Origin: a virus
IMG/VR virus record: IMGVR_UViG_3300046411_000396
Coordinates: 1 to 36,463 of that record
Length of the DNA stretch: 36,463 nt
Direction: 5' to 3' (one strand)
Below the pieces are notes generated by a model, which worked only from the letters and a program-made list of their open reading frames with translations, was not told where the DNA came from and did no database searches. This document shows, piece after piece, positions 1-36,463 of this stretch (position 1 is its first letter; each line of letters starts with the position of its first letter). The translations under genes were made by a program, and so were the position numbers.

Positions 1-465
1 TCCAGTAGCATTAATAGCGCCAGAAGATATATCACCTAAGTCTGCTGTGATATCTACAACATTAGTTCCATCTGAATATACAATTTTATATCCTTTGTCT
101 GTAGTAGCCCAAGTTGGACCTGTTCCAGAAGCTGTTTTAAGGGTTACAGTGTGTGCTCCTGTAGTAGCATTTTCTACAAGATATGTTTTTTTTGGAGCTG
201 TTCCTGAACCACTCTCTTCTGGAATTATTACATTAACATTTCCTGCTATAGTTCCTGTTAATCTTAAAACCTGGTTTTTACCATTTGATAAAGCACCGTC
301 TGCAAAAGTTAAAGTAGCACCTGAAGTAATTCCGACTGCAGCAGATCCACCAATAGCTTGCTCTAGAATCAATAAATTAGTGTTTGTAATCTGTCCCCAA
401 GTTCCAGAATTTTCACCGGTTGTTTGAACTGTTAATTTTAAACTTGCTGAAGTATCGTTAGCCAT
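1..465 (-). CDS. Tail-fibre-like structural protein, N-terminal part (truncated at window edge)
   Basis: The minus strand is open from an ATG at 465 to base 1, giving 155 residues with no stop; the gene continues off the left edge. It begins MANDTSASLKLTVQTTGEN and has TWGQITNTN and LILEQAIGG, a start I associate with marine phage tail or fibre proteins. The rest is low-charge beta-type sequence rich in Gly, Thr and Ser. A ribosome binding site (AGGAA) lies about 9 bases before the ATG. It is the last visible gene of the minus-strand virion operon, directly after the 302-aa repeat protein. Function as fibre or tail protein is inferred from composition and position; no receptor-binding or chaperone domain can be seen. 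Confidence 0.8.
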   Translation of the reverse strand, partial: MANDTSASLKLTVQTTGENSGTWGQITNTNLLILEQAIGGSAAVGITSGATLTFADGALSNGKNQVLRLTGTIAGNVNVIIPEESGSGTAPKKTYLVENATTGAHTVTLKTASGTGPTWATTDKGYKIVYSDGTNVVDITADLGDISSGAINATG

Positions 466-512
466 ATTTTAAATTCCTAAATCCCTAATTATAATTATAT
501 TGTTACCATAAA

Positions 513-1421
513 TCAAGCCACTTCTTTCCAACCAGGAGGATTGAGAGGGGCATTACCTGTAGGAACTTTAGTCCATATAAGAGAACTTAAATTTCCTTGA
601 GCTGTTGTCATATTAATTCCCGTAAGTGTTGCTACAGAATCTGTTGCAGTAGCCTGACCTTCCTGCATGGTTAAATTAGAACCATTTAAATCTACTAAAG
701 TATTGGCATTTAAAACAGCTGTGCCAAGAGCTGCTGTCATAGGTAAAGCTGTTGCAGTGACATTAGCATCTCCAGTAGCTGTTGGAGCATTTTCTTGCAT
801 AGTCATCGCTTGACCTGTTACGTCTACAGTTACATCACCTATCATATCAAGAGTGCCTTCAGCGATCGACAATAATTGACCTGTTACATCTACATTTGCG
901 TCTCCAGTAACTGTTGGAGTGTTTTCTTGCATAGTCATTGCAAGACCAGTGACAGAAACATCTGTAGCAGTTGTTATTGAAACGGTACCTTCAGTAATTG
1001 ATAATAACTGTCCTGTTACACTTACATTAGCATTTGCTGTTGTAGATACACTTCCAAGGTTAGAGCTTAAATTCTGTCCAGTGACATCAGCTATAGTGTT
1101 TGGAAGACCTACTGCTGTTCCTAATGTAGAAGTTAATGCTTGTCCTGTTAAATTTACATTAGCATCTGCAGTAGTTGTTATAGAACCTAAATTAGAAGAT
1201 AAAACTTGACCTGTAGGAAATACTTCAACACCTGAAAAAATAGTAACATTACCTTGAGTAGCAGTTATTGCTTGACCAGTTAAAGGAACTACTACATCAA
1301 TAACAACACCGGGAGATGTTTCTGCAATAGTAAGAGCTTGACCCGTTACTTCAACAGTAAGACTTTGTGATCCGGTTGCAGCAAAAGGACTTTCTGCAAA
1401 AGCTGTTATCCCGAACGCCAT
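513..1421 (-). CDS. VTGQ-repeat structural protein
   Basis: 302 aa. Most of the protein is a tandem array of imperfect units of about 18 to 28 residues built around (V/L)TGQ followed by a hydrophobic stretch such as ALTIAE, LLSIAEGT, AMTMQEN or NLSSNLG. This suggests a repetitive beta fibre or solenoid. The C terminus leaves the repeat and ends in an aromatic motif, NPPGWKEVA. It starts 7 bases after the fibre gene stop (1428) and precedes the truncated fibre-like gene, so it probably belongs to the tail or head appendage set. I do not recognise a named family. Several unit types recur almost identically (AMTMQEN twice, LLSI.EGT twice), which points to unit duplication. Confidence 0.85.
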   Translation of the reverse strand: MAFGITAFAESPFAATGSQSLTVEVTGQALTIAETSPGVVIDVVVPLTGQAITATQGNVTIFSGVEVFPTGQVLSSNLGSITTTADANVNLTGQALTSTLGTAVGLPNTIADVTGQNLSSNLGSVSTTANANVSVTGQLLSITEGTVSITTATDVSVTGLAMTMQENTPTVTGDANVDVTGQLLSIAEGTLDMIGDVTVDVTGQAMTMQENAPTATGDANVTATALPMTAALGTAVLNANTLVDLNGSNLTMQEGQATATDSVATLTGINMTTAQGNLSSLIWTKVPTGNAPLNPPGWKEVA

Positions 1422-1427
1422 GATTTA

Positions 1428-3524
1428 TTAAACTTCCTCTAGTTTAAACTTATATTTTTTACCAGATTTGTTATTAAATAAATAAAGATCTTCTGCACCC
1501 TCTTGAATTGTCCAGCTACCTTTAGTGCCATCAACTGCATTACCTTCTGATTTAGATTCATTAGATAAATGTAAATCTCCAGTGTATAAGTTTCTCCAAA
1601 CATTGTCTGAAGCACCGAGGTCATGACTATCATTAGCTCCTGGAACAATATCTCCAGTTACTGTTAATGTAGATCCATCAAACTGCATATTAGCTTCTGC
1701 ATTCATACCATCTGCACCTGTAGCTGTAACAACTCTGTTGTTAGAACCGTTTGACATAAAGTCTGATACATCAACTGAAATTGCATCTGCAGCAACATCG
1801 ATACCTGTGCCTGCTCCAACATTTAAAGTAGCAGCTCCACTAGTTGCACCGCCTGTTAATCCAGATCCTGCTACAACAGAAGTAATGTCTCCAGTGTTTG
1901 TAGTAAACCCAGCGTCATTATTAAAAATAGATAAACCTATTTCACTAGCCGCTTTTCTTCTCTCTGCACTTGAATCTAAAACAATAAATTCATCTGACCC
2001 AGTCATTGTAGCTGTCATGTCAGTAAGTTCTGATAAATCTAAATCAACACTAATAGTACCAGAAGTTGTAACAGCTGAACCAGCATCTAATCCAGTTCCT
2101 GGTGTAATACCAACACTAGTTACTGTACCTGTATTTGTAGTAAAGCCAGAGTCATTATTAAAACCTGAAATATTAATATTACCTTTAGTTAATTTTTTCT
2201 GAGCATTTGATGCATCTACTACTGCAAAAAAATCACCATCGCCATTTGAAGTAGAAGTCGTAAGTTCAGAAAGATCAACATCTATTTGATCTGCTTGAAC
2301 ATCAATTAAGTTTCCAGCTCCAACGTTTAAAGTAGCTGCACCGGAAGTTGCTCCTCCAGTTAAACCAGATCCTGCTACAACTGAAGTTATATCTCCAGTA
2401 GTTGGTGTTTCAAAAGTAAGTGCGCCTGATCCATCAGTTGTTAAAACTTGGTTAGCTGATCCGTCTGATGTTGGAAGTGTATATGCTCCGTTTACATTAA
2501 CAGTACCTGTTGTTTGTACACCAGCAGATGTTGTTTCTAATTTCTTAGAGTTGTCATGGTAAAGTTCGACAGCACCATTATTATTGCAATCAATGTGTGT
2601 TTCATTCCTTGCACCATTAGTAATTTGAACATCGTTTCCAGCAAGAACTAAATTTCCAGAGCCAGCATCTCTAACAATACTTCCTTCAGACGGATCATGA
2701 TATATTTGTAAATCTGAACCTGCTCCAAAGATAGCTTTGTCATTATCTCCAAAATTAATATCAGCAGTGGTTGTTAATCCTGCAAAAGTAGGACTAGCTG
2801 AAGTAGCCACACTTTGACCAATAGCTATATCGTCAGCGTTAACTGTAACACCAGTTCCTGCGCCAACATTTAAAGTTGCAGCTCCACTAGTTGCTCCCCC
2901 AGTTAAACCAGAACCTGCTACAACAGAAGTAATATCTCCGACTGTAGGTGTTTGAAACGTAACCGCACCTGATCCATCAGTTGTTAAAACTTGAGAAGAA
3001 GATCCGTCTGATGTAGGTAATGTGTAGGCTGAAAGACCAAAGTTTGATCCATCACCTTGAATAATTTTTCCAGAAGTTGTCGATAATCCTGCAACGTCTT
3101 GTAGTTGAGCATCTAGTCTTGCATTTGGAACTGTGCCTGAAGCTAGATTACTTGCATTTAAATTTGTTAATGCTGATCCATTATTTGCTACAATGTTTCC
3201 GCTAGCATCTTTAATGACTGCTTTAGACGCAGGAAGAGTACAGAAAACATCTTTAGTTCCCGCAGAAAAATTTACCGCGGAGTCACTATTTGATGATGAA
3301 ATAACTGTAGTTCTTGCGAGAGTATCTGGTGTTGCATCAGTTACTGTACCTAGGCCTACTTCAAACTCACCATTCTCATTTACAATTGAGTAGTAAGTTG
3401 TATTAGAATTACCTATACCGGCAACAAATGTTTCAAAACCTGTTACTGCGCCTGCAAGACTAAGAGTACCCGTACCAGTAGTGGTCGAAGTCTCTTTGAC
3501 TCTGTCGTTTACAACCAATGCCAT
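1428..3524 (-). CDS. Tail fibre-like protein with three long internal repeats
   Basis: 698 aa. The first ~105 residues form a module I know from marine phage fibres (DRVKETSTTTGTGT, then an SAGTKDVFCTLPASKAV segment). Three nearly identical modules, GDITSVVAGSGLTGG plus ATSGAATLNVGAG, start near residues 197, 377 and 546; YTLPTSDGS occurs twice (near 167 and 348). The C terminus has DLGASDNVWRNLYTGDLHLS, a common end-of-fibre pattern, and stops at KLEEV without a visible S74 chaperone domain. It sits between a 146-aa structural protein and the VTGQ-repeat protein. The likely role is host recognition or tail-fibre shaft; the fibre call is by composition and context. Confidence 0.88.
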   Translation of the reverse strand: MALVVNDRVKETSTTTGTGTLSLAGAVTGFETFVAGIGNSNTTYYSIVNENGEFEVGLGTVTDATPDTLARTTVISSSNSDSAVNFSAGTKDVFCTLPASKAVIKDASGNIVANNGSALTNLNASNLASGTVPNARLDAQLQDVAGLSTTSGKIIQGDGSNFGLSAYTLPTSDGSSSQVLTTDGSGAVTFQTPTVGDITSVVAGSGLTGGATSGAATLNVGAGTGVTVNADDIAIGQSVATSASPTFAGLTTTADINFGDNDKAIFGAGSDLQIYHDPSEGSIVRDAGSGNLVLAGNDVQITNGARNETHIDCNNNGAVELYHDNSKKLETTSAGVQTTGTVNVNGAYTLPTSDGSANQVLTTDGSGALTFETPTTGDITSVVAGSGLTGGATSGAATLNVGAGNLIDVQADQIDVDLSELTTSTSNGDGDFFAVVDASNAQKKLTKGNINISGFNNDSGFTTNTGTVTSVGITPGTGLDAGSAVTTSGTISVDLDLSELTDMTATMTGSDEFIVLDSSAERRKAASEIGLSIFNNDAGFTTNTGDITSVVAGSGLTGGATSGAATLNVGAGTGIDVAADAISVDVSDFMSNGSNNRVVTATGADGMNAEANMQFDGSTLTVTGDIVPGANDSHDLGASDNVWRNLYTGDLHLSNESKSEGNAVDGTKGSWTIQEGAEDLYLFNNKSGKKYKFKLEEV

Positions 3525-3534
3525 TTATTTCTCC

Positions 3535-3975
3535 TTAACCAGAGATTCTTAATATAGCTGCTGCCGTAGTAAATGCTGGAAACTGAATTGTAAAAGTTCC
3601 TGATGTAGCTGTTTTATCTCCTCCAAAATCTAAAATTGCAACTGCTGCATTAGTAACTGCAGAAGATGTATTGTAGATCATTGCACCTCTAGCTGTCAAC
3701 GTAACACCCGTAAACGATAAATCTGCAAAATCAACAATTGCAACACCTGAAGCGATTGAAGTATTTTGACCTGTTAATTTATCTCCACCAGAAGCGTATG
3801 TACCTGTGTTCGCAACTTCACCAGAAGTTGTGAATGCAGTAGTTGATGAGTTTAGAGTTGCGGAGTTAGTATAAAGAGCTAATTTAAAAACATCACCACC
3901 AGATGATTTAAAACTTGCATCACCTTCTAGTAATTGTTTTTTAAAAGCATTTGCGATTGCCTGTGTTATAGCCAT
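3535..3975 (-). CDS. Conserved structural protein, unknown role
   Basis: 146 aa, begins MAITQAIANAFKKQLLEGD and then has FKLALYTNSATLN, followed by a beta-rich Thr/Ser/Gly body with DFADLSFTGVTLTARGAMIYN. This layout (helical N terminus, then a beta domain) occurs in small proteins next to fibre genes in marine phages, but I cannot name a function. A strong ribosome binding site (AGGAGA) lies just upstream. It follows the 217-aa adaptor-like gene by 11 bases, consistent with one operon. A tail or fibre accessory role is inferred from position only. Confidence 0.85.
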   Translation of the reverse strand: MAITQAIANAFKKQLLEGDASFKSSGGDVFKLALYTNSATLNSSTTAFTTSGEVANTGTYASGGDKLTGQNTSIASGVAIVDFADLSFTGVTLTARGAMIYNTSSAVTNAAVAILDFGGDKTATSGTFTIQFPAFTTAAAILRISG

Positions 3976-3986
3976 AGTATATCTCC

Positions 3987-4640
3987 TTACTGTTTTCCTA
4001 TTCGAGGAACACCTGCCTGGTATTCATCTCGTCTTCGTCTTCCCATTTGTTCAATTGAGAAGCCTTCAACCACTTGTTTATACTTTTGTTCGTATAATTG
4101 CAAGAGATCTTGTGGGCCTTTTAAAAATCCATAGGCCTCGATTAGGCATGCATACAAAAGTCCATTGGGAAAATTTTGACTTATATATGTTGTAGTATTT
4201 GTACTTGATAAACCTTCATCTTTCAAGATATAATTTAATTGAATTGTGTAAGTAGCATCAGGTGTAGGAGCCACTACAATATTTTGTTCGTCCCATAAAC
4301 TATAGTATTTAGGTACTCCGGTAGCTTCTGTAGGATTAAATTCCGACATAAAACTTGTGTCTCTATATTGTAAAAAATCTCTATTGTTTGGTTGAGAACT
4401 TCCGTCTGAATCAACAATTTGTGCGGATCTAACAACTAACAAACCTGCAGGTCTACCAATAAATCTATCATTAACAATTAAATTAGCTGTATCATATCTT
4501 CTATTGTTATCAGAATCTACTTCTCTAAGAATTCTAAATTCTGCATTTTCTATAAATCCATTACAAATAGTATCGGTTAAAACATTACTAGATACTTCTG
4601 TATAATCTCTAATTTTTTGCAATAATTCTGTGTATGTCAT
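3987..4640 (-). CDS. Head-tail adaptor-like protein (SU10 adaptor type)
   Basis: 217 aa. It starts MTYTELLQKIRDYTEVSSN, followed by an ENAEFRILREVDSDNNRRYD helix region, then beta segments (LLVVRSAQIVD, TYTIQLNYILKDEG) and a C-terminal helix set (LLYACLIEAYGFLKGPQDL). This pattern matches the roughly 200-aa adaptor proteins that sit under the portal in podovirus-like heads (SU10_adaptor family), recalled rather than searched. The stop overlaps nothing; the ATG overlaps the stop of the 265-aa gene by 4 bases, so translation is probably coupled. The role inferred is connection of portal to tail. Confidence 0.75.
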   Translation of the reverse strand: MTYTELLQKIRDYTEVSSNVLTDTICNGFIENAEFRILREVDSDNNRRYDTANLIVNDRFIGRPAGLLVVRSAQIVDSDGSSQPNNRDFLQYRDTSFMSEFNPTEATGVPKYYSLWDEQNIVVAPTPDATYTIQLNYILKDEGLSSTNTTTYISQNFPNGLLYACLIEAYGFLKGPQDLLQLYEQKYKQVVEGFSIEQMGRRRRDEYQAGVPRIGKQ

Positions 4641-5434
4641 GATCTATCATTAACAGGTCCAGCTAAACATTGAAACCCGCCTCCCGTTTCTGTGCTACTT
4701 GCAGCACTAATTAAATTAAAAGTAAAACTGTTAAATTCTGTAACAGTTGAAGGTTGTCCCGCTTGTGTTACTACTGTTGGAACCATCGTTACTGCGTAAG
4801 CACCGTAAACTTTTGCTCCACTTGAGTGTTTACCTGCGGGTGTGTTTTTGGGAGTCTGTCCTCTGAAAGGAGCAGCTGTTCCTCGAACACAATTCGATAA
4901 AACATTTGCTGAATTACCATTATAATAAATAGTTTCAGTTTCATATAATCCAGATGTTGCATTTATTTTTTCAATTGCAATATATCCTTGACTAGGAAAA
5001 GCAGAAGAGTCTGTTAGAGTAATAGAAGTATCTGTTGCTGTAATATTTCCGTTTAAAGTAGTTTCTAATTGTAATGTAGAAATTGCAACTCCCCCTACAG
5101 GACTTTTAACATCATAGAATCTTATAAAGTCTCCATTTTGATAACCACTAAAAGGAAAGCTAACAGAAACTTGAGTTGAAGAATTAGTCATAGTAAATGG
5201 ATTGATTGGTAAAAAATCTGTAGTTGGAAATTCTGTTCTTGCCGGTCTGGGATGTGGTAATCCTTGTGGATCTGCAGTGTATGGTTTAGGTTCTAATTGT
5301 GGCTGCTTTGGTTCATATTCAGAAGTGTGAACTCTTGCACCATTCCATTCTCTAACCATTTCTCTATAAGGGTATGCTAGACCTGATCGATCTGAAATAA
5401 ATAATGCGTATCTTCCTTTTGATAAATTTCCCAT
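4637..5434 (-). CDS. Structural protein of the connector/tail region
   Basis: 265 aa. The N terminus (GRYALFISDRSGLAYPYREMV) includes a DRSGLAYP segment seen in phage small virion proteins; the centre is beta-rich (QVSVSFPFSGYQNGDFIRFY, then NGNITATDTSITLTDSSAFP); the C terminus is Gly/Ser-rich. The phrase TSITLTDSSAFPSQGYIAIE resembles repeats also present in the 313-aa neighbour (TGITLASITNMPTTGTINVG), suggesting a shared beta module. It lies between two adaptor-like genes and overlaps the 217-aa gene by 4 bases. I do not recognise a characterised homologue. It is probably a virion tail or connector component. Confidence 0.8.
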   Translation of the reverse strand: MGNLSKGRYALFISDRSGLAYPYREMVREWNGARVHTSEYEPKQPQLEPKPYTADPQGLPHPRPARTEFPTTDFLPINPFTMTNSSTQVSVSFPFSGYQNGDFIRFYDVKSPVGGVAISTLQLETTLNGNITATDTSITLTDSSAFPSQGYIAIEKINATSGLYETETIYYNGNSANVLSNCVRGTAAPFRGQTPKNTPAGKHSSGAKVYGAYAVTMVPTVVTQAGQPSTVTEFNSFTFNLISAASSTETGGGFQCLAGPVNDRS

Positions 5435-5436
5435 AG

Positions 5437-6378
5437 TTATATACTCGGATAGTAAGTTTTAGGTGAAATGTAAACACTAGCGGAAGAACCATCTTCTTCT
5501 AGAGCTCTAGCCAATTCATCTTCATAAATTAATTTTGTTTCTTGTATTCTTGGTTGTGCATACTTCATAGATAAATAATAAGTTAAACCCGCGACCATGC
5601 AAGGTACAAATCTATAGGGTACATCTGTTGCATTAGTATAAGCACCTGCATCTTGAATTCTTTTTTCATAATAAAAATTAATAACATCTCCATTTTGAGA
5701 AGCACCTGGCGTTAAATAAACGGTTATTAAAATGTGATCAACAAATCTCTGAACAAAATACTGTGAGGGTTGTCCTGTAGCTGTTTTATTAGACAATGCC
5801 TGATATTGAGATCTATTTATTTTTTCTAAAGGTGAATCTACATTAGAGTTATTTCTGTATGAACACTCTAAAATTTCTGTAGCTTGATTTACAAAATTAG
5901 TAACCGTATCGCCGCTTGAATGAGTAGCTGCAGTAGTTCCATTAACCCCACGTGTTACTCCAGTGAGCTCTAAATCACTAAATCCAGTGTAAGAAATATT
6001 TTCAGATCCTACGTTGATAGTGCCTGTGGTTGGCATGTTGGTTATAGAAGCTAATGTAATTCCTGTAGTAGCTGTTGTAGAAGTAATAGCTGCTGACAAT
6101 GTAGATGTTACTCCATTAGAATTACCGTCAGACGTTGATCTAAAAATTTTATATTCGTTCTGACCGTTTGCTAAAGTAATATTAGTGTTTGCCACTTCCC
6201 AAAAATGAAGGCCTCTATTACCCCACTCCTGAAACATTATGTTTAACGATCTTCGAGCAGTTTTTAAATTATAACCACTCATGTCAAATTGACCAAGTCT
6301 GTTATAAGACTCTTCAATTATCTCGTCGATCGAAAACGTTTTGTCAAACGTTGTAGTGCCAGAAGTGGTATTAGCCAT
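5437..6378 (-). CDS. Head-tail connector / tail-tubular-like structural protein
   Basis: 313 aa. The N terminus (SIDEIIEESYNRLGQFDMSG, then LKTARRSLNIMFQEWGNRG) is a helical motif typical of marine phage connector proteins, where a tandem of short helices is followed by LHFWEV. The middle contains a beta insert with Thr-rich repeats (SENISYTGFSDLELTGVTRG). The C-terminal part (SQYFVQRFVDHILITVYLTP, then DVPYRFVPCMVAGLTYYLSM) again resembles the gp4/tail-tubular-A type fold. It follows a 107-aa gene closely in the virion operon. The head-completion role is inferred from motif memory and position between capsid and fibre genes. Confidence 0.78.
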   Translation of the reverse strand: MANTTSGTTTFDKTFSIDEIIEESYNRLGQFDMSGYNLKTARRSLNIMFQEWGNRGLHFWEVANTNITLANGQNEYKIFRSTSDGNSNGVTSTLSAAITSTTATTGITLASITNMPTTGTINVGSENISYTGFSDLELTGVTRGVNGTTAATHSSGDTVTNFVNQATEILECSYRNNSNVDSPLEKINRSQYQALSNKTATGQPSQYFVQRFVDHILITVYLTPGASQNGDVINFYYEKRIQDAGAYTNATDVPYRFVPCMVAGLTYYLSMKYAQPRIQETKLIYEDELARALEEDGSSASVYISPKTYYPSI

Positions 6379-6382
6379 TTAA

Positions 6383-6706
6383 TTACCCCGCTGTTAAACC
6401 TGGTCCTGAATATTTGTCCGTCAATAATGTGTAAGCTGCAATATTAGTTTTAGTTTTACAAAAAATTCCTTTTGGAAACAAAATTCCCTCTTCAGGAAAT
6501 GAAAAATTAATTACATCTCCAGTTGGAACATCACCAATAAACAAAGTAGATCCAGAATTAGAGGTTGTTGTTAGTTCTAAAACACCGGCTCCATTACCAT
6601 CAGAAGAAATTATAATACCTCTTAGTCTAATAGGCTGACTAATAATTGCACTAGCTCCAGCTGCTGCAGTCGATCTTGTTGCTTGTATATCTCCATTACT
6701 TGCCAT
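6383..6706 (-). CDS. Small structural protein, unknown
   Basis: 107 aa, beta-rich with no transmembrane segment. It carries QPIRLRGIIISSDG and ILFPKGIFCKTKTNIAAYTL, reminiscent of small virion proteins with a jelly-roll-like fold, but I do not recognise a named family. AAGGAGA lies 6 to 8 bases before the ATG. The gene sits just after a hairpin (6728-6747) and 4 bases before the 313-aa connector gene. Its place between the capsid/decoration group and connector genes suggests a virion component. Confidence 0.78.
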   Translation of the reverse strand: MASNGDIQATRSTAAAGASAIISQPIRLRGIIISSDGNGAGVLELTTTSNSGSTLFIGDVPTGDVINFSFPEEGILFPKGIFCKTKTNIAAYTLLTDKYSGPGLTAG

Positions 6707-6727
6707 ATTTAATCTCCTTAAAATTTA

Positions 6728-6747
6728 TGTGGGGCCTAAGCCCCACA
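6728..6747 (-). terminator. Hairpin after the 153-aa structural gene
   Basis: Perfect 8-bp GC-rich stem TGTGGGGC/GCCCCACA with a 4-base loop, 12 bases beyond the stop of the 153-aa gene. On the minus strand it is followed by TAAATTTTAAGG, a weak U-rich tail, so it is at best a partial terminator or an mRNA 3-prime-end stabiliser that separates a highly expressed gene from the connector genes downstream. Confidence 0.6.
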
Positions 6748-6758
6748 CTAATTATTTA

Positions 6759-7220
6759 TTAACTTAAATTAGTATTTTGTTGATACAAAATAGTAATTCT
6801 AACTTCACCAGCACTTGTAGCTGCAGAGTTAGTTACGTTAAGTCTTTGGTCAGTAGTTCCGATATCTTCCCAAGCTAAAGCTCCACCTGCTTGAGTCGTA
6901 GGGTATTTTCTACCAACAGTAGTTCCAATTGCAAATGTGTTAACAAGAGCAGTAGCTGCTCCTCCAACAAAACCAACACTAATGTTAGTAGCACCTGATG
7001 CTGCTGTAATACTATCAAAAACACAATCAATGATTTGTGAGTTTGCTGGAATGATTACATTTGTTGCTGATGCAGCAAGTGCTCCTCCAGATAAGTCAAC
7101 TGCAAAAGTTTGTGCCATTACAACTTGACCAGTATTTTTCATGTCTTTACCAACAGTTGTACCTGTAGTATTTGAAATCGTTCCCGCTTTTATCGGTCCC
7201 GAAAATGTAGTTGATGCCAT
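6759..7220 (-). CDS. Small virion protein (decoration/fibre-like), strongly expressed
   Basis: 153 aa, begins MASTTFSGPIKAGTISNTTG, a start seen in many marine phage structural proteins. The body is beta-rich and Ala/Thr-rich (ALAASATNVIIPANSQIIDC; AWEDIGTTDQRLNVTNSAAT) and ends EVRITILYQQN. The gene has its own promoter (7305-7333), a consensus-like AGGAGG ribosome binding site and a hairpin after the stop, features expected of a protein made in many copies. Candidate roles are decoration protein, head fibre or tail protein; sequence alone does not decide. Confidence 0.85.
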   Translation of the reverse strand: MASTTFSGPIKAGTISNTTGTTVGKDMKNTGQVVMAQTFAVDLSGGALAASATNVIIPANSQIIDCVFDSITAASGATNISVGFVGGAATALVNTFAIGTTVGRKYPTTQAGGALAWEDIGTTDQRLNVTNSAATSAGEVRITILYQQNTNLS

Positions 7221-7304
7221 AATTATATCCTCCTAGTTTCTGAACATAGTCTCTAGGCCGTCGACTATACGCGTCTATGTTCTAATTAATTGTATAGTGT
7301 ATTT

Positions 7305-7333
7305 TTTATATACTAGTTTTTAGTAGAGTGCAA
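7305..7333 (-). promoter_or_regulatory. Sigma70-type promoter for the 153-aa structural gene
   Basis: On the minus strand TTGCAC and TATAAA are separated by 17 bases. Transcription would start near 7298, leaving a leader of about 78 bases before the ATG at 7220. That leader contains an inverted repeat GAACATAG (7242-7249) / CTATGTTC (7275-7282) and ends with the AGGAGG ribosome binding site. It lies in the 160-bp gap 7221-7380, which holds no other gene. Confidence 0.6.
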
Positions 7334-7380
7334 GAGAGCCTATAATGTGAATTGAATTTATTCAACGATGTAGCTTTTTA

Positions 7381-7590
7381 TTAAGTAGCTACTGAAACTT
7401 CTGGAGCTGCACCTTCTATGGTGTTTTGTTTGTGGGCAATTGCTGCTTCTTCCAACTTGATCTTTGTGATGACTTCTTTAACTTTGTCATCGATTCTGAC
7501 CATTTCAAGAGTATATCTACCATTAGACAGATGCTCCTGTTCCCACTTCAACTCCAAGGACCTTTTTGCTTTGTATAGGTCTTGTATCAT
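7381..7590 (-). CDS. Small coiled-coil protein, unknown
   Basis: 69 aa, highly charged and helical (MIQDLYKAKRSLELKWEQEH; RIDDKVKEVITKIKLEEAA), ending in a short Pro/Val tail. No domain recognised. It overlaps the 3-prime end of the 85-aa gene by 68 bases in another frame, so one of the two may be non-functional, but both look like genuine coding sequence. It lies between the capsid gene and the separately promoted 153-aa gene. Similar small helical ORFs sit near capsid genes in marine phages. Confidence 0.6.
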   Translation of the reverse strand: MIQDLYKAKRSLELKWEQEHLSNGRYTLEMVRIDDKVKEVITKIKLEEAAIAHKQNTIEGAAPEVSVAT

Positions 7591-7780
7591 TTATAACCTC
7601 TTCAAAAGTTATTCTATTTGTCTTGGAATCATAGTTGTTTCCAAGATCTTCCCATTTTATACTATTTTCTCCTAGCTTGTCAAGTATAGCTAGTTCTACA
7701 GCTTTTGCATTATCTTCAGCTAATATTTCAAATTTAGCATGGTGATTGTATGCAAAAATATTAATGAGAAGTTTTTTCAT
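7523..7780 (-). CDS. Small conserved-type hypothetical protein
   Basis: 85 aa from the ATG at 7780 (MKKLLINIFAYNHHAKFEIL). The frame extends upstream to 7831, but that extension would run through the capsid terminator hairpin (7806-7830), so the inner ATG, preceded by AAGAAAGAAAA, is preferred. The sequence reads as a compact alpha/beta domain (EILAEDNAKAVELAILDKLG; KTNRITFEEVINDTRP), like small phage proteins that handle multi-position residue change, but no function is known. Its last 68 bases overlap the 69-aa gene. Confidence 0.6.
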   Translation of the reverse strand: MKKLLINIFAYNHHAKFEILAEDNAKAVELAILDKLGENSIKWEDLGNNYDSKTNRITFEEVINDTRPIQSKKVLGVEVGTGASV

Positions 7781-7805
7781 GAGTTTTTCTTTCTTATTTT
7801 GTAAA

Positions 7806-7830
7806 TGAGGCGGGATTGTGTCCCGCCTCA
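7806..7830 (-). terminator. Hairpin terminator after the major capsid gene
   Basis: Perfect 10-bp stem TGAGGCGGGA/TCCCGCCTCA with a 5-base loop, 10 bases after the capsid stop. On the minus strand it is followed by TTTAC. The short T-run makes it a moderate intrinsic terminator; it probably reduces read-through from capsid into the downstream genes. Confidence 0.7.
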
Positions 7831-7840
7831 AAATTATCTA

Positions 7841-8749
7841 TTAACTTACTCCAGGAGAACCGAAGATTCCTCTAAAGTCAGACACACCAAATTGGTATCT
7901 TTCTCTAGCTTTAAATCTTAAGTTTCCAGTGTCGAAGTCACCTTCCATAGCTGTTTTGATTGGTGTTCTAACGAAATGTTTCATTCCGTTTGGAACATCA
8001 GTGATAAGGAAAAACGCGTTTGGATCAGTTAAGAAATTGTTCACTCTGTAACCTTGAGGAACCATTCCCATTGATCTAACTGCGTTGATATCATTATCAG
8101 CAGTTTGAACTCTGCCTTCTGATTTCATCAGTCTTTCAGCTTGGAATTGTAGCGCAGAAGGAACAATCATTTTTGTTGCTTTCGCTGCAATTTTTAAACC
8201 TCTTTCATCAGTAAACGCTGCAATGTCAATAAGAGATTGCTCTAATGAAGTTTCGTTTAAGTCCGCTGCTGTAGATAGAGTGTTTGACACTGTACCAGCA
8301 ATAGTTGGGTGATTAGTTGCAAATAAATTGCTACCATCTCCAGAAGTGAAACCACCTCCAAAACCATTAATCAAAGGATTAACAGCTTTAACTTGCTTAG
8401 TATTTGCCATACTTCTAGCTAACGCTTTAGTGTATCTGCTTGACAGTCTGTCATACAGGTTATCTTCCACCGCTTCCTCAGTAATAGCGAAGGCAAGAGC
8501 CACAGTTTCCATAGTGTATCTTGCAGTGTAAGTTTCTTGAGCATTGTCAAAAACTACACCTGAACCTTCAGGTTTTACTTGAGCATTAGCGAATCCAGAT
8601 AACATAACTTCCTCTTCGAAAGCTCTGTCTGAAGTTTCTGTCGCGTAGATCTCAGCATGTTGGTTTTCGTAACGTTTATATTCCAAGCCGAACAGTGCGT
8701 TCAAACCTGGCTCTAGTTCTTTAACTAGTTGTCCTCGTGATATAGCCAT
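7841..8749 (-). CDS. Major capsid protein (HK97 fold, Mu gpT-like)
   Basis: 302 aa. It forms the icosahedral head shell. Recognisable features are the N-terminal GLNALFGLEYKRYENQHAEI region, the ETSDRAFEEEVMLSG segment, the DRLSSRYTKALARSMANTKQ helix (spine-like), the DERGLKIAAKATKMIVPSAL stretch and the C-terminal YQFGVSDFRGIFGSPG. This is the Mu gpT-like group of HK97-type capsids that I know from many marine phages. The start has AGGAG upstream. It is preceded by a decoration-like gene and scaffold-like gene and followed by a strong hairpin. No N-terminal protease is fused, and I see no separate prohead protease in the window. Confidence 0.95.
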   Translation of the reverse strand: MAISRGQLVKELEPGLNALFGLEYKRYENQHAEIYATETSDRAFEEEVMLSGFANAQVKPEGSGVVFDNAQETYTARYTMETVALAFAITEEAVEDNLYDRLSSRYTKALARSMANTKQVKAVNPLINGFGGGFTSGDGSNLFATNHPTIAGTVSNTLSTAADLNETSLEQSLIDIAAFTDERGLKIAAKATKMIVPSALQFQAERLMKSEGRVQTADNDINAVRSMGMVPQGYRVNNFLTDPNAFFLITDVPNGMKHFVRTPIKTAMEGDFDTGNLRFKARERYQFGVSDFRGIFGSPGVS

Positions 8750-8771
8750 AATTTAATCTCCTATTCTGCTA

Positions 8772-9341
8772 TTATACGCCAGCTGCCGTTTTCAAGAAGT
8801 GCTCATTGATCATTACAACAAAGTTTACGTGCGATGCACCTAAGTCATTGTTCTTAATGTCTTTTGAAACTCCAACTACTCTTAATTGAGCTGTACTAGC
8901 TGTTCCTGTAGAATCATCTAGTTCAACACCTGAAAGGTAATCGTGAGAACTTCCTGCTGCATAAGTTAGGTCGTAGTTTAAAAATACGTCCGTTTGTGCA
9001 GAAGCTGTCGTGTTGTCTGATTGAATCTCAAATCTCTCGTAAGGATCTGAAGACACAAAGCCTACGATATCTGTTGCAGTGTTACTTGCATTCAGATGGT
9101 TCGCAAACGTTGGTTTTGATGTATCGGCTGCTGTAAAGAAAACACCATTTAGAGATCCTAGTAAAGAATCACCTGCGCCTGCTACTCCGATAGTTCCAGT
9201 GTTTAATGCTTTAACTGGATCTTGACCGTAGATAGCTGTTGCAGAAGCTGCAATACTAAATTCCGCTAAACCTTGGTTGTCTCTATTTTGACCGATTTTT
9301 CCTATTGCTCTTAAGCCGAAAGGACTATCTTGGTTTGCCAT
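8772..9341 (-). CDS. Capsid-associated structural (decoration-like) protein
   Basis: 189 aa, begins MANQDSPFGLRAIGKIGQN, a start shared by many marine phage proteins placed just before the capsid gene. The body is beta-rich (FSIAASATAIYGQDPVKALN; FVSSDPYERFEIQSDN; DVFLNYDLTYAAGSSHDYLS; AQLRVVGVSKDIKNNDLGAS) and the end is VNFVVMINEHFLK. It probably decorates or stabilises the head. The gene is 22 bases upstream of the capsid start in the same operon. The assignment rests on position and on recall of the N-terminal pattern; no decoration protein of known structure is matched from sequence alone. Confidence 0.78.
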   Translation of the reverse strand: MANQDSPFGLRAIGKIGQNRDNQGLAEFSIAASATAIYGQDPVKALNTGTIGVAGAGDSLLGSLNGVFFTAADTSKPTFANHLNASNTATDIVGFVSSDPYERFEIQSDNTTASAQTDVFLNYDLTYAAGSSHDYLSGVELDDSTGTASTAQLRVVGVSKDIKNNDLGASHVNFVVMINEHFLKTAAGV

Positions 9342-9393
9342 AGTTTTTCTCCATTGTTTAATTTAAATGATGAACTAGAAATTGTTAAAAAAC

Positions 9394-9852
9394 TTATTTC
9401 TTCGTACCACCAAAAGTTACACGAGTATTTCTATCAACACTGATAGGCATACTTGGATGCTCTTCCTTTAAGAGATCGTTATCGAAGGCACTTTCGTTCT
9501 CCTGCGCTTGCTTACGATAGTAATCAGCGTATTGTTGTGCGATCTCTACAGGTACTCTAGCGAGCACTAGGCCACCTTGACCGATCACTCCCTTGTACTT
9601 ACCGTCTTCCACTACAGCATAGTCTGTTTCATTATATTCATCGGCTCTTACTAATTCAAAGCCAGATCTTATTCTGCTTTGTACGTTCTTAGAATCGTCG
9701 AATCCCATAGACTCAGCTCTTAGCCATCTGTGGACATATCCTGCCGGTGCAGGGGGTGCATCTAATAAAGATGGTGGAGACCAGACTTTTGGTCGAGATG
9801 TTTTTTCTCTAGTCTGACTCGCACGTGAAGTTTTTTGATCTTGATTTTCCAT
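9394..9852 (-). CDS. Small virion-module protein, unknown
   Basis: 152 aa. The first ~30 residues are polar and basic (QDQKTSRASQTREKTSRPKV), then VWSPPSLLDAPPAPAGYVHR and WLRAESMGFDDSKNVQSRIR, and a VPVEIAQQYADYYRKQA helix. This WSPPSLLDAPPAP-type protein recurs next to scaffold genes of marine phages. Function unknown; scaffolding assistance or a minor head role is possible. It overlaps nothing; its ATG lies 2 bases after the 340-aa gene stop, consistent with translational coupling. Confidence 0.78.
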   Translation of the reverse strand: MENQDQKTSRASQTREKTSRPKVWSPPSLLDAPPAPAGYVHRWLRAESMGFDDSKNVQSRIRSGFELVRADEYNETDYAVVEDGKYKGVIGQGGLVLARVPVEIAQQYADYYRKQAQENESAFDNDLLKEEHPSMPISVDRNTRVTFGGTKK

Positions 9853-9854
9853 GC

Positions 9855-10877
9855 TTATACTCCTTCCGTGATTTTTAATTGTTCCGCATAGTCTTTAAGT
9901 GGCACACCCAATTTTTTAGCAATTGCTACCTGTGAAGGCGTGAGTTTCACAATTTTGCGACTAGAAGACCTGTTTGCTCGCGTAGCCGAAGCTACAGTTT
10001 GAGTAGGTCTAGTCGATTCCTGAGTAACATTAGTATCAAACTTGTGCGGAAATTCAAGTCTTATTCTTCTATCTACCTCTGAATAATACTCTTCAGGCTC
10101 GGTATTAGGGTCATATCCTTCAATTTCAGTCAACTGTCTATGTATTACTTTTGCTCCCTCAGTCATTATGGGATCTTTGTTGAACCATTCGTTTTTTCTA
10201 GCCCAATCTCTTGCTCTAGAATCCACTTGTCTTGGAACATCCACTTCTTGTTGTATTTGTTGTTGTTGTGGTACTGGAGTTTCAGTTTTCTGTTCAACTT
10301 GTCTAGCTTTTAAATCAGCAAGTCTTGCTTCTTCATAACCTAGTCTTGAAATTTCTGCGCTTGCAGCAACTTCAGCTTTAAGATCACTTTCTTCTCTAGC
10401 TTTTGCAAGTTTTGCAACAGCTGCTTCCATACCTGCTTTAATTCTATTTTCTTTTTCAGATACAAATCCTGTATCTAATTTTGAAAGTCTAGCACTTAAA
10501 GCTTCTTTTTCAGCTAAAACACTTTTTGCATAAATCGTAGCTGCTTCTTCTCTTCGCTCTGACTCACGCATTTTTTTAGTTAATTTAGCTATTCTTCTTT
10601 TTACTCCTTCAGAGTATTCTTCTAATTCTTTCTTTTTTTCTGTATTCTCTTCGCTAGCTTGAATATCAGTTGGCTCATTAGATTTCGCATTTGCGTCATC
10701 GGCGCTACCACCGTCTTCAAGTTTTGTTTCACGTTCGTTTTCATATGATTTGTCCGTTCCTGGTGTTTTTTCTTCAACTACAGTTTCTTCAATTAATTCT
10801 TCTTTAACTGAATCTAACTCTACTTCGGCACCTGGTCCGGATGTATCTATGTCAACTGGTTTGTCTGTGTCTTGCAT
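9855..10877 (-). CDS. Scaffold-like coiled-coil protein
   Basis: 340 aa, strongly acidic N terminus (about residues 1-90, rich in Glu/Asp) followed by a long coiled coil (RRIAKLTKKMRESERREEAA, VLAEKEALSARLSKL, ADLKARQVEQ) and a basic C terminus with SSSRKIVKLTPSQVAIAKKL and VPLKDYAEQLKIT. Acidic start, central coiled coil and basic C-terminal helix are typical of phage head scaffolding proteins, and the gene is two genes upstream of the capsid. No protease motif is seen. Scaffolding is therefore inferred, not shown. Gln-rich residues (QQQQIQQ) occur in the middle. Confidence 0.75.
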   Translation of the reverse strand: MQDTDKPVDIDTSGPGAEVELDSVKEELIEETVVEEKTPGTDKSYENERETKLEDGGSADDANAKSNEPTDIQASEENTEKKKELEEYSEGVKRRIAKLTKKMRESERREEAATIYAKSVLAEKEALSARLSKLDTGFVSEKENRIKAGMEAAVAKLAKAREESDLKAEVAASAEISRLGYEEARLADLKARQVEQKTETPVPQQQQIQQEVDVPRQVDSRARDWARKNEWFNKDPIMTEGAKVIHRQLTEIEGYDPNTEPEEYYSEVDRRIRLEFPHKFDTNVTQESTRPTQTVASATRANRSSSRKIVKLTPSQVAIAKKLGVPLKDYAEQLKITEGV

Positions 10878-10892
10878 AGTATGCTCCTATGG

Positions 10893-11375
10893 TTAAAATG
10901 TATGAAGTATATCTTCGGGTCTATCGATGGTTGCTAACACTTCATCATCATTTAGCAATCTAACTTCCCCACCGTCTATTGGTAATCTTGAACCCGCATA
11001 ACGAGCAAAGATAACCCAATCTCCCTTTTTGGCCCAAGGGCCTTCAGGAAATTTTTCTTTATCATAACAATGTGGTCCCATTTCAAGAACGAGTCCGCAT
11101 GTAGATGCAACTTGTTGTCTTTCCAAAGTATCTTGTCCAAGATACAATCCACCTTTAGTTTTCTCTGGCATCTTAAAAGGTAAAACTAAAAGTCTCCAGC
11201 CGGTTGGCCTCGGTAGTTTAGAAGACTCTTTAGTCTTCAAACGTTCGTAACCATCAACTTCTTTTTGATGTTGTTCTTTATTTTCTTTTTCGTATTTTTC
11301 TGCCAAAGCATTTTTATGCTTTGGGACTTCTGTCTTTTCCAATGTCGACGACTTTGCCGTCTCTGTCTTTTCCAT
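10893..11375 (-). CDS. GroES-like co-chaperonin (Cpn10)
   Basis: 160 aa. Residues about 57-155 match the Cpn10 fold: TGWRLLVLPFK, a mobile-loop-like segment PEKTKGGLYLGQ (70-81), GLVLEMGP, KKGDWVIFARYAGSRLPIDG and EVRLLNDDEVLATI at the end. The ~55-residue N-terminal extension is highly charged (Lys/Glu) and not part of Cpn10. Phage Cpn10 proteins such as T4 gp31 bind host GroEL and allow capsid protein folding; the same use is inferred here because the gene lies close to the capsid and scaffold genes. No GroEL gene is in the window. It overlaps the upstream 82-aa gene by 62 bases. The similarity is moderate but the landmark residues are in order. Confidence 0.85.
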   Translation of the reverse strand: MEKTETAKSSTLEKTEVPKHKNALAEKYEKENKEQHQKEVDGYERLKTKESSKLPRPTGWRLLVLPFKMPEKTKGGLYLGQDTLERQQVASTCGLVLEMGPHCYDKEKFPEGPWAKKGDWVIFARYAGSRLPIDGGEVRLLNDDEVLATIDRPEDILHTF

Positions 11376-11562
11376 TCGTGGCTCCTTTGTTTAGCAGGTT
11401 GGATATTTCCCCTGAAATATATTGGTAGGCGTGGGCCTGTCCCAACATGTACTTGTATTTTTCCATATTGTCAACACCACCACTTACCATTGCATTTGCA
11501 ATTTGTTGATAGTTTTCTTTTAATTGTTTTTGTATTTTAGTTATTAAGTTTATTTCATCCAT
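11314..11562 (-). CDS. Small helical protein, unknown
   Basis: 82 aa, helical (INLITKIQKQLKENYQQIAN) with QAHAYQYISGEISNLLNKGA and a Gly/Lys-rich C terminus. Small proteins with an EISNLLNK motif recur in marine phages at this place; function unknown. Its ATG lies inside the end of the 48-aa gene (ATGGATGA overlap) and its 3-prime end overlaps the co-chaperonin by 62 bases, so translation is coupled in a cascade. A strong AGGAG site lies about 8 bases before the start. Confidence 0.72.
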   Translation of the reverse strand: MDEINLITKIQKQLKENYQQIANAMVSGGVDNMEKYKYMLGQAHAYQYISGEISNLLNKGATNGKDRDGKVVDIGKDRSPKA

Positions 11563-11701
11563 TTTTCTTTCTCCTTTTTTTGTGTAATATATTTACTCTT
11601 GATTGCCAACACCACTCTACAAGTTTAATTGCATAGTCTTCTACTTTTGCAACAGCATCATCTATTTTTCCTAATATGTTTAATATAAATCTATCTAACA
11701 T
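11555..11701 (-). CDS. Small protein, 48 aa
   Basis: Not long enough for standard gene calling. ATG at 11701, TGA at 11557-11555. It begins MLDRFILNILGKIDDAV and ends in a basic tail (KKRRKKNG). The start codon overlaps the stop of the 127-aa gene by 7 bases and the stop overlaps the next ATG by 8 bases, with a GATGGAA ribosome binding site. This tight fit inside a chain of overlapping genes supports a real gene. The product would be a short amphipathic helix with a basic end; function unknown. Confidence 0.65.
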   Translation of the reverse strand: MLDRFILNILGKIDDAVAKVEDYAIKLVEWCWQSRVNILHKKRRKKNG

Positions 11702-12078
11702 TTCCATCTTCTTCTAGCCTGACGTAGTCTAGAATTAGGATCTTTTGCAGCTTTAGGAAACTGTTTCATTTGACCGGCACTTCTTGCACAATACGACTTT
11801 CTACGTTTTGCAGCAGCAGAACCTTTTTTAACTTTTCCAGTTACTGCTGTTTTTAATTTACTACCAGGATTTGCTGCTCTATATGCTTTAACTCCTGCTT
11901 GTGTCATTCCAGCCCCTTTTTCAGTGGGTCTAAAATTTTTTTTATTTCTTTTGGGCATTACGTCACCACCTCTTTTGAAACCTTGAAGCATCTTGCCATA
12001 ATATTTTTTATAACTTTGATTTTCTCCAGGACCACCTTTTATAAAACTGCCTGTATATTTTGTGTTTGGCATTTTCAT
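11695..12078 (-). CDS. Basic protein (DUF6321-like)
   Basis: 127 aa, strongly basic with a C terminus KGSAAAKRRKSYCARSAG followed by QMKQFPKAAKDPNSRLRQAR and RRRWKC. This SYCARSAG...SRLRQARRRW pattern is one I associate with the DUF6321 family found in phages and large viruses. It is likely to bind nucleic acid, but no structure or partner is known to me. It follows a run of other basic small genes and its start overlaps the stop of the 89-aa gene by 4 bases. The Lys/Arg content fits a packaged or head-assembly DNA-condensing role; that is inference. Confidence 0.78.
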   Translation of the reverse strand: MKMPNTKYTGSFIKGGPGENQSYKKYYGKMLQGFKRGGDVMPKRNKKNFRPTEKGAGMTQAGVKAYRAANPGSKLKTAVTGKVKKGSAAAKRRKSYCARSAGQMKQFPKAAKDPNSRLRQARRRWKC

Positions 12079-12344
12079 ATTATTCCTCCAATTGCTTTTC
12101 TGTCTCGTTTAGAAAATGTTGCAACGTTAGTTGGTTTAGGTCCTGTGTTAGATACCGCTCGTTTTCGTTTGACAGCAGATGCCTTTTGCCCTTTTGTCAT
12201 CCGTGTGGCTTTTGCAAGTGGAACGCATTTCGGATATTTCCTTTTTGAGCCTTTGCTTCTCCCGCAAGGTTGATATTTCCCGTTCTTCTTCGGAGCTCCA
12301 ATATCTACCCATTTTTCGTCCAACCATTTTTTTAATCCACTCAT
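12075..12344 (-). CDS. Basic protein (DUF5872-like)
   Basis: 89 aa, starts MSGLKKWLDEKWVDIGAP and contains KKNGKYQPCGRSKGSKRK followed by YPKCVPLAKATRMTKGQK, which I associate with the DUF5872 family of phages and large viruses. Two conserved Cys (in QPCGR and PKCVP) sit around the basic core. The C terminus ends SKRDRKAIGGII. It overlaps both neighbours by 4 bases (ATGA type), showing coupled translation. A nucleic-acid-associated role is likely but unproven. Confidence 0.78.
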   Translation of the reverse strand: MSGLKKWLDEKWVDIGAPKKNGKYQPCGRSKGSKRKYPKCVPLAKATRMTKGQKASAVKRKRAVSNTGPKPTNVATFSKRDRKAIGGII

Positions 12345-12529
12345 GAATTCTTTCCATAAGCGTTTCCTTTACCTTTGGTAGCTACTTTACAGATGCCACC
12401 ACCGGCTTTTTTGGTTCGACCTACTTTGCCTTTACAATATTTGCTTGCCCAAATATTTGCGTATGCACTTGGGTACACATCAAATTTTTTCTTAGCTGCA
12501 GCTTTTCCTGCAGGACAAAGTTTAGCCAT
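12341..12529 (-). CDS. Small basic Cys-containing protein
   Basis: 62 aa, MAKLCPAGKAAAKKKFDVYP then SAYANIWASKYCKGK, ending in Gly/Lys-rich KGKGNAYGKNS. The CPAGKAAAKKKFDVYPSAYA core is widely repeated in marine phages and large viruses. Three Cys residues (5, 33 and 47) might bind metal. The start overlaps the stop of the 37-aa gene by one base (TAATG) and its end overlaps the 89-aa gene. Function unknown; it belongs to the basic-protein cassette. Confidence 0.75.
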   Translation of the reverse strand: MAKLCPAGKAAAKKKFDVYPSAYANIWASKYCKGKVGRTKKAGGGICKVATKGKGNAYGKNS

Positions 12530-12642
12530 TATCTCGCTCGCATTCCTTTTTTGTAACCCATTCGTTTTGCAACTGCTGGAGCTACCTTTTTAAGTTTTCT
12601 TATGCCTTTACCTTTTTTACCTTTTGGAATTGGTTTTTTCAT
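12529..12642 (-). CDS. Tiny basic protein, 37 aa
   Basis: Too short for standard gene calling. ATG at 12642 and TAA at 12531-12529. Sequence MKKPIPKGKKGKGIRKLKKV followed by a basic helix ending KKGMRAR: 17 of 37 residues are Lys or Arg. The stop overlaps the next start as TAATG, and the gene lies only 2 bases after the 105-aa gene, with an AAAAGG site upstream. This arrangement inside the basic-protein cassette supports a real gene. It may bind DNA or RNA. Confidence 0.6.
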   Translation of the reverse strand: MKKPIPKGKKGKGIRKLKKVAPAVAKRMGYKKGMRAR

Positions 12643-12644
12643 AA

Positions 12645-12962
12645 TTAACCTTTTTTAAGTTCTTTAACTATTCTTTTTTTCTCAGCTTTAAGATTCTTCT
12701 TCCCTTTTCTAGTTCTTGCTTTTTCAGCATCAACTCTTCCAAGTTCTTCAAGTCTATTCATACGCTTAGTATTCTTTTTAACCTTGCCGCCTTTTTTATA
12801 CATAGCTCCACCTCTCATACCCATATCGTCTTTGTAGTATCCTGAAGCCATATCTTTTCTAGCAGTAGACATTTTTCCACCACCCATTTTCATTGCTCTT
12901 CCGCCAACTTTCATTGGTGTTCTAGAATTAGCAACTTGTTTGTTAAATCTTCTATTAGCCAT
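12645..12962 (-). CDS. Lys/Arg/Gly/Met-rich basic protein
   Basis: 105 aa, begins MANRRFNKQVANSRTPMKVG; low-complexity Gly/Met segment (GGRAMKMGGGKMSTARKDM; MGMRGGAMYKKGGKVKKN) and a basic C-terminal helix (KARTRKGKKNLKAEKKRIVK). Such Gly/Lys/Met-rich proteins occur near portal genes in marine phages, with no known function. Its ATG overlaps the stop of the 129-aa membrane protein by one base (TAATG). It is the first gene of the basic-protein cassette in transcription order. Confidence 0.75.
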   Translation of the reverse strand: MANRRFNKQVANSRTPMKVGGRAMKMGGGKMSTARKDMASGYYKDDMGMRGGAMYKKGGKVKKNTKRMNRLEELGRVDAEKARTRKGKKNLKAEKKRIVKELKKG

Positions 12963-13351
12963 TATTTTTTTCCTCCGTGTTGTTTAAATATTTGTGTTCC
13001 CTTGATTCCGTAAATGCTCGCCACGACAAGGATCCACAAATTTGTAAACCATGACGGCAATGACGCGAAGTGGTCAAAGAAAATATTTACTTTGTCCATT
13101 GCAGCCGGATCGTCACTTACGACTGCCCAAGCCAGCACCGCTATGGGCGCCGACAAAATTATCAAAACGGCCTCGTCCTTATAATCTGCTTGACGGGCTT
13201 CTAAAAGTTTTCCCTGGTAAGCTTCCTCACCACGAGCTTGCTTTTCAGCATGCAACAATTGTGCATCTGACATAGCCATTTTGGCCTTCTGCTTGTTGGC
13301 ATATATTTTACTTCCAGCAGAGACGGCTAATTTAATTGCCTGAAACCACAT
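12962..13351 (-). CDS. Two-helix membrane protein (holin-like)
   Basis: 129 aa. A short hydrophobic/basic N terminus (MWFQAIKLAVSAGSKIYANK) and a charged helix precede one transmembrane stretch around residues 62-78 (AVLIILSAPIAVLAWAVV) and a second around 103-118 (FTNLWILVVASIYGIKGT). The DEAVLIILSAP...SDDPA...WFTNLWILVVASIYGIKG layout is one I know from marine phages next to the portal gene. Two helices and a basic tail suit a holin or an inner-membrane ejection protein. The context (head genes, not lysis genes) slightly favours ejection or assembly. Function unproven. Confidence 0.75.
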   Translation of the reverse strand: MWFQAIKLAVSAGSKIYANKQKAKMAMSDAQLLHAEKQARGEEAYQGKLLEARQADYKDEAVLIILSAPIAVLAWAVVSDDPAAMDKVNIFFDHFASLPSWFTNLWILVVASIYGIKGTQIFKQHGGKK

Positions 13352-13352
13352 G

Positions 13353-13589
13353 TTAGTACCAAGTTGCTTTTTTACTTTTAGATTTTAACATTCTTCTAGT
13401 TCCTCTAACCTCAACTTGATCTCCAATACCAATTTTATTAGTAGGTGAGTCTTGGTTCGTAAGGATAGTAGATCTTGGATCTGTTGCTGTTTTAACTTCT
13501 GGAGTTGCAATTTCTACACCTCCAGTTGCATTAACTGAAGCAACAGTTCCTTTACTACCATAAGAAAGTTTATCTTTTAAATCTGCCAT
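13353..13589 (-). CDS. Small structural-module protein, unknown
   Basis: 78 aa, MADLKDKLSYGSKGTVASVN with TTA/EIATPEVKTATDPRSTIL and a basic C terminus (VRGTRRMLKSKSKKATWY). Between portal and the two-helix membrane protein; ATG preceded by AAGGAGA. I do not recognise a named family. The motif NKIGIGDQVEVRGTRRM suggests a small beta fold. It may be a head-completion or minor virion protein by position. Confidence 0.7.
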   Translation of the reverse strand: MADLKDKLSYGSKGTVASVNATGGVEIATPEVKTATDPRSTILTNQDSPTNKIGIGDQVEVRGTRRMLKSKSKKATWY

Positions 13590-13613
13590 AATTTTCTCCT
13601 TAAGTTATTATAT

Positions 13614-16103
13614 TTATTTTTTTTTAAAATTTCTACCAAAATCGTGAATTTTACTTCGGTTAGCCATTTCTTGTTTAGCAAGGGAAGTTGCAGCACGTAA
13701 TTCCGCAAGCTCTTCATTCTGTTCAAGCTTTTCATCCTTGTTTTGTTGGTTCATAAAAGCTTTCATTCGGTCAAGATTAATTTTTTCTTGAGATTGTTGT
13801 GCTTTTGTGAAGTCATCTTGCGCTCTGATGTCTAATTCTCTAGCTTTTAACTTAGCAATAGGGTCATTTCCGTATTCACCCATTAATTCAGCCTCTTCTT
13901 TAGCAAAATCTTCAAACATTTCTGCAATTAGAACTGCTTTTCTAGACTCTATTTGCATATTTAGCGTCATCATCTGCTGTTGCATCTGTGGATCTTGCGC
14001 TAAAGCAGGATTTGCTTGAATTTGTTGCTGCATTTGTTGCATCATTAAGATTTGATCTTTGAATTCTACCTCAACTTGCTCTAATGCCATCAAACTTATG
14101 TGTTCAAAAATGTTTTTTTGCATAGAAGCAGTTACCATTGGGTTTCCTCTAGCCATTGAAGACGACATAAAATTTAAATGAGCAGTAATGTGAGCTCTAT
14201 GGTCTTGTCCTTTAAACGCCTGGAACGGTTGACCACCTAAAGCTTGAATAGCTTCAATAGATGGATCCATTGGCATTGGTTTTGGAACTGGTTTTAAAAC
14301 CATATCAATATTTTTTACACCTAAAGCTTCGTACATAGCACGATACGCATTATACAAATTATGCATCTGCGGATTTGATTGTGCTAATTGTAATTCAGCT
14401 TGAGCGATTGATATTCTTTGCGTTTGAGAAAATATGTTTGGATCTGCAACAGGTAAAATATCTACCCTGTCATCAAAATCTTGTTGTTTAATAAATCTTT
14501 GACCACCAACAACATCATAAGGATATTCATTTGGAAGATATAATTTAAATACTCGAGCAAGCATTTTGAACTCTTGTTTAAGACTCACATAAATTCTTTT
14601 GTGAATCGCAGACATAGTTCTGCTTCCTCGTTCCAACAAAGCTACTGTCGTTCCCACTGCTGCTTGTTGATTCCCGTCACCTACTTGAAGGTCAGCGATC
14701 GAGGCAAATCTTTGCCCGGCTGAAACAACGACACCCATAAGCTGTAACAAAGTTTGTGAAGGCTCTTTAAACGGTAATGCCATAAATGCATCTTTAATAT
14801 TTCCGCCTGGAGCATCCACATCTCTAAATTCACCTGGAGTAATAGATTGCGCGTCATCTCTAATTCTGATGCCGCGCATCTTAAATCCTGCTGGCAAATT
14901 GGAGAGGGTACCAGCATCTAGTAAAGATCTTAATGCAGCTGTTGCTGTTCTTGATAATCCACCAATCATGTGGATTAAACCAAAACCATAAAAACCTAAA
15001 CCAGGTAAAAATTTAAAATGTACAAAGTAAGAAATTTTCTTTTTCTTAGGATCGTTAATTTCATAGTTTCTTCTAATAGATAAAACTTCACGCGAACCTT
15101 CTTCGATAGTTACAATGTAAGGTAGTTTAATTCCTGTAGGTTGACCATCTTGTCCTCGGTCCTCGAACCCTTCTAAATCTAAATCGACATGGAATTCTAA
15201 AATATTGTAAACGTCTTCATCTTTAGTTTTTTGTATACCTTCAAGCTCTCTTTCTTTTCTCTCTAAATCAGATTCAATATCTGCAGGAGCTCCAAGGTCC
15301 ACGTCTCTATAAAAACCATTCACTTGTTGTTTTCTTAAATCATTCTCTTTGGTTTTGATCACATGGATCACGGCCGTTGCATCTTCTAAAGATGTTGCAG
15401 AGTATGGCACGACCAAATCTTCCGCAGGTACAAATTTAGAAACTGCCCTGCCTAAAAGATCGTCATAGTAAACTTTCTTAAAGGCAGATCCAGCAAGAGG
15501 TAGATAAAATAACAATTGATCAAACTCAGGTTCGTATTCCTTCATCTGGTCCATCAACTGCCAATTCATAAAATCTTTTACTCTAGTCGATTGCATTTCT
15601 TTTTCAGGAGATGGTGCACCCATGATCTGAGTTCTAATTGGTCCATCTGCTGGCAATAATTCTTTGTAAGCTAATGCTTGAAACTGTGTGACTGCTTCTG
15701 CAAGAACGGGGTGAGTTGCACCTGCAGCTCCAGAGAACGGTTCTGTTTTATCTTCGTATTTAAATCCTAAAAGATCTAAACCAGTTATGTAAGTGTGTTC
15801 CCATTCTTTACGAGACTCTTTGTAGTCCATGTAGTTTTGATTTAATTCTGAACCTAGAGGACCTAATATTTCCTCTGGTAATAACTCGGCTAAATTGTCA
15901 AAGTGGTTTTCACTTTGTGCTTGGTTAAATGCTCCAGGTTCAAAATCAATCTCTACACCGCCATCTTCAGTGGGAGTAATTTCTGCGTCACCAGGGTTTG
16001 GTAATGATTCGTTAATTTCTTCTTGGACCTCAACTTGTTCCTCGGGCCCTGCTATTTCAACCGTTTTTCTTATTTCGGTTAATGCTTTGTCTATGTCTGC
16101 CAT
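13614..16103 (-). CDS. Portal protein (P22/podovirus type)
   Basis: 829 aa. It forms the dodecameric DNA channel at one vertex. Features: acidic N terminus; KEWEHTYITGLDLLGFKYED; a wing region (TEPFSGAAGATHPVLAEAVT; AYKELLPADGPIRTQIMG); a middle with YVPAEDLVVPYSA-type VVPYSATSLEDATAVIH; the clip/stem region GRAVSKFVP, FLPGLGFYGFGLIHMIGG; and a C-terminal Gln/Met-rich coiled coil (LMMQQMQQQIQ) likely to form a barrel as in P22 portals. The length is large, in keeping with that P22-like class. The gene follows terL by one small gene and its start overlaps that gene by 47 bases. Confidence 0.92.
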   Translation of the reverse strand: MADIDKALTEIRKTVEIAGPEEQVEVQEEINESLPNPGDAEITPTEDGGVEIDFEPGAFNQAQSENHFDNLAELLPEEILGPLGSELNQNYMDYKESRKEWEHTYITGLDLLGFKYEDKTEPFSGAAGATHPVLAEAVTQFQALAYKELLPADGPIRTQIMGAPSPEKEMQSTRVKDFMNWQLMDQMKEYEPEFDQLLFYLPLAGSAFKKVYYDDLLGRAVSKFVPAEDLVVPYSATSLEDATAVIHVIKTKENDLRKQQVNGFYRDVDLGAPADIESDLERKERELEGIQKTKDEDVYNILEFHVDLDLEGFEDRGQDGQPTGIKLPYIVTIEEGSREVLSIRRNYEINDPKKKKISYFVHFKFLPGLGFYGFGLIHMIGGLSRTATAALRSLLDAGTLSNLPAGFKMRGIRIRDDAQSITPGEFRDVDAPGGNIKDAFMALPFKEPSQTLLQLMGVVVSAGQRFASIADLQVGDGNQQAAVGTTVALLERGSRTMSAIHKRIYVSLKQEFKMLARVFKLYLPNEYPYDVVGGQRFIKQQDFDDRVDILPVADPNIFSQTQRISIAQAELQLAQSNPQMHNLYNAYRAMYEALGVKNIDMVLKPVPKPMPMDPSIEAIQALGGQPFQAFKGQDHRAHITAHLNFMSSSMARGNPMVTASMQKNIFEHISLMALEQVEVEFKDQILMMQQMQQQIQANPALAQDPQMQQQMMTLNMQIESRKAVLIAEMFEDFAKEEAELMGEYGNDPIAKLKARELDIRAQDDFTKAQQSQEKINLDRMKAFMNQQNKDEKLEQNEELAELRAATSLAKQEMANRSKIHDFGRNFKKK

Positions 16104-16269
16104 TTATTTTCTCCAATTTATCTTGTTTATATGCTTTTGATTCATTAATCAAGCCTTGTGGATCAGGGCCACTTAATGGTGGGATTTGATCTCGTTTTAC
16201 ATGTTTCATGTTTTTAACAAGAGTAGGGTTTTTTACATACTTACTAGGGTGTTTAAATACGAACGTCAT
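16057..16269 (-). CDS. Small terminase-portal linker protein, unknown
   Basis: 70 aa, MTFVFKHPSKYVKNPTLVKN, with VKRDQIPPLSGPDPQGLI and a basic C terminus. The IPPLSGPDPQGL motif recurs in small marine phage proteins between terL and portal. The ATG overlaps the terL stop (TAATGA) and the 3-prime end overlaps the portal start by 47 bases. No function is known to me; the fixed position suggests a link with packaging. Confidence 0.72.
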   Translation of the reverse strand: MTFVFKHPSKYVKNPTLVKNMKHVKRDQIPPLSGPDPQGLINESKAYKQDKLEKINGRHRQSINRNKKNG

Positions 16270-17744
16270 TACCAGTAAAATTTCTTTTTTCTTTTGGGTT
16301 GGTCTTCTTCTTGATAATCTTCAGGGTGATCTATAAATCCGCCTTGTCTGTATCTTAACAGAGCCTGTGTTGTGCTGTCAACTAAATCGTCATGATCACC
16401 ATAAGGAAACGCTGCACACTCTTCAACAAGCTCTTGTGCAAACTCTTGATCGAGAGGCGCCCAAATTTGTCCGGCTTCAAAAAGTGGAGAGACTGCATTA
16501 ACTCTTGCAACTTTATCTTGACCTTTACTTGGTGTAAAATTCATTGCAGGAATTCCCATGTTACGTAACTCATACATCAAAGGTAGTCCTGATGCTTTTG
16601 CTTCAATAATGACTGTCTCAGGATTCCAATATTTATATTGTTCCAGTGCAACACGACGTAACTCTGGAAACTCTAAACGTTCTTTATAAGAATCTAATAA
16701 TATTAATTGACGAGGCGAGTCTTCATTAGGACGAAAAACTCCCCAGGTAGTAATAGCAGAGTAGTCTGCAGTTTCTTTTTTAAGATACGCTGTATCATAA
16801 CTTTGAATTGTGTGTTCGATGTGAGGCATATGTTTAGATTCCCAATTTTTCCACCACTCCCTTTTAATGAGAGCTCCTTCTTCTGAAGTTGGGTTCTGCA
16901 TATACTGAGCGTTCCACTTTGCAACACCCGCAGATGCTTTAACAGAATTTAAATCTTCTAACTTCCAATACTCTGGCCACACAGGTTCACCTGAAGGTAA
17001 GATTGCAGGGAACTCTACGACTTCCCATTGATCCGCGTTCTCGTTGCTTTGTGCGTTTAACAATCTTTGTGTTAAATCTTTTGTAGACCATCTTGTCATA
17101 ACCAAAACAATACGACCTCCTGGTTGAAGACGTTGTCTCGGTCCACTAGTATACCACTCCCATGCATTATCAAATGCCGAAGGTGAGTTTACATCTTGCT
17201 CTGAATGTGGATCATCAATGATGAGTAGATCAGCACCTCTACCGGTTACCGCACCTTGGACACCAACTGCAAAGTATTCGCCGCCATCAGATGTATTCCA
17301 ACGTCCTGCAGCTTTACTATCTTCCTGGAGTCTTGTTTTAAAAATTTGTTGATACTCTTCTGAGTCAATTAAATGTTTTGCTTTACGACCAAAGTTTACT
17401 GCAAGCTCCGCTGTGTGAGTTGCTTGAATTATTTTTAGTTTAGGATTCTGCCCGATCATCCAAGCAGGAAGAAAGAACGACGCAAATTCAGATTTAGTAT
17501 GCCTAGGCGGCATGTTTATAATTAGACGGGTCAAATCTCCAGTTGCCAATCTATTAAATTTATCTGAGATTTCTTTGTGATGGGACCCCTCTATAAAATC
17601 TGGCCACATCCTTTTTACAAAAGATAAAAAATTAGTTTTAACTTGCTTAAGTTCTTTTCTTTGATGTCGTTGTATAATCTGTATCTTGAGCTTCCTTCGC
17701 TCAATCGGATCTTCTATTTTATTAATATCTTCAACAGTTAGCAT
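16269..17744 (-). CDS. terL: Terminase large subunit
   Basis: 491 aa from ATG 17744. It is the packaging ATPase and nuclease that translocates DNA through the portal. Motifs: Walker A-like MPPRHTKS near residues 78-85, Walker B LLIIDDP near 173-179, coupling-type MTRWS (about 217), and nuclease acidic residues in QSYDTA (about 314-319), VIIEAKASG (about 378-386) and GDHDDLVDS (about 449-457). The frame also opens at a GTG at 17777, but the -10 of a promoter lies at 17769-17774 inside that extension, so the ATG at 17744 is preferred. The small subunit is not adjacent: it is 3.7 kb away on the other strand. Confidence 0.93.
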   Translation of the reverse strand: MLTVEDINKIEDPIERRKLKIQIIQRHQRKELKQVKTNFLSFVKRMWPDFIEGSHHKEISDKFNRLATGDLTRLIINMPPRHTKSEFASFFLPAWMIGQNPKLKIIQATHTAELAVNFGRKAKHLIDSEEYQQIFKTRLQEDSKAAGRWNTSDGGEYFAVGVQGAVTGRGADLLIIDDPHSEQDVNSPSAFDNAWEWYTSGPRQRLQPGGRIVLVMTRWSTKDLTQRLLNAQSNENADQWEVVEFPAILPSGEPVWPEYWKLEDLNSVKASAGVAKWNAQYMQNPTSEEGALIKREWWKNWESKHMPHIEHTIQSYDTAYLKKETADYSAITTWGVFRPNEDSPRQLILLDSYKERLEFPELRRVALEQYKYWNPETVIIEAKASGLPLMYELRNMGIPAMNFTPSKGQDKVARVNAVSPLFEAGQIWAPLDQEFAQELVEECAAFPYGDHDDLVDSTTQALLRYRQGGFIDHPEDYQEEDQPKRKKKFYW

Positions 17745-17768
17745 ATATTTCAATATGGGTGGTAAACT

Positions 17769-17796
17769 ATTATACACGATTAACTATCCAAATCAA
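17769..17796 (-). promoter_or_regulatory. Sigma70-type promoter for the terL-portal operon
   Basis: On the minus strand TTGATT and TATAAT are separated by 16 bases. Transcription would begin about 18 bases before the terL ATG (17744). The surrounding gap 17745-18004 (260 bp) contains no gene but holds an inverted repeat ACCCCT/AGGGGT (17818-17838), element R1 and a hairpin. Confidence 0.5.
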
Positions 17797-17896
17797 ACTA
17801 TATAGGGTAGGTCTGGGACCCCTATAATTTTAAGGGGTATTCGCGTAAACATAAACAATTCGAATTTGGATATAGTTCCTTTAGGGTCCCCTCTTA

Positions 17897-17925
17897 GGGT
17901 GGGTCCCGCCCACATGCTCTTCTCT
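17897..17925 (+). repeat. Palindromic GC-rich element, copy R1
   Basis: GGGTGGGTCCCGCCCAC followed by ATGCTCTTCTCT. The first part folds as GTGGGT-CCC-GCCCAC (one G-U pair in plus-strand RNA). It stands out from the AT-rich surroundings. First of five copies, all in one orientation and all in intergenic DNA. Confidence 0.9.
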
Positions 17926-17963
17926 ATGAGCTATGCAGTTTGTGCATAGGATAATGTAGGATA

Positions 17964-17986
17964 GGCCATGCAAAAACTGCATGGCC
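17964..17986 (-). terminator. Hairpin downstream of the 132-aa gene
   Basis: 9-bp stem GGCCATGCA/TGCATGGCC with a 5-base loop, 18 bases beyond the stop of the 132-aa minus-strand gene. There is no U-run after it in either direction, so it could be an inefficient terminator or an mRNA end element. R1 follows about 40 bases further on. Confidence 0.4.
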
Positions 17987-18004
17987 ATTCTTCCTTAACG
18001 AAGT

Positions 18005-18403
18005 CTATTTATTATTCTCCTCTGTTAATTTGTAATCAATATCATTAGCCAAGTTCTTTGCTATGTTGACAATGTATTTGTGTCTGGTGCTCACACTACC
18101 ATTAGTTTCCAAACCAATGTGTTGTTTCAATTGATGTCTAACCTCGGACACCGTACATTCCTTGCCACCTTTTTTCATAAAGGGTTCGCCATGAACTGTG
18201 TCAGCAAATTGCATTCTGAAAATAATTTCTTCAATATTATCTTCAGTGATTTCGTTTTGATGAACATACATCAATAACCAACCCATACTTTCAGCAGTTT
18301 GTCTTACTGCATCTTTATCGGCTTGATCCCAGTGAGGCATACCAAAATCTTTTGCTTCTCTATCAAAATGTCCGATTTTGTAAAAGTTCATATTATAAGT
18401 CAT
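18005..18403 (-). CDS. Hypothetical protein, 132 aa
   Basis: MTYNMNFYKIGHFDREAKDF, with a helical C-terminal half (EIIFRMQFADTVHG; KYIVNIAKNLANDIDYK). No domain recognised. It shares a one-base overlap (TAATG-type) with the 77-aa gene upstream and probably forms an operon with it. A hairpin and element R1 follow the stop. Function unknown; the region is between packaging genes and the early region, so a regulatory or host-interaction role is possible but not supported by sequence. Confidence 0.75.
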   Translation of the reverse strand: MTYNMNFYKIGHFDREAKDFGMPHWDQADKDAVRQTAESMGWLLMYVHQNEITEDNIEEIIFRMQFADTVHGEPFMKKGGKECTVSEVRHQLKQHIGLETNGSVSTRHKYIVNIAKNLANDIDYKLTEENNK

Positions 18404-18636
18404 TACGCTTCCTCCTTTTTATTTTGCTTTTCATAAAATTTATTAAAAGCTTTTTCAGCAACTCTTGGAAAAAGTTCTTCTGCAAGTTTTTGCCCAAAAT
18501 CTCTTTCCTCTTTGTCACCGTGATCAATTAAGAAAGCCCAAATTTCATTTGTTGGGCCAGCCCATCTTTTTTTAAACTCTTCCAATGTGAAATCTTTTTC
18601 ACCAAAGTATGAGTCTAATTTAATTGTTTTAGTCAT
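18403..18636 (-). CDS. Hypothetical protein, 77 aa
   Basis: MTKTIKLDSYFGEKDFTLEE, then FKKRWAGPTNEIWAFLIDH and a C-terminal helix rich in Lys/Glu. No domain recognised. The leader AACGAAAGGAATACA directly before the ATG is nearly identical to leaders at 19439 and 19692, a shared strong ribosome binding region. A TATAGGATA box sits upstream near 18680, within a gap that also holds R2. It is co-transcribed with the 132-aa gene. Confidence 0.78.
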   Translation of the reverse strand: MTKTIKLDSYFGEKDFTLEEFKKRWAGPTNEIWAFLIDHGDKEERDFGQKLAEELFPRVAEKAFNKFYEKQNKKEEA

Positions 18637-18765
18637 TGTATTCCTTTCGTTAAGTTAATAATGAGAGTCTATTTTATTTATCCTATAATGTCCAACACTA
18701 AATTAAAGTTATCCACATTTTTTTTAAAGTGTGTCTTTTATGCAACACATTTTTTTCTTTTTTTA

Positions 18766-18794
18766 GGGTGGGCCCCGCCCACATGCTCTTCTCT
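18766..18794 (+). repeat. Palindromic GC-rich element, copy R2
   Basis: GGGTGGGCCCCGCCCAC followed by ATGCTCTTCTCT. Here the stem is the perfect GTGGGC-CCC-GCCCAC. It follows a T-run (TTTTTTCTTTTTTTA) and lies 12 bases from the hairpin at 18806-18836. Confidence 0.9.
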
Positions 18795-18805
18795 ATTTTT
18801 TCTAG

Positions 18806-18836
18806 TGTGGCGCGAGTGTGTTAATCTCGCGCCACA
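18806..18836 (-). terminator. 11-bp hairpin after the 198-aa gene
   Basis: Perfect stem TGTGGCGCGAG/CTCGCGCCACA with a 9-base loop, 6 bases after the 198-aa gene stop on the minus strand. No strong U-run follows on either strand. The stem is GC-rich and probably stops or stabilises the mRNA; exact activity cannot be told. Confidence 0.5.
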
Positions 18837-18842
18837 AGTTAT

Positions 18843-19439
18843 TTATTTACTCGGTAAAGCTAACAGTGATTTAGGTAAATCTAATTGAATGTTAGCTGTT
18901 GCCATTTCTCTTTGCAACTCAACCAATGTTGGTTGAATGTGACTGCCTGTATAAAGTATATTCAAACACTTTTTCTTTTTGCTTTCTAGTGCATGATATA
19001 ATTTATGTTGAGCTCTAGCGTGGACTTCTGCTTCTTCATAACAAGCTTTTTTAATTTTCTTTGTTATGTAATCAACAGGATCATTATCATCATGAATATC
19101 AATACTAATTCTATTCATATCCCATTTATTCCGCTTTATTGTATTATTAAAAATCTCAGTGATTTTATCTGCGATTACTTGAGCGTCAACTCTGAGATCA
19201 TGTTCCATAGAAGATTTTTTACTTTGGAAATCTCTCAACGCTTTTTCTTTTTTTGCCATTTCTTTAATTAGAGTAGGCAAGTTTTTATTTATTACAGTCG
19301 CAAATTTATCACCGACCTCTTCAACTTTATCTTGTGCCTGTTGTGATATTTCACGCTCTACTTTATTTGACGCAAGACTAAACTCATCTCTTACAAAGTC
19401 TTTGTAATGGTCAACGTGGTCTTTTCTTAATGGTTGCAT
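18843..19439 (-). CDS. Coiled-coil hypothetical protein, 198 aa
   Basis: Helical and charged (YKDFVRDEFSLASNKVEREI; KVEEVGDKFATVINKNL; KEKALRDFQSKKSSMEHDL), with a more ordered C-terminal half (DMNRISIDIHDDNDPVDYIT; TLVELQREMATANIQLDLP). No family recognised. It has a single-gene transcription unit: promoters at 19477-19504 and 19579-19607 and a hairpin at 18806-18836, with a GAAAGGAATACAG leader. The separate, strong regulation suggests an early or well-expressed protein. Confidence 0.78.
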   Translation of the reverse strand: MQPLRKDHVDHYKDFVRDEFSLASNKVEREISQQAQDKVEEVGDKFATVINKNLPTLIKEMAKKEKALRDFQSKKSSMEHDLRVDAQVIADKITEIFNNTIKRNKWDMNRISIDIHDDNDPVDYITKKIKKACYEEAEVHARAQHKLYHALESKKKKCLNILYTGSHIQPTLVELQREMATANIQLDLPKSLLALPSK

Positions 19440-19476
19440 AACTGTATTCCTTTCTATTTGTTAAGTTATAAATATT

Positions 19477-19504
19477 CTTATAGGTTATTATAGGATATAG
19501 TCAA
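19477..19504 (-). promoter_or_regulatory. Promoter with ATATCCTATA box for the 198-aa gene
   Basis: TTGACT and TATAAG separated by 16 bases on the minus strand. The spacer carries ATATCCTATAA, a box that recurs in other promoters of this window. It gives a leader of about 30 bases with the AAAGGA ribosome binding site. Confidence 0.6.
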
Positions 19505-19539
19505 CCCCTAAAAAACATTTATTTTTATTTTTTTTATAT

Positions 19540-19568
19540 GGGTGGGCCCCGCCCACATGCTCTTCTCT
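19540..19568 (+). repeat. Palindromic GC-rich element, copy R3
   Basis: GGGTGGGCCCCGCCCAC followed by ATGCTCTTCTCT, same form as R2. It lies after a T-rich stretch, between the two minus-strand promoters of the 198-aa gene, so a transcript from the outer promoter would carry it in its leader. Confidence 0.9.
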
Positions 19569-19578
19569 GCGGCGGAAT

Positions 19579-19607
19579 ATTATATAGGAATTTATAGGAT
19601 ATGTCAA
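19579..19607 (-). promoter_or_regulatory. Perfect-consensus sigma70 promoter (minus strand)
   Basis: TTGACA and TATAAT with a 17-base spacer, an exact match to the bacterial consensus. The spacer starts with TATCCTATA. Transcription would run left through element R3 and the inner promoter into the 198-aa gene. It forms a divergent pair with the plus-strand promoter at 19641-19669. Confidence 0.8.
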
Positions 19608-19640
19608 GAAAAAAATTTTATTTATTTTGAGCTGCTGGCC

Positions 19641-19669
19641 TTGCATCTTATGCCATAATATCCTATATT
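19641..19669 (+). promoter_or_regulatory. Promoter for the 55-aa and gp88-like genes
   Basis: TTGCAT and TATATT with a 17-base spacer on the plus strand. The -10 overlaps an ATATCCTATATT box. Transcription would begin around 19676 near the GAAAGGAATACA leader of the 55-aa gene. Confidence 0.6.
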
Positions 19670-19691
19670 AAATAAACGAAAGGAATACAAA

Positions 19692-19859
19692 ATGCGAAAA
19701 TATAAAGTAACACTAGAAGTTGACAGCAAATGGGTCAAAAATTTTAATTTAAGTTTTGACGCTGACAGCGAACAAGAGGCCGAGGCTCAAGCCTTGACTG
19801 AAGTTAAAATGAATCTAAGCGATTATATTACCGCTTATGCTGACGAGGTTGAAGAATGA
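19692..19859 (+). CDS. Hypothetical protein, 55 aa
   Basis: Too short for standard gene calling. ATG at 19692 after the leader AAACGAAAGGAATACAA, TGA at 19857-19859. It reads MRKYKVTLEVDSKWVKNFNL then a helical acidic second half (SEQEAEAQALTEVKMNL; TAYADEVEE), a small beta-alpha protein. Its stop overlaps the ATG of the gp88-like gene by 4 bases (ATGA), so the two are translationally coupled. Function unknown. Confidence 0.78.
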   Translation: MRKYKVTLEVDSKWVKNFNLSFDADSEQEAEAQALTEVKMNLSDYITAYADEVEE

Positions 19860-20455
19860 ATACTAAAAAAGCATGGGATCTAGTCGGCGGCCTTAGCAAG
19901 CCTGGCAAGATGCCAGGATGGGCAATTGGTATACCTGCTGCCGAGTGTAACACGGGCAGCAAGTTAAGATTAATACCTGACTCGGTCTGTAGTACCTGCT
20001 ACGCTTTAAAAGGCTGCTATGTTTTCAAGGTTGTTCAGGATGCTCAGTATAGGAGGCTGAAGGCTTTGAAAAAAAAGTTATGGGTCTTCGCAATGGTGAC
20101 CTTGATCAACTCTAAAAAATCGGATGTATTTAGATGGCATGACTCAGGCGATGTTCAAGATCTAGAACACCTTCGAAAAATTTTTGAAGTTTGTAGACAG
20201 ACGCCGACTAAGCGCCATTGGATGCCTACCAAAGAGGCCTGGATAAAACCATACCTGAAAGACAAGCCTGCGAACCTGGTGATTAGATTATCTTCAAGTA
20301 TGATTAATCAAGCAGGTATTAAAAGCTGGCCGAACACATCAACTGTAGTTACAAAAAAACCTAGCTGTCCAGCGCCAAAGCAGGGCGGCAAATGTTTAGA
20401 TTGTAGAAAATGCTGGAACCCAAAAATTAAGAATATTAGTTATGGTAAACACTAA
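19856..20455 (+). CDS. Gp88-like cysteine-rich protein
   Basis: 199 aa. Cysteines sit in a spaced set: C31, C45, C48, C54 near the N terminus and C171, C180, C183, C186 near the C terminus. The motif FRWHDSGDVQDLEHLRK (about 92-108) and the RHWMPTKEAW segment match what I recall of mycobacteriophage Gp88 and similar phage proteins, and resemble the radical-SAM-related Gp37/Gp68 group; enzyme activity is not established. The Cys pattern suggests a metal or iron-sulphur centre. The gene is noticeably richer in GC than its neighbours (many GGC and CTG codons), a hint of separate origin. It is co-transcribed with the 55-aa gene. Confidence 0.75.
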   Translation: MNTKKAWDLVGGLSKPGKMPGWAIGIPAAECNTGSKLRLIPDSVCSTCYALKGCYVFKVVQDAQYRRLKALKKKLWVFAMVTLINSKKSDVFRWHDSGDVQDLEHLRKIFEVCRQTPTKRHWMPTKEAWIKPYLKDKPANLVIRLSSSMINQAGIKSWPNTSTVVTKKPSCPAPKQGGKCLDCRKCWNPKIKNISYGKH

Positions 20456-20648
20456 AAAAGAATTCAGGGCTGCTAACGCCTCGAGTGTTAGAAGGATTGA
20501 GAAGACTCAATCAGTAACTGAACAGAGGGCTGGTAGTATTCCACCAGCCCTCAAGCAAGGTCACGGGCGCGCCTATTATACAAACGGCCCGCTAGTAGCA
20601 GGTGCTAGTTCCCTACCTGCAAAGACCTCAAGCAGAAATAAAAAATAA
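20442..20648 (+). CDS. Possible small ORF with embedded hairpins
   Basis: 68 codons on the plus strand, overlapping the gp88-like gene by 14 bases and stopping right at the edge of element R4. No ribosome binding site is evident. It holds two inverted repeats: GAGGGCTGGT/ACCAGCCCTC (20525-20552) and GCAGGT/ACCTGC (20598-20620). The translation (MVNTKKEFRAANASSVRRIE, then KTQSVTEQRAGSIPPALKQ) reads like a small basic protein, but the DNA could equally be a non-coding structured region. Low certainty. Confidence 0.35.
   Translation: MVNTKKEFRAANASSVRRIEKTQSVTEQRAGSIPPALKQGHGRAYYTNGPLVAGASSLPAKTSSRNKK
20525..20552 (+). other. 10-bp inverted repeat
   Basis: GAGGGCTGGT and ACCAGCCCTC separated by 8 bases, an uninterrupted 10-bp stem. 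On the plus strand it lies about 70 bases after the gp88-like stop. No U-run follows, so it is not a standard terminator. Confidence 0.6.
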
Positions 20649-20669
20649 GGGTGGGTCCCGCCCACAAGC
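20649..20669 (+). repeat. Palindromic GC-rich element, copy R4 (core only)
   Basis: GGGTGGGTCCCGCCCAC plus AAGC; the CTCTTCTCT tail is replaced by unrelated sequence. It starts right after the last codon of the small ORF ending at 20648 and is followed by GC-rich CCACAGG repeats and the parS-like site. Confidence 0.85.
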
Positions 20670-20719
20670 ACGCACCACAGTCCGCAAGCCGAGGCCACAG
20701 GCCACAGGTCGCAGGCGCA

Positions 20720-20735
20720 TGTTTCACGTGAAACA
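20720..20735. other. parS-like site, exact bacterial consensus
   Basis: TGTTTCACGTGAAACA, a perfect 16-bp palindrome identical to the ParB-binding centromere site of bacterial chromosomes (the consensus TGTTNCACGTGAAACA). It sits in non-coding DNA, 50 bases after R4 and 11 bases before R5. No parA or parB gene is seen in the window. Recruitment of the host ParB is inferred. Confidence 0.85.
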
Positions 20736-20746
20736 AAAAATAAAAA

Positions 20747-20775
20747 GGGTGGGTCCCGCCCACAAGCTCTTCTCT
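20747..20775 (+). repeat. Palindromic GC-rich element, copy R5
   Basis: GGGTGGGTCCCGCCCAC followed by AAGCTCTTCTCT; full-length copy, after an A-rich stretch, adjacent to the parS-like site. Only 98 bases from R4, whereas other copies are 0.77 to 1.1 kb apart. Confidence 0.9.
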
Positions 20776-20825
20776 GGGGCCGCGACACTTTGTCCGTTGA
20801 CTTTAGTCCTATAATATGTAGGACG

Positions 20826-21197
20826 CTAAACCTTTTGTAGAAATTTAAAGCTTGACATCATGCCCGTGGCACACGGTTCGGCAGAACCGGCTACAAGATC
20901 ACGGATCTTGGACCCTTCATAAAGTTTTATGTCTGTCTGACAGAGGCCCTTGGCCATGATGAAACTGTTGTGCGGATGCTTGATATGGAAGCCAATTTGG
21001 TGTGGAGAAAACCGAATTTTTTTAGCCAAATTTAGTTTTAATTCTATAGTGAAAAAGTGACCAGAAGTATTGTAAACCAATAGATCAGGAGTACCGTGTG
21101 CAGCACTATTTTCCAAGCGTGTAAATGATAATTCGCAATTATTTTTAATATTGAACGCCTTAATTTCATGCCAAAATTTAGTCTCTCCCTTAATCAT
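20826..21197 (-). CDS. PD-(D/E)XK nuclease (VRR-NUC-like)
   Basis: 123 aa. Catalytic set: RLEN (E29), GTPDLL (D38) and IELKL (E52, K54), the PD-(D/E)XK signature with spacing of small Holliday-junction/VRR-NUC-type enzymes. The FSPHQIGFHIKHPHNSFIMA stretch fits the family as I recall it in marine phages. Likely role: cleaving branched DNA during replication or packaging. The last ~30 codons are unusual: the DNA is GC-rich with nested inverted repeats (see findings). It is downstream of the small gene at 21226-21453. Confidence 0.82.
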   Translation of the reverse strand: MIKGETKFWHEIKAFNIKNNCELSFTRLENSAAHGTPDLLVYNTSGHFFTIELKLNLAKKIRFSPHQIGFHIKHPHNSFIMAKGLCQTDIKLYEGSKIRDLVAGSAEPCATGMMSSFKFLQKV

Positions 21198-21225
21198 TTT
21201 TTAGGCTAAGTGAGTTGCTTTCTGG

Positions 21226-21453
21226 CTAATCAATTTTTTTAATTACTTCCCCCATATTCCATTTTGAGGAATACAAAGTCATCACCAATCTATGAGTCTC
21301 ACGCACGCCAAGTATTTTGTTTTCCATTAATTTAATGTCCTTGATGTCGTAATATTTTCCGTCGGGTAAACACACCTGTACTCTTGCCTCTTGTGCTACT
21401 GGCGATTTCATAAACTTCTCTAGGGCCTGTCTTAATAGCTTTCCTGATACCAT
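21226..21453 (-). CDS. Small conserved-type protein, 75 aa
   Basis: Start taken at ATG 21453 (MVSGKLLRQALEKFMKS). The frame extends to a TTG at 21504, but that extension would cross the promoter region. Sequence is helix plus beta: VQVCLPDGKYYDIKDIKLM and RETHRLVMTLYSSKW. No named family. A TTGCAA/TATATG promoter (16-base spacer) ends just before the ATG, so its mRNA may be nearly leaderless. It is divergent from the terminase small subunit gene, only 38 bases apart. Confidence 0.6.
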   Translation of the reverse strand: MVSGKLLRQALEKFMKSPVAQEARVQVCLPDGKYYDIKDIKLMENKILGVRETHRLVMTLYSSKWNMGEVIKKID

Positions 21454-21456
21454 CAC

Positions 21457-21485
21457 TTGAACATATACCAAAAATAATTTATATT
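21457..21485 (+). promoter_or_regulatory. Promoter for the terminase small subunit (leaderless start)
   Basis: TTGAAC and TATATT with a 17-base spacer on the plus strand. The -10 ends at 21485 and a start 7 bases later falls on the A of the ATG (21492). No ribosome binding site lies in between. Confidence 0.5.
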
Positions 21486-21489
21486 GCAA
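21462..21489 (-). promoter_or_regulatory. Divergent promoter for the 75-aa gene
   Basis: TTGCAA (21484-21489) and TATATG (21462-21467) with a 16-base spacer on the minus strand. It overlaps the plus-strand promoter almost fully, so the two should compete for RNA polymerase. The start would be a few bases before the ATG at 21453. Confidence 0.45.
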
Positions 21490-21491
21490 GC

Positions 21492-21971
21492 ATGGGAGTT
21501 CCAAAAAGACTTACAGAGAAACAAATTAAATTTGCAAATCTAATAGTAACAGAAGAAGGTCGAAAAACTGATTCTGAATGTGCTATTGAAGCAGGTTACG
21601 ATCCAAACTCAGCTTATGTATCCGCTAGCAAATTACAAAACCCATCTCTGTATCCATTAGTTGCTCAATACATTGGAAAACTCAGAGCAGAAAAATTAAA
21701 AAAATATGACATCACTTATGAAAAACACCTGGCGGAACTAGGTAAAATTAGAGATGAAGCTAGGGAGAGTAAAGCCTGGAGTGCTGCAGGTAATATGGAA
21801 ATAGCTAGAGGTAAAGCTGCAGGATTTCAAAATAATACTAATCTACATCTACATAAAAATTTAGATAATGTTGACGAATCAGAGTTAGACAAAGAACTAG
21901 AAAAAGCATTAAAAAACTTTAAACCTATTATTGATGCTGATGCAGAAGTGATTGAAGAGACTAAAGATTAA
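21492..21971 (+). CDS. terS: Terminase small subunit
   Basis: 159 aa. N terminus MGVPKRLTEKQIKFANLIVT and the segment SECAIEAGYDPNSAYVSASK are a helix-turn-helix DNA-recognition region typical of Terminase_2-type small subunits; the middle (KYDITYEKHLAELGKIRDEA) is the oligomerisation helix pair and the C terminus is acidic. It recognises phage DNA and starts packaging with TerL. It is on the plus strand, 3.7 kb from terL on the minus strand. Its end overlaps the convergent 99-aa gene by 11 bases. Confidence 0.85.
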   Translation: MGVPKRLTEKQIKFANLIVTEEGRKTDSECAIEAGYDPNSAYVSASKLQNPSLYPLVAQYIGKLRAEKLKKYDITYEKHLAELGKIRDEARESKAWSAAGNMEIARGKAAGFQNNTNLHLHKNLDNVDESELDKELEKALKNFKPIIDADAEVIEETKD

Positions 21972-22245
21972 TTTTTTCTAGTTTTTTTATGCAGCCTGTT
22001 GGAAATACATTACGATCCGAAAAAGACTCGAAGTGGCTATCATAAGATGCAAAAGTTTTAAGATTCTTTTTATCTTTTGAAAATATATACGCATGAGTTA
22101 TCATTTCTGCAGGCTTCATCTCATTGAACTCATTGATATCAGCATGCCCCGCGTCACCCAAAATATCCAACCAGGTAATTTTGTAAAAGTAATATCTTTT
22201 TTTATTTATAAGGACTGATTTATATTTGGATTTTTTCTTGATCAT
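21961..22245 (-). CDS. Hypothetical protein, ~94 aa
   Basis: ATG at 22245 (MIKKKSKYKSVLINKKRYYF) or a GTG at 22260, 5 codons earlier; neither has a strong ribosome binding site. Contains YKITWLDILGDAGHADINEF and EMKPAEMITHAYIFSKDKKN, a pattern known to me from marine phages without function, with a GDAGHA motif. Convergent with terS, sharing 11 bases at their ends. It lies next to the AT-rich gap that may be an origin. Confidence 0.7.
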   Translation of the reverse strand: MIKKKSKYKSVLINKKRYYFYKITWLDILGDAGHADINEFNEMKPAEMITHAYIFSKDKKNLKTFASYDSHFESFSDRNVFPTGCIKKLEKINL

Positions 22246-22260
22246 ATCCCTGTATAGCAC

Positions 22261-22583
22261 CTATAGGTTTTTTCTCTAGGCACATTTTTTTCCAAAAACT
22301 TTTTCTTACGCGCGCGTACGGGTTTGCTAAAAGTGTTGGTATAAGCCAATTATTGTAAATTGTAACAGCTGTAACACCATTGTAACAGCGTTTTGTTACA
22401 AAAATATCGTCTATAAGTGTTGATATATGCTAATAATAGCATTTTAAAAACGATTGTAGGCATTGTAACAGGGTTTTGAAAAAAAAAAAAATAAAAAAAT
22501 TTTTCTGGCAAAAAAAGTCTATAGGCAAAAACTCGCCTTATTCTTGCCATAAGTGTTGCAAATATACAACAAATTGTGGCTTT
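22261..22583. other. Gene-free AT-rich region, candidate replication origin
   Basis: 323 bp without a supportable gene. It contains a 12-bp palindrome TACGCGCGCGTA (22307-22318), an imperfect tandem duplication of about 84 bp, four TGTAACA boxes, an A-run (22480-22498) and the terminator of the gene at 22584. Origin function is an inference from repeats plus AT-rich DNA next to replication/recombination genes. Confidence 0.4.
22331..22478 (+). repeat. Imperfect tandem duplication (about 84-bp unit)
   Basis: Copy A starts AAGTGTTGGTATAAGCCAAT (22331), copy B AAGTGTTGATATATGCTAAT (22415). Both also share ATTGTAACAGSGTTTTG near their ends, at almost the same offset (48-49 bases in). A third AAGTGTTG occurs at 22551. 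TGTAACA occurs at 22361, 22370, 22381 and 22464. Confidence 0.65.
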
Positions 22584-22594
22584 TTAGCCACAAT
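22573..22594 (-). terminator. Terminator overlapping the stop of the zinc-ribbon gene
   Basis: 9-bp stem ATTGTGGCT/AGCCACAAT with a 4-base loop, containing the TAA stop of the 61-aa gene. On the minus strand it is followed by TTGTTGTATATTTG, a U-rich tail, so it fits an intrinsic terminator. Confidence 0.65.
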
Positions 22595-22769
22595 CCATGC
22601 AATAACCCTTTAAACTAGGGCTTTCATTTTTGTACAGATGGTTGTTACAATTCTTTGCTTTACAAAGTGTAGTTCCCTTTAGATCTTTGTTACTAAATAT
22701 TTCATCAAAATTTTTTCGGTACAAATCGTTGGATGGCCTTGATTGGCCATCCCATTTTTCTTTTTTCAT
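22584..22769 (-). CDS. Small zinc-ribbon-like protein, 61 aa
   Basis: MKKEKWDGQSRPSNDLYRKN, with Cys at 36, 41, 57 and 60 (C-x4-C and C-x2-C), which may bind one zinc ion. The C terminus ends GYCMDCG, then the stop is buried in a terminator. It overlaps the 63-aa gene by one base. No named family; a small nucleic-acid or protein-binding ribbon is likely. Confidence 0.72.
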   Translation of the reverse strand: MKKEKWDGQSRPSNDLYRKNFDEIFSNKDLKGTTLCKAKNCNNHLYKNESPSLKGYCMDCG

Positions 22770-22960
22770 TAGTGCAGCCTCCTTCTGTAGTCATCTATGT
22801 TTTCAAAGTCTGGACTAGCTAAGTATTTAGTCAATACCTTGAACTCATCCATAGACATCTCATTTATATTCATGGATGGTATTCGTTTGGCCATTTCTTT
22901 TTTGGCTCTTTCCCATTCATATTCGGTAAATGTTTCCAGTAAATCAAGAGCGTTTTTCAT
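22769..22960 (-). CDS. Small helical protein, 63 aa
   Basis: Start at ATG 22960 (MKNALDLLETFTEYEWERAK). The frame extends to an ATG at 22975, but an AAAGGA site in between fits the inner start. Helical, charged: ETFTEYEWERAKKEMAKR; MSMDEFKVLTKYLASP. No domain recognised. The promoter 22985-23013 serves this gene and the zinc-ribbon gene, both of which are read leftward to the terminator at 22573-22594. Confidence 0.72.
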   Translation of the reverse strand: MKNALDLLETFTEYEWERAKKEMAKRIPSMNINEMSMDEFKVLTKYLASPDFENIDDYRRRLH

Positions 22961-22984
22961 ATTTATTCCTTTCATATAATATCC

Positions 22985-23013
22985 TATATAACATCACATC
23001 CCGGATCTGTCAA
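22985..23013 (-). promoter_or_regulatory. Promoter with ATAGGATAT box inside the exonuclease 3-prime end
   Basis: TTGACA and TATATA with a 17-base spacer on the minus strand. The -10 runs into TATATAGGATATTATAT, the box shared by other promoters. The -35 lies in the last codons of the 238-aa gene. Confidence 0.6.
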
Positions 23014-23710
23014 CCACTTCTTGAAATTCTTTTTTCTGCTTGTAGTATTGTGCTACTTTTTTCCACCATTCGTTCGCATAATGTCTGAATTCTTCGCCTT
23101 CTACGGGAAACTCTTGAAATAATAAATCTTTACTGCACATTAGAATGATTCCAAACTGGATATTGGTGCCATATATTTGGTTGTGAGCAATTGCATATCC
23201 TGCAAGTTGAAGGTAGTAGTCCTCGATCCATTCTTTTCGTTTCGGTTTATTTGTTTGCTTAAAATCTATGATGGCCTCTTTACCCTCGTACATTCCAACA
23301 CCATCGGTTGCACCTGCGTACATCTCCGGATAAAATAAAACACACTCAGTAGCCCACAACTCTTCGAGTCTACCTTTTAATCCCTGGTCCGCGATTATTT
23401 GTGCCATCTTCGTAGCATGTCTTCCTTCGGGCGTTAGATCCACGACCGGTTTATCTAACATATATCCTTCAAGAACCGAGTGCATAAGGGTCCCTCTCGC
23501 TGCAGCAGTCTCAGTAATTTTTTTAGCCTCAGCTTCTCCCACTCTATTTCGCCAGGAGTCGAGCGAAGCTTTCTTCTCATCACTCTCGCAGGCTTTTAAT
23601 ATAGAAGTTACACTAGGTAATTTTTCTTCCCCTACCAGGTAATGTCTTTTACCATCAATTATTTTCCGAGTCGATGTTGGGTAGTAAAATCTTTTATTTA
23701 TCTTTATCAT
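22994..23710 (-). CDS. RecB-like PD-(D/E)XK exonuclease
   Basis: 238 aa. Motifs of the Cas4/RecB nuclease family: RGTLMHSVLEG (about 72-82), a catalytic Asp in YAGATDGVG (D136), IIDFKQTNK (D149, K151) and QLAGYAIAHN (about 168-177, the Gln-x3-Tyr motif). The N terminus (KLPSVTSILKA) fits the phage exonuclease type. Likely function: 5-prime to 3-prime or 3-prime to 5-prime DNA end resection for recombination or breakdown of host DNA; direction cannot be told. It overlaps the HNH gene by 17 bases. An internal promoter at its end drives the next small genes. Confidence 0.88.
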   Translation of the reverse strand: MIKINKRFYYPTSTRKIIDGKRHYLVGEEKLPSVTSILKACESDEKKASLDSWRNRVGEAEAKKITETAAARGTLMHSVLEGYMLDKPVVDLTPEGRHATKMAQIIADQGLKGRLEELWATECVLFYPEMYAGATDGVGMYEGKEAIIDFKQTNKPKRKEWIEDYYLQLAGYAIAHNQIYGTNIQFGIILMCSKDLLFQEFPVEGEEFRHYANEWWKKVAQYYKQKKEFQEVVDRSGM

Positions 23711-24191
23711 TTTTTAATTCCTTTCCAATTCTTAAATAATTTTCCCAGTCATCCGGGTTACTGTTATGTTTTCTATCATTACAACCAAAACAACAAAAAA
23801 TAATGTTATTACTTTGATAAGTAATTCTTGGATCGTATCTATCAATACTAAAATTAGTATGATTTTGTGTTGAACGACGACTAGGTTTTCCTTTACCCCT
23901 AGTTCCCATTTTAGTTTCAAATGTAAATGGCTGCTCACAATATCTACAAAGTCTACCATCCGAGTTTGGAAATTTTTCTTTCATAAAAATAATATGGTTC
24001 ATGTACAATCTCCAAAACTCTTTCTTGTCCATAGACTCATGTGCTTTGTGGCCACCATATCTTTCTGCACTTGGTTTAAACTTTCTTGAGATACAGGACA
24101 TTACAAATCCACGTTCCGTGTTCATGTATGCAAAGTCTATCTCTGCTCTTTTCTTTAATACTTCGGGGTCATTAGGATTTTTGTAAGCCAT
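23694..24191 (-). CDS. HNH-type endonuclease
   Basis: 165 aa. Zinc-binding C82-x2-C85 (LCRYCEQPF), catalytic core FSIDRYDP (D117) followed by YQSNNIIFCC with C134/C137-type second pair (FGCNDRK), and a C-terminal helix. The fold is that of phage HNH endonucleases. Its 3-prime end overlaps the exonuclease by 17 bases. It may act in packaging, in recombination or as a homing-type nuclease; the position between replication-associated genes does not decide. Confidence 0.8.
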   Translation of the reverse strand: MAYKNPNDPEVLKKRAEIDFAYMNTERGFVMSCISRKFKPSAERYGGHKAHESMDKKEFWRLYMNHIIFMKEKFPNSDGRLCRYCEQPFTFETKMGTRGKGKPSRRSTQNHTNFSIDRYDPRITYQSNNIIFCCFGCNDRKHNSNPDDWENYLRIGKELKNDKDK

Positions 24192-24834
24192 TAGACCTTT
24201 CTAAACATATTTTATTTTCACCTCGTTCCATTAAATAAAAATCATAATGTGTTAACGCTTGTTGAATTGAATCTATGTCGTAAGTACCTACATCATCAAA
24301 TACAAATCTAGTTCCAGGATTAGAACGATTAGCAAAAAATAAAGCTTCATGTAATACTGCAGCGGTAGTGTGTGGACCATCGAAGTGTACGAAGTCATAA
24401 TTATTAATAATCTTTTTTTGACCTTTGTAATAGATAGGTACACCTTGGCCAAACGCATTAAAGTATTCAATGTCTTCCAGCTGATATAAAATAAAATTTT
24501 CGTGTTTGTTAAAAGCAGTTAAGAAAGTTTGTTTCATAGAGTTAGGGTACGTTGGACTTTTAAATGAACCATCTTCGTTGTACAAAATATCACCATTAAA
24601 GTCTGTCCATCTGTGGGCTATGCCTGGTTGAGGATCTAAATGTTCGTACGTAATATCTCCATACGGATCTATACCTATGTGAAAATGATTTTTATTTTTA
24701 AGATTCTCCATAATGACGTGAGAACCATAACCCTCACGAACACCAATCTCTACAGTTAAATAAAAATCTTTTGGACTTAATTGATCTGCCCACTTAGCAA
24801 GTAGATTATAATCTTTACTGTCTCCCTTAATCAT
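24172..24834 (-). CDS. Class I SAM-dependent methyltransferase (Methyltransf_24-like)
   Basis: 220 aa. The SAM-binding motif VEIGVREGYGSHVI (about 28-41) is followed by HIGIDPYGDI (acidic ribose-binding residue D56). DFVHFDGPHTTAAVLHEALF and GTRFVFDDVGTYDIDS match the typical later strands of Methyltransf_24/macrocin-type methyltransferases. Known relatives act on small molecules or sugars; a DNA target is not evident. A host-modifying or glycan role is possible. It overlaps the HNH gene by 20 bases and shares one base with the 72-aa gene. Confidence 0.78.
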   Translation of the reverse strand: MIKGDSKDYNLLAKWADQLSPKDFYLTVEIGVREGYGSHVIMENLKNKNHFHIGIDPYGDITYEHLDPQPGIAHRWTDFNGDILYNEDGSFKSPTYPNSMKQTFLTAFNKHENFILYQLEDIEYFNAFGQGVPIYYKGQKKIINNYDFVHFDGPHTTAAVLHEALFFANRSNPGTRFVFDDVGTYDIDSIQQALTHYDFYLMERGENKICLERSNGLQKS

Positions 24835-25052
24835 TAATTTCCTTTCACATATAATTTAGATCGAAGCGATCTTATTTCTTCGATTAATTTTTGGTTATAG
24901 TTGTGTAGTTTCTCGTTCCTAAATTCTAGAACTTCTATTTGTTTCGTAAGATCCAAAGGGCCCCGATCATCTGTCGGGACCCTTTTTCTTTTTAATAACT
25001 CTAACTGTTCAGTTAGTTTATTGTATTCAATAATGTCTTCTTCAGACATCAT
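24834..25052 (-). CDS. Small coiled-coil protein, 72 aa
   Basis: MMSEEDIIEYNKLTEQLELL, with a long amphipathic helix (EFRNEKLHNYNQKLIEEIR). No domain recognised. It overlaps the 61-aa gene by 4 bases and the methyltransferase by one base, so it is part of a cascade of coupled genes. Function unknown; coiled-coil assembly is likely. Confidence 0.7.
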   Translation of the reverse strand: MMSEEDIIEYNKLTEQLELLKRKRVPTDDRGPLDLTKQIEVLEFRNEKLHNYNQKLIEEIRSLRSKLYVKGN

Positions 25053-25234
25053 AATTTATATTTCATCAACTCATTAAATTTTTTGAGTTCATGCTCCGAA
25101 ATATTTTGTAAACCATTAGTTCGGTTATAAATCTCTTGAGCCTTGATAAGTTTATTACTATTCTCCTTATCATAAGCTATAGCTTTATTTCGACTTATAA
25201 CCTCCAAATGTTCGTCTCTAAGTTCCGTCATCAT
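25049..25234 (-). CDS. Small helical protein, 61 aa
   Basis: MMTELRDEHLEVISRNKAIA, helical and charged, no domain recognised. Its start overlaps the stop of the 76-aa gene by 4 bases (ATGA) and its stop overlaps the next start by 4 bases. It is one of a row of small unknown genes between the methyltransferase and the RHH regulator. Confidence 0.7.
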   Translation of the reverse strand: MMTELRDEHLEVISRNKAIAYDKENSNKLIKAQEIYNRTNGLQNISEHELKKFNELMKYKL

Positions 25235-25461
25235 GAAGCTTGTTTAACTTCATCCGTTGACATTAAAGGCTTTTGTGTAAAGTCAAAAGCATCATCAGTG
25301 TTAATCAAAATTTGAATAACATTTTCTGACTCTTTTGATTCTAACATTTCAGCTGCTACTTTAAACTTCATAGCGTCTTCAAATGTATCTGCTTCTTTAA
25401 TCACTGTCACATAGTCATTTGCATGTGAGAAGTGTATTCTTTTTACTACGGTATATTTCAT
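25231..25461 (-). CDS. Small beta-alpha protein, 76 aa
   Basis: MKYTVVKRIHFSHANDYVTV, then IKEADTFEDAMKFKVAAEML, ending in a polar tail. It resembles small phage proteins with a ferredoxin-like beta-alpha-beta shape, but no named family is recognised. Strong AAGGAG site before the ATG. It is 17 bases after the RHH gene stop. Confidence 0.72.
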   Translation of the reverse strand: MKYTVVKRIHFSHANDYVTVIKEADTFEDAMKFKVAAEMLESKESENVIQILINTDDAFDFTQKPLMSTDEVKQAS

Positions 25462-25478
25462 ACTTTCTCCTTTATTGG

Positions 25479-25652
25479 TTAGTCTTTAAGTTTGCCATTT
25501 AAACGTTTGGCTTCTTTGTTTACTAGAATAGTTACCACCTGCGCTCTCGATACTTCGGGATCATCAGGTACTAACACTTTTCTAATTTTGTCAATTTTCG
25601 CATACGTCTCTTTTTTTATAGAGATGTTTTTGTATTTGCTAAAATCAGTCAT
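25479..25652 (-). CDS. Ribbon-helix-helix (CopG/Arc-like) transcription regulator, 57 aa
   Basis: Too short for standard gene calling. ATG at 25652 and TAA at 25481-25479. It starts MTDFSKYKNISIKKETYAKI; the ISIKKETYAKIDKIRK segment is the RHH strand plus first helix, and the VSRAQVVTILVNKEAKRLNG segment is the second helix, with an insert between (VLVPDDPE). RHH proteins bind short palindromic operators as dimers. Its own promoter (25686-25714) contains AGGATATCCT near the -10, so autoregulation is plausible. AAAGGA lies 9 bases before the ATG. Confidence 0.72.
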   Translation of the reverse strand: MTDFSKYKNISIKKETYAKIDKIRKVLVPDDPEVSRAQVVTILVNKEAKRLNGKLKD

Positions 25653-25685
25653 CTGTTATATCCTTTCATTTTTTAATATAAGGAT

Positions 25686-25714
25686 ATCCTACAAAATATT
25701 CTTCTTTATGTCAA
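25686..25714 (-). promoter_or_regulatory. Promoter of the RHH regulator with AGGATATCCT palindrome
   Basis: TTGACA and TAGGAT separated by 17 bases on the minus strand. The -10 is part of the palindrome AGGATATCCT (25681-25690). It overlaps the start region of the plus-strand gene at 25722. Confidence 0.6.
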
Positions 25715-25721
25715 GGGTAGT

Positions 25722-25967
25722 ATGAAATTTTTATTAGTTGTTTATATTTGTTCTGCGGTTATTGGAGAATGTAGAACTCCACCACAATATCCTGCTATTA
25801 AACCAGATTATTATGATTGTGTTCATGATGGGTTAGGTGAGGCTTATGATATATTATATGGTTCAGACAGTATTTTTACTAGAGAAATTATAATTCAAGA
25901 ACAATTGTATCCACAGTATAAATGCACACCTATTGAAAATATAGACGAAGGTAAAACAGAAGCCTAA
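25722..25967 (+). CDS. Secreted or membrane-anchored small Cys protein
   Basis: 81 aa on the plus strand inside a minus-strand cluster. MKFLLVVYICSAVIGECRTP looks like a signal peptide with cleavage near CRTPP (possibly a lipoprotein-like Cys). Other Cys at about 33 and 69 may form a disulphide. Sequence with YDCVHDGLGEAYDILYG and YPQYKCTP recurs in marine phages. An AAGGG site precedes the ATG. Its stop overlaps the convergent 44-aa gene by 4 bases. Possibly a membrane-associated host-interaction factor; function unknown. Confidence 0.75.
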   Translation: MKFLLVVYICSAVIGECRTPPQYPAIKPDYYDCVHDGLGEAYDILYGSDSIFTREIIIQEQLYPQYKCTPIENIDEGKTEA

Positions 25968-26098
25968 CCTTGTCCTTTGTAACGTGTTTGTTTTTTTTGA
26001 CGACGTTCGCTTTTATTTAAATTTTTCTTGTGTTGGCGAGGCCCACGTTTTTTAGGCTTGTCTCTAGGAATGAAGTGAGTAAATTTTTGTTTAGCCAT
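25964..26098 (-). CDS. Tiny basic protein, 44 aa
   Basis: Too short for standard gene calling. ATG at 26098 and TAG at 25966-25964. MAKQKFTHFIPRDKPKKRGP followed by a basic tail ending YKGQG. The HFIPRDKPKKR-type protein is one I recall from marine phages. It overlaps the zinc-ribbon gene end (26091) by 8 bases and the plus-strand gene by 4 bases, so it is squeezed in tightly and is likely real. Confidence 0.65.
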   Translation of the reverse strand: MAKQKFTHFIPRDKPKKRGPRQHKKNLNKSERRQKKQTRYKGQG

Positions 26099-26306
26099 GA
26101 TCCTTTATAAATTTTTTATCGCTTTCACTTAACTTTATATATCTTATTCTACCATTAATGTGTTGTCTAGTATCGGACCCACAATTAGTACATCTATAAA
26201 ACTCTGATACAATGGCAACTAAAATTGTATCTTCTTGACACTCTTCACAAATACCATGCACTGTATCTATGTTAGTAAATGTTTTAAATTTATTAGACAA
26301 GGTCAA
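26091..26306 (-). CDS. Zinc-ribbon protein, 71 aa
   Basis: MTLSNKFKTFTNIDTVHGIC; Cys at 20, 23, 39 and 42 (C-x2-C and C-x2-C) form a classic zinc ribbon, and the tail (RIRYIKLSESDKKFIKDHG) is basic. Such ribbons in phages may act as small regulators or RNA-polymerase-associated factors; no function is known. Its start overlaps the stop of the M15 peptidase by 14 bases. It is read in the lysis operon. Confidence 0.75.
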   Translation of the reverse strand: MTLSNKFKTFTNIDTVHGICEECQEDTILVAIVSEFYRCTNCGSDTRQHINGRIRYIKLSESDKKFIKDHG

Positions 26307-26769
26307 CTGCTTTTCCTATTATTGGTTTATACTTTGTTCTACCATCTTCTTTGTATGCTCTTAGATATTGATGTCTAGGATTGAATGGTATGTAACTTGC
26401 GTGGATCCATCCGGAGTTAGGTTCGCCAGGCGTGTAGTATTCGAGGATCAATTGATCTACCTCACAATTCATTTTAACCCAGTCTGCTACCTCAGCGTTA
26501 TCAATTCCCATACATTCGAAATCAACCGCCTCAGCTTTTGAATGTTGACTGGACAAACTAGATCCTATGGCAACACACAGCTCAGGGCTACGATACCCGC
26601 TAGTCACCTTTACTCTACCAAATTGGTCACGTACGGGCTGTAAAATATTTTCACATAGTGCTTTTAATTTATCTATCTGATCAGCGTTAGGTTCGTTATC
26701 GATACCCTTACGTATGGCTGTATCTGACTTGGTTAATTCCTGAAGAGAAAAATTTCGTGTAAGTTTCAT
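26293..26769 (-). CDS. Peptidase M15-type endolysin
   Basis: 158 aa, single domain. Peptidase M15 (D-Ala-D-Ala carboxypeptidase/L-alanoyl-D-Glu endopeptidase) metal-site motifs: SSQHSKAEAVDFE (H76, D83) and GWIHASYIPFNP (H123), with TSGYRSPEL upstream, all at the usual spacing. It would cleave the peptide part of peptidoglycan at the end of infection. No signal peptide; access to the wall would need a holin. Small membrane proteins next door (26769-26981, 27129-27509, 27506-27595) are candidates. Confidence 0.88.
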   Translation of the reverse strand: MKLTRNFSLQELTKSDTAIRKGIDNEPNADQIDKLKALCENILQPVRDQFGRVKVTSGYRSPELCVAIGSSLSSQHSKAEAVDFECMGIDNAEVADWVKMNCEVDQLILEYYTPGEPNSGWIHASYIPFNPRHQYLRAYKEDGRTKYKPIIGKAVDLV

Positions 26770-26981
26770 TACTCTAATATTAACTTTTTAATGGATGAAG
26801 ATCCATCTATATTTTTTTCTAATTCAGCCATAGATTTTATACATTGATATTTTACATGTGATTTAGCTTCACGTTTTGCGACACGTTTGCCCTTCAAACA
26901 GTTAGACATAGACTCTTGTATACGTGCTTCTTTAATTTCTCCGTTAATAATCATAAGAAGTGCTACCACCAACTCTGTCAT
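26769..26981 (-). CDS. Small membrane or secreted protein, 70 aa (lysis region)
   Basis: MTELVVALLMIINGEIKEAR: residues about 3-14 form a hydrophobic signal or membrane helix, followed by a polar, basic Cys-containing domain (CLKGKRVAKREAKSHVKYQC). Its stop overlaps the endolysin start by one base, so the two are coupled. A role as antiholin, spanin-like or pinholin is possible; sequence does not decide. Confidence 0.68.
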   Translation of the reverse strand: MTELVVALLMIINGEIKEARIQESMSNCLKGKRVAKREAKSHVKYQCIKSMAELEKNIDGSSSIKKLILE

Positions 26982-27148
26982 AAAATCTTACCTTTGTTTT
27001 CACCTTGCTTGATCACGTACTTTTGTGTACCATGCTTGCCAGTTTCTACTTCTTTTTTTAATTCTTTAGCAAGACTTGCAGCTTTATTCTCTTTATTTAT
27101 CTGTGCGATGTGATCTAAAACTTTTCTACTAATACGTCCCGTTGCCAT
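26978..27148 (-). CDS. Small helical protein, 56 aa
   Basis: Too short for standard gene calling. ATG at 27148 and TGA at 26980-26978, which overlaps the next ATG as ATGA. Sequence MATGRISRKVLDHIAQINKE then KAASLAKELKKEVETGKHGT, charged and helical. Its start overlaps the 126-aa gene by 20 bases. The tight fit in the lysis operon supports it. Function unknown. Confidence 0.65.
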   Translation of the reverse strand: MATGRISRKVLDHIAQINKENKAASLAKELKKEVETGKHGTQKYVIKQGENKGKIL

Positions 27149-27509
27149 TTTGTCTTACCTTATCTTTTAACACTTCAATATCAGCTAGTGCTTTATCTAA
27201 TTGTTCTCTTAAAAATTCTATATTAACTTTGTTAGTCATGTTCATCTCTTGAGTCTGTTCCATTTTCTCAACAGACTTGTAAAGATCTTCGATTAAAAAA
27301 TGTTGCTCCTGGTCCGTGGGCACTTGTTCTGACTTCTTTAACAAATCATTCTCAAACAACTCACGCGATGTCTCTAACGATACCAACCTCGCAGTCAGCT
27401 CCGTATAAGCGAACACGCCCATTGCGACGAGCACGATCAGGCTAGCTACCGTCTTCATCGGCATCTGTACTCTTGCCTCGTCTCCGATGTTTAATGGTTT
27501 GTTACTCAT
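27129..27509 (-). CDS. Membrane-anchored coiled-coil protein (lysis-associated)
   Basis: 126 aa. Start MSNKPLNIGDEARVQMPMKT, a transmembrane helix near residues 20-36 (VASLIVLVAMGVFAYTE) and a long C-terminal coiled coil (LLKKSEQVPTDQEQHFLIED; LREQLDKALADIEVLKDKVR). I recognise this type from marine phages. One N-terminal membrane helix plus a periplasmic coiled coil resembles an inner-membrane spanin (Rz-like), with context beside the endolysin in support; a holin-modulating role is also possible. Confidence 0.75.
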   Translation of the reverse strand: MSNKPLNIGDEARVQMPMKTVASLIVLVAMGVFAYTELTARLVSLETSRELFENDLLKKSEQVPTDQEQHFLIEDLYKSVEKMEQTQEMNMTNKVNIEFLREQLDKALADIEVLKDKVRQNGNGTY

Positions 27510-27595
27510 CTAACTGGTCCTCCACAAAGAGCTAAAAATAAAAAACCTAATATTAGGACGCCTGTAAAATAATAGTTCATCCTCAGATACTCCAT
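27506..27595 (-). CDS. 29-aa membrane peptide
   Basis: ATG at 27595 and TGA at 27508-27506. MEYLRMNYYFTGVLILGFLF then LALCGGPVR: one hydrophobic helix with a Cys near its end. The stop overlaps the next gene start (ATGAG). It starts 2 bases after the stop of the Cys-rich 50-aa gene. A peptide of this size in the lysis region could be a pinholin or an outer-membrane lipoprotein spanin (Cys in LCGG); the latter is possible only with cleavage there. Confidence 0.55.
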   Translation of the reverse strand: MEYLRMNYYFTGVLILGFLFLALCGGPVR

Positions 27596-27597
27596 AA

Positions 27598-27750
27598 TCA
27601 TCTAGTCCAAAAAATTAATCTTCTTAAAAATTCTTTTATTTTTTTAATCATGCTTATTTTTTCCCAAACACAATCACAAAAACTACATTGTGCAATTCCT
27701 CTGTGTCTATGTCCACAGTCCGTGCATATTCCATTTACAACATTAATCAT
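27598..27750 (-). CDS. Small Cys-rich protein, 50 aa
   Basis: ATG at 27750 and TGA at 27600-27598. MINVVNGICTDCGHRHRGIA followed by QCSFCDCVWEKI: C9, C12, C22, C25 and C27, with His14/His16, form a probable zinc finger; the C-terminal half is basic. A strong GAGGAG site lies before the ATG. Overlaps the 216-aa gene by 8 bases. Unknown function. Confidence 0.68.
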   Translation of the reverse strand: MINVVNGICTDCGHRHRGIAQCSFCDCVWEKISMIKKIKEFLRRLIFWTR

Positions 27751-28393
27751 GTTTTTTCTCCTCAATTTCGTAAAAGAAATTATCGGTATCTTCTGTTTTC
27801 CATCGACCCGTATCTTCTACATTCCATTCGTTAGTTTGTACTTTCCAGTCAGGAATATTGTCCTTTACTGTAAAAGAAGGCAGATCCCAAATGCATCTGT
27901 TGTTAGGTTGAGCCGCATAATTGCCGTCATCTAAGGCTATTATGTGAGCACACTTGTGTTCGTGTGGTATTTCTGAATGATCAGAATCTATTATATTACT
28001 ATCTGGATGAGCCCAGTCAACAGTAAATAAATAGGACCCATGATGCCATTTTTTGTCCTTACCTATGTATTTTCCTGAAGCTGCGGTTAAAATATTCCAA
28101 CTAGTAACAGCAGGATAATAACTAAAAGAATTCCAAAGTTCCAATTCATCAAGTCTCTTATGTGGAACAGCTGAGGGTTCATAACCACGTTGAATAAAAG
28201 CCGTAATTGGGAGACGATAAAAGACTGCACCGTTTTCCATAAGGGCATGCCATAAGATAGCACGACCGCCCATACTTGTGAGGCCAAAGATAATACAGTC
28301 TTCGACTTCTCCTTTATGTTTTTTAAGATCATATAAATACTCCCTTCGTATTTGTGCGTATTGAATAGGTATGTTCGCATTTAAATAAGACAT
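27743..28393 (-). CDS. Conserved phage protein of unknown function, 216 aa
   Basis: Start at ATG 28393 (MSYLNANIPIQYAQIRREYL); an upstream TTG would add two residues. Contains GLTSMGGRAILWHALMENGA, YRLPITAFIQRGYEPS, ELWNSFSYYPAVTSW, WAHPDSNIIDSDHSEIP and CAHIIALDDGNYAAQPNNRC. This is a highly recurrent, uncharacterised protein of marine phages, always placed near the DNA polymerase, as here (3 bases after its stop). The compact, conserved Trp/Asp/His pattern suggests an enzyme or structural role, unknown. Confidence 0.8.
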   Translation of the reverse strand: MSYLNANIPIQYAQIRREYLYDLKKHKGEVEDCIIFGLTSMGGRAILWHALMENGAVFYRLPITAFIQRGYEPSAVPHKRLDELELWNSFSYYPAVTSWNILTAASGKYIGKDKKWHHGSYLFTVDWAHPDSNIIDSDHSEIPHEHKCAHIIALDDGNYAAQPNNRCIWDLPSFTVKDNIPDWKVQTNEWNVEDTGRWKTEDTDNFFYEIEEKKHD

Positions 28394-28395
28394 AA

Positions 28396-30252
28396 TCAAC
28401 CATTAATATCTCCCCAATTGTTTGCTAATTCGCAGTCTACTTTATTGGGGACTTCTAAAGTAACTGCATTCTGCATGATCTCAACAATCTCATCTGCTTG
28501 CTTTTGATCTTTTACAGAAATACAAAGTTCATCGTGAATTTGTACGTGTGCTATTATACCGTTTTTATATAAATCTAACATAGCTTTTTTTGTCATGTCA
28601 GCAGCACTTCCTTGTATTAATTTATTTAATGCTTTGTAAGTAAACGCTCTTCTAATCCCTGGTCCGTGTTCCTGTAGTGCTTCTTCGTGAGGCAATGCTT
28701 TATGCATACCGAATTGATTAGGCTCCCACAAATGAAACCTACACAATCGTCCCAAGAGAGTTCGAATTTGACCACGCTCTTGGGCACGATTGGAAGCACT
28801 ATTCATTAACTGCTTAACGAAGGGAACTTTAGCGTGGTATTGATCGAACAATTCTACTGCTTTGTCTTTTGATACACCAAGTTCGGCCTGGAGTTTGGCT
28901 TTACCCATACCGTAGAACAATCCAAGATTAATTACCTTGGCTTGTGATCTTGGAATCTTTGCCATGTCTGCTACAACCTGGTGAAAGTCCGTTGAGGTGT
29001 CATTTTCATAATTATCTATAACGTCATTTACAGACGGAAATTTGTGTAAAGCTGCATAATGCACTACCAACCTAGGCTCTTGCTGAGAATAGTCAAAACT
29101 ACCCCATCTATGGCCCTTCTCGGGTATAAAAATAGACCTAATCATAGGTCCAAGGTCCTTATTTCTGGCAGGAAGTTGCTGTAAATTAGGGTTTGAATAA
29201 GAGAATCTTCCGGTCACAGTTCCGCCTTGATCTGACCTTATTTGATTTATGTCAGCATGGATACGACCTTTATGTTCATGTTTAATTATGGTATCTATAA
29301 AAGTAGTATGAGCCTTATTAACTTCCCTAGCTTTAGCTATCATTCTAACTACAGGATGTTCATGATTAGAAATAAAATTTTTAGTAAAAGAGGGTGCTTG
29401 TGATTTTGCAGTTCTTTCATAAGTTAAACCAAGTTTGTCAAAAACTTTGGCAACACTTCTTGCAGCCATTAATTGAACATCTACTCCTGTTTCTTTTTTT
29501 ATTTGGTGGAGTAATGTTTCTTCTTCTAATGTTAATTGTTTCTTTAATTTATGAGCTCTTTGAACGTCCACTTTCACCCCAAGAAATCTCATGTCTACCA
29601 GACAAGGAAACAAATCTGTTTCGAGTTCAAAAATAGACTCAACATCTTGATGCAGTAATTCTTTTTTAAATATCTGCCAAAGTTCTAATGTAAGTTCTGC
29701 ATCTTTCTCTGCGTAAGATCCAACATACATTGCTGGCAGTTGCCACATATCTGCTTTAGGATCTAGTCCTCTAGACTTTGCTTCTTCATTTAGTGCAGAC
29801 TCGTTTTTACCATGACCTAAATAATCCCAAGACAAACTATTTAAATCAAATCTAAATCTATTTTCATCAATCAATGATGCTGCAATCATGGTGTCTACTA
29901 TCTGTCCATTGATTTGTATGCCCATAGATTTAATCCAACAAACATCATACATCGCATTATGAAATATTTTTATAGCATCTGATTCACAAACATCTTTGAA
30001 CCACTCTAAAGTCTTTTTACGATCCATGTTTGGCCCTGATCCGTGAGCAATTGGGAAATAAAATTTTCTACCAGGTACGGCAACAGCAATACCTACTACT
30101 TCACCATTACCAATAATAGATCCACTACCTTTAGATTTTAAATCAGGATCTCTTGTCTCTAAGTCAATTGCTATCTCGTCGTATTTTCTTAGATCTGGAT
30201 ATTCCTCTGGTTCATTCCATTCGGTTTGTGCTTCAAATAGAGGTACTTTCAT
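28396..30252 (-). CDS. DNA polymerase A family, with 3-prime to 5-prime exonuclease
   Basis: 618 aa. Exonuclease: motif I IDLETRD (D30, E32), motif II HNAMYDVCW (about 98-106), motif III YAEKDAEL (about 180-187). Polymerase: TGRFSYSNPNLQQLPAR (about 347-363), motif A FDYSQQEPRL (386-395, D387), motif B RSQAKVINLGLFYGMG (435-450) and motif C IHDELCIS (572-579). All catalytic residues are present and the size is usual for a phage Pol I without a 5-prime nuclease domain. It replicates the genome with the helicase and primase downstream in the sequence but earlier in the operon. Confidence 0.97.
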   Translation of the reverse strand: MKVPLFEAQTEWNEPEEYPDLRKYDEIAIDLETRDPDLKSKGSGSIIGNGEVVGIAVAVPGRKFYFPIAHGSGPNMDRKKTLEWFKDVCESDAIKIFHNAMYDVCWIKSMGIQINGQIVDTMIAASLIDENRFRFDLNSLSWDYLGHGKNESALNEEAKSRGLDPKADMWQLPAMYVGSYAEKDAELTLELWQIFKKELLHQDVESIFELETDLFPCLVDMRFLGVKVDVQRAHKLKKQLTLEEETLLHQIKKETGVDVQLMAARSVAKVFDKLGLTYERTAKSQAPSFTKNFISNHEHPVVRMIAKAREVNKAHTTFIDTIIKHEHKGRIHADINQIRSDQGGTVTGRFSYSNPNLQQLPARNKDLGPMIRSIFIPEKGHRWGSFDYSQQEPRLVVHYAALHKFPSVNDVIDNYENDTSTDFHQVVADMAKIPRSQAKVINLGLFYGMGKAKLQAELGVSKDKAVELFDQYHAKVPFVKQLMNSASNRAQERGQIRTLLGRLCRFHLWEPNQFGMHKALPHEEALQEHGPGIRRAFTYKALNKLIQGSAADMTKKAMLDLYKNGIIAHVQIHDELCISVKDQKQADEIVEIMQNAVTLEVPNKVDCELANNWGDING

Positions 30253-30253
30253 T

Positions 30254-30832
30254 TTAATTTAAAGTTTTATTACTAATTTGTTTTCGTTCTTGAGAAGCTT
30301 TATAATGATCATAACTATTATGATCACCAAAGTAATGAGTATTTCTTTTAAAAGACTCTTGGCAATACCAAGTATTAAAAAGATAATTACCTAATTTTCT
30401 ACAATAATCCATAATCGAATTATTAATTGCAATATAGTTATGATACGTATCCTGTCCTATGAAACCAATTTTTTTTAAAAACCCCATTCCATTATCAAAA
30501 TCATTGTCAGGAATTTTTAAATAATCAGACTCCATTAAAAATACTTTTGGTTTTTTATTTTTTAACAACATTTCGTTTTTAAATTTTTTAAGATTTATTA
30601 CCGGTCCACTTTTAGTACACATATCTTTATATATTAAACCAATCATAATGTTTAAAGCAGCTTGAGTGGTTTCATCACTAACGTCTTTCATTAAAACATC
30701 AAAAGGTTTTACTTTCCATTTAGTTGCAAGAGTTGTAAGTCCACTATAAAAAAAACCTAAATGATGTAACTCAATTATTTTAACTTCTTTTCCTTTGTAA
30801 AAAGCTTTTATATCTAATTCATCTTTAATCAT
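30254..30832 (-). CDS. Hypothetical protein, 192 aa
   Basis: MIKDELDIKAFYKGKEVKII; a helical first half (HHLGFFYSGLTTLATKWKVK; VLMKDVSDETTQAALNIMIG) and an aromatic C-terminal half (GFIGQDTYHNYIAINNSIMD; CRKLGNYLFNTWYCQ). No family recognised. It lies one base before the polymerase gene, between a DUF3310 protein and the polymerase, and overlaps the 64-aa gene by 8 bases. A role in replication is suggested only by its place. Confidence 0.72.
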   Translation of the reverse strand: MIKDELDIKAFYKGKEVKIIELHHLGFFYSGLTTLATKWKVKPFDVLMKDVSDETTQAALNIMIGLIYKDMCTKSGPVINLKKFKNEMLLKNKKPKVFLMESDYLKIPDNDFDNGMGFLKKIGFIGQDTYHNYIAINNSIMDYCRKLGNYLFNTWYCQESFKRNTHYFGDHNSYDHYKASQERKQISNKTLN

Positions 30833-31019
30833 TTTTTACCTCATATATATATTTATTAGTTACTATTTTATTTAATTTATCTTTATTACTAAATGCATAC
30901 AAAGCTGCATCATGGTTGTAAGGAAATATCTCCCAATCAATTAAATTATGATAAATTTCTAAATAAAATTTATGTTTATTCACTGTGATAGTTTTACGTT
31001 TATAATTTTTTCTAGGCAT
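30825..31019 (-). CDS. Small basic protein, 64 aa
   Basis: MPRKNYKRKTITVNKHKFYL then EIYHNLIDWEIFPYNHDAAL; a basic N terminus and a beta-hairpin-like aromatic core. No domain recognised. Start overlaps the stop of the DUF3310 gene by one base and the stop overlaps the 192-aa gene by 8 bases. Unknown function. Confidence 0.7.
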   Translation of the reverse strand: MPRKNYKRKTITVNKHKFYLEIYHNLIDWEIFPYNHDAALYAFSNKDKLNKIVTNKYIYEVKND

Positions 31020-31267
31020 TACTTTTTCTTTTTCATGTCATTTATTTTTAACATTTCTAATTGACAATAATGTACAATCTTTTTAAGATCTTCAACCCCA
31101 CCTTTTCTCTGATACCTACAAACGTACTTCACAACGTTGCCTTGAAAAAATGATAAATCATTTTTAGAAATAAACTCATAAGGTTGAATAGGAAATTTTG
31201 TATAGTGATTCCCGCCTACCTGAGTGTATTGTGGAAATGATTCTTTAAATATATCTTCTGATGTCAT
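31019..31267 (-). CDS. DUF3310 family protein
   Basis: 82 aa from ATG 31267 (MTSEDIFKESFPQYTQVGGN). The frame continues upstream, but the start overlapping the helicase stop (ATGA) with a GAAAGG site fits best. Contains GGNHYTKFPIQPYEFISKND, FFQGNVVKYVCRYQRKGGVE and DLKKIVHYCQLEML, the DUF3310 signature known from T7-like and other phages; its exact role is unknown, though it tends to lie near nucleotide and replication genes. Length is typical. Confidence 0.85.
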   Translation of the reverse strand: MTSEDIFKESFPQYTQVGGNHYTKFPIQPYEFISKNDLSFFQGNVVKYVCRYQRKGGVEDLKKIVHYCQLEMLKINDMKKKK

Positions 31268-32709
31268 AATGGATATCCCTTTCGTTCTATTTTTGCTCTC
31301 ATTAAATACAAGTTTCTTTTTGCTCTCGTACAACCTACATACCATACTCTATGCTCTTCGTCACGTTTTATTATGCTATTGGTAGTAGCTTCTCTTATTT
31401 TTTTAGCATTATCTAATACTAAAATTACGTTTTTACATTCACCTCCTTTTGCAGCATGAATAGTAGATACTTTGATTCTTGCATCATCACTTAATTTTTC
31501 TTTATTTGACAACATTAATCTTATATAAATTTTTTCATCAGCCGGTGCATTGTCAAAACATTCAAACCATTTTAAATCTTTTACAAGTTCTCTATTTCCT
31601 AAGTATTCTATTATATCTGCTCTAGCTGTATCAGTTATTGTTTCACCATTTAACCATTTGTTATGATTAACAATTGCTTTGTAAAGTTTAGTGTTGTAAC
31701 TTTTTTGATGTTTGTTTTCATAATACAAACCTTTTACTTTTAATAAATCACATACTTCTTTAGCTCTAGACAAAGTTCTAGTTAAGATTAACCACTTGTC
31801 CTGGTAAAGATCTACATTCTCTAAGCTATTGATTTTACTACACAATCCTTCTTCATCTCTTGGTAAATAATTTTTAGTGGCTCTAAGTCCTGCGATTCGT
31901 GCCGTAATAATTTCTGACACATCTTGTACTGCTATTGGAATCCTTCTAGATTTTGATAATACTTTTTCCGCAGCAGGCTCTTGAATAAATCTATCTACAT
32001 CTGCTCCGGCCCAACCGTAAATTGCCTGGTCATCATCACCAGCTAAATAAATATTTTTTGATTTAGATTTTAATATGTCATACAGTTTCCATTGTATGGG
32101 AGATAGATCCTGAGCTTCATCAATAAAGACTACATCAAAGTTTGGAACTTTGTTTGGTTGCTGCACAATATTATGAATCATATCGGTAAAGTCTACTAAG
32201 TTATTTATGTCTGGATGTTTGTAGTGATTATAGTTTGCCTCAATATGTTTTAACAAATCAGGTTTTACATTTGTTGAATGTTCTCCAGTACAATATTCTT
32301 CCCACACTGAAATATCTTTTTCTTTTGCTTTTAAAATAATTTGAAAATATTCATTATCGCAGGTTAAGTAAGGTGAAGCATCAGAGTCTTTTTTAGCATT
32401 GACTCTTATACTTAATAATTTTCCAAGATCATTATAGTGATAGTCTTGCATAACGTTCTCTTCTCTAAGTCCTAAACTATGAAAAGCTAAAGAGTGTAAT
32501 GTTTGAAAATATCTAAGTTGTTTTTTCTTATACTGAGGATTTTTCTTAAGCATTCTATCTCTTGCTTCATGCGCTGCTTTACGAGTAAATGCAAAGTAAC
32601 CTATTTTATTTACTGGAGTACCTACTCTTATGTAGGCCATGGCTCTTCGAATTAACTTTTCCGTTTTCCCTGTACCTGGAGGGCCATAAATCTTTGTAAC
32701 CTTTGTCAT
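31264..32709 (-). CDS. UvrD/Rep-like superfamily 1 helicase
   Basis: 481 aa. Motif I GPPGTGKT (9-16), motif II VVFIDEAQD, motif III LAGDDDQAIYGWAGA, motif V STIHAAKGGECKNVIL and motif VI YVGCTRAKRNLYLM in the expected order. It lacks the long 2B insertion of full-length UvrD. It unwinds DNA ahead of polymerase or in repair; replication helicase is the likely job as no DnaB-type gene is seen. The start overlaps the primase stop by one base. Confidence 0.9.
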   Translation of the reverse strand: MTKVTKIYGPPGTGKTEKLIRRAMAYIRVGTPVNKIGYFAFTRKAAHEARDRMLKKNPQYKKKQLRYFQTLHSLAFHSLGLREENVMQDYHYNDLGKLLSIRVNAKKDSDASPYLTCDNEYFQIILKAKEKDISVWEEYCTGEHSTNVKPDLLKHIEANYNHYKHPDINNLVDFTDMIHNIVQQPNKVPNFDVVFIDEAQDLSPIQWKLYDILKSKSKNIYLAGDDDQAIYGWAGADVDRFIQEPAAEKVLSKSRRIPIAVQDVSEIITARIAGLRATKNYLPRDEEGLCSKINSLENVDLYQDKWLILTRTLSRAKEVCDLLKVKGLYYENKHQKSYNTKLYKAIVNHNKWLNGETITDTARADIIEYLGNRELVKDLKWFECFDNAPADEKIYIRLMLSNKEKLSDDARIKVSTIHAAKGGECKNVILVLDNAKKIREATTNSIIKRDEEHRVWYVGCTRAKRNLYLMRAKIERKGYPL

Positions 32710-34331
32710 TAAAGAATATCTTTTTTACTCTTCATTGGTAAAATCTCTATTTCATTTTCTTCTTTTTTAAAATTACTCATAGAAATTTTTACACATCTTA
32801 CTGGATTGTTTGATTTTTTTTGTGTAGACTTTTTAGGATATCTTTTGCCATGTCCCAGTTCCGCTTTGAAAAAATCTATTAACATTTGTCCTGTCTTATC
32901 TATTTTAATTTTCCATTCTTTATTCTTTAAAAAATTATAAAAAGGATCGTATACAAAATAGGCATAACCATCCGTATCTATTAATGTACTACCACTTCTG
33001 AATGCAGCGTCACTTACAGCTGGAACACCATAAATATAATCCTCTAAATGTTTATGTAATATCTCTTTTGGAGAAGTCCCTGGAGGAGCTTTTTGTATCT
33101 TCATTCCTTGCCATAGATTGTCTAGAATAGTTTGCATGTCATTATCTTTTATTCGGGGAGGTGGAACAGGGGTATGTGCGCCTATCAAACGTCTAAGTTT
33201 TTCTTGGTCCATCATATAATTAATATCTTTTGCAATTATTTGCTGCGTAGTTTCACCCTCAACCTTATCGTTATAATGAACAGTAAATCTAAATTCAGGA
33301 TCTGGTACATGAGTTATTTTAATAAGTGCAGATAGTGTTGGAAATCTTTTTACTTTGTCTGATGCTACACCAAACTTTCTTTTCAAACATTCTGATTTAA
33401 CACACATACTATTGATAGGTTCTTCTGAACAAGTATGGCCTGCAGTATCTTTTTTGTAAGCTTTAATTTTTTGTTTTACTTTCTCATCACCCCATATGTT
33501 ATCGTAAACAATATAATTTCTAGCACCTTCTAAAAGTTTTTCTTCCCAATTGTCAGGGTATTTTTTTTTGGCAAAAACCATATAGTTATAAATAAATCTG
33601 TCTCTGTAATCATCTAATTTAGATTTTGATAATCTTTGTAAACATACAGGACCATCTATAAATTCATCTGCACCACCAGTAAGTTCTAGTCTAATTAATT
33701 CATCTGCAAATTCTTCTAGTTCTTCTTTTGTTTTTGTGTTAGCCTCGACGACTTTTATAAATTGCTCAAAGGTAAACTCAGTACCATCTAAATTTACACC
33801 CACTCTTTCATTACGATTGTAATAAGGTAGATTAATAAAATTACCGTTGATTGGTTTTTGATCGGAGCCTACACCAAGTTGTGTTTGCTTTGGAAATATT
33901 TCTGTTGATGCTTTTAAATCAAATGTAAATAGTAATTTGTCTAAAAAGTTTCTTACAAAACTCGCTTTGACCGGCTCTTTAAAAAACACATAAATATGTA
34001 GTCCACCGCTTTTAGATTTAACGGGTATTACTGGAATATTTTTTTTATCAATAATTTCTAAATATTTTCTTAAATCAAAATTGTCATACTCATCAGAGTC
34101 TATATCAATTGCTCCGAACTTTGCTAGTCCTTCGTCATTGCAAGGTTGAATACCAATAGACTTTTTACCTGTAAGATGATCTAAATAATCGGACTCTAAT
34201 AATTCTTTTGCTGCCCAGCCATATTTTAATTTTAGTTTACCCGTCGCTGGGTCTTTGTATGCAGAGTTTATATCTGCGTAACCATAATCTCTTTTAAGAC
34301 CTGTAAATATTTCTATAAATTTATTTTCCAT
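32709..34331 (-). CDS. Archaeo-eukaryotic-type primase (AEP/PrimPol-like)
   Basis: 540 aa. AEP catalytic features: motif I AIDIDSDEYD (D76, D78), motif II KSGGLHIYVFF (about 107-117) and a third segment around TEIFPKQTQLG (about 143-153). A later Cys cluster (HTCSEEPINSMCVKSECLKR) resembles a zinc motif known from virus primases. The C-terminal third has no motif I recognise and may be a priming or helicase-contact region. It synthesises primers for replication. The gene starts just after a hairpin-bearing gap following the SSB-like gene. Confidence 0.85.
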   Translation of the reverse strand: MENKFIEIFTGLKRDYGYADINSAYKDPATGKLKLKYGWAAKELLESDYLDHLTGKKSIGIQPCNDEGLAKFGAIDIDSDEYDNFDLRKYLEIIDKKNIPVIPVKSKSGGLHIYVFFKEPVKASFVRNFLDKLLFTFDLKASTEIFPKQTQLGVGSDQKPINGNFINLPYYNRNERVGVNLDGTEFTFEQFIKVVEANTKTKEELEEFADELIRLELTGGADEFIDGPVCLQRLSKSKLDDYRDRFIYNYMVFAKKKYPDNWEEKLLEGARNYIVYDNIWGDEKVKQKIKAYKKDTAGHTCSEEPINSMCVKSECLKRKFGVASDKVKRFPTLSALIKITHVPDPEFRFTVHYNDKVEGETTQQIIAKDINYMMDQEKLRRLIGAHTPVPPPRIKDNDMQTILDNLWQGMKIQKAPPGTSPKEILHKHLEDYIYGVPAVSDAAFRSGSTLIDTDGYAYFVYDPFYNFLKNKEWKIKIDKTGQMLIDFFKAELGHGKRYPKKSTQKKSNNPVRCVKISMSNFKKEENEIEILPMKSKKDIL

Positions 34332-34345
34332 CTTTCCTCTTTAGT

Positions 34346-34400
34346 AGGGGTGACTCTACTCTCGCTTTGCCACCCCTGTTGCAACTATTCCCGGAGGGAA
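34346..34400 (-). other. Two hairpins between SSB-like and primase genes
   Basis: Right after the SSB-like stop there is TTCCC-TCC-GGGAA (34388-34400) and then CACCCCT-loop 18-AGGGGTG (34346-34377, read on +). No U-run follows. They may reduce read-through or stabilise the mRNA end of the SSB-like gene. Confidence 0.45.
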
Positions 34401-34402
34401 TT

Positions 34403-35185
34403 TTACATAATGTGAACTGATCCATCCGAAGACTTCGCAGTATCTTCTTCGCCATGTTTAACTTGAACATCTCCTTTTGAAATGCTTTCAGAAAAACTTC
34501 TAGCTTGTTGATACAACGCGGCATCTTCAATTAGACCTATCTTGCTCACTTCCCAACCAAACCATGTACCTTTGTCGTTAGACTGTTGTACGGTTTTTAG
34601 CTGATAAAGATGGCTAAAAGTTGCTGGTGTAAACATACCGTTCTTACCCTGCAACTTTATACTTTGCATCATGCTATTCCATTTTCTACTAACCTTAAGT
34701 TGAGTAGACTTCATAGCAATCAACGCAGTGGTTGGCGAACTACTATTGACTACCACAAAATGCTGCGCAGTTTTTTCGATATAATTACCGTTTGGAAGTC
34801 TATCTTTAAAGTCTGCACCTCTAGTTGTTTTAGTCATGATGTCACTAGATGCAGGATAGATATTAACTGGCGCACCAGATCCATCTTTTCCTCTATCTTT
34901 CCACTCGACATACTCGAGTTTGTAGTAACATGGAATCACTGGGACTCCTTTTTCACCATTGAAGAGTTCACCTGTTACTGAATTATAAATCATTCCAGGT
35001 TCAGCACCTTCAACATACTTGCCGTCTCTCTTATTTACTTCTGGAGATAACTGTCCAAGTATTTTAAGAAATGGTAATGCAAGATCATCTTGTCCTACCA
35101 CTCCAGTCTGCACATTTGCATCTGCTTCAAACACTATGTTTGTAGACAATGCACCATTTTTCTTTATTGTTGGTTCTTTGTTCAT
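34403..35185 (-). CDS. Probable ssDNA-binding protein
   Basis: 260 aa. LALPFLKILGQLSPEVNKRD, EGAEPGMIYNSVTGELFNGE and VPVIPCYYKLEYVEWKDRGK form a beta-rich core common in marine phages; the C terminus is acidic (HGEEDTAKSSDGSVH) as in SSB tails. It is usually placed near polymerase and primase genes, consistent with ssDNA binding, but this is by recall and context; no OB-fold signature is unmistakable. A 182-aa gene lies directly before it. Confidence 0.7.
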   Translation of the reverse strand: MNKEPTIKKNGALSTNIVFEADANVQTGVVGQDDLALPFLKILGQLSPEVNKRDGKYVEGAEPGMIYNSVTGELFNGEKGVPVIPCYYKLEYVEWKDRGKDGSGAPVNIYPASSDIMTKTTRGADFKDRLPNGNYIEKTAQHFVVVNSSSPTTALIAMKSTQLKVSRKWNSMMQSIKLQGKNGMFTPATFSHLYQLKTVQQSNDKGTWFGWEVSKIGLIEDAALYQQARSFSESISKGDVQVKHGEEDTAKSSDGSVHIM

Positions 35186-35189
35186 GTTT

Positions 35190-35738
35190 CTATTTCCTTG
35201 TTATTTTGGTTCTGTTTCCTGCGAACACGTTAAATAGATCCGTGGGCATATCATCACCCTTTTCGATACGCTCACGAACCAATGCTTTAAGTGTCATGGG
35301 CTCAACCTTTAACTTCTGGGTGGGTTGATACCCTTGACCTTGCGCAAGGACAGCATAATCTGCCGCCTTGTTATCTTCGTTACGACCAAAGGAAACGGTA
35401 ATCTCATTTTTAATAAGATCCCCTAAGCCATTTTTACGAAGCCAGTCAAATGCTTCTTCCTGTTTTGCTTTAGGAATTGAAGCACCATAGACGGGTTTGA
35501 CTTCTACGCCAGCCCCATCTGATAAACTAAATTTTGATATATTCATTTCTGTCATCATCGTAGGTATAACCTCACCAGATAAAACGTCCATATCATTTTT
35601 TAGTTTTTTTAATTCTTCTTCTTTTGCAGCGAACTTATCTTCCAAGGTTCTTAATTTAATAACCTGTTCAGATAATTCTTTCATGTCATTCGTGTTTGCT
35701 AACGAATCGACTTTGTCTTCTTCTAAGTTTATACTCAT
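35190..35738 (-). CDS. Coiled-coil protein of the replication operon, 182 aa
   Basis: MSINLEEDKVDSLANTNDMK, then a coiled coil (KLRTLEDKFAAKEEELKKLK) and a conserved-looking C-terminal domain (AFDWLRKNGLGDLIKNEITV; KVEPMTLKALVRERIEKGDD; NVFAGNRTKITRK). No family recognised for certain. It is the first gene of the operon from promoter 35775-35802 and lies 4 bases before the SSB-like gene, so a DNA-replication or recombination accessory role is likely. Confidence 0.72.
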   Translation of the reverse strand: MSINLEEDKVDSLANTNDMKELSEQVIKLRTLEDKFAAKEEELKKLKNDMDVLSGEVIPTMMTEMNISKFSLSDGAGVEVKPVYGASIPKAKQEEAFDWLRKNGLGDLIKNEITVSFGRNEDNKAADYAVLAQGQGYQPTQKLKVEPMTLKALVRERIEKGDDMPTDLFNVFAGNRTKITRK

Positions 35739-35774
35739 GTCTTTTTACCTTTCGTAGTAGTTAATGATGCTGTT

Positions 35775-35802
35775 AATATAATATCATAATATCCTATGTC
35801 AA
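35775..35802 (-). promoter_or_regulatory. Promoter of the replication operon with ATAGGATAT box
   Basis: TTGACA and TATATT with a 16-base spacer on the minus strand. ATAGGATATTAT follows the -35 directly, the same box as at other promoters here. It would drive the 182-aa, SSB-like, primase, helicase and polymerase genes. Confidence 0.65.
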
Positions 35803-35804
35803 GT

Positions 35805-36155
35805 TTATTCTTCAATCTTTCCTTGTTCATATAAATTTATTTCTATTGGGTAATAAGTTTTTTCTTGTCTATCCCATTTTAATAAATTAAATTTTCCACC
35901 TGTTTTATCTGCCACAATTGAACATGCAACACCTATGATTGCAGGATCTCCGGTAAGTAGTAAGTAATCGTTTTCTGTATATTTATCTAATAACTTTCTT
36001 AATTTAAAAATTAATGGACCAGGGGATAATATAATTTGTGAATGTTCTGGTAATAAAGTTTTTAATGTGCCAAACTTTTGTGCTCCCATGATATTAAATT
36101 TAGGGGTCCCTATTTTAGTTCCTGGCAATTCTTGTATAATATAAACTGTGTTCAT
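35805..36155 (-). CDS. Hypothetical protein, 116 aa
   Basis: MNTVYIIQELPGTKIGTPKF; contains FGTLKTLLPEHSQIILSPGP, LIFKLRKLLDKYTENDYLLL and TGDPAIIGVACSIVADKTGG, an alpha/beta Rossmann-like pattern (LLLTGDPAIIG). The family recurs in marine phages without function. It has its own promoter (36175-36201) and is divergent from the SNF2-like gene. The gene downstream has its own promoter too, so this may be a separate unit. Confidence 0.75.
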   Translation of the reverse strand: MNTVYIIQELPGTKIGTPKFNIMGAQKFGTLKTLLPEHSQIILSPGPLIFKLRKLLDKYTENDYLLLTGDPAIIGVACSIVADKTGGKFNLLKWDRQEKTYYPIEINLYEQGKIEE

Positions 36156-36174
36156 AACTTTCCTATTGACACCT

Positions 36175-36201
36175 ATTATAAGGTTATGTTATCACTGTCA
36201 A
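36175..36201 (-). promoter_or_regulatory. Promoter for the 116-aa gene (divergent region)
   Basis: TTGACA and TATAAT with a short 15-base spacer on the minus strand. On the plus strand TTGACA at 36166-36171 faces the other way, with a poor -10 (TTATCA after 17 bases) for the SNF2-like gene. The two -35 boxes form an inverted pair. Confidence 0.5.
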
Positions 36202-36218
36202 TAGAAAGAAGAAATATT

Positions 36219-36463
36219 ATGGATTATAAATTTAAAACGAAGCCTTATGAGCATCAATTATCTGCGTTAAAAAAATCGTGGAATAAAGAAAACTTTGCGT
36301 ACTTCATGGAGATGGGTACGGGTAAATCTAAAGTGTTAATAGATAATGTATCTATGCTTTACGACAAAGGTAAAATTAATGGACTACTTTTAATTGCACC
36401 TAAAGGTGTTTATAAAAACTGGTTCGACTCAGAAATACCTACACATATGGTAAACCATATAGA
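36219..36463 (+). CDS. SNF2-like / DEAD-box helicase, N-terminal part (truncated at window edge)
   Basis: ATG at 36219, open to the end of the window (81 codons). MDYKFKTKPYEHQLSALKKS is the Q-motif-like start (PYEHQ) and YFMEMGTGKSKVLIDNVSML contains Walker A (MGTGKS). GLLLIAPKGVYKNWFDSEIP is motif Ia (LIAPKG and W) typical of SNF2 helicases. It likely remodels DNA in replication or recombination. It is the only plus-strand gene of this end and continues past the window. Confidence 0.85.
   Translation, partial: MDYKFKTKPYEHQLSALKKSWNKENFAYFMEMGTGKSKVLIDNVSMLYDKGKINGLLLIAPKGVYKNWFDSEIPTHMVNHI

Follow-up and report, generated by a model that had tools for sequence, protein, structure and literature searches.

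Why would a virus in which neither ParA nor ParB can be found carry a perfect copy of the site on which bacteria load ParB? The question is raised by TGTTTCACGTGAAACA, a 16-nt perfect palindrome at positions 20720-20735 of a viral stretch of 36,463 nt (the window, by which the whole stretch analysed is meant), which exactly matches the chromosomal-type 16-bp parS palindrome TGTTNCACGTGAAACA. ParB-CTP is known to load at parS, to spread and to engage ParA and SMC. The site is present in a single copy, no second parS was found at ≤3 mismatches when the whole window was scanned, and the window contains no other perfect 16-nt palindrome. Chance would be expected to produce the exact 16-mer 1.2e-5 times per window from base composition, or 1.35e-5 times under a first-order Markov model. 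The site lies in non-coding DNA, 265 nt behind the stop of an ORF of the GP88 family and ahead of a small nuclease-like ORF on the opposite strand (Table 1), and is flanked by the fourth and fifth of five copies of a hairpin, GGGTGGGTCCCGCCCAC. A preliminary description, made from the sequence alone, had claimed an exact parS, very unlikely by chance in 36 kb, in non-coding DNA between repeat copies R4 and R5, and all of this held (16/16 match, unique in the window, ~1.3e-5 expected). That the palindrome is a selected parS is very likely.

Table 1. Positions in the window of parS and of the features that surround it.
Feature	Position	Strand	Remarks
Terminase large subunit (terL)	16269..17777	-	phrog_38, E=7.5e-111
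Vacant location B	17850..17866	.	~73 nt upstream of terL start; parS here in relatives, not in the window
GP88-family protein (PF17338)	19856..20455	+	Pfam E=1.4e-25; phylogenetic anchor; one side of parS
GC-rich hairpin repeat, fourth copy	20649..20665	-	terminator-like
parS (location A)	20720..20735	.	TGTTTCACGTGAAACA, exact and unique in the window; kept in the clade
GC-rich hairpin repeat, fifth copy	20747..20763	-	terminator-like, followed by a T-rich tract on the - strand; between nuclease-like ORF and parS
Small nuclease-like ORF	20826..21197	-	phrog_2165, no Pfam match; other side of parS
Terminase small subunit (terS)	21492..21971	+	phrog_51

The window can be assigned to an HTVC023P-type pelagiphage, of which it is a fragment, because its gene order (terminase, portal, capsid, DNA polymerase A, helicase, primase) and its TerL agree with those of the Pelagibacter phages HTVC027P, HTVC023P and 023Pt_psg01 (psg01), which have genomes of 57-61 kb and TerL proteins 69%, 59% and 67% identical to that of the window, respectively. 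Only ~60% of a 58-60 kb genome is covered. The host is likely to be SAR11, an inference that rests on relatedness to known pelagiphages only. HTVC027P infects HTCC1062 and has been described as obligately lytic (PMC12753301), from which a lytic lifestyle is inferred for the phage of the window.

A search based on GP88 returned 80 loci, 33 rows of which make up the clade of the window. The site is found with ≤1 mismatch in 28 of these 33 members, the remainder consisting of two with two mismatches (L260 and L261) and three in which no site was seen but which are truncated (L259, L277 and L278). Two places have been observed for it: at location A it follows the GP88 stop at a distance of 140-851 nt, and at location B it lies upstream of terL, 72-75 nt from the start of that gene. 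In every clade member in which both flanks are seen it falls within the terS-terL block. Where a record spans A as well as B, as 20 in the clade do, there is always a single site, at A in 11 and at B in nine, and never at both or at neither. Much of the sequence surrounding location B in the window is shared with relatives, only the palindrome being missing. On the GP88 tree, A and B are interleaved within a well-supported subclade (e.g. L271, with B, groups with L266 and L267, with A, at 99/98), and the site must therefore have been relocated repeatedly while being kept, possibly by recombination between the two locations. The preliminary description had proposed to look for the 16-mer at the same place in related phages; the closest relatives indeed keep it there, while others have it just upstream of terL.

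Variation among 26 sequences of the site is restricted to positions 1, 5, 15 and 16, with 10-12 positions invariant, in contrast to a mean identity of 59% at GP88 third codon positions. Of the four, position 5 corresponds to the N in the parS consensus; the variants at positions 1 and 16 are also found in SAR11 host sites. A reversed-sequence control matched 0/50 records. HTVC027P has a one-mismatch site, CGTTTCACGTGAAACA, in the same genome block, inside the coding sequence of the nuclease-like ORF. This ORF (~16216-16563 in HTVC027P, L122), a homologue of the one in the window, is missing from the GenBank annotation. No parS was found in HTVC023P, which has the same host strain as HTVC027P, or in psg01, and the site is therefore a feature of the clade that is dispensable for infecting SAR11. 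Nor was any found in more distant GP88 relatives (≤73% identity), though these are mostly fragments. As a separate observation, HTVC023P (L124) has a different perfect-palindrome-like 16-mer, TGTTACACATGTAACA, at 29137-29152.

Several other elements were seen in the neighbourhood. Five hairpins of the form GGGTGGG[T/C]CCCGCCCAC are found at window positions 17897, 18766, 19540, 20649 and 20747, all in the terS-terL block. They probably act as terminators that separate small transcription units, and psg01 has related GC-rich motifs. The hairpin at 20749-20763 and its T tract are terminator-like for the nuclease-like ORF, with parS directly after, and the same hairpin adjoins parS in relatives at location A and at location B alike. 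A sigma-70 promoter with a perfect 12/12 consensus (TTGACA-17-TATAAT) is found on the - strand at 19579-19607, and degenerate internal repeats occur at 749-1407 and 1757-3030 in large - strand ORFs, probably tail or fibre proteins.

No ParABS system of the phage's own could be found. Models for ParB_N, HTH_ParB and AAA_31 (ParA) (PF02195, PF17762 and PF13614, respectively) had no match in the window, nor in HTVC027P, HTVC023P, psg01 or G037, a complete relative of 58.7 kb whose ends overlap by 353 nt, while the control genomes gave matches. The claim that the window has no parA or parB thus held by profile search, and a parB lying beyond the window, which would have spoken against the preliminary description, was found in none of the complete relatives, G037 and HTVC027P included. 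The terminal overlap of G037 (L443, L444), which is 352/353 identical, contains parS, and the contigs of several GP88 relatives stop within ~550 nt behind GP88; these ends might be assembly breaks at hairpins or a physical genome end.

The counterpart of the phage site is readily found in the putative host. SAR11 was sampled through 20 single-cell or partial genomes, identified via a 16S probe, and 15 of these have exactly one site at ≤1 mismatch (12 exact and three with one mismatch, the latter being outer-base variants that are also present in phages). The SAR11 parS overlaps the first codons of gidB, beside parA-parB. The order gidB, parA, parB was seen in the one genome examined in detail; in others ParB_N lies ~1.5-1.8 kb from parS, and 18/20 genomes have a ParB_N match. 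SAR11 ParB can be aligned with the Caulobacter ParB of solved structures, and in 14/14 sequences the residues that set specificity for parS (PMC7383237), R173 and G201, are invariant and are not those of Noc. The shared contacts G170, K171, S172 and N178 are likewise invariant in 14/14, and R204 is replaced by K in 14/14. ScpA was found in 11 of the 13 SAR11 genomes tested, while an SMC-hinge model matched 0/20, but the same model also missed the Caulobacter control. The likely host therefore passes the check that had been suggested for it, since it uses the same palindrome once per genome and has a ParB of the parS-binding type.

Shown, then, are an exact and conserved site, its exclusive single copy at A or B, the lack of a phage ParAB, and a host parS beside a parS-type ParB. 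Recruitment of the host ParB, as the preliminary description had proposed, is well supported because the site is kept, no phage ParB is found and SAR11 has both the same parS and a parS-type ParB. It is likely that the site is a host-type parS to which host ParB binds, with the caveats that there are no binding data and that the host is known by relatedness alone. The mechanism that we propose is that, in an infected SAR11 cell, the CTP-dependent host ParB clamp would load at the single phage parS and spread along the phage DNA, which would link the phage genome to the ParABS machinery of its host without phage parA or parB. The most likely benefit would be that the phage genome, present in one or a few copies, is retained and placed within a very small cell that divides slowly, through partition or positioning before and during a slow or paused infection, by analogy with phi29 and Spo0J. 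We lean towards this reading as a whole, by a small margin; that ParB binds in vivo is inferred, as is the benefit. The purpose of the site is not settled (besides retention, positioning or segregation, the titration of ParB, the timing of late genes and the loading of SMC have to be considered), and the uses named by the preliminary description, i.e. positioning, segregation or protection, remain inference. HTVC027P being described as obligately lytic, there is no obvious need for long-term partition, and we are inclined to doubt, if only slightly, that retention or segregation is the main purpose.

Other explanations give host ParB a different part. The site could be a decoy, replicated phage genomes titrating ParB off the single host parS and blocking chromosome segregation and division. 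With one parS per host genome, the host site would be in the minority once a few dozen phage copies are present, and the scheme would need no phage ParB, none having been detected either in the window or in the complete relatives. However, a decoy would be expected to be multiplied, as in unrelated contigs with five copies (L017 and L044), and no phage genome of the clade has more than its single site, which favours recruitment and makes a decoy unlikely. Alternatively, ParB spreading might silence terL or the structural operon, or block packaging, as long as phage copy number is low, until replication dilutes ParB and lifts the block. Such a late-gene timer would be consistent with the constant presence of the site in the terS-terL block, with the fixed distance of location B from terL, and with the presence in other lineages of parS at or just before terL. 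Against it, location A is 2.4-4.2 kb away from the terL start, proximity to terL was seen in six of 11 clusters against 5.5 expected under a non-coding null (p=0.49), and the terS-terL block may be no more than the place where most of the non-coding DNA is found. A timer is improbable, although it cannot be excluded. The same holds for the loading of host SMC-ScpAB by ParB at parS, which would condense phage DNA or free it of entanglements ahead of packaging. ParB-parS is a known SMC loader, and the frequent presence of ScpA in SAR11 is in its favour; but SMC itself has not been shown in SAR11 and there is no phage-specific evidence.

Still other explanations dispense with host ParB altogether. 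The palindrome could serve a phage protein (a regulator or TerS) as operator or packaging signal, its likeness to parS being coincidental. It does lie close to terS and terL, with phage hairpins around it, and location B is promoter-proximal. Nevertheless, the 16/16 identity with the host parS, the same tolerated outer-base variants and the free movement of the site over several kb make this very unlikely. A chance match is all but excluded by the ~1.3e-5 occurrences expected per window and by conservation in 28/33 relatives. A fragment of host gidB has also been ruled out, the flanks of the window site being phage hairpins. In the 120 viral loci that have the site, tblastn with SAR11 queries returned nothing resembling gidB or parA, and the VSRE motif of gidB is encoded by parS itself and hence is trivial as a gidB marker.

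Returning to recruitment of host ParB, the nearest precedent is found in phi29 and Spo0J of Bacillus, a ParB reported to mediate the entrapment of the phi29 genome in the spore (Meijer et al. 2005, cited in PMC9437464). The same scan applied to phi29 (EU771092) revealed four parS-type sites, TGTTTCACGTGGAACA, spread over its right half (10.4-18.8 kb). Both cases involve a virulent podovirus-type phage, host-type parS sites and, by inference for the pelagiphage, a host ParB homologue in the fate of the phage genome. The combination of a lytic phage and a host parS without a phage ParB is seen in the clade, although lysis is stated for HTVC027P only. The phages are, however, unrelated, and phi29 has four spread sites and a sporulating host while the pelagiphage has a single site that moves; since SAR11 forms no spores, the purpose must differ. 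A second parallel is the island SGI1, which hijacks the ParABS of IncC plasmids (PMC10954446); it is again a mobile element without ParAB whose parS sites exploit the ParABS of another replicon for stability, but the target is a plasmid system, the island is integrative and a helper protein is involved. It is the absence of spores in the host, the single movable site and the ecological reach that set the pelagiphage case apart from phi29 and SGI1. Compared with the chromosomal ParABS of alphaproteobacteria and SAR11, the 16-bp site is identical and the presumed ParB is the same, but the pelagiphage site belongs to a virus, does not lie in gidB and is without parAB. The phage-plasmids P1 and N15 encode ParA and ParB with a centromere of their own. 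The partition logic is common to these, but neither protein was found in the pelagiphage clade, and the window, G037 and HTVC027P do not qualify as phages with a self-encoded ParABS partition system.

The site is not confined to pelagiphages. The exact 16-mer was found in at least 120 IMG/VR stretches (~92 nucleotide clusters), and 17 of these stretches have 2-5 copies. Three control palindromes were found in 1, 1 and 33 stretches of viral contigs, all 33 in single copy; the two with one stretch each would alone overstate the enrichment. Measured against the commonest control (at least 120 versus 33), parS is over-represented at least 3.6-fold, and probably more. Any ParB_N match was seen in only 3/50 parS-bearing records, and in 1/50 above the cut-off. 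A general link between parS and terL was considered and rejected: 22/34 loci suggested it by eye, yet the link did not reach significance when independent clusters were compared with a non-coding null. Two lineages may be mentioned here. In the unrelated one that comprises L017 and L044 (with L049, L053 and L098), five exact parS lie within ~1 kb before terL in L017 and L044, forming a centromere-like array on a phage; ParB_N was absent from the three records tested (L017, L044 and L053). In the L007 lineage (L019, L027, L029, L042, L066, L083, L093, L097, L101, L111, L119 and L120), which has a higher GC and a TerL 58-63% identical to that of the window, parS is within ~110 nt of the terL start.

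A bolder reading is that lytic pelagiphages and many ParB-less phages use the host ParB clamp as a general genome handle in non-sporulating hosts, which could as well prove wrong as right. Whether there is a widespread hijack of chromosome segregation for position, inheritance or copy-number sensing of late genes is just as evenly balanced. No report of parS in pelagiphages was found in the open-access literature searched, which is weak evidence of absence since most subscription papers were outside it, and phi29 is the only precedent found there for the use of the host ParB clamp by a phage. Few marine viruses are as abundant as pelagiphages, and few bacteria as abundant as SAR11. If our reading is correct, host ParB would be a player in the infection of non-sporulating cells, which can be tested directly in a cultured isolate, HTVC027P on HTCC1062, and, with exact parS in at least 120 viral stretches that mostly lack ParB, the strategy may be widespread.
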